Of a DNA stretch of 64,000 nt, positions 1-64,000 are shown piece after piece (the stretch's first letter is position 1; every line of letters starts with the position of its first letter). The DNA comes from Mycobacterium sp. GA-2829. GTDB taxonomy: Bacteria; Actinomycetota; Actinomycetes; Mycobacteriales; Mycobacteriaceae. The stretch is taken from assembly GCF_001499965.1 (NCBI RefSeq), contig NZ_LQIT01000011.1:1-64000 (forward strand), read 5' to 3'. The position numbers were made by a program, and so were the translations under genes. A model generated the notes under the pieces. It was given only the letters and a program-made list of their open reading frames with translations. It was not told the DNA's origin and ran no database searches.

Positions 1-112
1 ACCCGCCGAAACACTCGACGCACTACTGTGCGACCCACTCAATCCACCCGCTGTTGCATAGACGCCTTGAACCCAAGATCCACAGGCGTGACACGACCCG
101 ACACTCGGCGAG

Positions 113-571
113 TTACTCCGGCGAAAAATCCCCCAGGCGGGCCCGCACCCCGTCGATCACCTCGCCGAACGCCGCGCGCTGGTCGGCCGACATCCCGTCG
201 AACAGCACCTGCCGCACCAACGCCGCGTGGCCGGGCGCGGCCGTCCGCAGCGCCGTCCGCCCCGCGTCGGTGAGCGCGACGGTCGCACCACGCCGGTCCT
301 CGGTCGCGCCCGCGCGGGACACCAGCCCGCGGTCGCGCATCCGCCGCAGTTGGTGAGACAGCCGGCTCTGCTCCCAGGACAGCGCCTCGCCGAGCTCGTA
401 CATCCGCTGCGCACCCCGTTCCGACAGCGCCACCAGCACCTCGTAGTCGGCGAGCGACAGGCCGCAGTCCCGCTGCAGCTGACGGTTCATCGCCGCCTGC
501 AGCTCGGCCACCATCGCGAGGTACCCGCGCCACACCCGTTGCTCATCGGCCGACAACCACACGGAATACAT
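113..571 (-). CDS. MarR family transcriptional regulator
   Basis: 152-residue protein of normal MarR length. A winged helix-turn-helix spans about residues 40-105, with a recognition-helix stretch (SWEQSRLSHQLRRMRDRGLV) and a wing containing EDRRG. MarR proteins bind DNA as dimers and usually release it on binding phenolic, oxidative or other small ligands. The gene is divergent from a pirin gene 70 bp away, and MarR regulators commonly control such redox or quinone-linked neighbours. The target and ligand are inferred only from context. No clear Shine-Dalgarno precedes the ATG at 571. Confidence 0.9.
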   Translation of the reverse strand: MYSVWLSADEQRVWRGYLAMVAELQAAMNRQLQRDCGLSLADYEVLVALSERGAQRMYELGEALSWEQSRLSHQLRRMRDRGLVSRAGATEDRRGATVALTDAGRTALRTAAPGHAALVRQVLFDGMSADQRAAFGEVIDGVRARLGDFSPE

Positions 572-596
572 GACACATCATGCGAGTTGTCGTGTC
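551..596. promoter_or_regulatory. Candidate MarR operator region
   Basis: Two nested inverted repeats lie across the divergent marR/pirin start region: CGACAAC (551-557) with GTTGTCG (586-592), and GACAC (572-576) with GTGTC (592-596). MarR-type regulators typically bind inverted repeats in the divergent promoter. The spacing of the first pair is long, so this is only a candidate autoregulatory site. Confidence 0.35.
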
Positions 597-641
597 CAGA
601 CGTGCCACCTACGCTGGCGCACGGTTCCCCGAGGAGATGAC

Positions 642-1406
642 ATGACCACTGCCGAGCGGATCGACATCCGGCGTTCCGGCGAGCGCCCCAGGACGCAGAT
701 CTCCTGGCTGGACTCCAAACACTCGTTCTCCTTCGCCGACCACTACGACCCCGCCAACACCCATCACGGCCTGCTGCTGGTCAACAACGACGACACCGTC
801 ACGCCAGGATCGGGTTTCGACACCCACCCGCACCGTGACATGGAGATCGTCACCTGGGTGCTGCGCGGGTCGCTCGTGCACCAGGATTCGACCGGCAACT
901 CCGGCGTCATCTATCCCGGTCTGGCACAACGGATGTCAGCCGGCCGAGGCATCCTGCACTCGGAGAAGAACGACTCGTGGACGCTGACCGGTCAGGCCAG
1001 CCACCGCGAGCCCGTGCACTTCGTCCAGATGTGGGTCGTGCCCGACGAATCCGGGATCGACCCCGGCTACCAGCAACTCGAGATCGACGACGACCGGTTA
1101 CGCGGTCAGTTCGTCACGATCGCCTCGGGGATGCCCGAACACCGCGACGACACCGCGATCACGATCCGCAACAAGTACGCGGCGCTGCACGGGGCGCGTC
1201 TCGACGCCGGCGACACCGTGGAGCTGCCGAGCGCGCCGTACCTGCACCTGTTCGTCCCGCGCGGTGAGGTGTCGCTCGAAGGCGCGGGGCCGCTGGGCGA
1301 AGGCGACGCCGTGCGGTTCACCGCATCCGGCGGGCAACGGGTCACCGCGGTCACGCCTGCCGAGATCCTCGTGTGGGAGATGCATGCGAATCTGTCTGCC
1401 GTATAA
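642..1406 (+). CDS. Pirin family protein
   Basis: 254-residue bicupin of the pirin family. The N-terminal cupin has the expected metal ligands: THPH (His62, His64) and ILHSE (His106, Glu108), within the family pattern HPHRxxE ... GRGILHSE. Pirins act as metal-dependent quercetin 2,3-dioxygenases or redox-sensing cofactors; the substrate here is unknown. The start at 642 is chosen because GAGGAG sits at 631-636; an in-frame extension to 570 has no ribosome binding site and would overlap the MarR promoter. The 3' end overlaps the next gene by 23 nt, suggesting co-translation. Confidence 0.88.
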   Translation: MTTAERIDIRRSGERPRTQISWLDSKHSFSFADHYDPANTHHGLLLVNNDDTVTPGSGFDTHPHRDMEIVTWVLRGSLVHQDSTGNSGVIYPGLAQRMSAGRGILHSEKNDSWTLTGQASHREPVHFVQMWVVPDESGIDPGYQQLEIDDDRLRGQFVTIASGMPEHRDDTAITIRNKYAALHGARLDAGDTVELPSAPYLHLFVPRGEVSLEGAGPLGEGDAVRFTASGGQRVTAVTPAEILVWEMHANLSAV

Positions 1407-2667
1407 CGTTTTCGGCATGCTCGCCGCAGTGACGCTGTTGGCCGGATGTTCGTCGACAGCACAGGAGGCGCCCGCTCCTCCGCCGGCACGGTCTTCAGCC
1501 GAAGAGTCCCCTGCCGGTCTGCAGTCGGTGACCGTCGAGGTGCCTGCGGGCATGGATTCGGCGCCGTTCGACGAGCCGCGCCAGGCGACGGTCCCGGCGG
1601 GCTGGACGCTGTCGGTGTGGGCGCGCGTACCCAAGGCCCGGTTTGCGCGGTGGGCACCTGACGGCGCGCTGCTGGTGTCGCTGCCCAGCCGCGGCGAGAT
1701 CGTGACCGTCGACGGCCCACAATCCACACCCCTGCTCGACGGCCTCACCCAGCCGCACGGAATGGCGTTCGCCGGGGGCACGCTCTATGTCGCCGAGAGC
1801 GACGAGATCTCCGCCTACGACTACGTCGACGGCCGCGCGACCAACCGCCGCACCGTCGTCGCCGGGCTACCCGACGGCAAGAGCCCCGACCTGCGCGGCG
1901 CCTACGCGCACGCATTGAAGAGTGTCGCGGTGGGACCCGATGGCGCGGTGTACTTCTCGATCGGTTCGACGGGCAACATCTCGGCCGAGGACCGCGACGC
2001 GACGCCGCCGCGAGCGACCATCATGCGCGTGCCGCCCGGCGGGGGTCCCGCGGAGCCGTTCGCGACGGGCGTCCGCAACGGCACCGGCCTGGCGGTCGCG
2101 CCCGACGGTTCGGTGTGGACCGCGGTCAACGGCCGCGACAACGTCGCGGATCCCGCGACCGGCGAGGTCGACCCCGCCTACGTCGCCGACCATCCGCCCG
2201 AGCAACTCGCGAAGCTCACTCCCGGCCGCGAACTGGGTTGGCCCTACTGCAACATCGACGGCGGACCCGCCGATCTGCCGTTCATCCGGGATGTGCAAAC
2301 CAATCCCGACGGCGACGAGCTCGACTGCGCGGCGCTACCCCCGGTCGAACAGAGCTTCGGTGCGCATTCGGCGCCGCTGGGGTTGAATTTCGTCGACGGG
2401 CAGTTGCCCGACCCGTATGCGCGCGGAGCGCTGGTCGGAATCCACGGATCGTGGAACGCGCAGCCACCGCGCGCTCCGGAGGTGTCGTTCTATCCCTGGC
2501 GCGACGGGGATCTGGGCAACCAGCAGACGTTGGTCGGCGGCTTCCAGGCCGACGACGGCTCCCGCTGGGGCCGCCCCGTCGACGCCGTACCCGGGCCCGA
2601 TGGGGCGGTGTACATCACCGACGACGACGCCGGCGCGGTGTACCGGTTGGCCCCGCCCGGCCGCTGA
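1384..2667 (+). CDS. Sorbosone/glucose dehydrogenase-like exported lipoprotein
   Basis: 427 residues. A short hydrophobic leader ends in the lipobox LLAGC (Cys22), so the mature protein should be lipid-anchored outside the membrane. The body is a six-bladed propeller-like sequence of the GSDH/L-sorbosone dehydrogenase family, with repeated blade motifs such as QPHGMAF, KSVAVGPDGAVYFS, VAPDGSVW and PGPDGAVYIT and the segment LGWPYC. Family members oxidise sugars or aldoses with PQQ, or act as lactonases; the substrate cannot be read from sequence. ATG 1384 follows GGGAGA at 1375-1380 and lies inside the end of the pirin gene. Confidence 0.82.
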   Translation: MRICLPYNVFGMLAAVTLLAGCSSTAQEAPAPPPARSSAEESPAGLQSVTVEVPAGMDSAPFDEPRQATVPAGWTLSVWARVPKARFARWAPDGALLVSLPSRGEIVTVDGPQSTPLLDGLTQPHGMAFAGGTLYVAESDEISAYDYVDGRATNRRTVVAGLPDGKSPDLRGAYAHALKSVAVGPDGAVYFSIGSTGNISAEDRDATPPRATIMRVPPGGGPAEPFATGVRNGTGLAVAPDGSVWTAVNGRDNVADPATGEVDPAYVADHPPEQLAKLTPGRELGWPYCNIDGGPADLPFIRDVQTNPDGDELDCAALPPVEQSFGAHSAPLGLNFVDGQLPDPYARGALVGIHGSWNAQPPRAPEVSFYPWRDGDLGNQQTLVGGFQADDGSRWGRPVDAVPGPDGAVYITDDDAGAVYRLAPPGR

Positions 2668-2670
2668 CAC

Positions 2671-2714
2671 GCCGAAGTGGGCCCGCGGCGAAACGCTGCG
2701 GGCCCACCTTCGGC
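2671..2714. terminator. Bidirectional intrinsic terminator
   Basis: A strong hairpin lies between two convergent genes: GCCGAAGTGGGCCCGC (2671-2686) pairs with GCGGGCCCACCTTCGGC (2698-2714) with one bulged base and an 11-nt loop. The downstream sequence TTCTTCTTA is only moderately T-rich. Position between the lipoprotein stop (2667) and the opposing stop (2726) fits termination in both directions. Confidence 0.7.
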
Positions 2715-2725
2715 GGCGGTTCTTC

Positions 2726-3016
2726 TTAGCGGACGGTGGTTCCGGGGCGCGAGCCGCGCTTGCCGGTGACGCCGACGTAGATCGCGATCAGCACGATCGC
2801 GACGATGATGCCGACGAGGAACGGGATGAACTCGAACCCGCCGTTGGAGTTGCTGTAGCCGAGCTGGTAAGTCAACCAGCTGCCGAGGAACGAACCGAGT
2901 GCGCCGAGCACGATCGTCATGATCACGCCGATGTTCTGCTTACCGGGCATGATCAACCGCGCCAGCGCGCCGACGATCAGGCCGACGATCAGTGCGCCGA
3001 GGATGGTTCCGATCAT
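2726..3016 (-). CDS. GlsB/YeaQ/YmgE-family stress membrane protein
   Basis: 96 residues, the usual size of this transglycosylase-associated family (PF04226). Three hydrophobic segments are visible, with the family pattern GALARLIMPG after the first and VLGALGSFLGSWL in the second. It is a small inner-membrane protein, generally stress-induced, of unknown mechanism. ATG 3016 is preceded by AAGGAG (complement of 3022-3027); the longer upstream frame to 3307 is arginine-rich with no start signal and is not used. A short GGGCG-CTTA-CGCCC hairpin at 3041-3054 lies in its leader. Confidence 0.87.
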   Translation of the reverse strand: MIGTILGALIVGLIVGALARLIMPGKQNIGVIMTIVLGALGSFLGSWLTYQLGYSNSNGGFEFIPFLVGIIVAIVLIAIYVGVTGKRGSRPGTTVR

Positions 3017-3156
3017 TTCTGCTCCTTCAGATCTCCAGGGGGCGCTTACGCCCGAGCCCCGGTTACCCACTCCCCCGCGCTTCACGCCTCTCGGCCGCAA
3101 TGACTCCCGAACGGCGACCGTGCCGTTGCCAGACCGCGATCTAGCTGTTACGAAAG

Positions 3157-3184
3157 TTGACAGAGTGACGACTGTGAATATCGT
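3157..3184 (+). promoter_or_regulatory. SigA-type promoter of the glycosidase gene
   Basis: TTGACA (3157-3162), a 16-bp spacer and TATCGT (3179-3184) match the mycobacterial housekeeping consensus (TTGACA, TANNNT). Transcription would begin near 3191, leaving a 5' leader of about 25 nt before GTG 3217 that contains the GAAAGG ribosome binding site. The rest of the 200-bp gap (3017-3216) shows no gene. Confidence 0.65.
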
Positions 3185-3216
3185 TATGGCCAGGTGACCT
3201 CCGTCGAAAGGCGACC

Positions 3217-4296
3217 GTGCCCATCTCAGCAAACACAGTCCGGCGACTGACCGCGCTCGTCGCCGTGTTCGCGCTGTGTTCCGCGCTGGGCACCCTGGGC
3301 CAACCACATGCGCGTGCCGCCGACCCCAAGGCGCTGCTCCTCGGCGCGATCGCCAACACCAAGGGCGCCTACCTCGTCTACAACTTCGGCGGTGAGTTCG
3401 CCGCGCCGTTCCTCGCCGCCGACGGCCGGGAGTACACGCTCAACAACGGCGGCCACCTGATGACGATCAAGAACGCGGCCTCCCGGTTGCATCCGCGGTT
3501 GCTCGTCGACACCCATCAGGGCTTCCAGGCGCGTTGTGAGCGGGATCCGCGAGCCCGCACCGCCGAGGGTCTGTGGCAGGCCTCGGAGACGTTCACCCCG
3601 CTGCAGGCCTGGCAGGCACTGGGCCAGCCGGCCATCGCGATCAACGCCAACTTCTTCGACGTGCGCGGCCAGAAGGGCGGCTCCTGGCGCGAAACCGGAT
3701 GCAGCTCCCCGCTGGGCGCCTACGTCGACAACACCCGCGGGCAGGGGCGCGCCAACGCCGCCGTCACCGGCACCATCGCCTACGCCGGTAAGCAGGGGCT
3801 GTCCGGCGGCGATGAGACCTGGACGGCGCTGGCGACGATGATCCTGCCGGTCGGCGGCGCACCGTATGTCGTGATGCCGAAGACCAAACAGGATTTCGAC
3901 GCCGCCTCGACGGAGATCCAGACGTTGATGGACCGCAACGCCGCATTCGTCGCGGTCGCCGGGCTCGGGTTGTTGGGCCCGGGGCAGACCGGACAGCTCA
4001 ACGATCCCGGCCCGAGCGCGGCCCGCACCGCGATCGGCTACAACGCCGCCAACGATCAGCTGTACGTGTTCCAGGGCGGTAACTACACCCCCGACAACAT
4101 GCAGGATCTGTTCCGCGGCCTCGGGGCCGACCGGGCGATCCTGCTCGACGGCGGCGGCTCGTCGGCGATCGTGTTGCGCCGCGACACCGGGGGCATGTGG
4201 AGCGGGGCTGGGTCGCCGCGCGGCAGCTGTGACACCCGCGCGGTCCTGTGCGACTCCCGCGAGCGTGCGCTGCCCAGCTGGCTCGCGTTCAACTAG
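3217..4296 (+). CDS. Exported phosphodiester glycosidase family protein
   Basis: 359 residues with a Sec-type signal peptide (hydrophobic core LTALVAVFALCSAL, probable cleavage after AHARA near residue 34). The mature part is a NAGPA/DUF2233 domain (PF09992), the family of the enzyme that uncovers mannose-6-phosphate by removing GlcNAc from a phosphodiester. The diagnostic C-terminal motif LLDGGGSS is at about residues 310-316, with AINANFFD further upstream. In bacteria such enzymes act on envelope or extracellular glycan phosphodiesters. The GTG start follows GAAAGG at 3206-3211. It is followed 50 bp later by an envelope acyltransferase gene. Confidence 0.85.
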   Translation: MPISANTVRRLTALVAVFALCSALGTLGQPHARAADPKALLLGAIANTKGAYLVYNFGGEFAAPFLAADGREYTLNNGGHLMTIKNAASRLHPRLLVDTHQGFQARCERDPRARTAEGLWQASETFTPLQAWQALGQPAIAINANFFDVRGQKGGSWRETGCSSPLGAYVDNTRGQGRANAAVTGTIAYAGKQGLSGGDETWTALATMILPVGGAPYVVMPKTKQDFDAASTEIQTLMDRNAAFVAVAGLGLLGPGQTGQLNDPGPSAARTAIGYNAANDQLYVFQGGNYTPDNMQDLFRGLGADRAILLDGGGSSAIVLRRDTGGMWSGAGSPRGSCDTRAVLCDSRERALPSWLAFN

Positions 4297-4346
4297 CACG
4301 TCAATACCGGGTTCCCGACCCGACACGTGGGACCATCGGGGTTCCA

Positions 4347-6494
4347 GTGACTGATGTGACCAAATCTTCGAAACCCCGCCGCAGCGCCGGCGGCCGCTCC
4401 GACGCGCCGTCGCGGACCTTCCGCACCGACATCGAGGGATTGCGGGCGGTGGCGGTGCTGGCCGTCGTGCTCTACCACGCGGGAGTTCCTGGCCTTGGTG
4501 GCGGTTTCGTCGGCGTCGACGTCTTCTTCGTCGTATCGGGATTCCTCATCACCGGGTTGTTGTGGCGCGAGGTCGCTTCGGGCGGCCGCCTGCGCCTCGG
4601 TGCGTTCTACGCCGCCAGGGCGCGGCGGCTGCTGCCCGCCGCGGCGGTCGTACTCGTCGCCACCGCAATCGCCGCCGTGTCGTTGCTGCCGCCGTTGCAG
4701 GCGCGCGGGGTCCTCGCCGACGCGATCGCCAGCGCCCTCTACGTCGGGAACTACCGCTTCGCCGTCGAGGGCACCGACTACCTGGCGACCACCGATCCTT
4801 CGCCGCTGCAACACTATTGGTCGCTCGGCGTGGAGGAGCAGTTCTACCTGGTGTGGCCGGTACTGATCGTCGGCACCGCCTGGATGCTCCGCCGCCGTGG
4901 CGGCAGGGGCCGTTCGGTGCTGCCGTACGCGGCGGTGCTCGCCGCGGTGGCCGCGGGATCGTATGCCGTGTCGGCGGCGTGGACGGATCAGTGGCCGGCG
5001 TGGGCGTTCTTCTCCCTGCCGGCCCGCGGGTGGGAGTTGGCGGTGGGCGGGTTGCTCGCGCTCAGCGCCGGGTGGTGGCGACGGTTGCCGCCGGTCGTCG
5101 CGGCGGCGGTCGGCTGGGCTGGGCTGGCGCTGATCATCGCGGCGTGCACATGGCTGACCGCGGCCACCCCGTACCCCGGGACCGCGGCGCTGCTGCCCGT
5201 CGCCGGCACCGCGCTGGTGATCGCCGCCGGCTGCGCGATCCCGAATCTCGGTGTGGGACGCCTGTTGTCGAAGCCGGCGCCTCGCGCTATCGGGCGGGTG
5301 TCGTACTCCTGGTATCTGTGGCACTGGCCGGTGCTGATCCTCGCGCCTGCCGCCTTCGGCGCTGAGCTCGGTGTGGCCGGTCGGCTCGCGATGGTGGTGA
5401 TCTCTCTCGGCCTGGCGATCCTCACGTTGCACCTGGTGGAGAACCCGGCGCGGTTCGCCGCGGTCCTGCGCGGGTCCGCGGTGCGCAGCCTCGCGCTCGG
5501 CGGCGTCGCCACGGCGGCCGCGGTGTGCGCGGCGCTGGTGTTGCTGCTCATGCGGCCGGTGCCGACCGGGGCGGGACCCGCCGCGGCGACGCCTGCGGCG
5601 CTGTCGGCGCCCGTGCCGCATGAGGCGGCCACCCCTTCAGCCCCGGCCGCCGTGCCCACCCCGCGCCAACAGGTGCAGGCCGCGGTCGCGGCGTCCGCCG
5701 ACATGCGGCAAGTGCCGGTCGACCTGTCGCCGCCGCTGGGCGAGGTGGCCAAACCGGAGGTGTTCGTCAACGGATGCGTGCTGTCGTGGCGCGACGTCGA
5801 GCAACCCGACTGTGTCTCGGGCGATCCGGCGTCGGCAGTGCGGGTGGCGCTGGTCGGGGACTCCCATGCCGCGATGTGGCATCCGGCACTGGAAGAAGTT
5901 GCCGGGCAGCGTGGCTGGCGGCTGGAGACCATGAGCAAGGTGACCTGCCCTCTGATGGACCTGGCGATCACCAGCCCGTACCTCGGCCGCAGCTACAGCG
6001 AATGCGAACAGTGGCGCGGCGATGTCCTGGCGCGGTTGGAAAGCGAACGGCCGCAACTGATCGTCGTCGACATGTCCCGCCGCTACGGCGGCGATTTCGG
6101 CTTCGTCTCCTACGATCCGAGCTGGGTCGACGGACTCGGGCGGCTGGTGACGCGACTGCGGTCGACGGGTGCGGCGGTCCTCGTCCTGGGTCCGGCACCG
6201 GATCCGTTGACGACGGTACCCTCGTGCGTGTCAGGGCATATGGACGACGTGGTGGCGTGCTCCCCGGCGCGGCCCGAGGCGCTCAACGCCGGTGGTATCG
6301 CGGCGGAATCGGCGGCCGTGGAGGCCGCAGGCGGCCACTACGCCGACCTCTCCGACCTGTTCTGCACCGCGCAGCGCTGCCCGGTCATTGTGGGGAACAC
6401 GCTGGTGTACCGCGACGACAACCACATCACCGGCGAGTACGCGCGGTGGCTCGCCCCGGTGATCGGTGAGATCACCGCGAGCGCACTGGGCTGA
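4347..6494 (+). CDS. Acyltransferase 3 / SGNH O-acyltransferase (OafA-like)
   Basis: 715 residues. The N-terminal integral-membrane acyltransferase-3 domain (about residues 25-390) shows RTDIEGLRAVAVLAVVLYHA with the conserved His and GVDVFFVVSGFLIT. A proline/alanine-rich linker leads to a periplasmic SGNH hydrolase-like domain with VALVGDSHAAMWHP (Ser nucleophile in GDSH) and the C-terminal DDNHIT block supplying Asp and His. Such fusions O-acetylate or O-acylate cell-surface polysaccharides and peptidoglycan. GTG 4347 is preferred (GTG 4356 is an alternative); the upstream frame overlaps the glycosidase gene. The acceptor glycan is unknown. Confidence 0.88.
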   Translation: MTDVTKSSKPRRSAGGRSDAPSRTFRTDIEGLRAVAVLAVVLYHAGVPGLGGGFVGVDVFFVVSGFLITGLLWREVASGGRLRLGAFYAARARRLLPAAAVVLVATAIAAVSLLPPLQARGVLADAIASALYVGNYRFAVEGTDYLATTDPSPLQHYWSLGVEEQFYLVWPVLIVGTAWMLRRRGGRGRSVLPYAAVLAAVAAGSYAVSAAWTDQWPAWAFFSLPARGWELAVGGLLALSAGWWRRLPPVVAAAVGWAGLALIIAACTWLTAATPYPGTAALLPVAGTALVIAAGCAIPNLGVGRLLSKPAPRAIGRVSYSWYLWHWPVLILAPAAFGAELGVAGRLAMVVISLGLAILTLHLVENPARFAAVLRGSAVRSLALGGVATAAAVCAALVLLLMRPVPTGAGPAAATPAALSAPVPHEAATPSAPAAVPTPRQQVQAAVAASADMRQVPVDLSPPLGEVAKPEVFVNGCVLSWRDVEQPDCVSGDPASAVRVALVGDSHAAMWHPALEEVAGQRGWRLETMSKVTCPLMDLAITSPYLGRSYSECEQWRGDVLARLESERPQLIVVDMSRRYGGDFGFVSYDPSWVDGLGRLVTRLRSTGAAVLVLGPAPDPLTTVPSCVSGHMDDVVACSPARPEALNAGGIAAESAAVEAAGGHYADLSDLFCTAQRCPVIVGNTLVYRDDNHITGEYARWLAPVIGEITASALG

Positions 6495-6498
6495 CGGG

Positions 6499-8769
6499 TC
6501 AGGCCGCCTCGGCGGGTTTGCCGCTGTCTTCCGACTTCTCGGCGTCCTTATCGTCGGTTGCCGTGTCGTCAGACGCCTCGTCGTCGGAATCCGTTTCCTC
6601 GGAGGCCTTCTCGTCTTCGGACGGGTCGTCCTCGGGCGCCTCCGCAGCCGCGTCTTCGTCTGCCACCTCCTCATCGGTGGCGTCCTCGTCGGTGGCGTCC
6701 TCGTCGGTCGCGTCCTCGTCGCCGGACTGTTCGGCCGGCACGTCCACGGTATCGACGGTGTCGTCGTCCCCGACGGTCTCGAGCTCCTTGGCGTCGGCCG
6801 CGTCGGTGTCGTCGTCGGCCGTTTCGTCACCGACCACCGTGAGCGCCACGCGACGCGAGCTCTCGTCGGGCACGGAGTTGGCCGCAGGCGTCGAGACCCG
6901 CGTCAGGTTCAGCCCGCTCAACGCGCCGTCGAGGGTGTCGCGAATCTGATCGACAACCCCGTTGAGCCCGAGATCGCCGATACCCCCGGGCAGCCCGTTG
7001 TCGAGCCCCAGCAGGTTCAACAGTGATGCCAGTGCGTTCTTCACGGGGTCGCGGCTGAACAGCCCGTCCTCGACGGCCTGCCGCACACCGGCCGCCAATG
7101 CGCCGAAAACGTCACCGGGAACGTTCATCCAGTTCACGTCCGGGAAAGACCCGAACGCCGTCGGGACATCGGTGTCGTCGAACGTCCGCACGTACTCCCA
7201 GTAGCCGTCGTCGTTCCACTGGCGCACCACGTCGGTGTAGCCGAGGTTCACCAGGCTGGTCAACGCCGGCCCGAGCGCGGTGCCGATCGGATTGTTGAGG
7301 TTCAAACCGGTGAACAGGTTGATCGCATCCACGACGAGGTAAGTCGGCTCGAGGAGCGGCAGCGCATCGATCGGAACGGTCACGTAGAAGTTCAGTGCGA
7401 GTGGATCACCGCCGAGTGTCCCGCCGAGCGCACCGGTGATCTGCGGAGTCAGCTGCTCCGCCACCGCCCCGACGGTCAGTCCGGTGTCCAACCCGCGCAG
7501 CGTATACGTCGGGAAGGCTGCCGCGGCAAGGGAATTGAGCAGCGAGACCGGGTTCGGCCACGCCGGGAAATCGGAAAGCCAATCGTGCTGAACGGTGACG
7601 TCGACCTTGATGGGGATCAGCGTGGCGCCACCGAGGTACAGACCGCCGACCGGCCCGAGCCCCCCGCTGTTACTGACCTCGGTCTCCGGGGTCACGGTGT
7701 CGATACCGAACAGGCCTGCCAGTGGGTAGAACCGGGCGAACAAACCACCGTTGGCGCGACCCGGATTCTGCAACAACAGCATCGGCATGAGGGTGACGCT
7801 CCCGAGCAGCGGCGGAGCTTCCGGCCCTTGGTACTCCGTTCCTCCGGGCTGGTAGGGCAGCTGAGCCACGATGTCCTTGTACGCCATACCGGCCGCGAAC
7901 GCCCCGGTGCCCTCACCGATGACCACGGGAACCCGGACCTTGAGCAGGTCCGGAATCTGGTCCAGGTTGAGGGGGCTGAGCAGTTCGAGGAGTTCGGTCA
8001 GGAGACCCGGGACGTTGATGACGCCGGTGTCGAGCAGGTCCAGCAGTCCATCCACCCCGATACCGAGGTACTCGGTCCCGTCGACGTCGTCGGCCACCGA
8101 ATTGGGGAGTGTCGGCACCCAGCCGAGGTCCGTGCCGAGCACCTTGAGCAGTGTGAACACATCGCCAGAGGTCACGACGTTCACACCGACTCTCTCGCCG
8201 AGCGCGCTGAGGTTGGCCAGATTGCTGAGGTCGAGGCCGACGATGTCGAGCAGACCCCCGATCGTGTTGAGACCGGCCGCGTTGAGACCCTGGGTCAGCA
8301 GATCCTTCAACAGCGGGATCTGGTTGATGACGGGCTCCAGTCCGAGCGCCGCAGCAAGGGGCAGCGTGATGCCCCCGAGCAGGTCGACGAAAATCGGATC
8401 GGTCAGCAGTGCCAGCGGCAGGTTCTCCAGCACCCGCTCGAGGATGCTCTGCGGATCGATTCCGGCCGCCTGCGCGAACGCCGCGAGGTTGAGATTCTCG
8501 AAGACCGAGCGGAACAGCGCGTCGGCGAACTCGTTGCGCAGGTCGTAGAGCGCCTGACCGGCCCCGCCGGTGAGGTCCGGGATGGCGTGCAGGGGCGGGA
8601 ACAGGCGGAAGTCCGCGGTCAGGTCGACGGCATCGCTCGCCTTCGTCGCGGCCGCCGACGCCGTGGGCGCAGGCCCGACTCCGGCGGTGAGCGCCGTCGC
8701 GGTGACGGTGGCCGCCCCGATCACAGCAATCTTCTTCGAACGTCGCGACACGTCGCGATGCTTGCCCAT
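6499..8769 (-). CDS. Secreted PE-PPE domain protein with acidic repeat tail
   Basis: 756 residues. A twin-basic signal peptide (RRSKKIAVIGAATVTATALTAG ending near ASAAA) implies export. The centre resembles the mycobacterial PE-PPE domain (PF08237, a serine-hydrolase-like alpha/beta fold) through VPIDALPLLEPTYLVVDAIN and GYTDVVRQWNDDGYWEYVRT; there is no N-terminal PE or PPE module. The leading 300 residues are leucine-rich and unassigned. The last 120 or so residues are almost entirely Asp/Glu/Ala/Thr/Ser, including DEDAT repeats. ATG 8769 follows GGGAGGG. It converges with the acyltransferase with only 4 bp between stops. Confidence 0.75.
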   Translation of the reverse strand: MGKHRDVSRRSKKIAVIGAATVTATALTAGVGPAPTASAAATKASDAVDLTADFRLFPPLHAIPDLTGGAGQALYDLRNEFADALFRSVFENLNLAAFAQAAGIDPQSILERVLENLPLALLTDPIFVDLLGGITLPLAAALGLEPVINQIPLLKDLLTQGLNAAGLNTIGGLLDIVGLDLSNLANLSALGERVGVNVVTSGDVFTLLKVLGTDLGWVPTLPNSVADDVDGTEYLGIGVDGLLDLLDTGVINVPGLLTELLELLSPLNLDQIPDLLKVRVPVVIGEGTGAFAAGMAYKDIVAQLPYQPGGTEYQGPEAPPLLGSVTLMPMLLLQNPGRANGGLFARFYPLAGLFGIDTVTPETEVSNSGGLGPVGGLYLGGATLIPIKVDVTVQHDWLSDFPAWPNPVSLLNSLAAAAFPTYTLRGLDTGLTVGAVAEQLTPQITGALGGTLGGDPLALNFYVTVPIDALPLLEPTYLVVDAINLFTGLNLNNPIGTALGPALTSLVNLGYTDVVRQWNDDGYWEYVRTFDDTDVPTAFGSFPDVNWMNVPGDVFGALAAGVRQAVEDGLFSRDPVKNALASLLNLLGLDNGLPGGIGDLGLNGVVDQIRDTLDGALSGLNLTRVSTPAANSVPDESSRRVALTVVGDETADDDTDAADAKELETVGDDDTVDTVDVPAEQSGDEDATDEDATDEDATDEEVADEDAAAEAPEDDPSEDEKASEETDSDDEASDDTATDDKDAEKSEDSGKPAEAA
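6661..6720. repeat. 15-bp tandem repeat encoding DEDAT
   Basis: Three adjacent 15-bp units (6676-6690, 6691-6705, 6706-6720; GGTGGCGTCCTCGTC with one change in the third) and a diverged fourth (6661-6675) lie in frame inside the PE-PPE gene. On the coding strand they give DEDAT three times and then DEEVA. Unit length is a multiple of three, so copy-number change by slippage would lengthen or shorten the tail without a frameshift. Confidence 0.85.
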
Positions 8770-9092
8770 TGACCCCGGCCCTCCCGCTTTCTCAGCGTTG
8801 TCTCAGGCACCGTAACATCGCTTACCAGGTTCAATGGGCGATTGCTGGAATTCGGCGTCGCCGGCGTCAAATTCGATTGTTGCCGCTGTTGGTGGCCGGT
8901 ATCGCCGGTGCGCGCGCGGGACTGCTGCCGGCGTCGCCACGTTGCTGGCCTTGCTGGTACCGCATTGTTAGCCAGCGGGTACGCCGCGCTCGCCGGCGAC
9001 CGGAGCTTTTTGTCTATTCATGCAGTTCAGCTGCGCTGAGCTATCCCGGCCGTGCCCATTGCCGCCGTTCGCTGCCATTGCGTACGCAAGCA
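8770..9092. other. Intergenic region without recognisable gene
   Basis: This 323-bp stretch lies upstream of the PE-PPE gene start and downstream of the fructosamine kinase stop, both on the minus strand. It must hold the promoter of the PE-PPE gene. A 65-codon frame (8842-9039, plus) is Cys/Arg-rich, has no ribosome binding site and resembles nothing recognised. No strong hairpin or repeat was seen. Confidence 0.5.
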
Positions 9093-9860
9093 CTAATCGC
9101 TGCTCAGCACCGCCCGCAACGCCGACTCCGTCTGGCGGGCGTACCCGCCGCCGAACAGCACGACGTGGGCGAGCAGCGGATAGAGCTGGTGCAGAGGCAA
9201 CCGGTCCCGCCACCCGGCGCGCAACGGCCGCACCGACTCGTAGCCGGCAATCACCTCGTCGAAGTACGGGCATCCGAAGAGCGCGAGCATCGCGATGTCG
9301 GTCTCCCGGTGCCCGCCGTGGGCGGCCGGATCGATGAGGACGACGCCGCCTCTGGTCCACATCAGGTTGCCGCTCCACAGGTCGCCGTGCAGGCGAGCGG
9401 GCACATCGCCGTCGTCGAAACGCCCGTTGCGGCAACGGTTCCGGACCTCTGCGAGATCCACCCGGCCCTGTGCACTCAGTCGCGACTCCGCGCGCTGCCC
9501 CATCGGTCCGAGCCGTTCGTCGGCGTAGAACACACCCCAGCCGGCGTGTCCCCGCAGCGACATCGGCAGCGGGTTGTCGAGCGGGCCGAAGAACCCCGGC
9601 CCGTCCCAGCCGTCGGGCCCCGCCCCGAACGCCTCCGCCCCCGCTTCGTGGGTTCGGGCGAGCGCTGCGCCGAAGTCGTACGCCGAATGCCGTTGCGGTG
9701 GTGTGGATTCAAGCCGTTCGAGGGTCAACGACGTGTCGTCCCACCCGATCACCGGCACACACGCCGCCCCGCCCGCGGCCGCGAGCCACCGCAGTCCCGC
9801 CGCCTCGCATGCGAAGAACCCCGGCGGTGCGTCCGCATGGCGTTTGACGAACGTGCTCAT
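9093..9860 (-). CDS. Fructosamine kinase family protein
   Basis: 255 residues of the fructosamine/ketosamine-3-kinase family (PF03881, aminoglycoside-phosphotransferase fold). The catalytic loop LHGDLWSGNLMW and the Mg-binding VLIDPAAHGGHRETDIAM block are intact, and FGCPYFDEVIAGYE follows as in the family. These kinases phosphorylate glycated amines and proteins so that the sugar adduct is released (deglycation). ATG 9860 overlaps the stop of the upstream DUF1275 gene as ATGA, so the two are probably translated together. Confidence 0.87.
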   Translation of the reverse strand: MSTFVKRHADAPPGFFACEAAGLRWLAAAGGAACVPVIGWDDTSLTLERLESTPPQRHSAYDFGAALARTHEAGAEAFGAGPDGWDGPGFFGPLDNPLPMSLRGHAGWGVFYADERLGPMGQRAESRLSAQGRVDLAEVRNRCRNGRFDDGDVPARLHGDLWSGNLMWTRGGVVLIDPAAHGGHRETDIAMLALFGCPYFDEVIAGYESVRPLRAGWRDRLPLHQLYPLLAHVVLFGGGYARQTESALRAVLSSD

Positions 9861-10531
9861 GGAGCGGTGCCGAACGCGAAGATCGCCCCGGCGGCCGCCA
9901 CGACGGCCGCCGCCAGCCCGATCACCGGCGCGACCGTCACCAAAGTCAGCGTCGCCCCCACCACAGCACCCGCACACATGGTGAGCACCACGCCGTAGCG
10001 CAACCTCTCCCGCTCACCGGCGCCGCCGGCCAGCCTGCTGTCGAGACCGAGCCCGACGATGGTCTGCGTGAGCACCGTGGTGCTGAGCTCCTGGATGCCG
10101 AACTGCCGCGCGGTGGCGTTCTGGATGCCGAAAACGATTGCCAGACCAGCGATCAGCACGAGCTTGCGGTCATCGTGATAGTCGAGGACGCCGGTCCCCG
10201 CCAACACCGCCAACACGCTCAGCGTCACCACTTCGGCGCTCAGCGTGACGGTCAGCCAGCGCCTCGGGCGGTCGCCGAGATGTCGCACCAGCCGGCCGCC
10301 GACGACCGCGCCCAGCACGAAGCTGACGAATGCGACCAGCGCCGCGGTCACATCGACGCCGGAGTGGGGAACGAACCAGAACCCCAGGAAGATGACGTTG
10401 CCGGTCATGTTGGCGACGAACACGTGCCCGAGCACCAGGACACTGATCGCGTCGACCAGACCCGTTGCGAACGTCAGCAGCAGCAGAGCGGTCACGGTCA
10501 ACCGGTGGGAGACCGGCGAACTGACGGGCAT
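9857..10531 (-). CDS. DUF1275 (YoaK-like) membrane protein
   Basis: 224 residues with about six hydrophobic segments, matching the DUF1275/YoaK family (PF06912): LLLLTFATGLVDAISVLVLG and HVFVANMTGNVIFLG near the N-terminus, and GIQNATARQFGIQELSTTVLT in the middle, are family hallmarks. Function is unknown; a small-molecule transport role is generally assumed. ATG 10531 begins 14 bp after the mam1D stop, so read-through from the mce1 operon is possible. It overlaps the fructosamine kinase start by 4 nt. Confidence 0.85.
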   Translation of the reverse strand: MPVSSPVSHRLTVTALLLLTFATGLVDAISVLVLGHVFVANMTGNVIFLGFWFVPHSGVDVTAALVAFVSFVLGAVVGGRLVRHLGDRPRRWLTVTLSAEVVTLSVLAVLAGTGVLDYHDDRKLVLIAGLAIVFGIQNATARQFGIQELSTTVLTQTIVGLGLDSRLAGGAGERERLRYGVVLTMCAGAVVGATLTLVTVAPVIGLAAAVVAAAGAIFAFGTAP

Positions 10532-10545
10532 GACGCGGACGTCCG

Positions 10546-11397
10546 CTACAGCTGCGGGGTGAGGTCCAGTTTGGTGACCGCGTTCATCCCCGTGATCAAC
10601 CAGTCGGAGCCGTCGCGCTCCATCGTCAACCGGTAGGACAGGTACCGCAGCGAGGGTACGTTCTTGCTCACCGGGCTCGTCGACACGGAGTTGGTGTAGA
10701 CCAGCGCGGTCGCCTCGGTCGGGGTGAGGTTCTCGACGGCGGTCCCCATCACCTGCGTCGTGTTGGTGACCTTGGCCTGTTCGTTGGTCGAGACGATGGC
10801 GTCGATGTACCGGCGGTACTCGCTGGCGAATTCGCCTGACAGATAACGGGATGACCGGTCTGGCAGGGTGGCCATGTCCTCGGGGGTGTAGCTCCACAGC
10901 GTGGTGATCGCCTCGGTCGCCGTGCGGGCGATGTTCACCTTCGTCGCGACCGCGGCCCGGTCGGCGAGATACGGCTGCAGCATGGCTGCGGCGAACGCGC
11001 TGGCCCCGACGAACACCACCGACGCCACCGCGGCCGCCGTCAGCAGCCGCTTGCCCGCCGGACGGTGCGGGACGAGGACGGGCTCGGGTTCAGGTTCGGT
11101 CTCCGTCTCGACGGGCTCGGCGTCAGCGTCGGCGTCCGCGTCCGGTTCGGCGTCGGCCGAGTCGCCGGACTCGGCTTCGACCTCCGGCTCGGATTTCGTC
11201 GTGCGGCGCTTCTTACCCGTCGGCACCCGGGGCGCCGACTCCTCGACCTCGGACACCTCGTCGGTCGTCGTATCCGGCGTCGAATCCAGCTGCGGCTCGT
11301 CCTTCTTCGCCCGACGCCACGGGAACCGGCGCCGCTGCCGCGACGGCCCGGCGGACTCCGTGGTCAGATCACCTGAATCAGCTGGCTGATCTTCCAC
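10546..11397 (-). CDS. mam1D: Mce-associated membrane protein Mam1D (Rv0178-like)
   Basis: 283 residues: a long, very acidic cytoplasmic N-terminus (about 110 residues, with DADADADAEPVETETEPEPE), one transmembrane helix (LLTAAAVASVVFVGASAFAA) and an extracytoplasmic Mce-associated domain of about 150 residues. Mam proteins stabilise Mce lipid transporters. GTG 11397 is chosen because AGGAGGG (complement of 11404-11410) lies 7 nt upstream; a TTG at 11430 lacks such a site. It overlaps the mam1C stop by 34 nt and ends the canonical mce1 gene order. Confidence 0.85.
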   Translation of the reverse strand: MEDQPADSGDLTTESAGPSRQRRRFPWRRAKKDEPQLDSTPDTTTDEVSEVEESAPRVPTGKKRRTTKSEPEVEAESGDSADAEPDADADADAEPVETETEPEPEPVLVPHRPAGKRLLTAAAVASVVFVGASAFAAAMLQPYLADRAAVATKVNIARTATEAITTLWSYTPEDMATLPDRSSRYLSGEFASEYRRYIDAIVSTNEQAKVTNTTQVMGTAVENLTPTEATALVYTNSVSTSPVSKNVPSLRYLSYRLTMERDGSDWLITGMNAVTKLDLTPQL

Positions 11398-11915
11398 TGC
11401 TGTCCCTCCTGCGTCGTGGTCGCCACCCAACGGTTGCCACTCTCGATCGTCTGCTTCCCGTCCGGTGTCTTGGATGTGGTCGTGGTGGCCACCAGCACGC
11501 TGATGCTGCCGTTGTCGTTCCGGTGCTCCACGCCCGCCTCGACGACCTCGCCCTGGGTCGGTTCGGCTCGCGCCACCTGGATCACGATCTCGTTCATCTT
11601 CTCTTTGAACGTCTTCGCGAATTCGCCTGTGCCCTGGGCCAGTACGCGATCGGCGTAGTCGTTGGCGTGGAACGGATCCAGCGAGGTGTACGTCGTCATG
11701 AAGCTGCGCACGTAGTCGAGCGCGGCGGCTTCCCGCAGTTCGGTGCGCCTGTCGGTTTCATGTGAAACCAACATGAACATGCTCGCGCCCACCGCCGCGG
11801 CCAGCAGCAGCGCCGCCAGCGTCGCGACGAGCGGCAGGCCCCAGCGGCGCGGCGGCCGCGGCGTCACCGCGAAGTAGTCGCGCTCGTCGGCGTCGATCCT
11901 GCGGCGCGGGCTCAT
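11364..11915 (-). CDS. mam1C: Mce-associated membrane protein Mam1C (Rv0177-like)
   Basis: 183 residues: a short basic cytoplasmic N-terminus, one transmembrane helix (LPLVATLAALLLAAAVGASMFML) and an extracytoplasmic Mce-associated domain ending in GQQWKISQLIQVI. Length and position match the third gene after mce1F in M. tuberculosis. ATG 11915 overlaps the mam1B stop as ATGA, so translation is coupled. The role is an accessory one in the Mce1 fatty-acid/lipid importer; no catalytic motif is present. Confidence 0.87.
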   Translation of the reverse strand: MSPRRRIDADERDYFAVTPRPPRRWGLPLVATLAALLLAAAVGASMFMLVSHETDRRTELREAAALDYVRSFMTTYTSLDPFHANDYADRVLAQGTGEFAKTFKEKMNEIVIQVARAEPTQGEVVEAGVEHRNDNGSISVLVATTTTSKTPDGKQTIESGNRWVATTTQEGQQWKISQLIQVI

Positions 11916-12883
11916 TGACCCGGTCCCTGCATCGCCGGCGCCTTGAGCACCGTCAGGCTGTCGACCCGCCAGTTGTCGCCGAGTTTCCGGAAGTCGACCC
12001 GCACCGTCGCGGTGATGAACTTGAGGTCCTCGGCCTTGGCGCCGCGCTGCCCCTGCATCGCCAACAGCATCGCGGCCTCGTCGGCCGTCGCAGAGAGCAC
12101 CGCGCTGCTCACCGCCCAGTACTCGTTGGTGCTCGGCTCGGCCTGCCGCGCGACGTCCTGCTGGGCCTGCAACTGCGGCCGGTAGGCGTCCGTCGTCAGA
12201 TCCTGCGCACGCCGGAAGTCGTCATCGATGGTGTCCACCCCATAGCTCAGCATCTGCTCGACGATCCGGGGTCCCTGCTCGGCGATCTGCGCGCGGGCCT
12301 GCTGTAGCTGCTGCTCCTGGCGGTACACCGCCAGGTAGGTGATCCCCACCGTCACCAGCGCCACTACCACGGCGCCGACCAGCACCTTCGCGGCGATCCG
12401 CCGCATGTCCCGCCGGGGCTGCGGCACCTGCCGCGCCTCGGTGCGTACCAGTAAATCGGCGAACGTGCGGTGCCGCCCGTCCCAGAGCGGCCACAGCCAC
12501 CCGACGAACAGCGCGGCGGTGTCCAGCAGGTGCGCGAGCTCGCGCAGCAGCAGCCGGCCCAGCCCGGCGTCGCCACCGTCGCGTCCCACGACCCGGATCC
12601 CGCACAGTGCACGGCCCAGCGTCCATCCGATCAGCGAGGGCAGCAGCACCCGGTTGACGATCACGGCCAGCAGCGCGACGATGGCCACCCCCGTCAGCAG
12701 CCACCAGACCCCGCCGATCCGCGGACCGGTCAGGAACCATGGCGCCGTCGTCGCGACGATCGCGAGTCCCGGCAGCACGTCGATGGCGAACGCACCGGCG
12801 CGCACATGCCAGCGGGCCAGCGGTTCTGCCGGTGCGGTTTCGGTGTCCGGCGCCTCCGGCGGCGCGTCGACCACCATCGTCAC
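11912..12883 (-). CDS. mam1B: Mam1B: RDD membrane domain fused to Mce-associated domain (Rv0176-like)
   Basis: 323 residues. The N-terminal half is an RDD-family membrane domain (ARWHVRAGAFAIDVLPG with the Arg and Asp that name the family, then LIGWTLGRALCGIRVV). A further helix at about residue 170 leads to an extracytoplasmic Mce-associated domain. This fusion is typical of the second mam gene of mce1. GTG 12883 overlaps the mam1A stop (GTGA). It is presumed to be a membrane partner of the Mce1 complex. Confidence 0.87.
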   Translation of the reverse strand: MTMVVDAPPEAPDTETAPAEPLARWHVRAGAFAIDVLPGLAIVATTAPWFLTGPRIGGVWWLLTGVAIVALLAVIVNRVLLPSLIGWTLGRALCGIRVVGRDGGDAGLGRLLLRELAHLLDTAALFVGWLWPLWDGRHRTFADLLVRTEARQVPQPRRDMRRIAAKVLVGAVVVALVTVGITYLAVYRQEQQLQQARAQIAEQGPRIVEQMLSYGVDTIDDDFRRAQDLTTDAYRPQLQAQQDVARQAEPSTNEYWAVSSAVLSATADEAAMLLAMQGQRGAKAEDLKFITATVRVDFRKLGDNWRVDSLTVLKAPAMQGPGQ

Positions 12884-13545
12884 GACGTGACCTGGTCGAG
12901 GCGGGCGACCTTGTAGGTCCCGTCGGCCGGAGCCATCTGCACGCGCAGCCGGTAGCCCTGCTCTTGGTCGGCGGCCTCGGAGTTCGTCACCTTCACCCGG
13001 ACCGCGACCAGCACGTCGATGGAGCCGTCGTCGTTGTGCTTCTCGACGGCCGCCCGCATGTCCGAGACCTGCACCTGCACGTTCGCGGCGCGGTACGCGT
13101 CAACGAGCAATCCGCCGTACAGACCGGCCTGGACGCCGAAGTCCCCGGTCGAGCATTCGAGGATCTTCGCCTGGCTGGCCGTCATCGCCGCCGCGTCGGG
13201 GGCGTGGGTGGCGGCCACACAGTCGCGGGCCGCGGCCACCGCTTGGGCCTCGCTGTCCGCGAGCTGGGTGCTCTGCTGGTTCGACCTCAAGGCGAGGTAC
13301 CCGCCGACGCCTGCGCCCGCGCTGAGCAACACGAGTACGAGGCAGATCGCGATCAGCCACCCTCGGCCCAGTCGCGGCGGCCGTCGCCCGTCGTCTCCGT
13401 CCTCGGGGCTGCCCTCGACGGGCGTTTCGGTTGTCTCGTCGGTTTCTGTTGTGTCGTTGTGGTCTTCAGATACTGCTACCGAGGGGTCCGGCGTTTCATC
13501 AGCATCGGTGGGGTTCAGCTGGCGGGTGCCAGCATCTCCTTCCAT
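12880..13545 (-). CDS. mam1A: Mce-associated membrane protein Mam1A (Rv0175-like)
   Basis: 221 residues: an acidic, Thr/Glu/Asp-rich cytoplasmic N-terminus of about 60 residues, one transmembrane helix (GWLIAICLVLVLLSAGAGVG) and a C-terminal Mce-associated domain with two cysteines (RDCVAATH and ILECSTGD) that may form a disulfide outside the membrane. ATG 13545 has AGGAGA upstream and overlaps the mce1F stop by 31 nt. First of the four mam genes following mce1F. Confidence 0.87.
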   Translation of the reverse strand: MEGDAGTRQLNPTDADETPDPSVAVSEDHNDTTETDETTETPVEGSPEDGDDGRRPPRLGRGWLIAICLVLVLLSAGAGVGGYLALRSNQQSTQLADSEAQAVAAARDCVAATHAPDAAAMTASQAKILECSTGDFGVQAGLYGGLLVDAYRAANVQVQVSDMRAAVEKHNDDGSIDVLVAVRVKVTNSEAADQEQGYRLRVQMAPADGTYKVARLDQVTS

Positions 13546-15074
13546 CCGTCGTCTCCTGGGTTGCTCGAGTTGCTGACGTTGTACTTGACGCCGTCAGGTC
13601 CGACCACCTCACCGCTGGATGGGTTGTACACAGCAGTGCCCGGTGGTCCTGGTGCCGGAGTGTAAACGCACGGGTTGGGTTGTTGTCCACTGCACTGGAC
13701 GCGGCCCTGCCCGGGCGGGCTGAGCGGATCGCTGACCGGCGACGGCGGCGGCGGCAGCTGATCGGCCGGCAGCGGGTTCATACCGTTGTTGATCGTCGGC
13801 GCCGGGATCAGGCCGTTGCGTCCCGGGTGCACCGGCTGGTTGCATCGGGCGCCCGCCGCCGGGCAGTCCCGGATCTGGTTCGGGTCGCCGTACCAGGGGT
13901 TGGTGCCCATCGGCACGTACGGCTCGTCGCTGCGACACTCCTTCGGGGTGGCCGCACGCTTACCCGGCACGTCCGCACACGGGTAGTTACGCGCACCGCG
14001 GACGACGTTGGCCTGGAAGTCCTTCGGGATCTTGCAGTACGTGCCCGACGGAAGTTCCTTCATGCTGGTGTCGGCGGGCGCACGCCACTCGGACGCGGGC
14101 AGGAACCCGGTCAGACACGGCGGCGGCTGGTTGATCGACAGACCGAAGTGCAGCAGACCCTCACCCTCGAAGATCGTGCCTGCCTGCGCGACCGAGGCGC
14201 CCTGCGGCAGCACCACCAGCGCCTGCTCGAGGCCCTTGTTGTACCGCTTGAGCATGTCGATGACGACCGACAGGTTCGCCAGCGTCTGCGGCAGCGAGTC
14301 GCGCACCCCGCTGAACACCGCGTTGAGCTGATCGGCGGTCGGCGCGGCCTGCTGCAACCCGCTGCGCAGCGCGGCGTCCTGTTCGGCCGACTGGGCGGCC
14401 AGGATGTTCAGGTTGCGCGACCACTGGGCGATGTTGTCCCCCGAGTCGACCTGGCTCTGCAGGATCGGCGCGGAGTTCTCGATGATGTCGTCGACCGGCC
14501 CCAGGTTGTCCCGGAAATCCTGCGCGAGGTTGGTGGTCGAATCCACCAGCCGCTGCAGCGACGGGCCGAGGCCGCCGACCGCCTCGGACGTCTCGGTCAG
14601 CAGTGCGTCGATCTTCTCCTTCGGCAGCACCGCCAACCCCTCGTTGGCCGCATCGAGCGCGGGCCCCACCTCACTGGGCACCGTGCTCTTGGTGATGGTC
14701 TGCCCGTCGCTGAAGTACTGGCCCGGGTTGCCGGTCGACACCAGGTCGAGGTACTGCTCACCGATGGCCGAGACCGAGTGCACGTTGGCGCTCGCATCGA
14801 CCGGGATCCTGTACCGGTTGTCGATGCTCATGGTCGCCTTGGCGCCGCGCTCGGTGGGCTCGACCGCGGTGACCTTGCCGATCGTCGTGCCGCGGTAGGT
14901 GACGTTGGCGGTTGAGTAGAGGCCGCCCGACCTCGGCAGTTCGGCGTGCAGCGTGTACTGCCCGATCCCGACCAGGCTGGGCACCCGCAGGTAATACCAG
15001 CCGAGCACCGCGAGCGCGATCACCGTCAGCACCGTGAAGATGATCAGCTGGATCTTGATGAAGCGAGTCAGCAC
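13515..15074 (-). CDS. mce1F: Mce1F, MCE-family lipid transport subunit
   Basis: 519 residues: an N-terminal membrane anchor (IIFTVLTVIALAVLGWYYL), an MCE domain at about residues 38-115 (LPRSGGLYSTANVTYRGTTIGKV...), a long helical needle region, and a proline-rich C-terminal tail with several Cys. Six Mce proteins assemble a tunnel that carries fatty acids or other lipids through the periplasm to the YrbE permeases. GTG 15074 lies 3 nt after the mce1E stop. Gene order identifies it as the F subunit. Confidence 0.93.
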   Translation of the reverse strand: MLTRFIKIQLIIFTVLTVIALAVLGWYYLRVPSLVGIGQYTLHAELPRSGGLYSTANVTYRGTTIGKVTAVEPTERGAKATMSIDNRYRIPVDASANVHSVSAIGEQYLDLVSTGNPGQYFSDGQTITKSTVPSEVGPALDAANEGLAVLPKEKIDALLTETSEAVGGLGPSLQRLVDSTTNLAQDFRDNLGPVDDIIENSAPILQSQVDSGDNIAQWSRNLNILAAQSAEQDAALRSGLQQAAPTADQLNAVFSGVRDSLPQTLANLSVVIDMLKRYNKGLEQALVVLPQGASVAQAGTIFEGEGLLHFGLSINQPPPCLTGFLPASEWRAPADTSMKELPSGTYCKIPKDFQANVVRGARNYPCADVPGKRAATPKECRSDEPYVPMGTNPWYGDPNQIRDCPAAGARCNQPVHPGRNGLIPAPTINNGMNPLPADQLPPPPSPVSDPLSPPGQGRVQCSGQQPNPCVYTPAPGPPGTAVYNPSSGEVVGPDGVKYNVSNSSNPGDDGWKEMLAPAS

Positions 15075-15077
15075 CGC

Positions 15078-16229
15078 TCACTCACCCCTTTCGACCAGCG
15101 GTCCGTTCGGTGCGCTGTGCGCGTTCGGCGTGAAGCGCACGTCCGGGATCATTGTCGCCGGGTCGCGGCCCCACGACTGTTCGAGCGCGCGGGCCATACC
15201 CGACACACCGGTGCCGGACAGGAAAGCGTTATCGAGGGCCGACAACGTCAGGTCCACGTTCAGCGACACGTTGATGTAGTCACCGCGCACCACCTTCGGG
15301 ATGTTCTCGATGCTGAACGGGGCGGTCAGCATCAGCTTGAGCGCACCGATCAGGTACGGCGACGACCTGGCCAACTGCTTGAGCGGACGCTGCAGGTTCT
15401 GCAGGTTGGTGTGCAGCGGATCCTGGGCCTGGCCGAGGTAGGTGTCGGCCGCGCGGCTGATGCGGCCCACCGCGATCACGGCGTCGGCGAACAGATCCCG
15501 CGTCTCGGCGAAGTGCTCGATCAGCGGCGGGAACTCGGTGAGCACACGGTCGAGGGTGTCGTTGCGGCTCGCCACGATGTTGAGCAACCGGTTCGTCGAG
15601 TCGATGGCGCGGGTGAGGTCTTCACGCTGCTGGTTGAGCTCGTCGGTGAACACGTCGAGCCGGCCGAGGAACTCGCGGATCTGCTCCGCCCGCCCGGTCA
15701 GCAGGTTGTTCACCTCGGTCTGGATCACCTCGAGGTTGGGGATGCCTCCGCCGCGCAGGATCGTCGCGATGCTGGCGAGCACCCGCTCGGTGGTGGGGAA
15801 CGCCGAGGCGTTCTTCAGCGGGATGGTGTCCCCGTCGCGAAGCGGCTCCGACGACGGATCCGGTGGTGCCTCCAGCTCGACGTGCTGGGACCCCAGGAGG
15901 CTGGTCTGACCGATCTTGGCCAGCGCGTTGGACGGCAGTTCGACACCCGGCTGGATGCCCAGCTTGAGGGTTGCGACCCAGTTCTTCAGCTCGATCGCGC
16001 GGACGGTCCCGACGAAGACGTCGGCCACCCGGACCCGGCTGTTGACGTTGAGCGCCAACGTGTCCGGCATCTGGACGTACACCGTCATGGCATCGCCGCC
16101 GGTGCCCGGACCGCCGGGCAACGGCACGTTCGCGATGCCCTTCCACGAACCGCACGACGTCAGCACCACCGCGGCCACGGCGAGCGCGACCGTGCGGGTG
16201 GCGAGACGACGGATCCTGTGCTTCATCAC
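15078..16229 (-). CDS. mce1E: Mce1E (LprK-type) MCE lipoprotein
   Basis: 383 residues. The signal peptide ends in a lipobox, VVLTSC, so the E subunit is lipid-anchored, as in all mce operons. The MCE domain is at about residues 45-125 (VNSRVRVADVFVGTVRAIEL) and is followed by helical segments. It is expected to form the outer end of the Mce1 tunnel. GTG 16229 overlaps the mce1D stop (GTGA); ATG 16226 is possible. Confidence 0.92.
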   Translation of the reverse strand: MMKHRIRRLATRTVALAVAAVVLTSCGSWKGIANVPLPGGPGTGGDAMTVYVQMPDTLALNVNSRVRVADVFVGTVRAIELKNWVATLKLGIQPGVELPSNALAKIGQTSLLGSQHVELEAPPDPSSEPLRDGDTIPLKNASAFPTTERVLASIATILRGGGIPNLEVIQTEVNNLLTGRAEQIREFLGRLDVFTDELNQQREDLTRAIDSTNRLLNIVASRNDTLDRVLTEFPPLIEHFAETRDLFADAVIAVGRISRAADTYLGQAQDPLHTNLQNLQRPLKQLARSSPYLIGALKLMLTAPFSIENIPKVVRGDYINVSLNVDLTLSALDNAFLSGTGVSGMARALEQSWGRDPATMIPDVRFTPNAHSAPNGPLVERGE

Positions 16230-17872
16230 GGCGCTCCTGCTTCAGCGGGCAACGGCGGGCCTGCCGGTGCGGGTGCCTGCGCGGCGGGCGCGGGTCCTGG
16301 CGCCGGACCCGACAGCGGGGAGCCCCCGGGGTCGCCCGGGATGACACCCGGGGCGGGTGCGGGCGGCGGGCCGGGTTGCGGGTACCACGGCGGCGGCAAC
16401 GGATTGCGTTCGTCGAAGGCGTTCGGCGGGCCGGGCAGGTTGCCGTCGCGCGTGGTGCCGAACGCGGGCGGTGCACCCGGGATCGGCGCGTCGGGTCCGC
16501 CGAGCAGCGCGGCCAGCGACTGCGGCGTCAGCATGTTCGCGGTGAACGGCTGCACGTCGACGCCCTGCATCCCCGGGGCGACGACCCAGCCGGGCTCGTG
16601 GTTGCCGTGGGAGAACAACGTGTCGCGGGAGAAGATGCCGGGCACCGTGGTGTCCTTGTATCCCGGCGGCGGGCGCAGCCGGTCCTCGGAGTAGGCGATC
16701 ATCTTCGGCAACGTCATGGCCGTGCTGATCTGGTTCAACCCGAACGGCGGGAAGTTGAACTTCAGCGCATCGAGGATCGGCGCCAGGTACTGCGCGCACA
16801 GTTCCGCCGACTCCTGGTAGCCCAGCCGGCTGCCCGCCTGGATCGAACTGCAGATGAACTGCATCGGGTTGGCCATGCCGTTGATGACCGGCACACCGAC
16901 GATGCCGCCGTTGACCGGTGAGCTGATGTTGAGGATGTTGCCGCCCAGGTTCGGTAACACGTGCAGACCCGTTTCCAGACCGTCGAGCGGTTCGGGCTGC
17001 AGGATCGCGTTGGTCACGTCGGCGAGGTTGTTGATGTCCTTGGTCAGGACCTCACTGTTCTCGTCGAGGAACCCGCGCGTGGTGGTGAGCAGCTCGTTGA
17101 GGTCCTGCAGCGCGGTCGCCAGCTCGCGGTCGGTGTTGGTGAACGAGTTGGTGAACTGCGCCAGGTCGTCATTGAGGGCGACGAACTGCTGATCGCTGCG
17201 GTAGAGCGCGTTGACGAACAACGCGAGGCTCTTGACCACGCTGAAGAAGTCACCGCGGCCCTCGTTGAGGGTGGTCAGCGCCTCCGAGAGGCTGTTCAAC
17301 GTCGTGTTGATCTGCTTTCCCTTGCCGGACAGACCGTCGGCGAAGGACTCGATCACGTCACCGAACGGACCCTTGGGCTGGTCCGGCGTGGGGCCGAGGT
17401 CGGTGAGGATGCGGTCGAGCGAGTCACGCAGCTCGTCGTACTCGACGGGCACCTGGGTGCGGTCGATCGGGATGACCGCGTCATCCTCCATGACCGGGCC
17501 GCCGGTGTACGGCGGGGCCAGCTGAATGGTGCGCGAGGCCACCAGGCTCGGGTTGAGGATCGACGCGGTGGCGTTCGCGGGCACCTTGTACTTCGACTCG
17601 TAGCTGAAGGTCACCTTCATCTTGTCGCCCGCCGGTTCGATCTTGTCGATCGTGCCGACCCGCACACCCATGATCTGCACCTTGTCGCCGGGGTACAGCG
17701 CCAGGGTGTCGGAGAAGTACGCCACGACGGTGTTCGTGGACAGCCTCTTGTACAGCTGCCAGCCCGCGAACGCGGCCACCAGCGCCAGCACCACGACAAG
17801 CGTGCCGATGATCACCGAAGCGCGTGACAACGTCGGCATCTTCATGTTCCGCACGTTGAAGATCGTTGACAT
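16226..17872 (-). CDS. mce1D: Mce1D, MCE-family lipid transport subunit
   Basis: 548 residues: an N-terminal anchor (VIIGTLVVVLALVAAFAGW), an MCE domain at about residues 50-130 (LYPGDKVQIMGVRVGTIDKI), a long helical region, and a C-terminal tail of about 100 residues rich in Pro, Gly and Ala. Two cysteines (QFICSS, ESAELCAQYL) lie before the tail. Part of the hexameric Mce1 tunnel. ATG 17872 starts 14 nt after the mce1C stop, one of the few gaps inside the operon. Confidence 0.93.
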   Translation of the reverse strand: MSTIFNVRNMKMPTLSRASVIIGTLVVVLALVAAFAGWQLYKRLSTNTVVAYFSDTLALYPGDKVQIMGVRVGTIDKIEPAGDKMKVTFSYESKYKVPANATASILNPSLVASRTIQLAPPYTGGPVMEDDAVIPIDRTQVPVEYDELRDSLDRILTDLGPTPDQPKGPFGDVIESFADGLSGKGKQINTTLNSLSEALTTLNEGRGDFFSVVKSLALFVNALYRSDQQFVALNDDLAQFTNSFTNTDRELATALQDLNELLTTTRGFLDENSEVLTKDINNLADVTNAILQPEPLDGLETGLHVLPNLGGNILNISSPVNGGIVGVPVINGMANPMQFICSSIQAGSRLGYQESAELCAQYLAPILDALKFNFPPFGLNQISTAMTLPKMIAYSEDRLRPPPGYKDTTVPGIFSRDTLFSHGNHEPGWVVAPGMQGVDVQPFTANMLTPQSLAALLGGPDAPIPGAPPAFGTTRDGNLPGPPNAFDERNPLPPPWYPQPGPPPAPAPGVIPGDPGGSPLSGPAPGPAPAAQAPAPAGPPLPAEAGAP

Positions 17873-17886
17873 TGATCAGGCCCCCG

Positions 17887-19473
17887 TCATTGTTGAGATC
17901 CCGGCGGGAGGAACGGTGGATTGCCCGGCAGCGGACCCGTCTGGGCGGGCGACAGCTGCTGGCCCGGCCCCGGCGGCGGCGGCGGACCCGGCAGCGCCGG
18001 CGGCGGCGGCACGTTGTTCACCTGACCGCCTACGGCCGTCGGACCGGGGAACGGTCCCGGCGGCTCGTTGCGCGCACCCGGCGGGGCCGGCGGCAGCGGC
18101 ACGGGCGTACCCGGCACCACGGGCGCCTGCTGACCCGGCACCCCGGAACTGGCGACGCCGGGAGTGGGCAACATGCCGTTCGGGTTCGGCTCCGACGTCG
18201 CCACGTTGGGCCGGCCGTGGTAGTTCGGACCGTAGGGATTGTCGCCGAACGGGCCGACGCTCAGGTCCGCACACGGCAGCGGATTGCCCGGTGTGGGCAG
18301 GCCGTCGGCCGGCGGGGTGTAGGAACATGGGTCGCCCCTCGGCACCGCGGGATTCGGGTACTCCGGAGTGCCCTGCAGGGTCGCCGGCGCAGGCGGCGGC
18401 GCACCGTTGGGCTGACGCACCCCGTTCGGATCCGGGAACTGGTAGGCCGGCAGACCGGCGTCACGCCAGAACTTCTGCGGGTCGATGCCGCGCTTCTTGA
18501 ACGCCGCGTCGACGTACGGCTGCAGGATCCAGTAGGGCGCCAGGTTGACCAGCATGACCTTGAAGTACGGGCCGGACGCGAAGGCCTCGGCCAGCGATGC
18601 GGTGAACTTGCTCAGCGTGGTCAGCACGTCGACCAGGTCGAATTTGCGCTCGACGAGGATGTCGCTGATCACGCGCAGCTGCTCGAGCACCCTGTTGAGG
18701 TTCGGGTTGTCGTCGATGAAGCCCTCGACCTGCTCCGAGAACGCCGACACCCGCTCCAGCAGCTGGCCGACGGCGTAGCTGCGCTCGTTGATCGCGGCCA
18801 GCAGGGTCTGCGCGTTGACCAGCAGCGCATTCACCTGACCGCTGCGCTCACCCAGCACCCCGGCGATCTTGTTGGCATTGGCCAGCAGCTGTTTGAGCTG
18901 CTCGTCGCGCTTACCGATGGTGTCGGAGAAGCGGGCCACCCCGTCGAGCGCCGCGCTCAGGTGCGGATAGGTCTGGTCGATCGTCTCCGACAGCACATTG
19001 AGCGACTCGCGCACCGATGTGGTGTCCCAGCCGGATGCCGACTTGGTGAGGTCGAAGAACGCGTCGTAGATCTGGTACGGCGTGGTCGTCTGCCCCAGCG
19101 GCAGAATTCCGTTCGCCTCCAGCGCAGTCGACCCACGCGGCTCGATCTCGATGTTCTTGCGGCCCAGAATCGTATCCGTGCGAATCGCCGCGCGGCTGTC
19201 ACTGCCGATCTGCGTACCGCCCAGCGTGAAGCCGACGACGACCTTGTCGCCCTCGATCTCGGTCTTGAGCACCTCGCCGACGTCGACGCCGGCGATGCGG
19301 ACCTTGTCGCCGGGGTTGATGCCGCCGGTGTCGCCGAACTGCGCGAAGTACCTCGGCTTGGCGAACAGCATAGGCACGCTGGCGAAGCTCTGTCCGACCC
19401 CGACGACGAGCACCAGGATGATGATGCCCATCAACCCGCCGCGGAGGCGGTTCGATCCCTCGAGCGTTCTCAT
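17887..19473 (-). CDS. mce1C: Mce1C, MCE-family lipid transport subunit
   Basis: 528 residues: an anchor helix (GLMGIIILVLVVGVGQSFASV), an MCE domain at about residues 35-115 (GGINPGDKVRIAGVDVGEVL) and ILGRKNIEIEPRG, a helical region, and a long C-terminal Pro/Gly-rich tail. ATG 19473 is chosen because it overlaps the mce1B stop as ATGA and gives the family N-terminus MRTLEGSNR; a GTG at 19485 is an in-frame alternative. Component of the Mce1 lipid importer. Confidence 0.93.
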   Translation of the reverse strand: MRTLEGSNRLRGGLMGIIILVLVVGVGQSFASVPMLFAKPRYFAQFGDTGGINPGDKVRIAGVDVGEVLKTEIEGDKVVVGFTLGGTQIGSDSRAAIRTDTILGRKNIEIEPRGSTALEANGILPLGQTTTPYQIYDAFFDLTKSASGWDTTSVRESLNVLSETIDQTYPHLSAALDGVARFSDTIGKRDEQLKQLLANANKIAGVLGERSGQVNALLVNAQTLLAAINERSYAVGQLLERVSAFSEQVEGFIDDNPNLNRVLEQLRVISDILVERKFDLVDVLTTLSKFTASLAEAFASGPYFKVMLVNLAPYWILQPYVDAAFKKRGIDPQKFWRDAGLPAYQFPDPNGVRQPNGAPPPAPATLQGTPEYPNPAVPRGDPCSYTPPADGLPTPGNPLPCADLSVGPFGDNPYGPNYHGRPNVATSEPNPNGMLPTPGVASSGVPGQQAPVVPGTPVPLPPAPPGARNEPPGPFPGPTAVGGQVNNVPPPPALPGPPPPPGPGQQLSPAQTGPLPGNPPFLPPGSQQ

Positions 19474-20501
19474 TGCGGAGTGCACCTACCCGTGGGCTGA
19501 CCCCACACCTTGACGGTGCGCACCGGCCCGCCCGGCTGCAGGCCATTGAGCTTGAGCGTCACGTCGCAGGCGTAGAAGTTGAAGAAGTCGCCGTACACGC
19601 CGCCGGCGCGGCCGATGATCTTCAACGCGTTCGGCAACCGGACGAGGATGTCATTGAGCTGACCCTTCTGCTCGACCAGCGGCTGCTGGGTGGCCTCCAG
19701 GTAGCCGACCGTGTCCTGCAGCAGCGACCGGTTCTCGGCGAGCAGGTCGGCCACGGTGCCCGCGGCGTCGCTGATGTCGGCGACCGACGACGCGATCGGG
19801 TCGGCGCGGTTCTTCAAACCGGTGATGAGCCGCTCGAAGTTCACCAGCGTTTCGTCGAACTGCTCCTGGTGCCTGACGGTGGTGTCGAGCACGGTGTTGA
19901 GGTTGCGGATCACCTCACCGATCGCCTGGTCTCGATCGGCCAGCGCCGACGTCAGCGACGCGGTCTGGTCGAGGATGTCGTTGATGGTGCCGCCCTGCCC
20001 CTGGAATACCGTGATGATCGACCTGGCGATGTTGTTGACCTTCTCCGGGTCGAGCGCCCGGAACAGCGGGCGGAAACCGCCGATGAGCGCGTCGAGGTCC
20101 AGCGCGGGTTCGGTGCGCTCGACCGGGATGGTGCCGCCGGAGGGCATCTTCCGATCGCTGTCGCCGCGCTTGAGTTCGAGGTAGCGGTCGCCGATCAGGT
20201 TCAGGTAGCGCACCGACGCGGTGGACTCGTCGAACAGGGGCAGGGACCGGTCGACCTTGAAGTCGACCTTGACCCGGCTGCCCCCTTCGATCAGCTCGAT
20301 CTTGGAGACCTTGCCGACCTCGACGCCGGAGGCGCGGACGAACTGGCCGGGCCGCAGGCCGCTGACATTGGTGAAGATCGCCGAGTAGCCGGTGGTGCGA
20401 TCGAAACGCATCTGACCGAACACCACGATGATGATCGCGGTGAACAGCAGCAGCACCAGCGAGAAGGCGCCGAGTTTGAGTGCGGTACCGGTGATTTTCA
20501 T
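19470..20501 (-). CDS. mce1B: Mce1B, MCE-family lipid transport subunit
   Basis: 343 residues, close to the length I recall for Mce1B, without the long proline tail of C and D. Anchor helix LGAFSLVLLLFTAIIIVVFG, MCE domain at about residues 35-115 (LRPGQFVRASGVEVGKVSKI and LNLIGDRYLELKRG), then a helical domain ending in a short Cys-containing tail. ATG 20501 overlaps the mce1A stop as ATGA; a longer frame to 20630 is an out-of-frame shadow of mce1A. Confidence 0.93.
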   Translation of the reverse strand: MKITGTALKLGAFSLVLLLFTAIIIVVFGQMRFDRTTGYSAIFTNVSGLRPGQFVRASGVEVGKVSKIELIEGGSRVKVDFKVDRSLPLFDESTASVRYLNLIGDRYLELKRGDSDRKMPSGGTIPVERTEPALDLDALIGGFRPLFRALDPEKVNNIARSIITVFQGQGGTINDILDQTASLTSALADRDQAIGEVIRNLNTVLDTTVRHQEQFDETLVNFERLITGLKNRADPIASSVADISDAAGTVADLLAENRSLLQDTVGYLEATQQPLVEQKGQLNDILVRLPNALKIIGRAGGVYGDFFNFYACDVTLKLNGLQPGGPVRTVKVWGQPTGRCTPQ

Positions 20502-21718
20502 GGGTTGATCGTGTTCTCCCCGATCTGGCGTCCCCAGACGTATTCGATGGCGATCGGTTGACCGAGTTCGAGATGGTTGTACGGCGCAAGGGAGGCGCCT
20601 GTGTCGAGGACCAGGTACGGCGCGGGCCACAGATCCCGGGTGATGGGCTGCCAGCAGCCGGGCCGCCCCTCCGGACCACCCTTGGCGTTCACGCGCGGCA
20701 GGTTGTCCGGGTACACGTACGGGTTGCCCGCGCCGAGGGCCTCGGAGTGGGTGTTGAGCGAATAGCCGTTCCCGCCCAGCGACGACGAGATCTTCGGCTC
20801 CACGTCGTGGAAGTTGCGGATCGTGCAGAACAGCGCGGGGCTGTACTCGTCGAGCAGCGCACTCGTCGGGATGAGGTCCTCCGCACCGCGGACCAGGTAG
20901 GGACCACCACGTTCGAACACCTCACCGCCGGTGTTGCCGAAGCCGACCGCCGCGATGAGCGCCTGATCGAGGTTGCCGCGCTGTTCGTTGAGCGTGCGGG
21001 CCGTGGTCACCGCATTCTCCAGCCCGTCGAACAGATCGGGGGCGGCGTTGGCGTACACCTCGCCGAGGTCGGCCAGCCCGCGGACGTCCCGTCGGATCTG
21101 CGGCATCTGCGGGTTGAGGTCGGCCAGGATCGCGTTGCCGTTGACGATCGACTCGCCGAAGCGGTCGCCGAGGCCGTCCAGGGCCTGCGCGGTCGCGGTC
21201 AGGGTCTGGTTCAGCTTGACCGGGTCCACCTTCTCCGCCACCGACACGACGGTCTCGAACAGCGTGTTGAACTCCGTCGTCACGCTGGTCACGTCGATGA
21301 CGTCGGTGGACTTGATCCGCTGCGGGACCGGGTCGGGCGGCGTGGTGAACGAGACGTACTTGTTGCCGAACACCGTGGTCGCCGAGATGTCCGCAAGCAC
21401 GTTCGCCGGGATCAGCTGCATGTACTTCGTGTCGACCTCGAGCGTGATCCTGGCCCGGGGATCGTTGCCGACGCTGACCGCGTTGACCTCGGCGACGCGG
21501 CCGATCTCCACACCGTTGTAGGTGACCTTGGTGCCGGGGTCGAGGTTCAGGCCGGCGCGGGCGGCCATCATGGTCAGCTTCTCGCGCGAAGCGAAGTCGC
21601 CGCGGAACTGAAACGCGACCAGCGTGGCGACCACCGCGAAGATCACCAGCAGGACGAGGCCCGCGATCTTGTACGGCGGCGTACGCGGCTTGTTGACGGG
21701 TGAGTTCGGCTCGGCCAT
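20498..21718 (-). CDS. mce1A: Mce1A, MCE-family lipid transport subunit
   Basis: 406 residues: an anchor helix (IAGLVLLVIFAVVATLVAF), an MCE domain at about residues 38-120 (LDPGTKVTYNGVEIGRV, ATTVFGNKYVSF), a helical needle, and a C-terminal domain with SPALFCTIRNFHDVEP and GCWQPITRDLWPAPYLV. It resembles M. tuberculosis Mce1A, but lacks the alanine/glycine-rich insertion that I recall there before the final domain. First mce gene after yrbE1B; ATG 21718 is 2 nt after the yrbE1B stop. Confidence 0.93.
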   Translation of the reverse strand: MAEPNSPVNKPRTPPYKIAGLVLLVIFAVVATLVAFQFRGDFASREKLTMMAARAGLNLDPGTKVTYNGVEIGRVAEVNAVSVGNDPRARITLEVDTKYMQLIPANVLADISATTVFGNKYVSFTTPPDPVPQRIKSTDVIDVTSVTTEFNTLFETVVSVAEKVDPVKLNQTLTATAQALDGLGDRFGESIVNGNAILADLNPQMPQIRRDVRGLADLGEVYANAAPDLFDGLENAVTTARTLNEQRGNLDQALIAAVGFGNTGGEVFERGGPYLVRGAEDLIPTSALLDEYSPALFCTIRNFHDVEPKISSSLGGNGYSLNTHSEALGAGNPYVYPDNLPRVNAKGGPEGRPGCWQPITRDLWPAPYLVLDTGASLAPYNHLELGQPIAIEYVWGRQIGENTINP

Positions 21719-21720
21719 GG

Positions 21721-22614
21721 CTACACCGTGAGGTTGAAGTTCGGGTCGGTGCCGTACAGCGCCAACGAGGCCAACAGGACAACCAGCACGATCGCGATGA
21801 GCGAGGCCCGCATCGAGCGGCCGACCGCCTCACCGACGCCCACCGGACCACCACTGGCGTAGTAGCCGTAGTAGCAGTGGTTGAGCATGACGATGATCGA
21901 GATGATGATCGCCTGCACGAACGACCATGCGACGTCGTCGGGTCGCAGGAACGTACGGAAGTAGTGCTCATAGGTGCCGGTCGACTGCCCGTAGAACAGC
22001 GTCGTGGTCACCTGCGCCGATAGGAAGCTCATGATGATCGCCATTGCGTAGAGCGGGATGATGACGATGAAGCCGGCCATGATGCGCGTCGACACCAGGT
22101 AGGAGATCGACTTGATGCCCATCACCTCGAGGGCGTCGATCTCCTCGCTGATGCGCATGGCGCCGAGTTCGGCGGTGGCGCCGGCGCCCACGGTCGCGGC
22201 CAGGGCCTGACCGGACACCACCGGGGCGGCGATGCGCACGTTGACCAGTGCGGCGAAGAATCCGGTGAACGCCTCGACGCCGATGTTGCCGAGCGAGGCG
22301 AACCCCTGGATCGCGATCAGCGAACCGCCCGAGAGGGTGACGAACCCGACGATCGCGACGGTGCCGCCGATGACGGCCATCGCGCCTGTGCCCATCCCGA
22401 TCTCGGCGATCAGCCGCAGCACCTCCTTGCGGTAGTACCGCAGGGCGTGGCCGATCGAGCCGACGGCGGTGACGACGAACCACGCGACGTGGCCGACGCT
22501 GTCCAGACCTCGTGACGGCGCCGCGACGAGCTTCTCCGCGCGGGCATAACCGCGGGGGAAGCGCTGTCGCAGGACTGTCCCGGTCTTGGCGTTCGACTCC
22601 GATGTGGTTGCCAT
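21721..22614 (-). CDS. yrbE1B: YrbE1B, MlaE-like permease of the Mce1 transporter
   Basis: 297 residues with about six membrane segments and the MlaE/YrbE family signature GATAELGAMRISEEIDALEVMG. With YrbE1A it should form the inner-membrane ABC permease pair, energised by an MceG-type ATPase encoded elsewhere (none is in this window). ATG 22614 follows the yrbE1A stop by one base, implying coupled translation. Substrates of Mce1 in mycobacteria are fatty acids and mycolic-acid-related lipids. Confidence 0.95.
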   Translation of the reverse strand: MATTSESNAKTGTVLRQRFPRGYARAEKLVAAPSRGLDSVGHVAWFVVTAVGSIGHALRYYRKEVLRLIAEIGMGTGAMAVIGGTVAIVGFVTLSGGSLIAIQGFASLGNIGVEAFTGFFAALVNVRIAAPVVSGQALAATVGAGATAELGAMRISEEIDALEVMGIKSISYLVSTRIMAGFIVIIPLYAMAIIMSFLSAQVTTTLFYGQSTGTYEHYFRTFLRPDDVAWSFVQAIIISIIVMLNHCYYGYYASGGPVGVGEAVGRSMRASLIAIVLVVLLASLALYGTDPNFNLTV

Positions 22615-22615
22615 G

Positions 22616-23413
22616 TCAGCGCCCCGTTCCGAACCGCACGCCGATGGTCGTGAGCACCACGTTGACCGCGAACAGCGCGACGACGCAGAGCACCAGGGTC
22701 TCGTTCACGCCGGTGCCGACGCCCTTGGCGCCGCCGCCCACGGTGAGCCCCCGGTAGCAGCCGACCAGCCCGGCGATGAGGCCGAACGTGGTGGCCTTGA
22801 CGACGGAGATGAGCACCTCGGGCAGGCCGGTCACCAGCGTGAGCGTGGAGACGTAGGCGCCCGCCGAAACGTTCTGGATGTAGACGCCGAAGATGAAGCC
22901 GCCGACCAGGCCGATGGTGATGACCGCGCCGTTGAGCAGGAGCGCGACGAAGGTGGAGGCGACGACACGCGGAACCACCAGACGGTGGATCGGGTCGATG
23001 CCGAGCACCTCGAGGGCGTCGATCTCCTCGCGGATGGTGCGGGCGCCGAGGTCGGCGCAGATGGCGGTCGATCCGGCGCCGGCGACCACGAGCACGGTGA
23101 CCAGCGGTCCGAGCTGGGTGACGGCGCCGAGCGCCGCACCGGCGCCGGAGACGTCGGCGGCGCCGAATTCGGCGAGCAGGATGTTGAGCGTGAAGATGAT
23201 GAGGACCGTCAGCGGCACGGAGACTGCGACGGTGGGCAGGAAGGACACCCGGAACAGGAACCAGGCCTGCAGGATGAACTCGCGCCACTGGAACGGACGG
23301 AACAGCGCCTTACCGGTCAGCACGCACATCCGGACGAACCCGCCGACGGCTTCGAGCCCCGGCCTGACCTGATCACGTACGTATCCCGTCAACCCGCCAC
23401 TGGAGGCGGTCAC
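22616..23413 (-). CDS. yrbE1A: YrbE1A, MlaE-like permease of the Mce1 transporter
   Basis: 265 residues, the same fold as YrbE1B: several membrane helices and the signature GAGSTAICADLGARTIREEI followed by DALEVLGIDP. Partner of YrbE1B in the inner-membrane permease of the Mce1 lipid importer. GTG 23413 gives the family N-terminus MTASSGGLTGYVRDQ. A 212-bp gap to the upstream fadD5 stop (23626) leaves room for an internal promoter. Confidence 0.95.
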   Translation of the reverse strand: MTASSGGLTGYVRDQVRPGLEAVGGFVRMCVLTGKALFRPFQWREFILQAWFLFRVSFLPTVAVSVPLTVLIIFTLNILLAEFGAADVSGAGAALGAVTQLGPLVTVLVVAGAGSTAICADLGARTIREEIDALEVLGIDPIHRLVVPRVVASTFVALLLNGAVITIGLVGGFIFGVYIQNVSAGAYVSTLTLVTGLPEVLISVVKATTFGLIAGLVGCYRGLTVGGGAKGVGTGVNETLVLCVVALFAVNVVLTTIGVRFGTGR

Positions 23414-23515
23414 GAGCGCGCTCCCATGCCGGAACCGTCAACCTCGTGGCGCAACGGCAGAACCTGTCGCACGCCGCCTCCTTGCCCCATTCCGACCCTA
23501 GTGACGACTGTCTCC

Positions 23516-23529
23516 CTACTCATAAGTAG
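23516..23529. promoter_or_regulatory. Candidate operator/internal promoter before yrbE1A
   Basis: An inverted repeat CTACT-CATA-AGTAG lies in the 212-bp fadD5-yrbE1A gap, about 100 bp upstream of the yrbE1A start, in a locally A+T-rich patch containing minus-strand -10-like sequences (e.g. TACTTAT). It may mark a second promoter for the yrbE-mce genes. No gene is seen in 23414-23625. Confidence 0.3.
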
Positions 23530-23625
23530 TAAGTGAGACCACAGGACTGTACCCGATCGTTTCCCGGCCGTGCACCGCATCGGCAGGATTGGGCACTCAA
23601 CCGTTAGCAAACCCGCGTCCATTCG

Positions 23626-25296
23626 CTAGCTTCCCGGACCTGCTGCCGAACCCGTTGGCGCAGTGGAACTTTCGCCAGCGTCAATCGGCTTCGGGCCTGC
23701 GTACCGCTGGCGTAGCTCCGTCTTGAGGACCTTGCCGGCGGGGTTGCGGGGCAGCGCGTCGACGATCTCGAGCGCCTTCGGGTGCTTGTACCGGGCCAGC
23801 CGTTCGGTCAGGAATTCGTCGAGATCCGCCAATGACAGCGCCGGCGGCTTGGCAGCGTCCTCGGCGCCACGCACCGCCGCGACGGCCACCGGCACCTCAC
23901 CCCACTTCTCGTGGGCGCGCCCGATGACCGCCACCTCGGCGATCGCGGGGTGGGCGGCGAGCACGTTCTCGACCTCGGCGCAGTAGATGTTCTCGCCACC
24001 CGAGATGATCATGTCCTTCTTGCGGTCGACGACCCAGATGTAGCCCTCCTCGTCCTGGCGGACCAGGTCGCCGGAGTGGAACCAGCCGCCCTCGAATGCT
24101 TCGGCGGTGGCCTTGGGGTTGTTCCAGTAGCCGGCCATCAGCGTCGGGGCCCGGTAGACGATCTCCCCGACCTGTCCGATCGGGACGTCGTTCATGTCCT
24201 CGTCGACGATGCGCGCGGCCACCGTCGGGATGACCTTGCCCACCGAGCCGAGCTTTCGCAGCGCGTCCTCGCCCAACAGCATGCAGGTGACCGGCGACAT
24301 CTCGGTCTGGCCGAAGGCGGCGAGGATCTGCGCGCCGGGGAAGGTCTCCGCCATATCGCGCAGCAGGGTGTCCGAAGCGGGCGCGGCGCCCCAGGACAGC
24401 ACCCGCAGTTTGAGGTCGCGCGGTTTGGCCCGCTGCGCTGCGCACACCGCCTGCCACTGCGCGGGCACCAGGAAGATGCCGGTGACCTTTTCTTCGGCGA
24501 GCACGTCGAGCAGCGCCCCCGGGTCGAACGCGCCGAGCGGGTAGAGGACGGTCGGGCGGCCGAGCAGCAGGCCGACGATCGTGTTGCCGATACCGGCGAT
24601 GTGGAACAGCGGCACCCCGATGAAACCGACGTCGTGGTTGAGGTCGACGCCGTTGGTGAACAGGAACGTCATCGCCTGGCCGGCGATGTTGACGTGGGTG
24701 AGCACCGCACCCTTCGGGCGGCCGGTGGTCCCCGAGGTGTACATGATCAGCGCGGGTGCGTCGTTGGGGATGTCGACGGGCGCCGGCGCCTCACCGGGTT
24801 CGGCGATCAGGTCGTCGTAGCCCAGGATCCCGTCGTCGGTGGCGCCACCGGCGACGATCACCGTCTCGAGCGTCGGATCGAGGTCGCGTACCGCGGTGGC
24901 GACGGGGGCCAGCACCGCTTCGGTGACGACCACGCGGGCGGCGCAGTCGCTGACGAGGAAGGCGATCTCCGGCGGGGTCATGCGGAAGTTGACGGGGACG
25001 GCGATGGCGCCGAGCTTGTTGACGGCCAGGAACGACTCGATGAACTCGGTGCGGTTGAGCATGAGGATGAGGACACGGTCGCCGAAACCGACGCCGCGGC
25101 GGCTCAGGGCTCCGGCCAGCTTGGTGACGCGGTCGTCGAGTTCACCCCAGGTGGTGGTGCGGCCCATGAAACGCAGTGCGGTGTCGCCCGGCTGCATGAG
25201 GGCGTGCCGGGCGAGCTGATTGGTCCAGTTCTGCCTGCGGGCGAGATACGGCTGCTCGGTGTGTGAAGGCTCAGAGGCGTCGGGCTCGGAGGTCAA
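23626..25296 (-). CDS. fadD5: Fatty acyl-CoA/acyl-AMP ligase FadD5
   Basis: 556 residues of the ANL adenylating superfamily. The AMP-binding P-loop YTSGTTGRPKG, the A5-type motif AFGQTEMSP, GWFHSGDLVRQDEEGYIWVVDRKKDMI and the C-terminal GKVLK lysine are intact. It activates fatty acids (probably those brought in or recycled by Mce1) to acyl-CoA. Length and context (first gene of mce1, divergent from the GntR gene) identify FadD5. TTG 25296 is taken as start, giving MTSEPDASEPSHTEQPYLA, with GGAG about 10 nt upstream; the longer frame to 26001 runs antisense through mce1R. Confidence 0.92.
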   Translation of the reverse strand: MTSEPDASEPSHTEQPYLARRQNWTNQLARHALMQPGDTALRFMGRTTTWGELDDRVTKLAGALSRRGVGFGDRVLILMLNRTEFIESFLAVNKLGAIAVPVNFRMTPPEIAFLVSDCAARVVVTEAVLAPVATAVRDLDPTLETVIVAGGATDDGILGYDDLIAEPGEAPAPVDIPNDAPALIMYTSGTTGRPKGAVLTHVNIAGQAMTFLFTNGVDLNHDVGFIGVPLFHIAGIGNTIVGLLLGRPTVLYPLGAFDPGALLDVLAEEKVTGIFLVPAQWQAVCAAQRAKPRDLKLRVLSWGAAPASDTLLRDMAETFPGAQILAAFGQTEMSPVTCMLLGEDALRKLGSVGKVIPTVAARIVDEDMNDVPIGQVGEIVYRAPTLMAGYWNNPKATAEAFEGGWFHSGDLVRQDEEGYIWVVDRKKDMIISGGENIYCAEVENVLAAHPAIAEVAVIGRAHEKWGEVPVAVAAVRGAEDAAKPPALSLADLDEFLTERLARYKHPKALEIVDALPRNPAGKVLKTELRQRYAGPKPIDAGESSTAPTGSAAGPGS

Positions 25297-25338
25297 CGTG
25301 GGTCGGCTCCATCGTCTCGGGGTTGCGTGTGGTTGATA

Positions 25339-25348
25339 TTTGATCAAA
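25339..25348. promoter_or_regulatory. Perfect palindrome TTTGATCAAA: candidate Mce1R operator
   Basis: A 10-bp perfect palindrome lies in the 135-bp divergent region, 43 bp upstream of the fadD5 TTG and 84 bp upstream of the mce1R GTG, in a short A+T-rich island (GATATTTGATCAAACATT). Mce1R is known to repress the mce1 operon from this divergent region in M. tuberculosis; the exact sequence here as its site is inference. Confidence 0.5.
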
Positions 25349-25431
25349 CATTGGATGGCCCCGGTCACACTATGGCCAAGGCGCTTCGTGGACAACCCCG
25401 TCCGATCACGCCGAAGAACCGGAGAGCACCC

Positions 25432-26127
25432 GTGAACGCCGCCCCCGTCGCACGACGTCCGGCGAGGCGGCGCGCCACTCGCCGCGAACAGCTCTCCGAC
25501 GAGGTGGCGGGGCATCTGCGTGCGGCGATCATGACCGGAGCACTGCGGCCAGGGACGTTCATCCGGCTCGACGAGACGGCCGCGGAGCTGGGCGTGAGCA
25601 TCACCCCGGTCCGGGAGGCGCTTCGGACATTGCGCGGCGAGGGGATGGTGCGGCTCGAGCCGCACCGCGGGCACGTCGTGGTGCCGATGACGCGCGGGGA
25701 CATCGAGGACATCTTCTGGCTGCAGGCGACGATCGCGGAGAAATTGGCCGAGGCCGCCACCGAACGGATCAGCGAGACGCAGATCGAGGAGCTCGAGCAG
25801 CTCAACTCCGCGCTCGCCGAGGCGGTCGAGCATCAGGATCCGGAGGAGGTGGCGTTCGCGGAGTTCGCCTTCCACCGGGCGTTCAACCACGCATCGGGGC
25901 GGATCAAGCTCGCGTGGTTCCTGTTGCACGTGGCGCGGTACCTGCCGCCACTGCTGTATGCGACGGATCCGAGCTGGGGCACGGACGCGGTGGCCAGTCA
26001 CCGGGAGTTGATCGCGGCGCTACGGCGGCGGGACGCGGAGACGGTGGTGCGGTTGACGACGGGGCAGTTCACCGACGGGGCGCAGAGGTTGATCGTCCGG
26101 CTGGAGAAGATCGGGCTCTGGGACTAG
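25432..26127 (+). CDS. mce1R: GntR/FadR-family regulator Mce1R (Rv0165c-like)
   Basis: 231 residues. The winged HTH occupies about residues 15-85 (RREQLSDEVAGHLRAAIM, LGVSITPVREALRTLRGEGM), and a FadR-type FCD ligand domain follows, with helical EFAFHRAFNHASG and SHRELIAALRRRD carrying metal-binding-type His residues. Homologues repress mce1 in response to lipids. GTG 25432 is chosen for GGAGAG at 25421-25426; the frame back to 25327 would run through the operator palindrome. Divergent from fadD5, convergent with the SRPBCC gene. Confidence 0.9.
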   Translation: MNAAPVARRPARRRATRREQLSDEVAGHLRAAIMTGALRPGTFIRLDETAAELGVSITPVREALRTLRGEGMVRLEPHRGHVVVPMTRGDIEDIFWLQATIAEKLAEAATERISETQIEELEQLNSALAEAVEHQDPEEVAFAEFAFHRAFNHASGRIKLAWFLLHVARYLPPLLYATDPSWGTDAVASHRELIAALRRRDAETVVRLTTGQFTDGAQRLIVRLEKIGLWD

Positions 26128-26148
26128 GCAACCCGGCTTCGCGCGCGT

Positions 26149-26595
26149 CTATGCGCTGCCGGCGCCCAAATGTTCGGCCCGGGCCTTGAGGTTGTCGGCC
26201 AGATAGTCCAGCGTCTCGCCGATCGCCTTCTTGACCATCGGCTTCGGGATGGGCAACTTGGTCTCGACATCCATGTCGACCGTCAGCAGCGACGACGCCC
26301 CGATCGACACCACCGAGAACCGCTGCTCGTGCTTGTCGAAATGGTCGCCCTGCTGCAGCAGCGTGAAGATCTGGTTCTCGCCCGGGTAGTAGACCGCGTT
26401 GATGAACGTGCCGGCCTGCCCCTGCACCTCGACGTCGAGTCGCAGCTGACTGGGCCGGCCGTCGTCATACCGGGCGAGGATCCAGCATCCTTTGATCTCG
26501 GGGTTCCACTCCGGGAACCTCTCGAAGTCGGCGACGATCGCCATGATGGCCTCGGCGGGCGCCTCGACCTCGACGGTCTTGCTCACGAGCGGCAT
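26149..26595 (-). CDS. SRPBCC/START-like protein (Rv0164/TB18.5-like)
   Basis: 148 residues of the polyketide-cyclase/START-like fold: the N-terminal VSKTVEVEAPAEAIMAIVAD, FERFPEWNPEIKG and the C-terminal amphipathic helix KKAIGETLDYLADNLKARAE are typical. These proteins bind hydrophobic ligands in a cavity. Position next to mce1R matches TB18.5 of M. tuberculosis. No enzymatic residues can be assigned. It follows the thioesterase gene by 16 bp, probably in one transcript. Confidence 0.82.
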   Translation of the reverse strand: MPLVSKTVEVEAPAEAIMAIVADFERFPEWNPEIKGCWILARYDDGRPSQLRLDVEVQGQAGTFINAVYYPGENQIFTLLQQGDHFDKHEQRFSVVSIGASSLLTVDMDVETKLPIPKPMVKKAIGETLDYLADNLKARAEHLGAGSA

Positions 26596-26611
26596 CAGGG
26601 GAGCATATCGA

Positions 26612-27055
26612 CTACTCGACGCGCGCCGTCTCCAGCAGCGACCTGATCGCCTCCGGGATCGGGACCGGGCGCCGTGTCGAACGGTCGACGTACACGTGCA
26701 CCCAATGCCCGATCGCCGCGACCTGCACCGCGTCGCGTTCGAACAGCGCCAGGCGATAGGTCACGCTGCTGTTGCCCAACCGCGCCACCGACAACCCGAC
26801 AGTCAGCGGGTCCGGGAACCTCAGCTCCGCGAAGTACTGACAACCCGACTCGGCGACCACTCCCAACCACGGCGCACTGACCGGGTCGACGTCCACCGTG
26901 GTGTTGATCCACCCGTTGATCGCGGTGTCGAACAGCGCGTAGTACACGGCGTTGTTGAGATGGCCGAACATGTCGTTGTCGGTCCATCGGGTCGACACCG
27001 GCCAGTGCACCGGGAAGTCACGGCTGGTGGGCCGGTCCGCGGATTCGGGGGGCAT
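26612..27055 (-). CDS. Hotdog-fold acyl-CoA thioesterase (Rv0163-like)
   Basis: 147 residues, the size of a single hotdog (4HBT) thioesterase. The motif TRWTDNDMFGHLNNAVYY contains the conserved Asp and the HxNN block that bind and hydrolyse the thioester, and the central strand pattern (YFAELRFPDPLTVGLSVARLG) fits. It should release free fatty acid from acyl-CoA. Divergent from the alcohol dehydrogenase gene with only 34 bp between starts, and upstream of the SRPBCC gene. Confidence 0.87.
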   Translation of the reverse strand: MPPESADRPTSRDFPVHWPVSTRWTDNDMFGHLNNAVYYALFDTAINGWINTTVDVDPVSAPWLGVVAESGCQYFAELRFPDPLTVGLSVARLGNSSVTYRLALFERDAVQVAAIGHWVHVYVDRSTRRPVPIPEAIRSLLETARVE

Positions 27056-27089
27056 GGTTGCAGTCTCTCAGTCAGGGCAGTCTGTGAGC

Positions 27090-28202
27090 ATGACCATGAC
27101 GATCCGCGGCGCCGTCCTCGAAGAGATCGGCCGGCCCCGCCCTTTCACCGAGTCCGCGCCGCTGTCCGTGTCCGAACTCCAGCTCGATCCGCCCGGCCCC
27201 GACGAACTGCTGATCCGGATCGAGGCCGCGGGTCTGTGCCACTCGGATCTCTCGGTCGTCGACGGCAACCGCGTGCGGCCGGTTCCGATGCTGCTCGGCC
27301 ACGAAGCCGCCGGCATCGTCGAGCAGATCGGTCCGGGCGGCTCCGACCTCGAGGTGGGTCAGCGGGTTGTGATGACGTTCCTGCCGCGCTGCGGCCACTG
27401 CACCGCCTGTGCCACCGGCGGTCTCACCCCGTGCGAACCGGGCACCGCGGCCAACAGCGCCGGCACCCTCATGCACGGCGACATCCGGCTGCACCGCGAC
27501 GGCCAACCGGTGCACCATCACCTCGGGGTGTCCGGTTTCGCCACTTACGCCGTGGTGGACCGGCATTCGGTGGTCGCCGTCGACGCCGACGTCCCACCGG
27601 TCGTCGCGTCGCTGCTCGGTTGCGCGGTCCTCACCGGCGGGGGCGCGGTGCTCAACGTCGGCAAACCGCAACCCGGCCAGACCGTCGTCGTGGTCGGCCT
27701 CGGCGGCGTCGGGATGGCCGCGATGATCACCGCCATGGCGCACGACGGCGTGGACGTCGTCGGGATCGACCAGCTGGAGGACAAACTCGACCGAGCCCGC
27801 GCGATGGGCATCAACGCCGCCTACACCCCGGAGGAGGCCGCTGAACGGGGCCTCAAGGCAGCGGTGGTCATCGAAGCGGTCGGCCACCCCTCCGCACTCG
27901 AGACCGCGATCGCGCACACCGCTCCTGGTGGCCGCACGATCACCGTCGGCCTCCCCCGCCCCGATGCGCGGATCTCGGTGTCGCCGTTGGGTTTCGTCGC
28001 CGAAGGCCGGTCCCTGATCGGCAGTTACCTCGGGTCGGCGGTGCCGGCCCGCGACATCCCCCGGTTCGTCGAGCTGTGGCGCTCTGGTCGTCTCCCGGTG
28101 GAAACCCTGGTGTCCTCGACGATCTCACTCGACGAGATCAATGCCGGTATGGACCGCCTGGCCGAGGGCAAGGCCGTCCGCCAGGTCATCGAGTTCGACT
28201 AG
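27090..28202 (+). CDS. adhE1: Zinc-dependent alcohol dehydrogenase (AdhE1-like)
   Basis: 370 residues, medium-chain dehydrogenase. Catalytic zinc ligands are seen in GLCHSDL and GHEAAG; the structural zinc loop CGHCTACATGGLTPCE has four Cys; the Rossmann motif is VVVGLGGVGMAAM. It oxidises primary alcohols or reduces aldehydes with NAD (possibly a mycobacterial cofactor variant). Position between the thioesterase and the acyl-CoA dehydrogenase operon matches Rv0162c. Start is uncertain between GTG 27084, ATG 27090 and ATG 27096, none with a strong ribosome binding site. Confidence 0.85.
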   Translation: MTMTIRGAVLEEIGRPRPFTESAPLSVSELQLDPPGPDELLIRIEAAGLCHSDLSVVDGNRVRPVPMLLGHEAAGIVEQIGPGGSDLEVGQRVVMTFLPRCGHCTACATGGLTPCEPGTAANSAGTLMHGDIRLHRDGQPVHHHLGVSGFATYAVVDRHSVVAVDADVPPVVASLLGCAVLTGGGAVLNVGKPQPGQTVVVVGLGGVGMAAMITAMAHDGVDVVGIDQLEDKLDRARAMGINAAYTPEEAAERGLKAAVVIEAVGHPSALETAIAHTAPGGRTITVGLPRPDARISVSPLGFVAEGRSLIGSYLGSAVPARDIPRFVELWRSGRLPVETLVSSTISLDEINAGMDRLAEGKAVRQVIEFD

Positions 28203-28210
28203 GACCAGGC

Positions 28211-29977
28211 TCAGAACCAGGTGGGACGCATCTCCAGCGTGGTCCGGTCCAGGCTGTCGAGCAGGTCGAGCTGGGGTCCGACCTTCGGCAGCTCGTACCG
28301 GTAGAAGAACCGCGCCGCCTGCCGTTTGCCGTCGTAGAAGTCACCGGTCCGGCCCTCGGCGGCGAGGAACTGCTCGAGCCACATCCAGGCGATCACCACG
28401 TGCCCGAACGCCTCGAGGTAGACGACGCTGTTGGCCATCGCCGCCTCGATGTCGCCGGAGCCGAACATCGCGGTGGTGACGGCGACCAGCCGCTGCCACC
28501 GCGCGTCGAGTTCCTCCGCCAATGACGCTGCCTCACCACCGCATTCACCCGCGGCGGCCACCGTCGCCGCCAGCGCCCCGCCCACCGCGCGCAGGCTTGC
28601 GCCACCGCGCTGGGTGACCTTGCGGCCGAGCAGATCCACGCTCTGGATGCCGTGGGTCCCCTCGTGGATCGGGTTGAGGCGGTTGTCGCGGTAGTGCTGT
28701 TCGACGTCGTATTCGCGGGTGTAGCCGTAGCCGCCGTGGACCTGGATCGCCAGGCTGTTGGCCTCCAGACACCACTGCGACGGCCAACTCTTGGCGACGG
28801 GCGTGAGGATGTCGAGCAGATCCTGGTTGTCGCCGAGGTCGACCAGCCGCGCACAGTACAGCGCGAGTGCCAGCGCGCCCTCGACATAGGACTTCTGCGC
28901 CAACAACATTCGCTTCACGTCGGCGTGTTCGATGATCGGCACCTGCGGTGTGGCCGGGTCCTTGGCGGTGACCGGCCTGCCCTGCGGGCGTTCGCGGGCG
29001 TATTTCACCGACTTCAGGTAGCCGGTGTAGCCGAGCGCGACCGCGCCCATGCCGACACCCAGGCGTGCCTCGTTCATCATCCGGAACATGTAGGTGATGC
29101 CGCGGTGCGGTTCGCCGACCAGATAGCCGACCGCGCCGGGCTCGCCGCCCGGGTTGAAGACCCCCTCGCCGAAGTTGAGGACGGTGTTGGTGATGCCGCG
29201 CTGGCCCATCTTGTGGTTCAGCCCGGCCAGCACCACGTCGTTGCGCTCACCCACCGAACCATCCTCGGCGACAAGGTATTTCGGCACGACGAACAGCGAG
29301 ATGCCCTTGGTGCCCGGCGGGCCGCCGGGAATCTTCGCCAGCACCAGGTTGACGATGTTCTCGGTGATCTCGTGCTCGGCGCCGGAGATCCACATCTTCG
29401 ACCCGAACAGCCGGTAGGTGCCGTCGTCCCGCGGTTCGGCGCGGGTGGTGATATCCGCCAGAGACGATCCGGCCTGCGTCTCGGACAGCGCCATCGTGCC
29501 GGAGAACCGCCCGGCCAGCATCGGCCTGACGAACCTGTCGATCTGCTCGGCCGTTCCGAACTCGGCCAGCAGATTCGCGTTCGCGATCGTGAGCATCAGG
29601 TAGCCCGACGTGGCGAGGTTCGCCGCCGAGATCCACGCGAACGCGGCCTGGGCGACCGTCGCGGGCAGCTGCGCGCCGCCGAGTTCGGCGTCCATCCCCA
29701 TCGCCAGCAGGTCCGCCGCGGCGAACGCCTCCCAGGCCTCTTTGACCTCGGGGATCACTGTCACCTTCTCGCCGTCGAAGGTCGGTTCGTGGGCGTCGCT
29801 CTTCTTGTTGTGGGGGGCGAAGTACCGTTCGGCGAGCTGTTCACACAGGTCGAGCACGCCGGTGAACGTGTCGTGCGAATGGTCGGCGAATCGTGGCCGC
29901 TGTGTCAGCTCGTCGACCCGGAGCCACTCGAAGAGCAGGAAGTCCAGGTCGCGGCGCGACAGCAGCGTCGATTTCAT
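28211..29977 (-). CDS. Long acyl-CoA dehydrogenase (FadE, PF12806-type)
   Basis: 588 residues, the long acyl-CoA dehydrogenase type with an extra N-terminal helical domain and a C-terminal extension. FAD/substrate motifs ALSETQAGSSL and GSKMWISGAEHE are present, and the catalytic glutamate lies in PIHEGTHGIQ. It catalyses the first, alpha-beta desaturation step of beta-oxidation on an unknown acyl-CoA. ATG 29977 overlaps the SDR stop as ATGA. Last gene of the tetR-SDR-fadE operon; ends 8 bp from the convergent adhE1 stop. Confidence 0.9.
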   Translation of the reverse strand: MKSTLLSRRDLDFLLFEWLRVDELTQRPRFADHSHDTFTGVLDLCEQLAERYFAPHNKKSDAHEPTFDGEKVTVIPEVKEAWEAFAAADLLAMGMDAELGGAQLPATVAQAAFAWISAANLATSGYLMLTIANANLLAEFGTAEQIDRFVRPMLAGRFSGTMALSETQAGSSLADITTRAEPRDDGTYRLFGSKMWISGAEHEITENIVNLVLAKIPGGPPGTKGISLFVVPKYLVAEDGSVGERNDVVLAGLNHKMGQRGITNTVLNFGEGVFNPGGEPGAVGYLVGEPHRGITYMFRMMNEARLGVGMGAVALGYTGYLKSVKYARERPQGRPVTAKDPATPQVPIIEHADVKRMLLAQKSYVEGALALALYCARLVDLGDNQDLLDILTPVAKSWPSQWCLEANSLAIQVHGGYGYTREYDVEQHYRDNRLNPIHEGTHGIQSVDLLGRKVTQRGGASLRAVGGALAATVAAAGECGGEAASLAEELDARWQRLVAVTTAMFGSGDIEAAMANSVVYLEAFGHVVIAWMWLEQFLAAEGRTGDFYDGKRQAARFFYRYELPKVGPQLDLLDSLDRTTLEMRPTWF

Positions 29978-30747
29978 CGGATCGTGCTGACGCCGCCGTC
30001 GACGGGGATGATCGCGCCGGTGATGTAGGCGCTGGCATGGCTGGCCAGGAACACCGCGATCCCGGCCATGTTGTCGGGCGCACCGACGCGGCCGAGCGGC
30101 AGCGCCGCGCCGACGGCCTCCTCACCGGCGGCGAGCAGCACCTTGGTCATCCGCGACGGAAACAGGCCGGGCGCGATCGCGTTGACGAGGATCTTCGGCG
30201 CCAGTTCGGTCGCCAGGTGTTTGGTCAGCATGTGCACGGCGGCCTTGCTCGCCGAGTAGGAGAAGTTGTTGCGGCCCTTCTCCGGCGTGTGGAAGCCGTC
30301 GACGCTGCCGGTGTTGACCACCCGGGCCGGATCCTGTTCCGTCGCAGCGGCTTCGAGCAACGGCACCAGGGCGCGGGTGAGTAGGAAGACACCCTTGACG
30401 TTGACGTCGAAGACGCGGTCGAACCCGGACTCGGGGAACTCCGCGAAGGGCGCACCCCAGTTCGCGCCGGCGTTGTTGAACAGCGCGTGCACCCGGTCCT
30501 CGCGGGCGGCGAGCGCATCGGACAGCGTCTGCACACCCTCGGCGGTCCCGAGATCGGCGGGTACGGCCTCGACCCGGCCCAGCGGCGACAGTTCGTCCAC
30601 CGCCGCGGCGAGTTCGGCCTCCTTGCGGCTGGACAGGTAGACCGACGCCCCCGCCTGCAACAGCCCGCGGGCGATCATCACGCCGATCCCGCGGCCGCCC
30701 CCGGTGACCACGGCGACCTTGCCGTCGAGTGAGAACAGGTCAGTCAC
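29974..30747 (-). CDS. Short-chain dehydrogenase/reductase
   Basis: 257-residue classical SDR: TGGGRGIG cofactor loop near residue 16, NNAG (LFNNAGANWG), catalytic Ser in NTGSVDG and YSASK with the Tyr-Lys pair, and a C-terminal IPVDGG. It likely reduces or oxidises a keto/hydroxyacyl or alcohol intermediate that the adjoining acyl-CoA dehydrogenase also handles. GTG 30747 overlaps the tetR stop by 8 nt, so it is cotranscribed with its presumed regulator. Confidence 0.9.
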   Translation of the reverse strand: MTDLFSLDGKVAVVTGGGRGIGVMIARGLLQAGASVYLSSRKEAELAAAVDELSPLGRVEAVPADLGTAEGVQTLSDALAAREDRVHALFNNAGANWGAPFAEFPESGFDRVFDVNVKGVFLLTRALVPLLEAAATEQDPARVVNTGSVDGFHTPEKGRNNFSYSASKAAVHMLTKHLATELAPKILVNAIAPGLFPSRMTKVLLAAGEEAVGAALPLGRVGAPDNMAGIAVFLASHASAYITGAIIPVDGGVSTIR

Positions 30748-31399
30748 TGCCTACTCCCGTCCGGACGTCCACGCCCAGCGGTGACTCGGTGCGCACCGCC
30801 TCGTCGCGGATCAGCCCGCGCAGCAGTGCGGTGCTGAACTCCTCGGCGATCTCCTGTGCGGTGCGCCGGCCCTGGGGCCGCAGCCAGCGGTAGGCGCCCA
30901 GCGTCATCCCGATGTAGCCGAGCGCCAGCACGTGCGAATCGCAGTCGTAGAACTCGCCGCTGGCGATGCCCCGGTCGATCACGTCACGCACGTGCTCGTA
31001 GACCTGGGTCTCCTTCTCGCGGATGTACTCGACCTGCTCCTCGGTGAACCACTCGCCGATGTAGGGGCCCTCCTGGAAGTACACGGCGGCGCGCTCGATG
31101 TCGTTGGCGATGCCGACGAGCAACCGGCGGGTGAAGTGGTAGATCGTCTCGCGGGCCGACGCCGTCGGATCGTCGTGCAGTGCGTCGACGGTGAAGTCGG
31201 CGGCGCCTTTGTAGATGTCGTAGAGGATGAGCGACTTGCTCGCGTAGTAGTGGTACACCGTGGCCTTGTTCAGGCCGACGGCGTCGGCGACGTCGTCCAT
31301 CCGGGTGCCGTGGTAGCCGCGGGCGGCGAACAGTTTCGTCGCGACCCGCAGCAGTTCGTCACGCCGAGTCGACCCGTTCGGCGAGGCTTCCGGGGACAT
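30740..31399 (-). CDS. TetR family regulator (KstR2-like length)
   Basis: 219 residues. An N-terminal TetR HTH lies at about residues 12-58 (RDELLRVATKLFAARGYHGTRMDDVADAVGLNKATVYHYYASK) in family order; the C-terminal ligand domain is all-helical, with YFQEGPYIGEWF. It likely represses its own operon (SDR, acyl-CoA dehydrogenase) until an acyl-CoA-type ligand appears. ATG 31399 has GAGG just upstream. A candidate operator lies 43-60 bp upstream, between this gene and a divergent small ORF. Confidence 0.88.
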   Translation of the reverse strand: MSPEASPNGSTRRDELLRVATKLFAARGYHGTRMDDVADAVGLNKATVYHYYASKSLILYDIYKGAADFTVDALHDDPTASARETIYHFTRRLLVGIANDIERAAVYFQEGPYIGEWFTEEQVEYIREKETQVYEHVRDVIDRGIASGEFYDCDSHVLALGYIGMTLGAYRWLRPQGRRTAQEIAEEFSTALLRGLIRDEAVRTESPLGVDVRTGVGSD

Positions 31400-31441
31400 G
31401 ACACCTCACTATCGGCGGGCCCGAGAAACGGGCGTCTATCA

Positions 31442-31459
31442 ACTGGCTGGTCGGCCAGT
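31442..31459. promoter_or_regulatory. Candidate TetR operator
   Basis: The imperfect palindrome ACTGGCTGGTCGGCCAGT (arms ACTGGC/GCCAGT) lies 43-60 bp upstream of tetR and about 100 bp upstream of the divergent small ORF. Its size and symmetry fit TetR-family operators; assignment to the adjacent regulator is inference. Confidence 0.45.
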
Positions 31460-31483
31460 CTATGGCAATGCCGCCGAGCCCTG

Positions 31484-31511
31484 TTTAAGTCCGGTGCGCT
31501 CGGTCTAGACT
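31484..31511 (+). promoter_or_regulatory. Candidate promoter of the 42-residue small gene
   Basis: TTTAAG (31484-31489), a 16-bp spacer and TAGACT (31506-31511, matching TANNNT) would start transcription near 31518, about 37 nt before ATG 31555. The -35 match is weak. Confidence 0.4.
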
Positions 31512-31554
31512 GCACCTGCACCCACAGGTCGCGTCACACTTTCCGGAGGTATCG

Positions 31555-31683
31555 ATGGACCCGAATCCCGACTACGACGCGACCGACGAGATCGAATTCT
31601 TCTTCAGCTACCTCACCTGGGGTCTGCGCGGGGTCTCCGGCCCCGGCGGCGGCTACCCGCCGCCGGCCTACCCGCCGGTCTAA
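31555..31683 (+). CDS. Small protein, 42 residues, unknown function
   Basis: A 43-codon frame with a perfect GGAGG at 31545-31549, 5 nt before ATG, ending in TAA. It begins MDPNPDYDATDEIEFFFSY, is acidic and aromatic in the first half, and has a Gly/Pro/Tyr-rich C-terminus (GPGGGYPPPAYPPV). Nearly all third codon positions are G or C, as in real genes nearby. No signal peptide, membrane helix or Cys. It is divergent from tetR and convergent with tauB (21 bp between stops). I do not recognise the family; a function cannot be assigned. Confidence 0.6.
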   Translation: MDPNPDYDATDEIEFFFSYLTWGLRGVSGPGGGYPPPAYPPV

Positions 31684-31704
31684 GCCGCTCCTGCCTGATC
31701 GCTG

Positions 31705-32484
31705 CTACGCAGCGGCTGCTTTGACGGCGCGGCCCACTTCCGCGCGCAATTCCGTGTACTCCGGTGAACGCCGCAGCTCGTCGGGGTCGACACCGGTGCG
31801 CGGCAGATCCACCGGCAGGTCCAGCGCCACCTGACCCGGCCGCCGGGTGAGCACAACGATGCGCGAACCGAGGAACGCGGCCTCGTCGGCGCTGTGGGTG
31901 ACGAACACCGTCGTGCGGCCCGATTCCGCGCTGACCTGCCGCACGTCCTCCTGCAACCGTTCCCGGGTGAGGGCGTCGAGCGCGGCGAACGGTTCGTCGA
32001 GCAGGAACAGCGGGGTCTCGGCCGCCAACGCCCGCGCGATCGCGACCCGCTGCTGCTGCCCGCCGCTGATCTCCCAGATCCGCCGGTCCGCGGTCCCCTC
32101 GAGCCCGACGCGCGTCAGCAGCTGCTCGCGGCGCTCGGCGCGGCGGTCCCGCGGCACCCGGGCGTACTTCAGCGCGAGGTCGATGTTGCCGCCGACCGTC
32201 CGCCACGGGAACAGCCGCGGCTGCTGGAACACCACACCCGCGGTCAACCCCGGGGTCGGCGGAGTGCCCGCGACCGCGACGGACCCCTCGGTGGGCGCCT
32301 CGAAACCGGCAAGCAACCGCAGCAGTGTGCTCTTCCCGCACCCGGAGGCGCCGACGAGCACCAGGAAGGCGCCCGGTTCGACGGTCAGGTCGACGGGCCC
32401 GACCGCGGTCACCTCCTGGCCACCGCGGCCGTACCGGTGCGAGACGCCCCGCAGCGCGATGCCGACGTCACTGGGTGATGGCAC
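31705..32484 (-). CDS. tauB: Taurine/sulfonate ABC transporter ATP-binding protein TauB
   Basis: 259-residue ABC ATPase: Walker A GASGCGKST, Q-loop VVFQQPRLFPW, signature SGGQQQR, Walker B PLFLLDEPF and H-loop FVTHSADEA. It energises uptake through TauC with TauA as the binding protein. GTG 32484 overlaps the end of tauA by 17 nt. Together with tauA similarity and the Cys-rich leader ORF upstream of tauC, a role in organosulfur scavenging is well supported; whether taurine itself is the substrate is not proven. Confidence 0.88.
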   Translation of the reverse strand: MPSPSDVGIALRGVSHRYGRGGQEVTAVGPVDLTVEPGAFLVLVGASGCGKSTLLRLLAGFEAPTEGSVAVAGTPPTPGLTAGVVFQQPRLFPWRTVGGNIDLALKYARVPRDRRAERREQLLTRVGLEGTADRRIWEISGGQQQRVAIARALAAETPLFLLDEPFAALDALTRERLQEDVRQVSAESGRTTVFVTHSADEAAFLGSRIVVLTRRPGQVALDLPVDLPRTGVDPDELRRSPEYTELRAEVGRAVKAAAA

Positions 32485-33493
32485 CGGGTAGACCCTTGGT
32501 GTAGATCGCGTCCTGGAACGTCTTCAGCGGTGCGGCGGCCGGGATCTGCTTCTGCTCGGCGAGGAACTGCGATGCGCTCTGCAGGTTCACCGCGAGGTTG
32601 CCCGGCGCCCCGTCGGATCCCAACCACTCCGGTGAGGCGACCTCGGCCGGGGTCAGGTACACGCCCTGCTTGAGCTGTCCCGCAACCTCTTCCGGCGTCA
32701 GTCCGATCTCCGCGGCGATCGCCTTGGCCGCCGCCTGGGGATCGTCCTTGATGACGGTGAGCGCGCGGGCCTGCTGCTGACGCCAGATGTCGACCACCTC
32801 GGGGTGGGCCTCGGCGAATTCGTCGGCCACCACGGCCAGGTCCAGCGTGGGCTTCCCGTCGCGGGCCAGCTGACGGCTGGTGATCAGGTCCTTGCCGTTG
32901 CGGCGCAGCTGGTCCAGCGTCGGCAGCCACGAGTAGCCAGCGTCGATGTCACCGCGCTCGAACGCCGCCAGGATGGCCTGCGGCTGCAGGTCGACCAGCT
33001 GAACGTCGTTGGGCGACAACCCGTTCTGGTCCAGCGCGGCCAGCAGGCTGTAATGCGCGGTCGACGCGAACGGGGTGCCGACCCGCTTACCGCGCAGATC
33101 GGCGATCGTGTTCACGCCACTGACGTTGCGCGCCACCAGCGCCTCGTTGTCCCCGGCGACGTCGAGCACGAACGCCACCTTGTAGGGGATGTTCAGCGGC
33201 GCCGACAGCCCGCGGGCGACCGGGCTGGAACCCAGCGCGCCGAAGTCGATTTCCTTGGCGACGAACGCGGTGTTCACGTCGGCCCCGGAGTCGAACTTCG
33301 TCCACTTGATGTTGTAGTCCGGCAACGCCTCTTCGAGCCAGCCGTTGTTCTTGACGATCAGATCGCCACTCGGAAACGTCTGGTAGGCAATGCGAATGGT
33401 CTGCTTGTCCGCCGACTGCTCGGACCGGTCCACCGAGCAGCCGGCCAACGCCAGCATCGCAACGACCGCTGCGGCAAGGGCTTTGAATCTCAT
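32468..33493 (-). CDS. tauA: Taurine ABC transporter substrate-binding lipoprotein TauA
   Basis: 341 residues. The lipoprotein signal ends LALAGC, so it is anchored outside the membrane. The body resembles TauA in successive blocks: IRIAYQTFPSGD, WTKFDSGADV, GALGSSPVA, GKRVGTPFASTAHYSLLAAL, LQPQAILAAFERGDIDAGY. It should capture taurine or a related alkanesulfonate. ATG 33493 has AGGAAG upstream and overlaps the tauC stop (ATGA). No TauD-type dioxygenase is encoded next to it. Confidence 0.88.
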   Translation of the reverse strand: MRFKALAAAVVAMLALAGCSVDRSEQSADKQTIRIAYQTFPSGDLIVKNNGWLEEALPDYNIKWTKFDSGADVNTAFVAKEIDFGALGSSPVARGLSAPLNIPYKVAFVLDVAGDNEALVARNVSGVNTIADLRGKRVGTPFASTAHYSLLAALDQNGLSPNDVQLVDLQPQAILAAFERGDIDAGYSWLPTLDQLRRNGKDLITSRQLARDGKPTLDLAVVADEFAEAHPEVVDIWRQQQARALTVIKDDPQAAAKAIAAEIGLTPEEVAGQLKQGVYLTPAEVASPEWLGSDGAPGNLAVNLQSASQFLAEQKQIPAAAPLKTFQDAIYTKGLPGAITQ

Positions 33494-34350
33494 ATTCTTC
33501 CTCTCCAGGGGACGGCGCGACGTTCGATCGTGCGCAACAAGCCGTCGATGACCAGACCCGAGATGCCGATGGCGAAGATGCCGACCAGCACGACCGGGGT
33601 GTTGTTGTAGTTGCTGGCGTCCTTGACCAGGCCGCCGACCCCGGGCAGCCCGTTGAACAGTTCGGCGGCGACCACCGACGAGTACGCCATGCCGACCGCC
33701 AACCGGATGCCGGTGAACGTCTCCGGCAGCGCCGAGGGCACCACCACGTCTCGGATCACCTCCGCGCGCGAGGCGCCCAGCGCGCGGGCCGCCTCGATCA
33801 GCCCGACGGGTGCGGCCATCACCGCCGCCGTCGTCGCGACGGCCGCCGGGGGCAGCGCCGCCAGCGCGAGCAGCGTGATCTTGGGTGCCTCGTCGATGCC
33901 GAGCCAGATGACCAGCAGGAAGAAGTACGCCAGCGGCGGCAGTGCCCGCAGGAACGTCAGCCACGGTTCGAGCACGCTGCGCACCCAGCTGATCGACCCC
34001 ATGACCAGGCCGAGCAGCACGCCGAGCACCACGCCGATGACGACGCCGGCCAGCACGCGACGCAGCGTCATGTACAGGTGCTCGACCAACAGGTAGCCGC
34101 CGTACCCGCGCACCCCGTCGTGGGTGGTGGACACGTCGATGAACGCTCGCCACACCGTGGCCGGATACGGCACGAAGGTCTGGTTCCAGACACCGCTGGC
34201 CGCGGCGAGCTGCCACAGCCCGAAGAACACCGCCAGGGACAGCAGGGGCAGCGCGGCTCGGGTCAACCGGCCGCGCCAGTTACCGCGCGGGGCGGGGGCG
34301 GGCACGTCGCGTTGCGACTCGTCCGGGGTGATATCGACGAATACCGACAC
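33490..34350 (-). CDS. tauC: Taurine/sulfonate ABC transporter permease TauC
   Basis: 286 residues with about six membrane helices and the permease EAA loop EAARALGASRAEVIRDVVVPSA interacting with the ATPase. The C-terminus RRAVPWRG resembles TauC RRLTPWHG. First gene of the operon. GTG 34350 has only a weak AGAAAG ribosome binding site, 41 bp below a Cys-Cys-Cys leader ORF, which fits control of its translation or transcription by the leader. Confidence 0.87.
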   Translation of the reverse strand: MSVFVDITPDESQRDVPAPAPRGNWRGRLTRAALPLLSLAVFFGLWQLAAASGVWNQTFVPYPATVWRAFIDVSTTHDGVRGYGGYLLVEHLYMTLRRVLAGVVIGVVLGVLLGLVMGSISWVRSVLEPWLTFLRALPPLAYFFLLVIWLGIDEAPKITLLALAALPPAAVATTAAVMAAPVGLIEAARALGASRAEVIRDVVVPSALPETFTGIRLAVGMAYSSVVAAELFNGLPGVGGLVKDASNYNNTPVVLVGIFAIGISGLVIDGLLRTIERRAVPWRGRI

Positions 34351-34390
34351 GGGTGACGACTTTCTGTGGCTGAAGCGAGGACGGTGGGCG

Positions 34391-34435
34391 TCAGCGACAA
34401 CAGCAGGCGTCAGACAGCGCGCGGTTCACCGGCAT
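34391..34435 (-). CDS. Cysteine-codon leader peptide upstream of tauCAB
   Basis: A 14-codon minus-strand ORF reads MPVNRALSDACCCR-stop: three consecutive Cys codons (TGC TGT TGT), one Arg, then TGA. No Shine-Dalgarno is seen, but a promoter (-35 TTGTCG, -10 TACCAAT) places the likely transcription start at the internal GTG (34429), giving a leaderless 12-residue version. Polycysteine leaderless ORFs are known in mycobacteria as cysteine-responsive attenuators of sulfur operons; position 40 bp before the taurine importer fits exactly. Ribosome stalling at the Cys codons under cysteine shortage would switch on the operon. Confidence 0.75.
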   Translation of the reverse strand: MPVNRALSDACCCR

Positions 34436-34464
34436 ATTGGTACCGCCACGGCGAGATGCGACAA
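34436..34464 (-). promoter_or_regulatory. Promoter of the leader-tauCAB transcript
   Basis: On the minus strand TTGTCG (34459-34464), a 16-bp spacer and TACCAAT (34436-34442) form a SigA-like promoter. The -10 ends 6 nt before the GTG at 34429, the geometry expected for a leaderless transcript of the Cys leader peptide. Confidence 0.6.
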
Positions 34465-34485
34465 AGAATTGCGATCCGCGTGAAT

Positions 34486-36030
34486 TTATTCGGGTTGGCT
34501 GCCGCGGGCATCGAGCCGGCGCAGCACTCGGTCGACGACCGTCGGGTCGGTGCCCGATTCGGACCGCGCCTCGACGACGGCGTCCCGGGCGGCCGAGAGC
34601 ATCTCGTCCTTGAGGGCGTTCACGGTCATCGGGTCCTTGGCACCGTCCTCGTCGCGCGTCAGCCCCAGCGAGTGCCACATCCGTTCGGCGTTGTCGCGCG
34701 CATGGTCGATGGCTTCGGCATCGGCGCCGTCCTCGTCGCGCAGTTCCTCGAGCCGTCGCATCCCGGCCTCACGGGCGCGGCGGATGAGGTCCTGGACCGC
34801 GTCGTCCTCCTCGCGCGGGGAGGCGCGCACGCCGAGCCGGCGCACCAGGGTCGGCAGGGTCAGCCCCTGCAGCAGCAGCGTGACGACGATGACCACGAAC
34901 GCGAAGAACACCAGCCGTTCGCGCTCGGGGAAGTCCGGCGGCAGCGCCAGCACGGCGGCCAGCGTGACCACGCCGCGCATCCCCGCCCACGACGAGATCG
35001 TCATCTCCCGCCACCCGATCGGTTCGGCCACATGCGCTTTACGCCGGTGCAGCCGTTCATCGATACCCGCGACCGGGAAGATCCACGCGAAGCGCACGAC
35101 GATCACCACCGCCGTCAGCACGAGGCCCTGGATCACCAGTTCCTTGATCGGCACGTCCGCGCTGGCGGCCACGGCGCGGATCTGCAGCCCGACGAACGCG
35201 AACGCCGCACCGGTCAACAGCAGTTCGACGATCTCCCACGTCGTGTTCGTGGCCAGCCGGGTCTGGGAGGATTCGACGTCGCCGTAGCGGCTCATCGCCA
35301 GCGCGACGGTCACGACGGCGAGCACGCCGCTGCCGTGGACGGCGTCGGCGGCCGCGTACGCCGCGAACGGGACGACCAGGACCAGTCCGCTGCCGGCCGG
35401 GTGCGGCGGCAGCTTGGTGACCAGCCAGCGCGTGGCGGCCGCGATGGCCAGACCGACCGCGACGCCGAGGACGACGGCGAGCCCGAGCGCCTCCCCGGCG
35501 CCCCACGCGGAGAAGGCGCCGGTCATCGTGCCCGCGACCGCGACCTCGTAGAGCACCAGCGAGGTGGCGTCGTTGGACAGTCCCTCACCTTCGAGGATGG
35601 TGCGCAGCCGCCGCGGGATGCCGAGTCTCTGCGCGACGGCGGTGGCCGCGACGGCGTCCGGCGGGGCGACCGCCGCCCCCAGCGCGATCGCCGCGATCAG
35701 CGGCACCGTCGGCACGAGCGCGTGCAGCGCCGCGCCGACCGCGACGGCGGTGACGCCGACCAGCGCGACGGCCAGCAGGGCGATGGGCCTGCGGTTGTCG
35801 AGGAATTCGCGCCACGACGTGCGGCGTGCGGCGGCGAACAGCAGCGGCGGCAGCACCAACGGCAGGATCAGTTCCGGGTTGGGGGTCAGCACCGGCACGG
35901 CGGGGATGAAAGCCAACGCCAGGCCGAACGCGAGCATGACCGCCGGATAGGGAATCGACAGCCGCTGCGCCGCGGGCGCGAGGACGACCGTCGCCGTCAG
36001 CAGCGCCAAGCACAGGGTCAGAGCGGCCAC
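34486..36030 (-). CDS. CPA1-family cation/proton antiporter
   Basis: 514 residues with about 12 membrane helices and a cytosolic tail of about 100 residues. Family motifs are VAPPDAVAATAVAQRLG, the ion-site region EGEGLSNDATSLVLYE (Asn-Asp pair) and WAGMRGVVTLAAVLALP. NhaP/NhaK-type proteins exchange Na+ or K+ for H+, serving pH and salt homeostasis. GTG 36030 is selected for GAAAGG (complement of 36040-36045); the frame to 36093 is not needed. Its tail is acidic and Arg-rich. Confidence 0.88.
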   Translation of the reverse strand: MAALTLCLALLTATVVLAPAAQRLSIPYPAVMLAFGLALAFIPAVPVLTPNPELILPLVLPPLLFAAARRTSWREFLDNRRPIALLAVALVGVTAVAVGAALHALVPTVPLIAAIALGAAVAPPDAVAATAVAQRLGIPRRLRTILEGEGLSNDATSLVLYEVAVAGTMTGAFSAWGAGEALGLAVVLGVAVGLAIAAATRWLVTKLPPHPAGSGLVLVVPFAAYAAADAVHGSGVLAVVTVALAMSRYGDVESSQTRLATNTTWEIVELLLTGAAFAFVGLQIRAVAASADVPIKELVIQGLVLTAVVIVVRFAWIFPVAGIDERLHRRKAHVAEPIGWREMTISSWAGMRGVVTLAAVLALPPDFPERERLVFFAFVVIVVTLLLQGLTLPTLVRRLGVRASPREEDDAVQDLIRRAREAGMRRLEELRDEDGADAEAIDHARDNAERMWHSLGLTRDEDGAKDPMTVNALKDEMLSAARDAVVEARSESGTDPTVVDRVLRRLDARGSQPE

Positions 36031-36100
36031 GGCGGCGATCCTTTCGGGCGGACAGGCACGTCCTTGTACCCGCAATCCCGCCGCCGGAAGCACGCGACCA

Positions 36101-36160
36101 TAAGCTGCCTTACCGTTACCTTATCTTTTCCTTAAGAACCTTAATTCGGGTGTACGGTGG
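36101..36160. promoter_or_regulatory. A+T-rich control region with CCTTAA repeats
   Basis: A strikingly A+T-rich island between the divergent antiporter and SDR genes contains CCTTAA twice (36130-36135, 36139-36144), read also as the inverted repeat TTAAG-AAC-CTTAA (36132-36144), and an upstream GTTACCTTATC. It probably carries the promoter and an operator for the SDR gene, which has AGGAG at 36181-36185. Confidence 0.4.
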
Positions 36161-36190
36161 CATGCATCGCCGTCGAGGGAAGGAGTCAAC

Positions 36191-36868
36191 ATGCACCACG
36201 GACCGGATCGGATCGTCATGGTCACGGGCGCTTCCCGGGGGATCGGCGCCAACGTCGCGCTGCGTCTCGCCGCACCGGGCACCCACGTCATCGTCAGCCA
36301 CCGCTACGACGCTGCGAACGCGGACACCGTGGCGGCGGCCATTCGCGACGCCGGGGGCAGTGCGTCGACGCTGGCCGCCGACATCTGCGACGCCGGTGAC
36401 GCCGCCGCGATGATGGACATCGTCGCCACCCGCTTCGGCCGGCTCGACGTACTGGTCCTCAACACCAGCGGGATGGACTCCGATGCCGATCCCGGCTCCG
36501 CGATGCGGCTGAACCGCGACGCGCAGCGACGCCTGGCCGAACTGGCCGTGCCGCTGCTGCCTGCCGGCGGCCACATCGTGTACGTCACCAGCCACCAGGC
36601 GCACTTCTTCCCGCTCAAGGCGGTGCCGAAGGGTTACGCGGGCATCGCGGCCAGCAAGCGCGCCGGTGAGACCGCGCTGTACGGGATGCGCACCGATCTC
36701 GCCCACGCCGGTATCCATCTGACCGTGGTCTCCGGCGACCGGATCGACGGTCCGTCCGTCAGCCCGCGGGTCGACGGGCTCGCCGAGGCGGTCGTCGGGG
36801 TAACCACCGCCGAGCATCCGTCGAACATCGTGTTCGTCGGCAAGGCCGACTACCTCATGACCGCCTGA
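36191..36868 (+). CDS. Atypical short-chain dehydrogenase/reductase
   Basis: 225 residues with a Rossmann glycine motif VTGASRGIGANVALRL and a Ser in YVTSHQAHF. The usual NNAG is replaced by NTSG, and the YxxxK active site is altered: the Lys lies in IAASKRAGE with Ile where Tyr is expected and a Tyr three residues earlier. It may bind NAD(P)(H) but its catalysis is uncertain. ATG has AGGAG upstream. The 3' end overlaps the opposing glycosyltransferase stop by 14 nt. Confidence 0.78.
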   Translation: MHHGPDRIVMVTGASRGIGANVALRLAAPGTHVIVSHRYDAANADTVAAAIRDAGGSASTLAADICDAGDAAAMMDIVATRFGRLDVLVLNTSGMDSDADPGSAMRLNRDAQRRLAELAVPLLPAGGHIVYVTSHQAHFFPLKAVPKGYAGIAASKRAGETALYGMRTDLAHAGIHLTVVSGDRIDGPSVSPRVDGLAEAVVGVTTAEHPSNIVFVGKADYLMTA

Positions 36869-37673
36869 CGGCGATCTCCCCGCCCTGCCGGGTGATCAGC
36901 CCGTCGCGTTCGAACGCGTCCAGCCACGTCGGCATCGGCCAGCGGCCCCACCGCTGATGAAAGATGCGGGCGTTGGCCACGATCGCCTCGACGTGTTCGA
37001 CCGGCGGACGCGAGACCGGGTGGTGCTGGTGGTAGGCGTGCGCCCCGCCCACCCAGACGAGTGGGACACCGCGAAGTGCGGCGACCGCGCCGAAATCGGT
37101 GTCCTCGCCGCCGTATCCGGCGTACTCCTCGCAGAACCCGCCGAGCAGCCGCCAGGTCTGGGCGGTCACCGCGAACGACAGCGACCAGAACAGGTCGTGT
37201 CCGTCGGCCCCCACCAGGTCGCCCGGGGCCGGATCGGGCCTGCCCGGATGCGGTGCGGTCATCGTGTCCAGGGCGTCGATCGGGTAGCCGTCCGGAGGCG
37301 GCGGCGGCGGGAGATAGGTGACCGGACCGCTGAACAGTGCGGGTGCGGTGTGCTCGGTGCACGCCCGCACATACCGGTCGACGAGCGTATCGCCGGGAAT
37401 GCAGTCGACGTCGAGGAAGATCACCGCGTCGGCGCCGCGCCGCAGTGCGTGCTCCGCGCCGAGGTTGCGCGCCCGCGCCAGCGGTAGCCCGCGGTCGGTC
37501 GACGCACAGTCGAGGACCTCGACATCGTCGTCGATGATCTGCGCGATGCCGGGGTCGGCCATCGCCACCACGATGCGCAGGTCCGCCTGCGTGCGGGACC
37601 GCGCGATCCCGGCGCTCTGCCGACGCAGGTGGTCGTGGCGCCCGTGCGCCACCGTCACCAGCGCGGTCCTCAC
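36855..37673 (-). CDS. Family 2-type glycosyltransferase
   Basis: 272 residues, GT-A fold. The nucleotide-sugar/metal motif is FLDVDCIPGD (DxD-like), and the C-terminal acceptor block GGFCEEYAGYGGEDTDFG resembles the galactosyltransferase-type (Glyco_transf_7C) motif with GGED. It probably adds one sugar to a glycan or glycolipid. GTG 37673 overlaps the upstream gene stop (GTGA). Last gene of the four-gene minus-strand glycosyltransferase operon. No membrane helix is seen, so it is cytosolic or membrane-associated. Confidence 0.85.
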   Translation of the reverse strand: MRTALVTVAHGRHDHLRRQSAGIARSRTQADLRIVVAMADPGIAQIIDDDVEVLDCASTDRGLPLARARNLGAEHALRRGADAVIFLDVDCIPGDTLVDRYVRACTEHTAPALFSGPVTYLPPPPPPDGYPIDALDTMTAPHPGRPDPAPGDLVGADGHDLFWSLSFAVTAQTWRLLGGFCEEYAGYGGEDTDFGAVAALRGVPLVWVGGAHAYHQHHPVSRPPVEHVEAIVANARIFHQRWGRWPMPTWLDAFERDGLITRQGGEIAVRRS

Positions 37674-38647
37674 GCCGCGATCACCGCTGCGGCGCGCGCT
37701 GCGGCGCCCTGTCCGCGCAACTGTCGCCACCGTGCGGTGTCCAGCGCGCGGGCCGCGGCGATCAGGTGCGGCCACTCGTCGGGGCGCGGCCACCGCGGTG
37801 CGGTCACCGCGACGCCGGCGTCGGCGAGGGCGGTCGCGGTCGCATGCTGTTCGGCGAAGGGGCGGCACTGGGGGATCACGACGGCCGCGACTCCCGCGGC
37901 CGCCACGTCGGCGATCGCGTTCTGGCCCGCGTGGGTCACCACGACGTCGGCGCCACTGAGCAACGGCCACAGCTCGTCCACCCAGCCGGCGGCGCCGCCG
38001 GCGGCGATCCAGCGGTACTCCGGTGCGGCGCAACGTAGTTGGTGCAGGGCATCGTCGGGTATCGCCGATCCGCCCGCCCCCGCGAGCAGCAGTCCGGTCG
38101 GTGCCTCCTTCGCGGCGGCGGGGGCGGTACCCCCGAAACGGCTGATCACCCCGACGTAGTGGGTGCGGGGGGCGTGGCGGGCCAGCCACTGCGGTCGGTA
38201 CACCTCGTCGGCCCACGGCGCGACGATCGTGTCGGCGATGTCGTAGCCCAGCGCGTGGACGGGGTCGTCGCGCTCGCCCGGCATCGCCATCACGGTCACC
38301 GGGACACCGGTGAGCCGGCACAGCAGCGCCACCTCCACCGAGACGTCGACGACCATGCGCCGCGGGCGCAGCCTGCTCATCGCATCGACCAGCGCCGCCG
38401 CCCGGTCGGCCAGACCGTCGACGTGCAACGGGGCCCAGTGCAGCCGGCCGTTGGCGGTGGGATCGGCGGCCTCGGCGCCGGCCTCCGGGACGTCGAGGGG
38501 CAGCCTCACCCACTCGACGGCGGCGTCGAGTTCGCAGGGCCGCGGCGCCGAGGAGAAGAACACGACCTCCTCGGTGAGGTGCCTGCTGACCGCGAGCGAC
38601 CGCGACGTGTGCCCGCGGCCGTGGTGGTGCACGTAGTACCCGATCAC
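37670..38647 (-). CDS. GT-B glycosyltransferase (MurG/GT28-like)
   Basis: 325 residues. The N-terminus IGYYVHHHGRGHTSRSLAVS has the GxGH-type loop of MGT/MurG-like enzymes, and the C-terminal donor-binding block is VVVTHAGQNAIADVAAAGVAAVVIPQ, typical of the GT28/GT1 group. It likely uses a UDP- or similar sugar. GTG 38647 overlaps the stop of the next upstream gene (GTGA); the upstream part of the long frame to 39688 is antisense-like shadow sequence of the GT4 gene. Confidence 0.83.
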   Translation of the reverse strand: MIGYYVHHHGRGHTSRSLAVSRHLTEEVVFFSSAPRPCELDAAVEWVRLPLDVPEAGAEAADPTANGRLHWAPLHVDGLADRAAALVDAMSRLRPRRMVVDVSVEVALLCRLTGVPVTVMAMPGERDDPVHALGYDIADTIVAPWADEVYRPQWLARHAPRTHYVGVISRFGGTAPAAAKEAPTGLLLAGAGGSAIPDDALHQLRCAAPEYRWIAAGGAAGWVDELWPLLSGADVVVTHAGQNAIADVAAAGVAAVVIPQCRPFAEQHATATALADAGVAVTAPRWPRPDEWPHLIAAARALDTARWRQLRGQGAAARAAAVIAA

Positions 38648-39726
38648 GCCGACACGCGTTCTTCCTCGTCGACTCCGATGAGTTCGGCGTAACGGGCGAG
38701 GTACCGCGCGACCATCACGGTCTGCGAACAGTGCGATTCGGCGCGCGCCCGCACCGGTCCGCGCGGCAGGTGCGCCGCCTCTTCCAGCGCCCGGGCCAGC
38801 GCGGGGATGTCCCCGGGCGGGGCGAGCCGGCCGCTGGCGGTGTCGATGGTCTCGGGGATCCCGCCGCGGGCGACGGCCGCCACCGGCGTGCCGCTGGCCA
38901 GCGCCTCGGCGGTGACCAGCCCGTAGGGCTCCTCCCAGCGCGGGGTCACGAGCGCGACGGCCGCCCCGCCCACCAGTTCGTTGAGCTCGTGGCGGCGCAG
39001 GTGGCCCTCGTAGGTCACCCCGTCGCCGAGTTCCGGGCGGATCGCCTCGTCGAAGTACGTCTGCTCGCCGACCGGTCCCGCGATCCGCAGCGGGTAACCG
39101 GCCAGGCGCGCGGCGGCGATGGCGTCGGGCAGTCCCTTCTCCGGCACCAGGCGTCCGCTCCACACGGCGTAGTCGCCGCCGGGTCCCGGCTTCCAGTCGT
39201 CGAGGTCGATGCCGTTGGCGATCACGGGCACCGGCCCGTTGACCGGTTCCCACTGCCGTGCGGTGAAGGCGCTGACGGCGGTGAAGGCGCCGGCCACGCC
39301 ACCGGGTAGGGCGACGGCCTGTTCCAGCCACTTCAGCGGTGGGGTGTGCAGTGTGGTGAGCATCGGCATGGGCAGTGTGCGTGCCATCGCCAGCGGCAGG
39401 TAGTGCAGGCTGTTGTTGTGCACGACGTCGAATGAATCGGCAAGCGGGCCAGCCAGATCCATCATCACCGACAGGTAGGCGTGGGTCTCGTGCACCACCC
39501 AGTCGGCCACCGAGGGGTCCTCGCGGGAGGCCTCGGTCATCTGCAGGGTGTGCACCGGCAGCACATCCCACGGCAGGTCGACCGCGGAACCCGGTGCGGC
39601 GAACATCGTCACCGAATGACCTGCGGCGGCGAGCGCGTTCGCGAACTGGTAGACGAAGGCCTCGAGTCCGCCGGCGAAGGGTTGGCACACGGGGTAGCGG
39701 GCCGAGGCGATCAGCGCCACCCTCAC
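38644..39726 (-). CDS. Family 4 glycosyltransferase
   Basis: 360 residues, GT-B fold of family 4. The N-terminal glycine loop region PFAGGLEAFVYQFANALAAAGH and the C-terminal EX7E motif EEPYGLVTAEALASG followed by GGIPE are intact, and GRLVPEKGLPDAI marks the donor domain. A retaining glycosyltransferase using a nucleotide sugar. Starts GTG 39726 in overlap with the preceding gene (GTGA) and ends in GTGA overlap with the MurG-like gene. Confidence 0.88.
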   Translation of the reverse strand: MRVALIASARYPVCQPFAGGLEAFVYQFANALAAAGHSVTMFAAPGSAVDLPWDVLPVHTLQMTEASREDPSVADWVVHETHAYLSVMMDLAGPLADSFDVVHNNSLHYLPLAMARTLPMPMLTTLHTPPLKWLEQAVALPGGVAGAFTAVSAFTARQWEPVNGPVPVIANGIDLDDWKPGPGGDYAVWSGRLVPEKGLPDAIAAARLAGYPLRIAGPVGEQTYFDEAIRPELGDGVTYEGHLRRHELNELVGGAAVALVTPRWEEPYGLVTAEALASGTPVAAVARGGIPETIDTASGRLAPPGDIPALARALEEAAHLPRGPVRARAESHCSQTVMVARYLARYAELIGVDEEERVSA

Positions 39727-40799
39727 GCGGCGTCCACCTTCGCCAGCGCCGCCCGGTAGATGCTCGTCATCTGCCGGCGTACGTCGTCGCGCTGCCGTGC
39801 CCGCTCACCGCGGCGGTCCTCTGTCGAACGACGTGCCAACCCTTCGGCCACCGCGCGGCGCAGGCTGTCGGCCATCGCCGCATCGGCGGAGTGGCGGTAG
39901 GTCGGATCGCCGTGCTGTTCGTGGAAGAACCCGCAGTCGGGCACGATCGCGGCGACGCCCGCGTCATAACACGCCTCCACCCAACCCGAGTGGGTGCCGA
40001 AGCGGTAAGGCAGGACGAGCGCATCGATCTCGCTGAGGTACTGCGCCAGTTCGCCGTCGGTGAAGCGGGGGTGCACGCGCACGTCGACACCGCGCGCGGC
40101 CAGCGCGTCGATGCGTTCGGCGGTCAGCAGATTCGCGCGGGGCGAGTCCCGGTAGTTCGCGTCGAGGTCGAGGCGCAGGCGCCAGCCGGGTTCGGCCACC
40201 GCGAGCAACGCGTCGACGACGGGGAGCGGATCGATGTTCGCGCGCAACGACTTTGCGTGCACCGCGACCACCGGCGTCTCGGTAGCGGTGCGCGCTCCTC
40301 GGATCGCCGTCAACGGCAGCACACGGGGGTGCGGGAGCACCGTCGCGCGGCGGCCCCACCGCTCGTGGATGGCGCGGGCGGCGCCGTCGGTGAGGGTGAC
40401 GACGGCGTCGGCGGCCGGGACCAGCACGTCCAACCGCGCGAGATGGTCACGGGGGTCGACGAAGTGCGGATTATGCAGATCGTGGACGGTCAGCACCAAC
40501 GGTTTCCGGCGCGTGGTGAGGACGTCGATGACGCCGCGCAACTCCGCTGGCGGTGTCGCGTCGAACCCGAAATGGACATGCATGACATCGAAGTACCCCG
40601 ATTCGTCGGCAAGATATGACGAATCGAGGAACTGTGGGGGCCACCACTGTTCGGGCGATGTCGCGCCGGGTGGTCGCGGATCATCCAGAAGGACAATGTG
40701 TTCGGGGTCGGTGATGGCGCGCACGTACGGGTGCGCGGCCGGAACCGAGGCAACAGCGATCAACCATCCAAACCTGTCGAGCAGCAGGGGGCGGCACAC
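39723..40799 (-). CDS. Glycosyltransferase-like protein (GT-B)
   Basis: 358 residues if GTG 40799 is used; TTG 40763 (giving MIAVASVPAAHPYVR) is an attractive alternative, because family members begin close to this strand and AGG lies 9 nt upstream of it. LVLTVHDLHNPH, VLPHPRVLPL and PYRFGTHSGWVEACYDAGVAAIVPD fit a GT-B enzyme, although the first Glu of the EX7E motif is not obvious. First gene of the minus-strand glycosyltransferase operon, divergent from the WcbI-like gene. Confidence 0.78.
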   Translation of the reverse strand: MCRPLLLDRFGWLIAVASVPAAHPYVRAITDPEHIVLLDDPRPPGATSPEQWWPPQFLDSSYLADESGYFDVMHVHFGFDATPPAELRGVIDVLTTRRKPLVLTVHDLHNPHFVDPRDHLARLDVLVPAADAVVTLTDGAARAIHERWGRRATVLPHPRVLPLTAIRGARTATETPVVAVHAKSLRANIDPLPVVDALLAVAEPGWRLRLDLDANYRDSPRANLLTAERIDALAARGVDVRVHPRFTDGELAQYLSEIDALVLPYRFGTHSGWVEACYDAGVAAIVPDCGFFHEQHGDPTYRHSADAAMADSLRRAVAEGLARRSTEDRRGERARQRDDVRRQMTSIYRAALAKVDAA

Positions 40800-40853
40800 C
40801 CTCGCCGCTTGCTAGACGATTGCGCCACCGAAGTTGTATCACGATCACTGGCC

Positions 40854-40859
40854 TACCCT
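40854..40859 (+). promoter_or_regulatory. -10 element for a leaderless WcbI-like transcript
   Basis: TACCCT (TANNNT) lies 7 nt before GTG 40867, and no Shine-Dalgarno is present, so transcription probably starts at the GTG itself. The same 65-bp region must also drive the divergent minus-strand glycosyltransferase operon. Confidence 0.5.
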
Positions 40860-40866
40860 CGACCTG

Positions 40867-41808
40867 GTGAGCGAGCACGACGCCGGACGGGTGTGGCACT
40901 ACCGCGCCTTCTACCGCCCGCCCGGGTGCGAGCCGGCGACGGCGCAACCGCTGTGGCTGGTGGTCGGCAACTGTCAGGCCGAAGCGCTGCGCGTGCTGCT
41001 CGACGCGGTACCGCAGCGGCCGTACCGGACCGCCCGCATTCCACCGGTGCACGAGCTGGAGCGCGCGGATCTCCGCCACCTCGACGCGCTGCTCGGCGAG
41101 ACCGCGGTACTGCTCTGCCAACCGATCCGCGACGACTACCGCGGACTGCCGCTGGGCACCGCACAGTTGGCCGAACGACTCCCCAAGAGCGCAAAAGTGT
41201 TGCGGTGGCCGGTGATTCGCTACGCGGGCCTGTACCCGTTCCAGGTCATCGTCCGCCACCCTGCCGATCGGTCGGTCACCCCTCCCCCGGTGCCCTACCA
41301 CGATCTGCGCACCATCGTGGCCGCCCGCGACGGTCTGCCCATCGACGCCGCGTGGGACGTCGAGGTGCCGGCGGCGCAGCTGCGTGCGGTCGCCGAGGCC
41401 AGCAGTGCCGAGCTCGCCCGGCGGGAGCGCGCGCACACCGACGTCGGGGTGTCCGACGTGTTCGCCCGGTACGGCGCGGACGCCGCGCACACCATCAACC
41501 ACCCCGGCAACGGGGTGCTGGCAGAGCTGGCAGACCGGATCCTGCGTCATGAAAACGTCACACTTTCCGTCGACCCACCGGCGCGCACACTGCTCGGCTC
41601 CATCCGCGCACCGCTCGAGGGCCGGGTGCTCGCGGCGCTGGGCATCGCTGCCGAACCGCGCACGAATTGGGAAGAGCCACAAAGAACCTGGGCGCCGGAC
41701 GATGTGCACGCCATCCAGCGTCGCTGGTACGACGCCCACCCCGACTACATCGGGCTCGCCGTCGAGCGGCATGCCGCCACGCTGGACCTGCTGGGGCTGG
41801 CGGCATGA
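40867..41808 (+). CDS. WcbI-like polysaccharide biosynthesis protein
   Basis: 313 residues. The block PLWLVVGNCQAEALRVLLDA followed by LCQPIRDDYRGLPLGTAQL and KVLRWPVIRYAGLYPFQ matches the WcbI family (PF18588), named after a Burkholderia capsule gene whose product binds CoA and is a putative acetyltransferase. It probably modifies or is needed for the glycan built by the surrounding glycosyltransferases. GTG 40867 (MSEHDAG) fits a leaderless transcript; the frame to 40834 is less likely. ATGA overlap with the next gene. Confidence 0.75.
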   Translation: MSEHDAGRVWHYRAFYRPPGCEPATAQPLWLVVGNCQAEALRVLLDAVPQRPYRTARIPPVHELERADLRHLDALLGETAVLLCQPIRDDYRGLPLGTAQLAERLPKSAKVLRWPVIRYAGLYPFQVIVRHPADRSVTPPPVPYHDLRTIVAARDGLPIDAAWDVEVPAAQLRAVAEASSAELARRERAHTDVGVSDVFARYGADAAHTINHPGNGVLAELADRILRHENVTLSVDPPARTLLGSIRAPLEGRVLAALGIAAEPRTNWEEPQRTWAPDDVHAIQRRWYDAHPDYIGLAVERHAATLDLLGLAA

Positions 41809-42785
41809 GCAGGCCCGTCACGCATCTGGTCGTCGGCCCCCGTGAACACGGCGTCACCCGGTTCGGGCTGGAACTCGCAGATTCCCTGCAGGGCAACGTC
41901 TCTCGTGAGGGTCCGCCCCACGACGGCGGTGTACACGTGCAGTTCACCGACCGTCTCTTCGGCAGCAGCCCCGAACAGGCGACCGCGGCGGTGCGCACCC
42001 TGGTGCACGACGTCCGGGCCCGCGGCGGACGCGCCACCGTGACCCTGCACGATCTGCCGCAACCGTCCGACGGCGGCAACCACGACCGGCGCCGCGCCGC
42101 GTACGCCGAGGTGGCGGCCCTCGTCGACGGTGTCGTCGTCAGCAGCGAGCACGAGCTCGCGCTGCTCGACGAGGCCGGGGTGCGGGCTCGCCGCGTCGCG
42201 GTGATCCCGCTGCCGGTCGACGTCGACGCCTGCGGTGCGCGACCGCGCCCGCAGGGACCGCCGACCGTGGGTATCTTCGGCTTCCTCTATCCCGGCAAGG
42301 GGCACGCCGAGGTGATCGCGGCGCTGGCCGGTGCCGCCCCGGATGTCGAGGTCCTCGCGCTCGGGGCGCCGGCGGCCGGGCACGCCGACCTCGTCGACGA
42401 CCTGACCCGCGAGGGCGCCCGCACGGGCAGGCGGTTCCGCGTCACCGGGCACCTCCCCGACGCCGAGGTCCGCGGCGCACTGCGCGCCGTCACCGTGCCG
42501 GTGGCGCCGCACCGCCACGTGTCGGCGTCGGGCTCGCTCAACTCATGGCTCGCCGCCGGACGCCGTCCCCTCGCACCGGCGAACCGGTACAGCCGCGAGA
42601 TGCAGCACCGGAACCCCGACGCCGTCCTGCTGTACCCGGACACCCCCGACGGTCTGCGCGAGGCGCTGCTGCGCGCGCTCGCGGACCCGGCCTCCACCTG
42701 GCTGCCGCCCGGCACGGTGTGCCACCCGTCGCGCGCCGCCGCGGCGCGCGAGTACGCCGAGGTGCTGGCCCGGTGGCACGCATGA
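41805..42785 (+). CDS. Glycosyltransferase, family 4-like
   Basis: 326 residues, GT-B type. THLVVGPREHGVTRFGLELAD at the N-terminus, TVTLHDLPQPSD, VVVSSEHELALLDEAGV and VGIFGFLYPGKGHAEVIAAL (donor-domain strand with the basic residue) support a family 4 relationship; the C-terminal SGSLNSWLAAGRRPLAP replaces a standard EX7E motif. ATG 41805 overlaps the WcbI-like stop (ATGA), and its own stop overlaps the next glycosyltransferase. Substrates unknown. Confidence 0.78.
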   Translation: MSRPVTHLVVGPREHGVTRFGLELADSLQGNVSREGPPHDGGVHVQFTDRLFGSSPEQATAAVRTLVHDVRARGGRATVTLHDLPQPSDGGNHDRRRAAYAEVAALVDGVVVSSEHELALLDEAGVRARRVAVIPLPVDVDACGARPRPQGPPTVGIFGFLYPGKGHAEVIAALAGAAPDVEVLALGAPAAGHADLVDDLTREGARTGRRFRVTGHLPDAEVRGALRAVTVPVAPHRHVSASGSLNSWLAAGRRPLAPANRYSREMQHRNPDAVLLYPDTPDGLREALLRALADPASTWLPPGTVCHPSRAAAAREYAEVLARWHA

Positions 42786-44107
42786 CGGAATCGGCGATAC
42801 CGCTGAGCGACGGCCGCGTCACCGTACCCGCCAACCGGTGGGACCTGCTGGCGGGCCGTACCGCTCCCGACGTCACCGTCGGCGTCGTCATCCCGTACTA
42901 CAACCAGCAGCGCGAACTGGACCGCACGCTCGCCGCGCTCGCCGGCCAGACCTACCCCGCCGGCCTGGTGCAGGTGGTCGTCGCCGACGACGGGTCCGCC
43001 CACCCGCCGGTGCTGCCCCGGTCCGGTCTCGACGTCACCACCGTCCGCCAGGACGACCTCGGGTTCCGCGCCGCGGCGGTCCGCAACCTCGGCGCCGCGG
43101 CCACCGACGCCGCGGTGCTGTGTTTCCTCGACGCCGACACCGTCCCCGAACCCGGATACCTGCGCGCCGTCACCCGGCTCCCTGCCCAACTGCCCGACGC
43201 GCTCGTGGTGGGCCGGCGCCGCTACGCCGACCTGGACGCCGACCCGCCGCGACCACTGCCCGACCCGCGCTGGCTCACCGACGCCTATGCCGCCACCGCC
43301 GATCTGCTCCACCTCGACCACCGCTCCTACCGTTACGTCATCAGCTCGGTGATGTGCTGCAGCGCGGACCTGTTCACCGACCTCGGCGGGTTCGACGAGT
43401 CATTCGTCGGCTACGGCGGGGAGGACTGGGAGTTCGCCCACCGCGCCGTCGCAGGCGGTGCCGTGCTGCACCACGCCCGCGACGCCGTCGCCTGGCACCA
43501 CGGACCCGACTGGGGAAGCCGCGACGTCGCCGACCGGGCCACGGTCAAGAACGCCGAGGCGCTGGCCCTGTCGCGGCGCATCACCGACCCCGACGCCCGC
43601 CGTCTCGGGCTGCGCTACGCACTGCCCGACGTCGCGGTCGCCGTCGACAGCGCCGATCACACCGCGAGTTCCCTCGCCACCACGATCGGCGCCTTCCTCG
43701 GCGAGGACGCCGGGATCTGGGTGCACGGCGACGACGCCGACACCCTGTTGCGGACCATCGGCGCCGACGACGGCCGCCTCCGCACCGGACCGGTGCCGCC
43801 CGACGTCCTGCGGCGCAGCCGGTTCCTCGTCACCACTCGCGGACGGGTCGACATGGCCCGGGCCGGCGTCGCATCACTGCTGCGCATCTGCTCCGGCGAT
43901 GGGGTCGGCGCCGTTACATCCAGCGCGCCGGGTGTCGCAGTCACGTGCCGGGCGACCTGGGCAGTCAACCGGGTACGCCGGTGGACCACCGGCACAGTCC
44001 GCTTCTCCGATCCCGCCGACGCGGAGCGGGTGAGCCGAACCGTCACCCTCGACGCCGACGCGATCGGACTGCGCTGCGGTCCGGAGGAGCCGGACCTGTC
44101 CTGGTAG
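42782..44107 (+). CDS. Family 2 glycosyltransferase with C-terminal extension
   Basis: 441 residues. The GT-A domain (about 30-290) shows GVVIPYYNQQRELDRTLAAL, VVVADDGSAHPP, CFLDADTVPEPGYL and the Glyco_transf_7C-like GGFDESFVGYGGEDWEFAHR. About 140 further residues resemble nothing I recognise. Similar enzymes add hexoses or hexosamines to surface polysaccharides. Last gene of the plus-strand glycan operon (ATGA start), 42 bp before pntA. Confidence 0.85.
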   Translation: MTESAIPLSDGRVTVPANRWDLLAGRTAPDVTVGVVIPYYNQQRELDRTLAALAGQTYPAGLVQVVVADDGSAHPPVLPRSGLDVTTVRQDDLGFRAAAVRNLGAAATDAAVLCFLDADTVPEPGYLRAVTRLPAQLPDALVVGRRRYADLDADPPRPLPDPRWLTDAYAATADLLHLDHRSYRYVISSVMCCSADLFTDLGGFDESFVGYGGEDWEFAHRAVAGGAVLHHARDAVAWHHGPDWGSRDVADRATVKNAEALALSRRITDPDARRLGLRYALPDVAVAVDSADHTASSLATTIGAFLGEDAGIWVHGDDADTLLRTIGADDGRLRTGPVPPDVLRRSRFLVTTRGRVDMARAGVASLLRICSGDGVGAVTSSAPGVAVTCRATWAVNRVRRWTTGTVRFSDPADAERVSRTVTLDADAIGLRCGPEEPDLSW

Positions 44108-44149
44108 GGGGGCCACGACCCCGCTCCGGACAGATGGCAAACTATCGCG

Positions 44150-45679
44150 ATGCAAATCGCGATCCCCCGCGAATCCCAGCCCGGTGAGACGCGCGTCGCC
44201 GCCACTCCGCAGACGGTCGGGCAGATCATCAAGCTCGGCTACTCGGTCGTCGTCGAATCCGGCGCGGGCGCCGCGTCGAGTTTCGCCGACGCCGCCTACG
44301 TCGAGGCGGGCGCCGAGATCGGCAACCCCTGGTCGGCCGATGTGGTGCTCAAGGTCAACGCCCCGACCGACCTCGAGATCGCCTCGCTGCGCGACGGGGC
44401 GACCCTGATCAGCCTCATCTCCCCGGGGCTGAACCCCGAACTGCTCGAGAAGCTGTCGTCCCGCCGGATCACCGTCCTGGCGATGGACGCGGTCCCCCGC
44501 ATCTCCCGCGCCCAGTCCCTCGACGTGCTGTCGTCGATGGCCAACATCGCCGGGTACCGCGCGGTCGTCGAGGCCGCACACACGTTCGGCCGGTTCTTCA
44601 CCGGTCAGGTGACCGCTGCGGGCAAGGTGCCGCCGGCCAAGGTGCTGGTGGTGGGCGCCGGTGTCGCGGGGTTGGCGGCGATCGGGGCGGCGGGCAGCCT
44701 CGGCGCGATCGTGCGGGCCACCGATCCGCGTCCGGAGGTGGCCGATCAGGTCGCATCGCTGGGCGGGGAGTACCTGGCGGTGGATCCGGCGGCGGCCGAA
44801 GTGTCGGCGACCGGTTACGCCAAGGAGATGGGCGAGGACTACAAGGTCCGTGAGGCGGCGCTGTACGCCGAGCAGTGCAAGGACGTCGACATCATCATCA
44901 CCACGGCGCTGATCCCCGGGCGGCCCGCGCCGCGCATCATCACCGCCGACATGGTGGCATCGATGAAGCCGGGCAGCGTGATCGTCGACATGGCCGCGGC
45001 CAACGGCGGCAACGTCGAGGGCACGGTCAAGGATCAGGCGGTCGTCACCGACAACGGGGTGACGATCATCGGCTACACCGATCTGGCGGGGCGGCTGCCG
45101 GCGCAGGCCTCCCAGCTGTACGGCACCAACCTGGTCAACCTGCTCAAACTGCTCACCCCGGAGAAGGACGGCCAGCTCACCCTGGACTGGGACGACGTGG
45201 TCCAGCGGTCGGTGACCGTGGTCCGCGACGGCGAGATCACCTGGCCCCCACCCCCGGTACAGGTCTCCGCAGCGCCCGCCTCGGCTGCCACGCCCGCCGC
45301 CCCGGTCGAGGCCAAACCGGCCAAACAGCCGATGACGGCCGGGCGCCGGTTGGGGTTGGCGTTCGGTGCGGCGGCGGTGTTGTTCGTGTTGATCGCGATC
45401 TCGCCGGCGGCGTTGCAGGTGCATCTGACGGTGTTCGCGTTGGCGATCGTGATCGGCTACTACGTGATCGGGCATGTGCACCACGCGTTGCACACCCCGC
45501 TGATGTCGGTGACGAACGCGATCTCGGGGATCATCGTCGTCGGCGCGCTGTTGCAGATCGGCCACCACGACACCGCGATCACCGCCCTGGCCACGGTGGC
45601 GATCCTGCTGGCCTCCATCAATGTCTTCGGCGGGTTCGCGGTCACCCGCCGCATGCTCGCGATGTTCTCGAGGAGCTGA
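44150..45679 (+). CDS. pntA: NAD(P) transhydrogenase subunit alpha, single-chain
   Basis: 509 residues. Domain I (NAD(H)-binding, about 1-370) has [18 protein letters not shown] and [12 protein letters not shown]; a Pro/Ala-rich linker (residues about 365-390) leads to three or four membrane helices. With PntB it couples the proton gradient to hydride transfer from NADH to NADP+, supplying NADPH. The alpha subunit is one chain as in E. coli, whereas M. tuberculosis has split pntAa/pntAb. ATG 44150 lacks a strong ribosome binding site. Confidence 0.93.
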
Positions 45680-45680
45680 C

Positions 45681-47102
45681 GTGCTGTCTATCGAAACGGT
45701 CGCCACGTCGGCCTACGTCGTCGCCGCGCTGTTGTTCATCCTGGCGTTGGCCGGGCTGTCCAAACACGAAACCTCCAGGGCGGGCAACACCTTCGGCATC
45801 GCCGGGATGGCGGTCGCGCTGATCGCCACCGTCGCGCTGGCCTTGGACCGCGACATCGAAACCCTGGGCCTGGGCCTGCTGGTCGCGGCGATGGCCGTCG
45901 GCGCGGCGATCGGGCTGTGGCGCGCGCGGGTGGTCGAGATGACCGGCATGCCCGAGCTGATCGCACTGCTGCATTCCTTTGTCGGCTTGGCCGCGGTGCT
46001 GGTCGGCTGGAACGGCTACCTGCACGTCGAGGCCCAACCCGACGGTGCCGAGGCCGCCCACCTCGCTTCTGAGGGGATGCTCGGGATCCACTCGGCCGAG
46101 GTGTTCGTCGGAGTGTTCATCGGCGCGGTCACCTTCACCGGGTCGATCGTGGCCAACCTGAAACTGTCCGCGCGGATCAAATCCGCGCCGTTGATGCTGC
46201 CCGGCAAGAACATCCTCAACGTCGGCGCGCTGGTGCTGTTCGTGGTGTTCACCGTGTGGTTCGTCATCGACCCGCAACTGTGGCTGCTCGTGGTCGTCAC
46301 GGTGCTGGCGCTGCTGCTGGGCTGGCATCTGGTGGCCTCCATCGGCGGCGGCGACATGCCCGTGGTGGTGTCGATGCTCAACAGCTACTCCGGCTGGGCC
46401 GCCGCCGCATCCGGCTTCCTGCTGTCCAACGACCTGCTGATCATCACCGGCGCGCTGGTCGGGTCCTCGGGTGCCTACCTGTCCTACATCATGTGCAAGG
46501 CGATGAACCGGTCGTTCATCTCGGTGATCGCCGGCGGGTTCGGGATCGAGGCCGGCCCGGCCGAGGACAAGGATTACGGCGAACACCGCGAGATCACCGC
46601 CGAAGGGGTCGCCGAACTGCTGGCCGGGGCCGATTCGGTGGTCATCACCCCCGGATACGGCATGGCCGTGGCCCAGGCTCAGTACGGGGTGGCCGATCTG
46701 ACCCGCAAACTGCGCGAGCGCGGGGTGAACGTGCGCTTCGGGATCCACCCCGTGGCCGGCCGGTTGCCCGGGCACATGAACGTGCTGCTGGCCGAGGCCA
46801 AGGTCCCCTACGACATCGTGCTGGAGATGGACGAGATCAACGACGACTTCGACGACACCGCCGTCGTCCTGGTCATCGGCGCCAACGACACCGTCAACCC
46901 CGCCGCATCCGAAGACCCCGGCAGCCCGATCGCCGGCATGCCCGTGCTCACGGTGTGGAACGCCGACAACGTCGTGGTGTTCAAACGCTCCATGGCCTCC
47001 GGATACGCCGGCGTGCAGAACCCGCTGTTCTTCCGCGACAACACCCAGATGCTCTTCGGCGACGCCCGCGACCGCGTCAACGACATCCTCGCCGCCCTGT
47101 AG
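45681..47102 (+). CDS. pntB: NAD(P) transhydrogenase subunit beta
   Basis: 473 residues: about eight or nine membrane helices forming the proton channel (domain II), then the NADP(H)-binding domain III with [18 protein letters not shown] and NDTVNPAA. Partner of PntA in the proton-translocating transhydrogenase. GTG 45681 has GAGGAG at 45670-45675, 1 bp after the pntA stop, so the genes are tightly coupled. Confidence 0.95.
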
Positions 47103-47105
47103 TCC

Positions 47106-47972
47106 ATGGCGACCCGGTCCCGGGTGCCTGCGTGGTCGGTGCCGATGTTCTTCGTCGTCGGCGCGATCTCGCAGTACCTCGGGGCCGCGGTCGGGGTGTT
47201 CCTGTTCGAGACGACCACCCCGGCCGCGGTCGCCTGGCTGCGGGCGGCCGCGGCGGCGCTGGTGCTCATCGCGTGGCGACGGCCGTGGCGGCTGACGTGG
47301 ACGCGACGGGGTGCAGCGATCGCGGGCGGGTTCGGCATCGTGACGGTCGCGATGAACGTCTCGTTCTTCGAGGCGATCGCCCGCATCCCACTCGGCACCG
47401 CCGTCGCGATCGAATTCCTCGGGCCGATCGCGGTCGCGACGCTCGGGTCCCGGCGGCCGCGGGACATTCTCGCGGTCGTGATGGTCGGCGGCGGCGTCGC
47501 ACTGTTGGCCGGGATCCAGCTAGGGGTGGACCCGCTGGGCATCGTGTTCGCGCTGGTGGCCGCCGCATGGTGGGCCGGCTACATCCTGCTCAGCAAGCGC
47601 GTCGCCGACGCCGGCACGGGTCTGGACTCGCTCGCCGTCGGGATGGCGGTGGCCGCAGTGGTGCTGGCGCTGCCCCTGTTGACCGGTCAGCTGCTCGACG
47701 ACGCATCGGTATTCGGCGAACCCCGAACGTGGCTGCTCGGGCTCGGGGTGGGCGTGCTGTCCACCGCAGTGCCGTACGGGCTCGATCAGATCGTGCTCAC
47801 CGCGATCAGCCGGGCCCGCTTCGCGCTGCTGCTGGCGCTGCTGCCTGCGACGGCCGCCGTCGTCGGCGCGGTCGTGCTGCACCAGTCGCCCACCGTGGCC
47901 GAGGTCGTCGGGATCGCGCTGGTGATGGCCGCGCTGCTGATCAGCGCGCCGACCGGGGAGCCCCCACCCTAG
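47106..47972 (+). CDS. EamA/RhtA-like DMT transporter
   Basis: 288 residues with about ten membrane helices in two EamA repeats (IPLGTAVAIEFLGPIAVA in the first, ISRARFALLLALLPATAAVVG in the second), similar to RhtA/YdcZ-type threonine/homoserine or metabolite exporters. ATG 47106 lies 3 nt after the pntB stop, so it is probably the third gene of the pnt operon. Substrate unknown; a link to NADPH supply is only suggested by the operon. Confidence 0.87.
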   Translation: MATRSRVPAWSVPMFFVVGAISQYLGAAVGVFLFETTTPAAVAWLRAAAAALVLIAWRRPWRLTWTRRGAAIAGGFGIVTVAMNVSFFEAIARIPLGTAVAIEFLGPIAVATLGSRRPRDILAVVMVGGGVALLAGIQLGVDPLGIVFALVAAAWWAGYILLSKRVADAGTGLDSLAVGMAVAAVVLALPLLTGQLLDDASVFGEPRTWLLGLGVGVLSTAVPYGLDQIVLTAISRARFALLLALLPATAAVVGAVVLHQSPTVAEVVGIALVMAALLISAPTGEPPP

Positions 47973-47978
47973 CTTGTG

Positions 47979-48040
47979 CGCGAGCAGACACAGATGCGTG
48001 CGATTTCGGGCTGGAGTACACGCTTTTGTGTCTGGTCGCG
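47979..48040. repeat. Palindromic intergenic repeat, type 1 (hairpin)
   Basis: Two 20-nt arms, 47979-47998 and 48021-48040, pair at 17 of 20 positions (core CAGACACA/TGTGTCTG) around a 22-nt loop. It begins 7 bp after the EamA stop. The sequence type is reminiscent of dispersed palindromes in other mycobacterial genomes (from memory). It could act as a terminator or mRNA-stabilising hairpin. Confidence 0.75.
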
Positions 48041-48061
48041 GAAAAACTAGGATGTCCAAGT

Positions 48062-49207
48062 ATGCCGGTCGATCGTCTGCTGCCCTCCGATGAAGCGCGC
48101 GAGCTCATCGCGCTGACCCGTGACATCGCCGCTCATGTGCTCGACCCGATCGTCGACGCGCACGAGAAGGCCGAGACCTATCCCGAGGGTGTCTTCGCGC
48201 AGCTCGGCGCGGCCGGTCTGCTGAGCCTGCCGCAGCCCGAGGAGTGGGGCGGCGGCGGTCAGCCGTACGAGGTGTACCTGCAGGTGCTCGAGGAGATCGC
48301 GGCCCGGTGGGCGGCGGTCGCGGTGGCGGTCAGCGTGCACAGTCTGTCGTCGCATCCGCTGCTGGTGTTCGGCACCGACGAGCAGAAACAGCGCTGGCTG
48401 CCCGGCATGCTGTCCGGTTCGCAGATCGGCGCGTACAGCCTGTCCGAACCGCAGGCCGGCTCGGATGCCGCCGCATTACGTTGTGCGGCAAAGCCTTCCG
48501 ACGACGGCTACGTGATCACCGGCGAGAAGTCGTGGATCACCCACGGCGGGCGGGCCGACTTCTACACGCTGTTCGCGCGCACCGGCGAAGGGTCGCGCGG
48601 CATCTCGTGTTTCCTCATTCCCGGTGACCAGCAGGGGCTCTCCTTCGGGAAGCCGGAGGAGAAGATGGGCCTGCACGCCGTGCCGACGACGACGGCGCAC
48701 TACGACAGCGCGCCGGTGGCCGCCGACCGGCGGATCGGCGCCGAGGGGCAGGGTCTGCAGATCGCGTTCTCCGCTTTGGATTCCGGACGGCTGGGCATCG
48801 CGGCGGTGGCCGTCGGACTGGCGCAGGCCGCGCTCGACGAGGCCACGCGCTACGCCAACGAGCGGACGACGTTCGGTCGCAAGATCGTCGACCACCAGGG
48901 GTTGGGGTTCCTGCTCGCCGATATGGCGGCCGCCGTCGTCAGCGCCCGCGCCACCTACCTGGACGCCGCACGCCGCCGCGATCTGGGCCTGCCGTACTCG
49001 ACGCAGGCCAGCGTCGCGAAACTCGTCGCGACCGATGCGGCGATGAAGGTGACCACCGACGCGGTGCAGGTGCTCGGCGGCGTCGGCTACACGCGCGACT
49101 TCCGCGTCGAGAGGTACATGCGCGAGGCGAAGATCACCCAGATCTTCGAGGGCACGAATCAGATTCAGCGCCTGGTCATCTCGCGGTCGCTCAGCGGCCG
49201 AACGTGA
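48062..49207 (+). CDS. Acyl-CoA dehydrogenase (FadE family)
   Basis: 381 residues, standard acyl-CoA dehydrogenase length. YSLSEPQAGSDAAAL (FAD/substrate loop), GEKSWITHGG and the catalytic Glu363 in IFEGTNQIQRL are intact, and VLGGVGYTRDF matches the family. It performs the first oxidation step of fatty-acid or branched acyl-CoA breakdown; chain specificity cannot be told. ATG 48062 is preceded by TAGGA at moderate distance. Long in-frame sequence upstream to 46256 is a shadow of pntB and the transporter. Its stop codon lies inside a hairpin repeat. Confidence 0.9.
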   Translation: MPVDRLLPSDEARELIALTRDIAAHVLDPIVDAHEKAETYPEGVFAQLGAAGLLSLPQPEEWGGGGQPYEVYLQVLEEIAARWAAVAVAVSVHSLSSHPLLVFGTDEQKQRWLPGMLSGSQIGAYSLSEPQAGSDAAALRCAAKPSDDGYVITGEKSWITHGGRADFYTLFARTGEGSRGISCFLIPGDQQGLSFGKPEEKMGLHAVPTTTAHYDSAPVAADRRIGAEGQGLQIAFSALDSGRLGIAAVAVGLAQAALDEATRYANERTTFGRKIVDHQGLGFLLADMAAAVVSARATYLDAARRRDLGLPYSTQASVAKLVATDAAMKVTTDAVQVLGGVGYTRDFRVERYMREAKITQIFEGTNQIQRLVISRSLSGRT

Positions 49208-49255
49208 GCTCGTTCGCGAGTTCTCGGCGATTTCTCGCGTACAGCTTCACGTTCG
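49199..49255. repeat. Palindromic intergenic repeat, type 2 (hairpin)
   Basis: CGAACGTGAGCT (49199-49210) pairs with AGCTTCACGTTCG (49243-49255), one base bulged; inner arms CGCGAG (49215-49220) and CTCGCG (49234-49239) extend the structure. The TGA of the acyl-CoA dehydrogenase gene (49205-49207) is part of the left arm. Likely a terminator-like or mobile palindromic element. Confidence 0.7.
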
Positions 49256-49319
49256 CGGGCCGGACTTCGCGGTCGTAGCCGCCCTGCACACCCGCGCGCT
49301 GTCCGGGAGCGCCCGGTAG

Positions 49320-49412
49320 TCATGCGACATCGGCGCGCGTTGGGGCGTCGACGATGCGCTCGATCGCGGGGACGTCGGCGTCGGTCGCGCGGCGCAGGTC
49401 TTGGTGGGTCAT
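49320..49412 (-). pseudogene. N-terminal remnant of a GNAT acetyltransferase
   Basis: A 30-codon minus-strand frame begins with MTHQDLRRATDADVPAIERI followed by VDA, which closely matches the first strand and helix of GNAT N-acetyltransferases (RRATxADVPAIxxIVDA), then runs into an unrelated seven residues and a TGA. The rest of the domain, including the acetyl-CoA loop, is absent, so this is read as a truncated relic in the 260-bp gap before fadE2. Confidence 0.5.
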
Positions 49413-49467
49413 CGCCGATGAGGGTATGCCCGCCGGGGGCCTCGACACGTGTCATATCGTGACGGTC

Positions 49468-50694
49468 ATGGACTTCGCGATGTCGGCAAAGGCGCAGGAC
49501 TACCACCAGCGGCTCACCGATTTCATGACCGAGTACGTCTTCCCCGCCGAAGCGGACTACCACCGCTACCGCGAGGAGGCCGGGCCGAAGGACCACACCG
49601 TCCCGCCGGTCGTCGAGGACCTCAAGAAGCTGGCCAAGGAACGCGGGTTGTGGAACCTGTTCCTGCCGTCGGTGTCGGGGCTGTCGAACCTCGAATACGC
49701 CGAACTCGCCGAGCTGTCCGGCTGGAGCATGGAGATCGCCCCCGAGGTGATCAACTGCGCTGCCCCCGACACCGGCAACATGGAGACCCTGCATCTCTTC
49801 GCGAACGAGGAGCAGCGCGAGCAGTGGCTCGACCCGCTGCTCAACGGTGAGATCCGCAGCGCGTTCGCGATGACCGAACCGGCCGTCGCCTCCTCCGATG
49901 CCCGCAACATCGAGACGACGATGCTGCGCGACGGATCCGACTACGTGATCAACGGCCGCAAGTGGTGGATCACCGGCGCCGCCGATCCGCGCTGCAAGAT
50001 CCTGATCGTCATGGGCCGCACCAATCCCGACGCCGCGAGCCATCAGCAGCAGTCGATGATCCTGGTGCCCGCCGACACCCCGGGCGTCGACATCCAGCGC
50101 TCGCTGCCGGTGTTCGGCTGGCAGGACCAGCACGGCCACTGCGAAATCGTGTTCGACAACGTGCGGGTGCCCGTCGAGAACCTGCTCCACGAAGAGGGCT
50201 CCGGGTTCGCGATCGCCCAAGCCCGCCTCGGGCCGGGGCGCATCCACCACTGCATGCGGGCGCTCGGTGCGGCCGAGCGGGCGCTGGCGCTGATGGTCGA
50301 CCGCGTGCAGAAGCGCGTCGCGTTCGGCAAGCCGCTCGCCGAGCAGGGCGTGGTGCGTGAATCGATTGCCAAGTCCCGCAACGAGATCGACCAGGCGCGG
50401 CTGCTGTGCCACAAGGCGGCGTGGACCATCGACCAGCAGGGCAACAAGGCCGCCCACGTGCTGGTCTCGCAGATCAAGTCCGTCGCACCGCAGGTGGCGT
50501 GCGACGTCATCGACCGGGCCATCCAGGTGCACGGTGGCGCCGGGGTGTCCGACGACTTCCCGCTGGCGCGGCTCTACGCCTGGCACCGGGCGATGCGGTT
50601 GTTCGACGGGCCGGACGAGGTGCACATGCGCACGATCGCGCGGGCGGAGCTGGGCCGGGAGAAGTCGCCCTTCGCCGCGGCGGTGACCCGCTAG
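49468..50694 (+). CDS. fadE2: Acyl-CoA dehydrogenase FadE2-like
   Basis: 408 residues of the ACAD10/11-like branch: AMTEPAVASSDARNIET (substrate/FAD loop), NGRKWWITGAADP, HCEIVFDNVRVPVENLL and the C-terminal LFDGPDEVHMRTIAR in place of the usual EGTNQIQ. This branch includes enzymes for 4-hydroxy or otherwise substituted acyl-CoAs. Adjacent ptpB matches the M. tuberculosis fadE2-ptbB pair. A -10-like TATCGT (49455-49460) 7 nt before ATG 49468 suggests a leaderless start; GTG 49459 is an alternative. Confidence 0.87.
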   Translation: MDFAMSAKAQDYHQRLTDFMTEYVFPAEADYHRYREEAGPKDHTVPPVVEDLKKLAKERGLWNLFLPSVSGLSNLEYAELAELSGWSMEIAPEVINCAAPDTGNMETLHLFANEEQREQWLDPLLNGEIRSAFAMTEPAVASSDARNIETTMLRDGSDYVINGRKWWITGAADPRCKILIVMGRTNPDAASHQQQSMILVPADTPGVDIQRSLPVFGWQDQHGHCEIVFDNVRVPVENLLHEEGSGFAIAQARLGPGRIHHCMRALGAAERALALMVDRVQKRVAFGKPLAEQGVVRESIAKSRNEIDQARLLCHKAAWTIDQQGNKAAHVLVSQIKSVAPQVACDVIDRAIQVHGGAGVSDDFPLARLYAWHRAMRLFDGPDEVHMRTIARAELGREKSPFAAAVTR

Positions 50695-51494
50695 TGCCGT
50701 CTGCCGGCAGCGAGCTGTCCGGGGCCTGGAACTTCCGCGACGTCGCCGAACAGACCGGCGTCGCCCCCGGGGTGTTCTTCCGAGCCAGTGAGCTGTCCCG
50801 GCTCGACGACGACGGCCGGGCGGCGCTGACCGGTTACGGGGTCACCGACGTCGCCGACCTGCGGACGCTGCGCGAACTGGAGCGGCACGGGCCCGGGCTG
50901 GTACCCGCCGGCGTCGACGTCCACCACCTGCCGTTCATCGAGACCGCGGCCTCCGACGGGGAGGCGCCGCACGAGCACGCCTTCCAGCGGATGATGACCG
51001 ACAAGCCCGACGACGAGTCCGTCGGCGCGGCGGCCGCCCGGTACATGACCGAGGAGTACGGCCGCATCGCGACCGCTCCGTTGGCGCAGCGCGCGGTGCG
51101 CGAGGTGGTGACCCTGCTGGGGTCCGGCCGACGGGTGCTGGCGCACTGCTTCGCGGGCAAGGACCGGACAGGGTTCACGGTCGCGGTGGTGCTCACGGCC
51201 GCGGGCGTGGAGCGCGACGCGGTCATGGCGGACTATCTGCGCAGCAACCACGCCGTACCGCAGTTGCGGGAGAGCATCCTGGCGACGATGCGGGCGCGGG
51301 CAGCCGATAACCCGGAGATCATGGAGTTGGCGGAAGCCCGGTTGACGGAGTCGGTGCTGGGAGTGCGGGAGGACTACCTCGACGCGGCCTTCCGGATGAT
51401 CGCCGACGGGTACGGCTCGGTCGACGGGTACCTGACCGCGGCCGGTGTGAGCGCCGACGAGCTGGCGCGGCTGCGGACGACCCTGCGCGGCTGA
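50694..51494 (+). CDS. ptpB: Protein tyrosine/lipid phosphatase PtpB
   Basis: 266 residues. The phosphatase P-loop HCFAGKDRTG supplies Cys152 and Arg158; LSGAWNFRDVA at the N-terminus, FFRASELSRLDDDGRAAL and MADYLRSNHAVPQLR match mycobacterial PtpB (MptpB), a phosphatase active on phosphotyrosine, phosphoserine and phosphoinositides and secreted in M. tuberculosis. No classical signal peptide is visible. GTG 50694 shares its G with the TAG of fadE2, so the two are cotranscribed. Confidence 0.93.
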   Translation: MPSAGSELSGAWNFRDVAEQTGVAPGVFFRASELSRLDDDGRAALTGYGVTDVADLRTLRELERHGPGLVPAGVDVHHLPFIETAASDGEAPHEHAFQRMMTDKPDDESVGAAAARYMTEEYGRIATAPLAQRAVREVVTLLGSGRRVLAHCFAGKDRTGFTVAVVLTAAGVERDAVMADYLRSNHAVPQLRESILATMRARAADNPEIMELAEARLTESVLGVREDYLDAAFRMIADGYGSVDGYLTAAGVSADELARLRTTLRG

Positions 51495-51500
51495 GCTTTT

Positions 51501-51561
51501 CGCGTTCTTAACCGTACGGTGGTTTTCGAGCCGCTTTTCCGCCACAGCGTCACGAACGCGG
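51501..51561. repeat. Palindromic intergenic repeat, type 3, copy A
   Basis: A 61-bp element that aligns without gaps to copy B at 52418-52478. The last 23 bp (51539-51561, containing CACAGCGTCACGAACGCG) are identical in the two; the first 7 bp CGCGTTC are also identical. Its own left arm is degenerate, so the hairpin is weaker than in copy B. Lies between ptpB and the DUF559-type gene. Confidence 0.8.
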
Positions 51562-51593
51562 CGGTGTCGGTGCCCTTCGAGACACTCCACCGC

Positions 51594-52428
51594 ATGAACG
51601 GCCCGTTCCGCGGCAGCACCGCACTCGCCGCAGGCATGACCCGGCACGCGTTGCGTACGCGATTCGTCGCGGTACACCGGGACGTCTACGTCGCCAAAGA
51701 CCTCGAGATGACGGCCGCGCTCCGCGCGCGTGCCTGTTGGCTCCGGTCGCGGGGTCATGGCGTCCTCGCCGGCTTCAGTGCATCGGCCCGACACGGCGCG
51801 CGCTGGGTCGACGGCTCGCGGCCGGCAACGGTGATCGACGGCAACCGCCGCCGGGAGCCGGGCCTGACGGTATGGGCAGACGTCGTCGAGGCCGACGAGA
51901 TCTGCCTGATCGACGGCATGCGGGTCACAACACCGCTCCGTACGGCGATCGACCTGGCCCGCCACCATCCCGTCGACGAATCCGTTCCGGCGATCGACGC
52001 CCTCGCCCGGGCGACCCGGCTCAGGGTGGAAGACCTGCGCGGCACTGCACCGCTACGCGGGATGGAAGGGGATCAAGCGAGCCCGCAGCGCCATCGACCT
52101 GGTGGATCCCGGAGCGGAGTCCCCCAAGGAGACGTGGCTACGGCTGCTGATCGTCCGCGCAGGATTTCCACGGCCTGAGTCGCAGGTACCGGTCTACGAC
52201 CAGTACGGGGTGCTCATCGGCGAGGTCGACCACGGGTGGCGGGACCGCAAGATCGCCGCCGAGTACGACGGCGGCCACCACCGCACCAACCCGGTGGTGT
52301 TCCGTAAGGACATCCGGCGTATCGAGGCCCTGCTCGCGGAGGGCTGGATCGTCGTGCGGGTGACGTCCGCCGATACCGAAGGCGGCATCATCCGTCGACT
52401 CCAGACGGCGTTCGCGGCGCGTTCGTGA
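51594..52428 (+). pseudogene. DUF559-type endonuclease-domain protein, frameshifted
   Basis: The first frame (ATG 51594: MNGPFRGSTALAAG) gives the AbiEi-antitoxin-like N-terminal half common in mycobacteria, up to RLRVEDL near 52040. The family then continues in a different frame: YAGWKGIKRARSAIDLVDPG and a Vsr/DUF559 nuclease-like domain (EVDHGWRDRKIAAEYDGGHH, RVTSADTEGG). One extra base around 52040-52048 would explain the shift. Function of the family is unproven. Flanked by 61-bp repeats; its stop lies within copy B. A sequencing error cannot be excluded. Confidence 0.75.
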
Positions 52429-52478
52429 CGCCAGGGCGATTTTCAGGCCGGATTCCCGCCACAGCGTCACGAACGCGG
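52418..52478. repeat. Palindromic intergenic repeat, type 3, copy B
   Basis: 61-bp partner of copy A (51501-51561). Here the palindrome is good: CGCGTTCGTGACG (52418-52430) is the exact reverse complement of CGTCACGAACGCG (52465-52477). The stop codon of the DUF559-type gene (52426-52428) lies in the left arm, and the opposing DUF456 gene ends 4 bp beyond, so it may terminate both. Confidence 0.85.
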
Positions 52479-52482
52479 ACCG

Positions 52483-52968
52483 TCACGCCGTCAGGTACAC
52501 CCCGATCCCCCACGCCACCGTCGCGAGCAGCGCACCGGCCAACTCCACCCCCACCGACAACGCGACCCCCTTGACCGCGTGCACCGTCGACGCCCACGCC
52601 ACCCGCTGATCGCGGCGCACCCCGAGTTCGGCCACGTACACCCCGCCGACGAACCCGATCACCAACCCCAGCACCGGGATGACGAAGAACCCGACCACGC
52701 CCAGCACCGCGCCGGCCACCAGGCTGGCGGTACGGACGTCGGCCGCGCGCATTCGCCGCATCGGCCACAGATACTTGACCAGCAGCGCCGCCCCGAGGAT
52801 CGCGGTGACCACACCGAGCGTCACCCAGGCGGTCACGGTCTGCTCGACGAACGCCCACACCGCGATCGCCCCGAACACCAGCAGCGTGCCGGGCAGCAGC
52901 GGCACCAGGATGCCGACGATCCCGACCGCGATCGCCAGTGCGACGAGCAGGACACCCCCGGTGCTCAT
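52483..52968 (-). CDS. DUF456 family membrane protein
   Basis: 161 residues with four or so hydrophobic segments and the Gly-rich pattern typical of DUF456 (PF04306): VGILVPLLPGTLLVFGAI at the start and LGLVIGFVGGVYVAEL later. Function unknown. ATG 52968 overlaps the methyltransferase stop (ATGA), and GGAAAGG runs directly into the start, so translation probably depends on coupling. Last gene of the aldehyde dehydrogenase-led operon. Confidence 0.82.
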   Translation of the reverse strand: MSTGGVLLVALAIAVGIVGILVPLLPGTLLVFGAIAVWAFVEQTVTAWVTLGVVTAILGAALLVKYLWPMRRMRAADVRTASLVAGAVLGVVGFFVIPVLGLVIGFVGGVYVAELGVRRDQRVAWASTVHAVKGVALSVGVELAGALLATVAWGIGVYLTA

Positions 52969-53672
52969 CCTTTCCGACCACGCACCCACTGGACGGTGCC
53001 CATGGTCTTCGTCCGCACGCCCGCCAGGCCGAATTTCTCGAGCGTGTCGCCCAGCTCGTCGTCGTCGAACACGTGCGCACCGGCGTTGGGCAGCACGTTG
53101 ATCAGCCGCGCGAGCGGCCCCGCGGTCGGCACCATGACCGCCATCCGCCGACCGGGCCGCAACACCCGCACCATCTCGGCCAGCGCGACCGTCGGGTCGG
53201 GGATCAGCTGCAGCATCGCCACCGAGACGACGGCGTCGACGGATTCGTCCTGCAGTGGCAGCCGTTGCGCGTCGGCCCGGATGAACCCGACGTTCGGGCC
53301 CGCCTCCGCCCGCACGGCGCGGGTCAGCATCGGCTCGGAGATGTCCACACCGAGGGCCAGCCCACCCGGCCCGGCGGCCCGGCCCAGTGCCGCGGTCACG
53401 TTGCCCGGCCCGCAGCCGACGTCGAGCGCCACCCCGCCGACCGGCACGCTGAGCCACTCCAGGGGCAACTGCCACGCCGCAGCCACCCGCCGGATGACGT
53501 TCTGCGAGTTGTCGTAGACCAGCGACCCGAGCCGCGAGGCCCACATCGCCTGGATGGTGCCGGTGTTGCGGTCACCCGTCTCGGTCAGCAGGTCGAGGTA
53601 GCCCTTGCTGACGACGGGGTCCGCGGGTGGGTCGGTGAGCAGGCGCATCGCCCGCTGCAACGCATCGTTCAC
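52965..53672 (-). CDS. Class I SAM-dependent methyltransferase
   Basis: 235 residues. SAM-binding motif I VALDVGCGPGNVTAALG, then LGVDISEPML (motif II acidic end), ADAQRLPLQDESVDAVVSV and MVRVLRPGRRMAVM are the Methyltransf_11 pattern. Substrate unknown; UbiE/phospholipid-type methyltransferases are the nearest guess. GTG 53672 starts 10 nt after the dehalogenase stop; the extension to 53819 overlaps that gene and is rejected. Confidence 0.85.
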   Translation of the reverse strand: MNDALQRAMRLLTDPPADPVVSKGYLDLLTETGDRNTGTIQAMWASRLGSLVYDNSQNVIRRVAAAWQLPLEWLSVPVGGVALDVGCGPGNVTAALGRAAGPGGLALGVDISEPMLTRAVRAEAGPNVGFIRADAQRLPLQDESVDAVVSVAMLQLIPDPTVALAEMVRVLRPGRRMAVMVPTAGPLARLINVLPNAGAHVFDDDELGDTLEKFGLAGVRTKTMGTVQWVRGRKG

Positions 53673-53682
53673 ACCGTCAACG

Positions 53683-54381
53683 CTACGCACCGAGTCGGTC
53701 GGCGAGGTCGCCGAAGTCCTCGGCGACCACGTCGAACTCCCCATCGCGGATCTCCGGCAGCGGACGGCCGGGCCCGCGCTCCAGCGGCCGCGGCACGTAC
53801 CCGGTCCGCAGCCCGGCATCGCGCGCGGCCCGCAGATCCGACGGGTGGGCCGCCACCAGCATCAGATCGCCGGGCGCCACACCGAGCAGATCGGCGCAGC
53901 CGCGGTACACCTCGGCGTCGGGCTTGTAGCGGCGGAAGAGCTCCGCCGAGATGACCGCGTCCCACGGCAGCCCCGCCCGCTTCGCCATATTGGTCAGCAG
54001 CGAGACGTTGCCGTTCGACAGCGGGGTGAGGACGTACCGGCGTTTGAGGCGGGTCAGCCCCGCGACGCTGTCCGGCCACGGATCCAGCCGGTGCCACGCC
54101 CTGTTGAGCTCGTCGACCGCGTCGTCGGGTACCGAGATACCCTCGGCGTCAAGCAATTTCACCAGTGTCATCCGGTGCAGGTCGTCGAGTTTCGTCCACG
54201 GCAGCTCACCGTTGCGGACCCGGTCCATCGACGGGACGTAACCTGCGCGCCAGTTGTCGGCGAACGCGGCCCAGTCGGCGGACAGCCCGTGCGTGCGCCC
54301 GAAGTCCTCGAGTTGCGCTATGACACTCGAGCGCCAGTCCACCACGGTCCCGAAGACGTCGAACGCCAACGCGCGAATCAC
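53683..54381 (-). CDS. Haloacid dehalogenase type II (HAD superfamily)
   Basis: 232 residues. Nucleophile Asp8 in ALAFDVFGTVVDW, Ser/Asn in LTPLSNGN, Lys in RRYKPDAEVY and the final acidic motif region VAAHPSDLRAARDAG are those of L-2-haloacid dehalogenases, which hydrolyse 2-haloacids to hydroxyacids; many genomic homologues have other substrates. ATG-type start overlaps the upstream quinone oxidoreductase stop by 4 nt. Third gene from the end of the operon. Confidence 0.85.
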   Translation of the reverse strand: MIRALAFDVFGTVVDWRSSVIAQLEDFGRTHGLSADWAAFADNWRAGYVPSMDRVRNGELPWTKLDDLHRMTLVKLLDAEGISVPDDAVDELNRAWHRLDPWPDSVAGLTRLKRRYVLTPLSNGNVSLLTNMAKRAGLPWDAVISAELFRRYKPDAEVYRGCADLLGVAPGDLMLVAAHPSDLRAARDAGLRTGYVPRPLERGPGRPLPEIRDGEFDVVAEDFGDLADRLGA

Positions 54382-55343
54382 GGTTCCAGGACCAGCTTCC
54401 CCTTGATCTCCCGATCCGCCAACGCCTGCAGCGCCGCCTGCCCGTCGGCGAGCGGATACCGCACCGGCGGCGGCGGACGAAGCCCCGCCTCGACCAGACC
54501 GGCCAGTTCCGCACCGACGGCGGTCTGTGCGCGCGGGTTCCGCCGGACGAACTCACCCCAGCCCACCCCGACGACGCTGACGTTGCGCAGCAGCAGTCGG
54601 TTCACCTTCACGGTGGGAATGCCTCCGCCGGAAGCGAATCCGATCACCAGCAGTCGGCCCTCGGGTGCCAGCACACGGACGGCGTCGTCGAAGGCCGGGC
54701 CGCCGATCGGGTCGACGACGATGTCCACGCCGCAGCCCTCGGTGGCGTCCAGCACCGCCTGTTTCCAGCCATCGGCCAGCGGCAGCACCACGTCGGCGCC
54801 GAGACCGGAGACGAAATCCTCGGCACCACTGCGGTGCACCATCGCGATCACTTTCGCGCCCTGTGCCTTCGCGAGCTGGATCGAGGCCGTGCCGATGCCA
54901 CCCGCCGCGCCGAGCACCAGCACGGTCTCGCCCGCCACCAGGCCGCCGCGGCGGGCCAGCGCGAACTGCATCGTGTAGTAGTTGCCCAGCAGCGCCGCCG
55001 CCGAGGCGTCATCGACCCCGTCGGGGGTGGGGATCACGCTGTCGGGCAGCGCCGCGACGCGTTCGGCGAACCCGCCCATCAGCGTGAACGCCGAAACACG
55101 TTGCCCCGCAGTGAAACCGGAGCTGTCGGGCGCCGATCGCACGACACCGGCCACCTCCATCCCCGGGATGAACGGCGGCTCGAGCCGCAACTGGTACTCG
55201 CCGCGCAGCAACAGCAGGTCCGGGAAGTTGACACCGGCCGCACCGACGTCGATGATCACCGCCGCACCGGGGGCGGGATCGTCGACGTCGGTGTAGACCA
55301 GGCCAGACGGACCGGACAGTTCCTGCGCCAGAAGCGCTTTCAT
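54378..55343 (-). CDS. NADPH:quinone oxidoreductase-like dehydrogenase (Rv0149-like)
   Basis: 321 residues, zinc-free medium-chain reductase of the QOR group: GVNFPDLLLLRGEYQ, FIPGMEVAGVV, the Rossmann motif VLVLGAAGGIGTASIQLAKA and IVVDPIGGPAF. It reduces quinones or enoyl compounds with NADPH. It lies 6 bp downstream of the SDR stop and overlaps the dehalogenase start, as part of one operon; the ALDH-SDR-QOR order equals Rv0147-Rv0148-Rv0149. Confidence 0.88.
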   Translation of the reverse strand: MKALLAQELSGPSGLVYTDVDDPAPGAAVIIDVGAAGVNFPDLLLLRGEYQLRLEPPFIPGMEVAGVVRSAPDSSGFTAGQRVSAFTLMGGFAERVAALPDSVIPTPDGVDDASAAALLGNYYTMQFALARRGGLVAGETVLVLGAAGGIGTASIQLAKAQGAKVIAMVHRSGAEDFVSGLGADVVLPLADGWKQAVLDATEGCGVDIVVDPIGGPAFDDAVRVLAPEGRLLVIGFASGGGIPTVKVNRLLLRNVSVVGVGWGEFVRRNPRAQTAVGAELAGLVEAGLRPPPPVRYPLADGQAALQALADREIKGKLVLEP

Positions 55344-55349
55344 CCGGCG

Positions 55350-56216
55350 TCAGCCGAGCTTGAAGCTGGCCTGCTGCGCCGCCGACAGGTCGGTGATCTC
55401 GCCCCACTTCGCGGCGACGTCGTCGAGCGTCGGCACACCGTCGCTGAACGTGACGCCGTCGTTCTGGAACAGCGCGGTGCGCTGCACCTTACCGCCGCCG
55501 ACGATGAAGATCGAGTCGGTGTCGGTGAGTTCCTCCGTCATCAGGTGCGCGACGATCGGCGCGACGTACTCGGGCGTCAGCTTCTCGAAGACCTCGGGCG
55601 GCAGGATGTCCTGGGTCATCCGGGTCGCGGCGATCGGCGCGATCGCGTTGGTCTTGATGTTGTACTTCGCGCCTTCCTGGGCCAGCGTGTTGATCAGCCC
55701 GACGAGGCCGAGCTTCGCGGCGCCGTAGTTGGCCTGACCGAAGTTGCCGAACAGCCCACTGGTCGAGGTGGCGACCACGACACGGCCGAAGCTCTGCTCA
55801 CGGAAGTGCGGCCATGCGGCGCGGATGACGTTGTAGCCGCCGTACAGGTGCACCTTGAGCACGGCGTCCCAGTTCTCGAACGTCATCTTGTGGAAGGTGC
55901 CGTCGCGCAGGATGCCGGCGTTGCTCACCACACCGTCGACCTTGCCGAACTCGTCGACCGCGGTCTTGATGATGTTCTCGGCGCCTTCGGGTTCGGCGAC
56001 GGAGTCGTAGTTGGCCACGGCACGGCCGCCGGCCTCCTTGATCTCGGCGACCACCTGATCGGCCATCGCCGAACCCGCACCGGTGCCGTCGCGCGCACCA
56101 CCGAGGTCGTTGACCACCACGCTCGCGCCCTCACGGGCCAACGTCAGCGCGTACTCGCGGCCGAGACCTCCACCGGCGCCGGTGACGACGATGACGCGAT
56201 CCTGCACTCCTGGCAT
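55350..56216 (-). CDS. Short-chain dehydrogenase, MFE-2-like (Rv0148-like)
   Basis: 288 residues. VIVVTGAGGGLGREYALTLA and VVNDLGGARDGTG are characteristic of the (3R)-hydroxyacyl-CoA dehydrogenase part of multifunctional enzyme 2; NAG is in VVSNAGILRD, Ser in ATSTSGLFG, and YGAAK carries the Tyr-Lys pair. It likely dehydrogenates hydroxyacyl-CoA or steroid-like substrates. ATG 56216 has AAAGGA upstream; a hairpin repeat separates it from the aldehyde dehydrogenase stop. Confidence 0.9.
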   Translation of the reverse strand: MPGVQDRVIVVTGAGGGLGREYALTLAREGASVVVNDLGGARDGTGAGSAMADQVVAEIKEAGGRAVANYDSVAEPEGAENIIKTAVDEFGKVDGVVSNAGILRDGTFHKMTFENWDAVLKVHLYGGYNVIRAAWPHFREQSFGRVVVATSTSGLFGNFGQANYGAAKLGLVGLINTLAQEGAKYNIKTNAIAPIAATRMTQDILPPEVFEKLTPEYVAPIVAHLMTEELTDTDSIFIVGGGKVQRTALFQNDGVTFSDGVPTLDDVAAKWGEITDLSAAQQASFKLG

Positions 56217-56238
56217 GGGATTCCTTTCTAGTTCCTGT

Positions 56239-56287
56239 GATTTCGGTGTAGTTGGTTGCGGCCAGCGCAACGAACTACACCGAAATC
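56239..56287. repeat. Palindromic intergenic repeat, type 4 (hairpin)
   Basis: 22-nt arms 56239-56260 (GATTTCGGTGTAGTT...) and 56266-56287 (...AACTACACCGAAATC) are complementary at 21 of 22 positions with a 5-nt loop. It sits between the aldehyde dehydrogenase stop (56289) and the SDR start (56216) on the same strand, so it is inside an apparent operon and may attenuate or process the transcript. Confidence 0.85.
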
Positions 56288-56288
56288 G

Positions 56289-57689
56289 CTAAAAGAGACG
56301 ACGGGCGAGCTTCCAAGCCTTCTCTGTATACGGGGGGTAGATGAACGCGCCGACGTCGGGTCGGGTGGGCTTGGTCATCACGGTCTTCTTGTGGCTGAAC
56401 GTCTCGAAACCGAAGCGGCCGTGGTAGGCGCCCATCCCGGACGGGCCGACCCCGCCGAACGGCAGCTTGTGCGTGGCGAAGTGGAACAGCAGGTGGTTGA
56501 CCACCATGCCGCCGGCCGACACGTCCTTGACCACCCGCTCGCGGATCGCCTTGGTCTTCGTGAACAGGTAGGCCGCCAACGGTTTCGGCCGGGAGTTGAC
56601 GAAAGTGATTGCCTCGTCGAGGGATTTGACGGTGACGATCGGCAGGATGGGGCCGAAGATCTCGTCGGTCATCAGCGGTTCGGCCGGGTCCGGGTCCACG
56701 ACGACGGTCGGCTGGATGCTGATCTTGGACGCGTCGGACCCGCCGCCGATCACCACGTCGCCCTTGGTGGCGGCCAGCGCGGTGGTCAGGCGGTCGAAGT
56801 GCCGCTCGTTGACGATCCGCTTGCCGTCGGGGTTCTGTGATTCGAACGTGGTGACCGCGGCCTTGATCTTGTCGACCAGTGCGTCCTTGATCTTCGCGTC
56901 GGCCAGCACGTAATCCGGGGCGATGCAGATCTGACCGGAGTTGATCAGCTTGGTCCAGGCGATGCGCTTGGCCGCGACGTCGATGTCGGCGTCGGCGGTG
57001 ACGATCACCGGACTCTTGCCGCCGAGCTCGAGGGTGACCGGCGTCAGGTGCGGGGCCGCACCCTCGTAGACCTTGCGGCCGATCTCCGTGCCGCCGGTGT
57101 AGAGCAGGTAGTCGAAGCCCTGGGCGATCAGCTCCTGACTGACCGCGCCGTCGCCCTCGATCACGGCGACGGCCTCGTTGTCGAGGTAGCGCGGCACCAG
57201 CTCGGCCATCAGCGCCGACGACGCGGGAGCCACTTCCGACGGTTTGAGCAGGACGGTGTTGCCCGCGGCGATCGCGCCGACGGCGGGCCCGAGCGTCAAC
57301 GCGAACGGGAAGTTCCACGCGCCGATGATCAGCACCGTGCCGAACGGTTCGTACTCGACCCAGCCGAGGCCGGGCAGCTGCGACATCTCGAGCATCCGGT
57401 AGCGCCGCCGCGTCCACTTGCGCACGTTCTTGGCGGCGTCCTTGGCCTCACCGGCGACGCTGGCGATGTCGGCCAGCCATGCCTCGAACGGTTTGCGGCC
57501 GAGATCCTGCTCGAGGGCGGCGGCGATCGCATCCTCGTTCTCCACCATCAACCGCTCCAGGGCGCGGAGTTGGCGGCGACGCCATTCGATGTCGCGGGTG
57601 CGGCCCGTGGCGAAGGTGCGGCGCAGCCGCTCGACGGTCGCGGGGATGTCGCTGGTGAGCTGGGCGGACGGGGTGGCCTGGGTGGTCAT
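56289..57689 (-). CDS. Aldehyde dehydrogenase, class 3-like (Rv0147-like)
   Basis: 466 residues. IIGAWNFPFALTLGPAVGAI, LELGGKSPVIV (general-base Glu) and the nucleophile Cys in INSGQICIAPDYVL are intact; the C-terminus KKTVMTKPTRPD resembles membrane-linked fatty aldehyde dehydrogenases, though no tail anchor is seen. It oxidises aldehydes, probably aliphatic or aromatic, to acids with NAD(P). First gene of the operon; an operator-like palindrome lies 38-49 bp upstream. Confidence 0.9.
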   Translation of the reverse strand: MTTQATPSAQLTSDIPATVERLRRTFATGRTRDIEWRRRQLRALERLMVENEDAIAAALEQDLGRKPFEAWLADIASVAGEAKDAAKNVRKWTRRRYRMLEMSQLPGLGWVEYEPFGTVLIIGAWNFPFALTLGPAVGAIAAGNTVLLKPSEVAPASSALMAELVPRYLDNEAVAVIEGDGAVSQELIAQGFDYLLYTGGTEIGRKVYEGAAPHLTPVTLELGGKSPVIVTADADIDVAAKRIAWTKLINSGQICIAPDYVLADAKIKDALVDKIKAAVTTFESQNPDGKRIVNERHFDRLTTALAATKGDVVIGGGSDASKISIQPTVVVDPDPAEPLMTDEIFGPILPIVTVKSLDEAITFVNSRPKPLAAYLFTKTKAIRERVVKDVSAGGMVVNHLLFHFATHKLPFGGVGPSGMGAYHGRFGFETFSHKKTVMTKPTRPDVGAFIYPPYTEKAWKLARRLF

Positions 57690-57726
57690 GGCTGGTCCTT
57701 CCTGACCGAGAATGACCCGATCCTAA

Positions 57727-57738
57727 CCAACCGGTTGG
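57727..57738. promoter_or_regulatory. Palindrome CCAACCGGTTGG: candidate TetR operator
   Basis: A perfect 12-bp palindrome lies 38-49 bp upstream of the aldehyde dehydrogenase ATG (57689), in the 74-bp gap after the methyltransferase stop. Its form, with the core AACCGGTT, is typical of TetR-family operators in mycobacteria. The regulator could be either TetR protein encoded at 59.6-60.9 kb or one elsewhere. Confidence 0.55.
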
Positions 57739-57763
57739 CTCACCCACAGGGGCTCGGTGCGGC

Positions 57764-59547
<1,784 letters not shown>

Positions 59548-59557
59548 TTACCGATGA

Positions 59558-59571
59558 AGCTTAGGCAAGCT
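59558..59571. promoter_or_regulatory. Inverted repeat upstream of the methyltransferase pair
   Basis: AGCTT-AGGC-AAGCT lies in the 105-bp gap between the tetR stop and the methyltransferase start, about 70 bp upstream of the latter. A minus-strand -10-like TAAACT (complement of 59545-59550) is nearby. Possible operator overlapping the promoter. Confidence 0.35.
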
Positions 59572-59595
59572 ATTTGATTGTGTCGGATCTCACCG

Positions 59596-60231
59596 TCAGT
59601 CGCTGAGCTGCCAGAGTTTGTTGGCCATCAGCTGTTCGAACTTCTCGACGATGACCTCGAGCTCCTGGCGTCCGCCCACATAACCCGCGTAGAAGCCCAT
59701 CCCCCACATGACCGCGACGAGCATCTCGACGATCGACGGGATGTCGGTGTCGGTGCTGAGCTCGCCGCGTTCGATCGCGTCGTTGACCGCCCACGACACG
59801 AACGAGCGCGACATCCGCAGCGCGTCGTGTTCGTCGCTGCGCAGGTCGGGATGGCGCTGGGACTCGAGGACCGAGGTGACCAGGAACGCCGCCGCCGACC
59901 GGTCCTGGGAGTCGGCATGCATGGCGGCCGAGAAGAATGCGGACAACCGCCCGACGAGCGTGCTCTGACCGTGCGCACGCTCCATTCCCGCGCTAATCAC
60001 CCAGGCATTCGTCTGTTCGACGACCTCGCGGTACAGGACGCGCTTACTCGCGAAATAGTGGTTGATCGCCGGTCGGGTCAGATCGGCGCGAATGGCGATC
60101 GCCTGGAAAGTCGCAGCGTCGTAGCCGAGTTCGCTGAAGACCTCTCTCGCAGCACGCAGAATGCGCTCGCGTGTCTCTGCGGCCTTCGCTGCGGGCGGAC
60201 GTCCCGGCCCCCGGCTGGCAGTATGCGGCAC
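59596..60231 (-). CDS. TetR family regulator (Rv0144-position)
   Basis: 211 residues from GTG 60231 (213 from TTG 60237). TetR HTH at about residues 20-65: ETRERILRAAREVFSELGYD, IAIRADLTRPAINHYFASK. The C-terminal domain is helical with MWGMGFYAGYVGG. CACAAT located 6 nt before GTG 60231 resembles a -10 box and suggests a leaderless transcript; no Shine-Dalgarno is seen for either start. Upstream of two methyltransferase genes on the same strand, which it may control. Confidence 0.85.
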   Translation of the reverse strand: MPHTASRGPGRPPAAKAAETRERILRAAREVFSELGYDAATFQAIAIRADLTRPAINHYFASKRVLYREVVEQTNAWVISAGMERAHGQSTLVGRLSAFFSAAMHADSQDRSAAAFLVTSVLESQRHPDLRSDEHDALRMSRSFVSWAVNDAIERGELSTDTDIPSIVEMLVAVMWGMGFYAGYVGGRQELEVIVEKFEQLMANKLWQLSD

Positions 60232-60264
60232 AGTCAAATTGTGCCATAACTAACGTTGGGTCCT

Positions 60265-60279
60265 CGCACATGGTGTGCG
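60265..60279. promoter_or_regulatory. Palindrome between divergent tetR genes
   Basis: CGCACA-TGG-TGTGCG (60265-60279) is a perfect 6-bp-arm palindrome in the 144-bp region between the two divergent tetR genes; a second, imperfect palindrome CTAACGTTGG (60250-60259) lies beside it. Either could be a binding site of one of the two regulators. Confidence 0.45.
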
Positions 60280-60375
60280 CCGCGCTCTTCCCAGCGAATT
60301 TTCAGCAAATCCACTCGCCACGTCGTCATGCGGCATGACTCCGAAAACGGGGCCGAAGAACTACTGTGGCGTCCC

Positions 60376-60942
60376 ATGGGGGCTGTGGTCACTCGGGAGG
60401 GCTACTTCGAGACGGGGCTCGCCGTGCTGTCTGACCAGGGCTACGGCGGTCTCAAACTCGCCGAGGTCTGTCACCGGTTGGGGGTGACGACCGGCTCGTT
60501 CTACCACTACTTCGCGAACTGGTCGACCTACACCCGAGAGCTCGTGGCCTACTGGCACCAGCAGGCCGTCACCCGGATCGTCGACGCCGTCCGGGCCGTG
60601 GACGATCCACACCGCCGCGTCGAGATCCTGATCGAGGAGGCGCTGGCGCTGCCGCACAGCGCCGAGGCCGCCATCCGGGTGTGGAGCTCGATGGACCAGG
60701 ACGTACACACCGTACAGGCCGCCGTGGATCGCCAGCGGTTCGACATCATGCGCGAGTCGTCCCTGGAGGTCCTGGGCGACGAACGCCAGGCCGAGGTCTT
60801 CGCGCGGTGGTGCGTCTACATCCTGGTGGGATACGAACAGGCCGTCCTACCGCCGGACGAGAGCGGGCTGAAGTGGATCGCCGCCGAGATCCTGCACACG
60901 CTGGACTCCGGCCGCTTCAGCGCGCTGACCGACCCCACCTGA
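60376..60942 (+). CDS. TetR family regulator adjacent to FUSC transporter
   Basis: 188 residues from ATG 60376. The HTH is at about residues 8-52 (REGYFETGLAVLSDQGYGGL, LGVTTGSFYHYFANW). ATG 60328 would add 16 residues; neither has a good ribosome binding site. The stop codon is followed immediately by the GTG of the FUSC gene, so this regulator very probably controls that transporter, releasing DNA on binding its substrate. Confidence 0.83.
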   Translation: MGAVVTREGYFETGLAVLSDQGYGGLKLAEVCHRLGVTTGSFYHYFANWSTYTRELVAYWHQQAVTRIVDAVRAVDDPHRRVEILIEEALALPHSAEAAIRVWSSMDQDVHTVQAAVDRQRFDIMRESSLEVLGDERQAEVFARWCVYILVGYEQAVLPPDESGLKWIAAEILHTLDSGRFSALTDPT

Positions 60943-63078
60943 GTGGTGTGGCGCCGGGCGGCCGACCGGATCGCGCGCCGCGACCCCGAGCGCGACGCGC
61001 TGCGCCGGGCGGCGCGGGCGGCGATCGTGCTGCCGCTGGCCGCGGCCGCGAGCTTCACGCTGGCGGGCGGCACCCAGGCGCCGATGTTCACGATCTTCGG
61101 TTCGGTGGCACTGCTGATCCTCGCCGACTTCCCCGGTAACCGCGCCTCCCGGGCGCTGGCGTACGCCGGGCTCGGCTTCAACGGCGCGGTGCTGATCACG
61201 CTCGGCACGCTGACCGCCCCGTATCCGTGGCTCGGCGTGCTGTTGATGTTCGTGCTCGGGGTGGTGGTGACGTTCTCGGGGGTGCTCAGCGAGGTCGTCG
61301 CCGCCGGACAGCGGGCCACGCTGATGACGTTCGTGCTGCCCGCCTGCACCGCACCGGGCCCCATCGACGAGCGGCTCACCGGCTGGTTCATCGCGCTGGC
61401 GTGCTGTGTGCCCGCCGCGCTGTTCCTGTTCCCGCCACGCCACCACGACGATCTGCGCCGCCACGCCGCGACGGTGTGCCGGGAGCTGGCCGATTGCCTC
61501 GACGGGAACGCGTCGACGCGCGACGTGCAGCGGGCGATGAACGCGCTGTGGGAGAACTTCGTCAACGCCGATTTCCGGCCTGTCGCGCTGACCGCCGGGA
61601 GCCGGGCGCTGGTGCGGGTGGTCGACGATCTGGGCTGGCTGTCCGACCGCGTCACCGACCACACGGGCGCGCTGCTCGGCGACATGAAACCGCCGATCGT
61701 GCGGGTGCTGCGGGATTCGGCCGCGGTGCTGCAGATGGCCGACCGGCAGGCGCGGGCCGCCCGCAACGCCGACCTCGACGCCGCGCTGGCCGAACTGCGG
61801 TCGATCGCCAACGGCCGCTACCGCGAGGACATCGAGCAGATCCTCGCGGTGCCCGACGACGCCACCGCGGTCGAGGTCGCCCGCACCCTGCTGGGCCGTC
61901 GCACGTTCTCCGCGGCGACCGGGGTGACGGGCCGGATCATCCGCAACGCAGCGCTGGCCGACGCCCGCCCGGTGTGGGCGCGGGTGCTCGGACGGGGGCT
62001 GCCCGAGACCGGCGCCGCGGACTGGGTGATGCCCGAGACCACCGCCGTCGCCGCGATCACCAAGGGCTTCGTCGCCACCCGTGCGGTCGTGCTGCGCAAC
62101 AGCCTGCGCACGGGCCTCGGCCTGGCGCTGGCGGTGACCGTGACCCACGTGTTCCCCGTCGACCACGGGTTCTGGGTGGTGCTCGGCGCGATGTCGGTGC
62201 TGCGCAGCAGCGCCCTGACCACGGGCACCCGGGTGCTGCGCGCGGTGGCGGGCACCGCGCTCGGGTTCCTCTTGGGGGTGGCGGTCATCGAGGTGGTCGG
62301 GGTGCAGCCCGCGGTCATGTGGCTGCTGCTGCCGGTGGTGGCGTTCGGTTCGGCCTACGTCCCGGAGATCGCGTCGTTCATCGCGGGGCAGGCCGCGTTC
62401 ACGATGATGGTGCTGATCATCTTCAACGTCATCCAGCCGACGGGCTGGTCGGTGGGGCTGGTCCGGGTCGAGGACGTCGTACTCGGCGCGTCGGTCGGGG
62501 CGGTGGTGTCGCTGCTGCTGTGGCCCCGCGGGGCGTCGGCGACGGTCGAGGCCGCGGTGCGCGAGGCCTGCGATGCAGGTGCGGCGTTGCTGCGGGCGGC
62601 GGTGCTGCGCGTCACGCGCGGATCCTTCGAACAGGCCGCCGACCGGGTGACCGCGTTGAGTCACGCCGCGCTGCAGGCCTCACGAACACTCGACGACTCT
62701 GTGCGCCAATATCTTTCGGAGAACGGCGGCAAGACCGACGTGCGCGCCCCCGTGGTGCGGGCCGCGAACCGGGCGGTGCGGTTGCGGGCGGCCGCCGAGC
62801 TGATCGTCGACGTGGTGCCGCCTCCGCTGGAGGTCTACCAGCGCACCCGCGCGGTGCTCGAGGCCCACGCCGACACGGTCTGCCGTCGGCTGCTCGGACC
62901 GGCGCCCGACACGCGCACCCCACCGATCAGCGACGACTTCGCGCTGGCGCTGCGCGCCGAGGCCGGCGACGACGACCTGGCCGTCTCGGCCGCGCTACCG
63001 CTGGTCACGGTCGCGGCCCACCTCGGTGAGCTCGAACTGCTCTACCCGCGGCCCGAACCCCTCCTGGCGGTGCGCTGA
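60943..63078 (+). CDS. FUSC-family aromatic-acid-exporter-like membrane protein
   Basis: 711 residues with two membrane bundles (about residues 25-165 and 385-530), each followed by a cytosolic helical domain: the FUSC/YccS/AaeB-like layout. The second bundle has HGFWVVLGAMSVLRSSALTTGTRVLRAVAGTALGFLLG, the family core, read in consecutive blocks. Members export aromatic carboxylic acids or contribute to envelope stress tolerance. GTG 60943 directly follows the tetR stop (GTG 60946 also possible); translation coupling is likely. Confidence 0.87.
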   Translation: MVWRRAADRIARRDPERDALRRAARAAIVLPLAAAASFTLAGGTQAPMFTIFGSVALLILADFPGNRASRALAYAGLGFNGAVLITLGTLTAPYPWLGVLLMFVLGVVVTFSGVLSEVVAAGQRATLMTFVLPACTAPGPIDERLTGWFIALACCVPAALFLFPPRHHDDLRRHAATVCRELADCLDGNASTRDVQRAMNALWENFVNADFRPVALTAGSRALVRVVDDLGWLSDRVTDHTGALLGDMKPPIVRVLRDSAAVLQMADRQARAARNADLDAALAELRSIANGRYREDIEQILAVPDDATAVEVARTLLGRRTFSAATGVTGRIIRNAALADARPVWARVLGRGLPETGAADWVMPETTAVAAITKGFVATRAVVLRNSLRTGLGLALAVTVTHVFPVDHGFWVVLGAMSVLRSSALTTGTRVLRAVAGTALGFLLGVAVIEVVGVQPAVMWLLLPVVAFGSAYVPEIASFIAGQAAFTMMVLIIFNVIQPTGWSVGLVRVEDVVLGASVGAVVSLLLWPRGASATVEAAVREACDAGAALLRAAVLRVTRGSFEQAADRVTALSHAALQASRTLDDSVRQYLSENGGKTDVRAPVVRAANRAVRLRAAAELIVDVVPPPLEVYQRTRAVLEAHADTVCRRLLGPAPDTRTPPISDDFALALRAEAGDDDLAVSAALPLVTVAAHLGELELLYPRPEPLLAVR

Positions 63079-63082
63079 AGAA

Positions 63083-64000
63083 TCAGCGTCCCGACGTGTG
63101 CGGCATCAGCGCGCCCGGCGGGATGGTGCCGAACTTGCCGGCCTCGTAGTCCTCGACGGCCTGGATGAGCTCGGATTTGGAGTTCATCACGAACGGCCCG
63201 TAGTGGAAGACCGGCTCGCGGATCGGCCTGCCGCCGAGGATCAGCACCTCGAGCGCAGGGCGGTGCGAGTCCTGGGTGGCTTCCGCGGCCACACTCAGGC
63301 GGTCGCCGGGGCCGAGGACCGCGAGCTCACCCTGGTGGATCGGATGGCCGACGGGCCCGACCGCGCCGCGTCCGGACAGCACGTACACCAGCGCGTTGAA
63401 GTCCCGGTTCCACGGGATGTTCAGTCGCGCACCGGGTTGCACGGTGGCGTGCGCCATCGTGATCGGCGTGTGCGTCGATCCCGGACCGTGCGCGCCGTCG
63501 ATATCGCCGGCGATGATCCGGACGAGTGCGCCGCCGTCCTCGGAGGCCAACATCGTGACCTCGCCGCCCTCGATGGCCTGGTAGCGCGGGGTGGCGAACT
63601 TGTCCTTGCGGGGCAGGTTGACCCACAGCTGGATACCGTGGAACACCCCGCCGCTCTCGACGAGTTCGGCGGGCGGGGTCTCGATGTGCAGGATGCCTGC
63701 ACCGGCGGTCATCCACTGGGTGGCGCCGTCGGTGATCAGGCCGCCGCCGCCGTGGGAGTCCTGGTGGGCGAAGCGGCCGTCGATCATGTAGGTGACGGTC
63801 TCGAACCCGCGGTGGGGGTGCCAGTCGGTGCCGCGGGGTTCGCCCGGTTCGTACTCCACCTCGCCCATCTGGTCCATGTGGATGAACGGGTCGAGGTCGG
63901 CGGCGCTCACACCGGCGAAGGCGCGGACGACGGGGAAGCCCTCGCCTTCGTAACCGCGGGGTCCGGTGGTGATCGAGCGGACGGGGCGTTCGGTGTCGGA
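63083..64000 (-). CDS. Pirin family protein, 5' end beyond window
   Basis: At least 305 codons; the frame stays open to the window end (first visible codons give SDTERPVRSITTGPRGYEGE), so the start lies outside. Metal ligands are seen in DWHPHRGFETVTYM (two His) and GAGILHIETPP (His and Glu), and the C-terminal half has YGPFVMNSKSEL as in longer pirins of about 320 residues. Probable metal-dependent dioxygenase or redox-sensing cupin. It converges with the FUSC gene with 4 bp between stops and differs clearly from the pirin at 642. Confidence 0.88.
   Translation of the reverse strand, partial: SDTERPVRSITTGPRGYEGEGFPVVRAFAGVSAADLDPFIHMDQMGEVEYEPGEPRGTDWHPHRGFETVTYMIDGRFAHQDSHGGGGLITDGATQWMTAGAGILHIETPPAELVESGGVFHGIQLWVNLPRKDKFATPRYQAIEGGEVTMLASEDGGALVRIIAGDIDGAHGPGSTHTPITMAHATVQPGARLNIPWNRDFNALVYVLSGRGAVGPVGHPIHQGELAVLGPGDRLSVAAEATQDSHRPALEVLILGGRPIREPVFHYGPFVMNSKSELIQAVEDYEAGKFGTIPPGALMPHTSGR

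Follow-up and report, generated by a model that had tools for sequence, protein, structure and literature searches.

The window analysed here is a 64,000-nt stretch of Mycobacterium sp. GA-2829 DNA (contig NZ_LQIT01000011.1, positions 1 to 64,000). A short ORF is found on its minus strand, flanked by the end of a Na+/H+ exchanger gene (34486-36093) and by the gene for a tauC-type permease. The ORF, VNRALSDACCCR followed by TGA, occupies 34391..34429. It comprises 12 codons from the GTG at 34429, which is the predicted 5' end of the mRNA, or 14 codons from an in-frame ATG located six bases upstream, at 34435. Three consecutive cysteine codons, TGC-TGT-TGT (34397..34405, minus strand), the putative regulatory codons, are followed by CGC and the TGA stop (34393-34391), and 40 nt separate this stop from the GTG start of tauC at 34350. 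The original prediction of a 14-codon ORF ending in ACCCR-stop, 40 bp upstream of a TauC permease gene, was thus confirmed in the sequence.

Profile matches identified the three genes downstream of the leader, all on the minus strand, as the permease (33490..34350; PF00528), substrate-binding protein (tauA-type, 32468..33460, start approximate) and ATPase (tauB-type, 31705..32484; PF00005) of a tau/ssu-type importer. A Shine-Dalgarno (SD)-like GAAAG (34360..34364, minus strand) precedes tauC. The TauC, TauA and TauB equivalog models were the best matches of the three subunits, yet all three scores fell below the NCBIfam cut-offs: 173.6 bits versus a cut-off of 342 for TauC, 230.5 versus 304.25 for TauA (TIGR01729) and 209.5 versus 357 for TauB. 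The operon had been described as a taurine/sulfonate importer. The tau/ssu assignment holds, but because of these scores the substrate is not fixed as taurine, which is a family-level guess. What follows the leader is thus an operon of the sulfur-metabolism kind, a tau/ssu-type ABC importer with a putative substrate. A search of the window against Rfam matched no families.

To obtain relatives of the locus, public genomes were scanned with the window permease, and the best 80 of 153 relatives were used, giving, with the window, 81 loci (L numbers below) that were classed by script and by eye. The comparison upstream of tauC orthologues that had been proposed as a check turned out positive: equivalents of the leader were present in 49 of the 81 loci, including the window, and 46 of the 81 (window and L052 included) had at least two consecutive Cys codons, while three had a leader with one Cys codon. 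The remaining loci consisted of 20 that were leader-less, one with a degenerate leader (L019), seven from Rhodococcus with a different leader, described below, and four that were left unclassified, one with almost no upstream DNA (L018) and three in which the match begins within the protein (L055, L061 and L071).

All leaders except that of L052 were analysed in detail. These 48 leaders are 10-19 codons long, start with GTG (32) or ATG (16) and stop with TGA (43) or TAG (5). Runs of four, three, two and one Cys codons are found in 2, 12, 31 and 3 leaders, respectively; the frame and at least two consecutive Cys codons were therefore kept in 45 of the 48, window included, as expected for tauC relatives by the original prediction. 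TGC and TGT are used almost equally (55 and 54 codons). Consecutive Cys codons thus sit near the stop of a short ORF, in the window as CCC-R-stop. By eye, the ATG six bases before the leader start is confined to the window and L004, its nearest relative, which makes GTG 34429 the start that aligns with those of the other leaders. Some leaders appear to have decayed or drifted: L019 has no Cys run, and others among L019, L030, L033 and L040 have single Cys codons beside Arg.

The promoter had been drawn as TTGTCG-N16-TACCAAT. This sequence is present on the minus strand, with the proposed -35 hexamer TTGTCG at 34464-34459, 16 nt before the -10 element TACCAAT (34436..34442). However, the hexamer is not conserved: its first T (position -35) is a T in 37 of the 48 leader loci, but the following bases vary. 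A scan for generic sigma-70 promoters in this part of the window was negative, and no consensus sigma-70 promoter was found. In the -10 region of the 48 leader loci, position -8 is an A in 42 and position -9 in 37. What is conserved instead of the hexamer is a longer upstream element, spanning -62 to -33 relative to the GTG (34462..34491, minus strand), whose distance is shared by leader and leader-less loci. Its consensus in the leader-less loci is TTTAACTCGCGCTGAGCACAGCTATTC, from which the window copy diverges. A strict pattern for the element found no other copy in the window genome, but this says little, since the pattern also misses the window's own divergent copy. The element is possibly an activator site for a sulfur regulator.

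In a leave-one-out analysis, the distance from the element to the leader start was 61-63 nt in 47 of the 48 leader loci and 64 nt in one. These distances are partly chosen, since in loci with several in-frame starts (e.g., L005, L006, L007, L016 and L027) one was picked with the promoter in view. The distances in the leader-less loci are free of such choice: with a model built from leader loci only, the element was located 61-62 nt from the start of tauC itself in 20 out of 20. In L048, for example, the leader-type promoter GGTACCAATACGCG runs directly into the tauC GTG. The leader-less loci also have an A at -11 (20/20) and a T at -7 (18/20), which fits a -10 element placed for initiation at the start codon. 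An SD-like site precedes tauC in 44 of the 48 leader loci versus none of the 20 leader-less loci, even when a wider pattern was used. The constant distance from promoter to first start codon, together with the lack of an SD in front of leader-less tauC, is the strongest indication of a leaderless reading of the leader. These features fit a fixed transcription start and, as we infer, leaderless translation of the leader, and support the earlier suggestion that the internal GTG is a leaderless start, which aligns with the starts in the relatives at a fixed distance from the conserved element. The start codon is placed at the expected 5' end of the mRNA by promoter geometry only.

In the leader-less loci (L048 (2926-3012), L011, L037, L060 and 16 others), tauC begins with a GTG at the position where the leader starts in the relatives, without an SD-like site, and these loci are predicted to make leaderless tauC mRNA. 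In eight of them (L011, L013, L015, L024, L036, L044, L054 and L060), there is an inverted repeat, TGACG(n4)CGTCA, that lies about 11-24 nt before tauC and overlaps the predicted -10 region. This repeat is possibly an operator that has replaced the RNA switch.

When folded alone, most leaders form one long imperfect hairpin, as judged by eye. Its arms comprise P1, in which leader codons 2-5 pair with the tauC start region; P2, in which codons 6-9 pair around and after the SD, in a register that varies between species; and P3, in which the Cys-Arg-stop codons pair with a segment abutting the SD. In the window, predicted folds place P1 at 34343..34425 (minus strand), with codons 2-4 (34418-34425) paired to the start region of tauC, including the start codon (34343-34351), and P2 at 34354..34412 (minus strand), with codons 6-9 paired to bases in and just after the SD; both stems were also supported by the cross-pairing test described below. 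P3 (34364..34400, minus strand), supported by pair counts, consists of the Cys-Arg-stop codons and the next bases (34388-34400) paired to 34364-34376, next to the SD. In the fold predicted for the window, base pairs involve the GUG start and three of the five bases of GAAAG. Fold z-scores ranged from -1.36 to -4.82 in the 12 leaders that were tested against shuffles; the window itself was only modestly better than its shuffles (z = -1.54; 15 of 200 shuffles as stable).

In the cross-pairing test, the arms of each leader were compared with permuted arms from 45 of the 48 leaders; L005, L016 and L073 were omitted on account of their long loops. Matched P1+P2 arms had a pairing energy of -15.3 kcal/mol versus -12.9 kcal/mol for permuted arms, and matched P3 arms -14.8 versus -13.2 kcal/mol; in neither case were any of 2000 permutations as good. 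The median mismatch was beaten in 39 of 45 rows for P1+P2, but in only 28 of 45 for P3. With 14 representatives at 80% identity, none of 5000 permutations was as good in either test (13 and 11 of 14 rows), while the test with three representatives at 70% identity was not significant.

MAFFT followed by RNAalifold on an alignment of 39 leaders (A1) yielded only four consensus pairs. A1 was too loose for structure and was replaced by A2, consisting of 18 leaders picked as seemingly alignable. A2 favours structure, since its members were selected for alignability, while the 45-leader pairing test is independent of that selection. In A2, 87.1% of the cells were paired, compared with 83.1% in shuffles and 22-46% in slid controls, and there were 14 cells with double-sided changes versus 4.9 in shuffles, with the slid control at -3 coming near (11). 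Paired cells, double-sided changes and the covariation score were each above all 500 shuffles, but the count of further pair types did not stand out from the shuffles (209 of 500). A third alignment of 51 model-fitted rows (A3), which was fitted to the structure and includes two stray rows (L039 minus and L029 minus), had 82.7% of its cells paired and 47 double-sided changes, above all shuffles. The leader RNA is thus predicted to fold over the tauC SD and start codon, with co-varying partners. Masking of the downstream ribosome-binding site is indicated by the predicted fold and the covariation, weakly so for the window taken alone.

A ribosome stalled in the leader was modelled as masking the 18 nt upstream of the A-site codon and 15 nt counted from its first base. 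When its A site was at the first Cys codon, opening the tauC start site in the 48 leaders cost 7.7 kcal/mol on average, down from 15.1 kcal/mol in the free RNA. The drop exceeded 3 kcal/mol in 44 of the 48; in the window, the cost went from 13.0 to 6.9 kcal/mol. The site opened to a similar degree when the stall was placed anywhere between about five codons upstream of the first Cys and two codons downstream of it. The stall model therefore does not single out Cys, and the cysteine link rests on the codons themselves.

Taken with the conserved frame and Cys codons, the fixed start distance and the co-varying structure over the tauC ribosome-binding site, which support the attenuator reading first proposed at the level of sequence, this model makes it likely that the leader is a cysteine-responsive translational attenuator of the tauCAB-type importer. 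Transcription would begin at GTG 34429, and the leader would be translated as a leaderless mRNA. When Cys-tRNA is ample, the ribosome would clear the Cys codons, terminate at the UGA and depart, upon which the leader RNA would refold over the tauC SD and GUG start, and little importer would be made. When cysteine is scarce, the ribosome would stall at the Cys codons and mask the 5' stem arms, freeing the tauC start. If this is true, the scavenging of organic sulfur is tied to cysteine supply via a ribosome-read switch.

The leader could act instead by transcriptional attenuation, governing termination before tauC, Rho-dependent or at a cryptic terminator, rather than ribosome access. Rho was suggested for mycobacterial cys leaders in a passage of PMC1262725, and RNA left untranslated past the leader could expose Rho sites. 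However, no site resembling an intrinsic terminator, with the hairpin and U-run of a classical attenuator, was found in 34330-34530, and the co-varying pairing sits around the SD and start codon of tauC. We therefore regard control of termination as unlikely. The same pairing raises the question of whether the leader is a structural or coupling element only, in which the Cys codons are kept since UGU-CGC-UGA forms a stem, without any sensing of cysteine. The last Cys codons do belong to P3, and the three single-Cys leaders retain a high opening cost, 11.7-22.8 kcal/mol. Against this, some leaders that lack the ACAG partner still encode Cys-Cys (e.g., L007, L035 and L042, by eye), and the Cys codons vary in their third base, as noted above, and form runs of one to four in frame near the stop, making a purely structural role quite improbable.

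That the ORF arose by chance and has no function would agree with the frequency of the motif, since the A-C-C-C-R-stop pattern occurs at two sites in the 6.5-Mb window genome and a reversed-pattern control also at two. What lifts the leader above chance is not the rarity of the motif, but its position and its conservation in 49 of the 81 tauC loci; with its placement, conservation and covariation, a functionless ORF is hardly credible. Translational attenuation in response to cysteine remains the reading that we prefer.

The distribution of the leader was surveyed with a covariance model, R1, built from 18 leaders. In the window genome there was one clear site, the leader itself (E = 3e-19, a score that is by construction, since the window is in the model), with the next hit at E = 3.25. 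Of 297 genomes in a sample of the genus, 75 had R1 hits (76 in total) with an E-value of 0.01 or better. The model matched directly at 69 of the 105 tauC genes found in this sample at E = 1e-90 or better, one of the matches (in G011) being only 55 nt long. Of the seven hits away from tauC, one (in G231) falls at a tauC that is broken up by Ns, and six were judged to be chance, as they were weak (E = 3e-5 to 0.009) and had no Cys run in the leader frame. When 301 genomes were drawn across the family from 31 genera, irrespective of the presence of tauC, R1 matched at E = 1e-4 or better in only four, all belonging to the leader's own genus.

On the permease tree (81 rows, midpoint root), 11 changes are required for the leader state, six of which are forced by branches with good support, and seven for the leader-less state, of which four are forced. 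The first mycobacterial branch (L005 and L010), which has moderate support, bears the leader, and the leader-bearing L067 nests among leader-less rows. We prefer to read this pattern as repeated loss of the leader from an ancestor that carried it. We lean slightly towards the view that the leader is a swappable cassette, with repeated switches between cysteine-gated, SD-led and ungated, leaderless translation of tauC through the clean loss (or gain) of ~80 nt behind a fixed promoter, which places the leaderless tauC start exactly at the position of the leader start. The leader-less relatives would then be natural deletions, offering a direct test of gating by the leader and of how leaderless and SD-led initiation interact.

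Other candidate leaders were sought in the window genome. One of them, the second A-C-C-C-R-stop site (C4:65820), was put down to chance, by eye only. Among 129 C-C-R-stop sites, 100 were listed and 30 made into loci, to which 15 further stretches were added, four of them overlapping earlier loci and one chosen for a TauD homologue. In this partial search, none of the short ORFs in the examined loci was judged a leader by its peptide and flanks, the following gene not being considered. A link between the TauD homologue on C35 and a leader was dropped, as the Cys-Cys motif found nearby belongs to the reading frame of a dehydrogenase.

Polycysteine leaderless short ORFs were reportedly described in mycobacteria by Canestrari et al. 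in 2020, with six responding loci in M. smegmatis. The leader described here is likely a new member of this class, and may already be among the loci of the class-defining study. Like the members of the class, it has a Cys run near the stop, a predicted leaderless start, a sulfur gene downstream and a fold predicted to mask the ribosome-binding site of that gene; unlike them, its target is an organosulfur importer. Canestrari 2020 is cited in passages of PMC9031893 and PMC13236596 for translation-level attenuation in M. smegmatis, and in one of PMC9094748 for regulatory ORFs that are conserved and rich in cysteine. PMC4633059 describes Cys-rich leaders ahead of cysA2, Rv0485/Msmeg_0932 and nirA. 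The leaders of cys operons, including those of Mycobacterium, in the relevant passages of PMC1262725 are likewise short ORFs with Cys codons near the stop and no obvious terminator; that work did not commit itself to one mechanism of regulation, and they were predicted before cys/cbs genes, whereas the window leader precedes a sulfonate-type importer. None of the literature matches listed, which consist of titles and the beginnings of abstracts and cover the literature in part, concerned a cysteine leader ahead of a tau or ssu operon. The present leader, if it acts as proposed, would extend the described cysteine leaders (cys operons, cysA2 and nirA) to an organosulfur importer.

The Ms5788A family (NCBIfam NF042933), located before cysA2, shares with the window leader a Cys run near the stop, but is a 27-position peptide of the RRAVDLCRV type, whereas the window leader has 12 codons without such a motif. 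Neither the window leader, padded to 21 aa, nor three relatives with upstream residues matched NF042933 or any other family up to E = 10. The window genome has an Ms5788A-type leader of its own, with six consecutive Cys codons (G000:C28:36387-36467; L155 2388-2468), before DUF4395 and rhodanese (cysA2-like) genes.

A different, Ms5788A-like Cys leader is found before the Rhodococcus tauC (L051, L056, L057, L065, L074, L076 and L079), 104-176 nt before the matched tauC start; the true spacing is shorter in four of these loci, because the match begins inside the protein. The leader peptide of L074 and L076 scored 29.7 bits against the Ms5788A model, under the 45-bit cut-off, and the other five are alike by eye. 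The resemblance of these leaders to the Ms5788A family suggests that tauC came under two kinds of cysteine leader.
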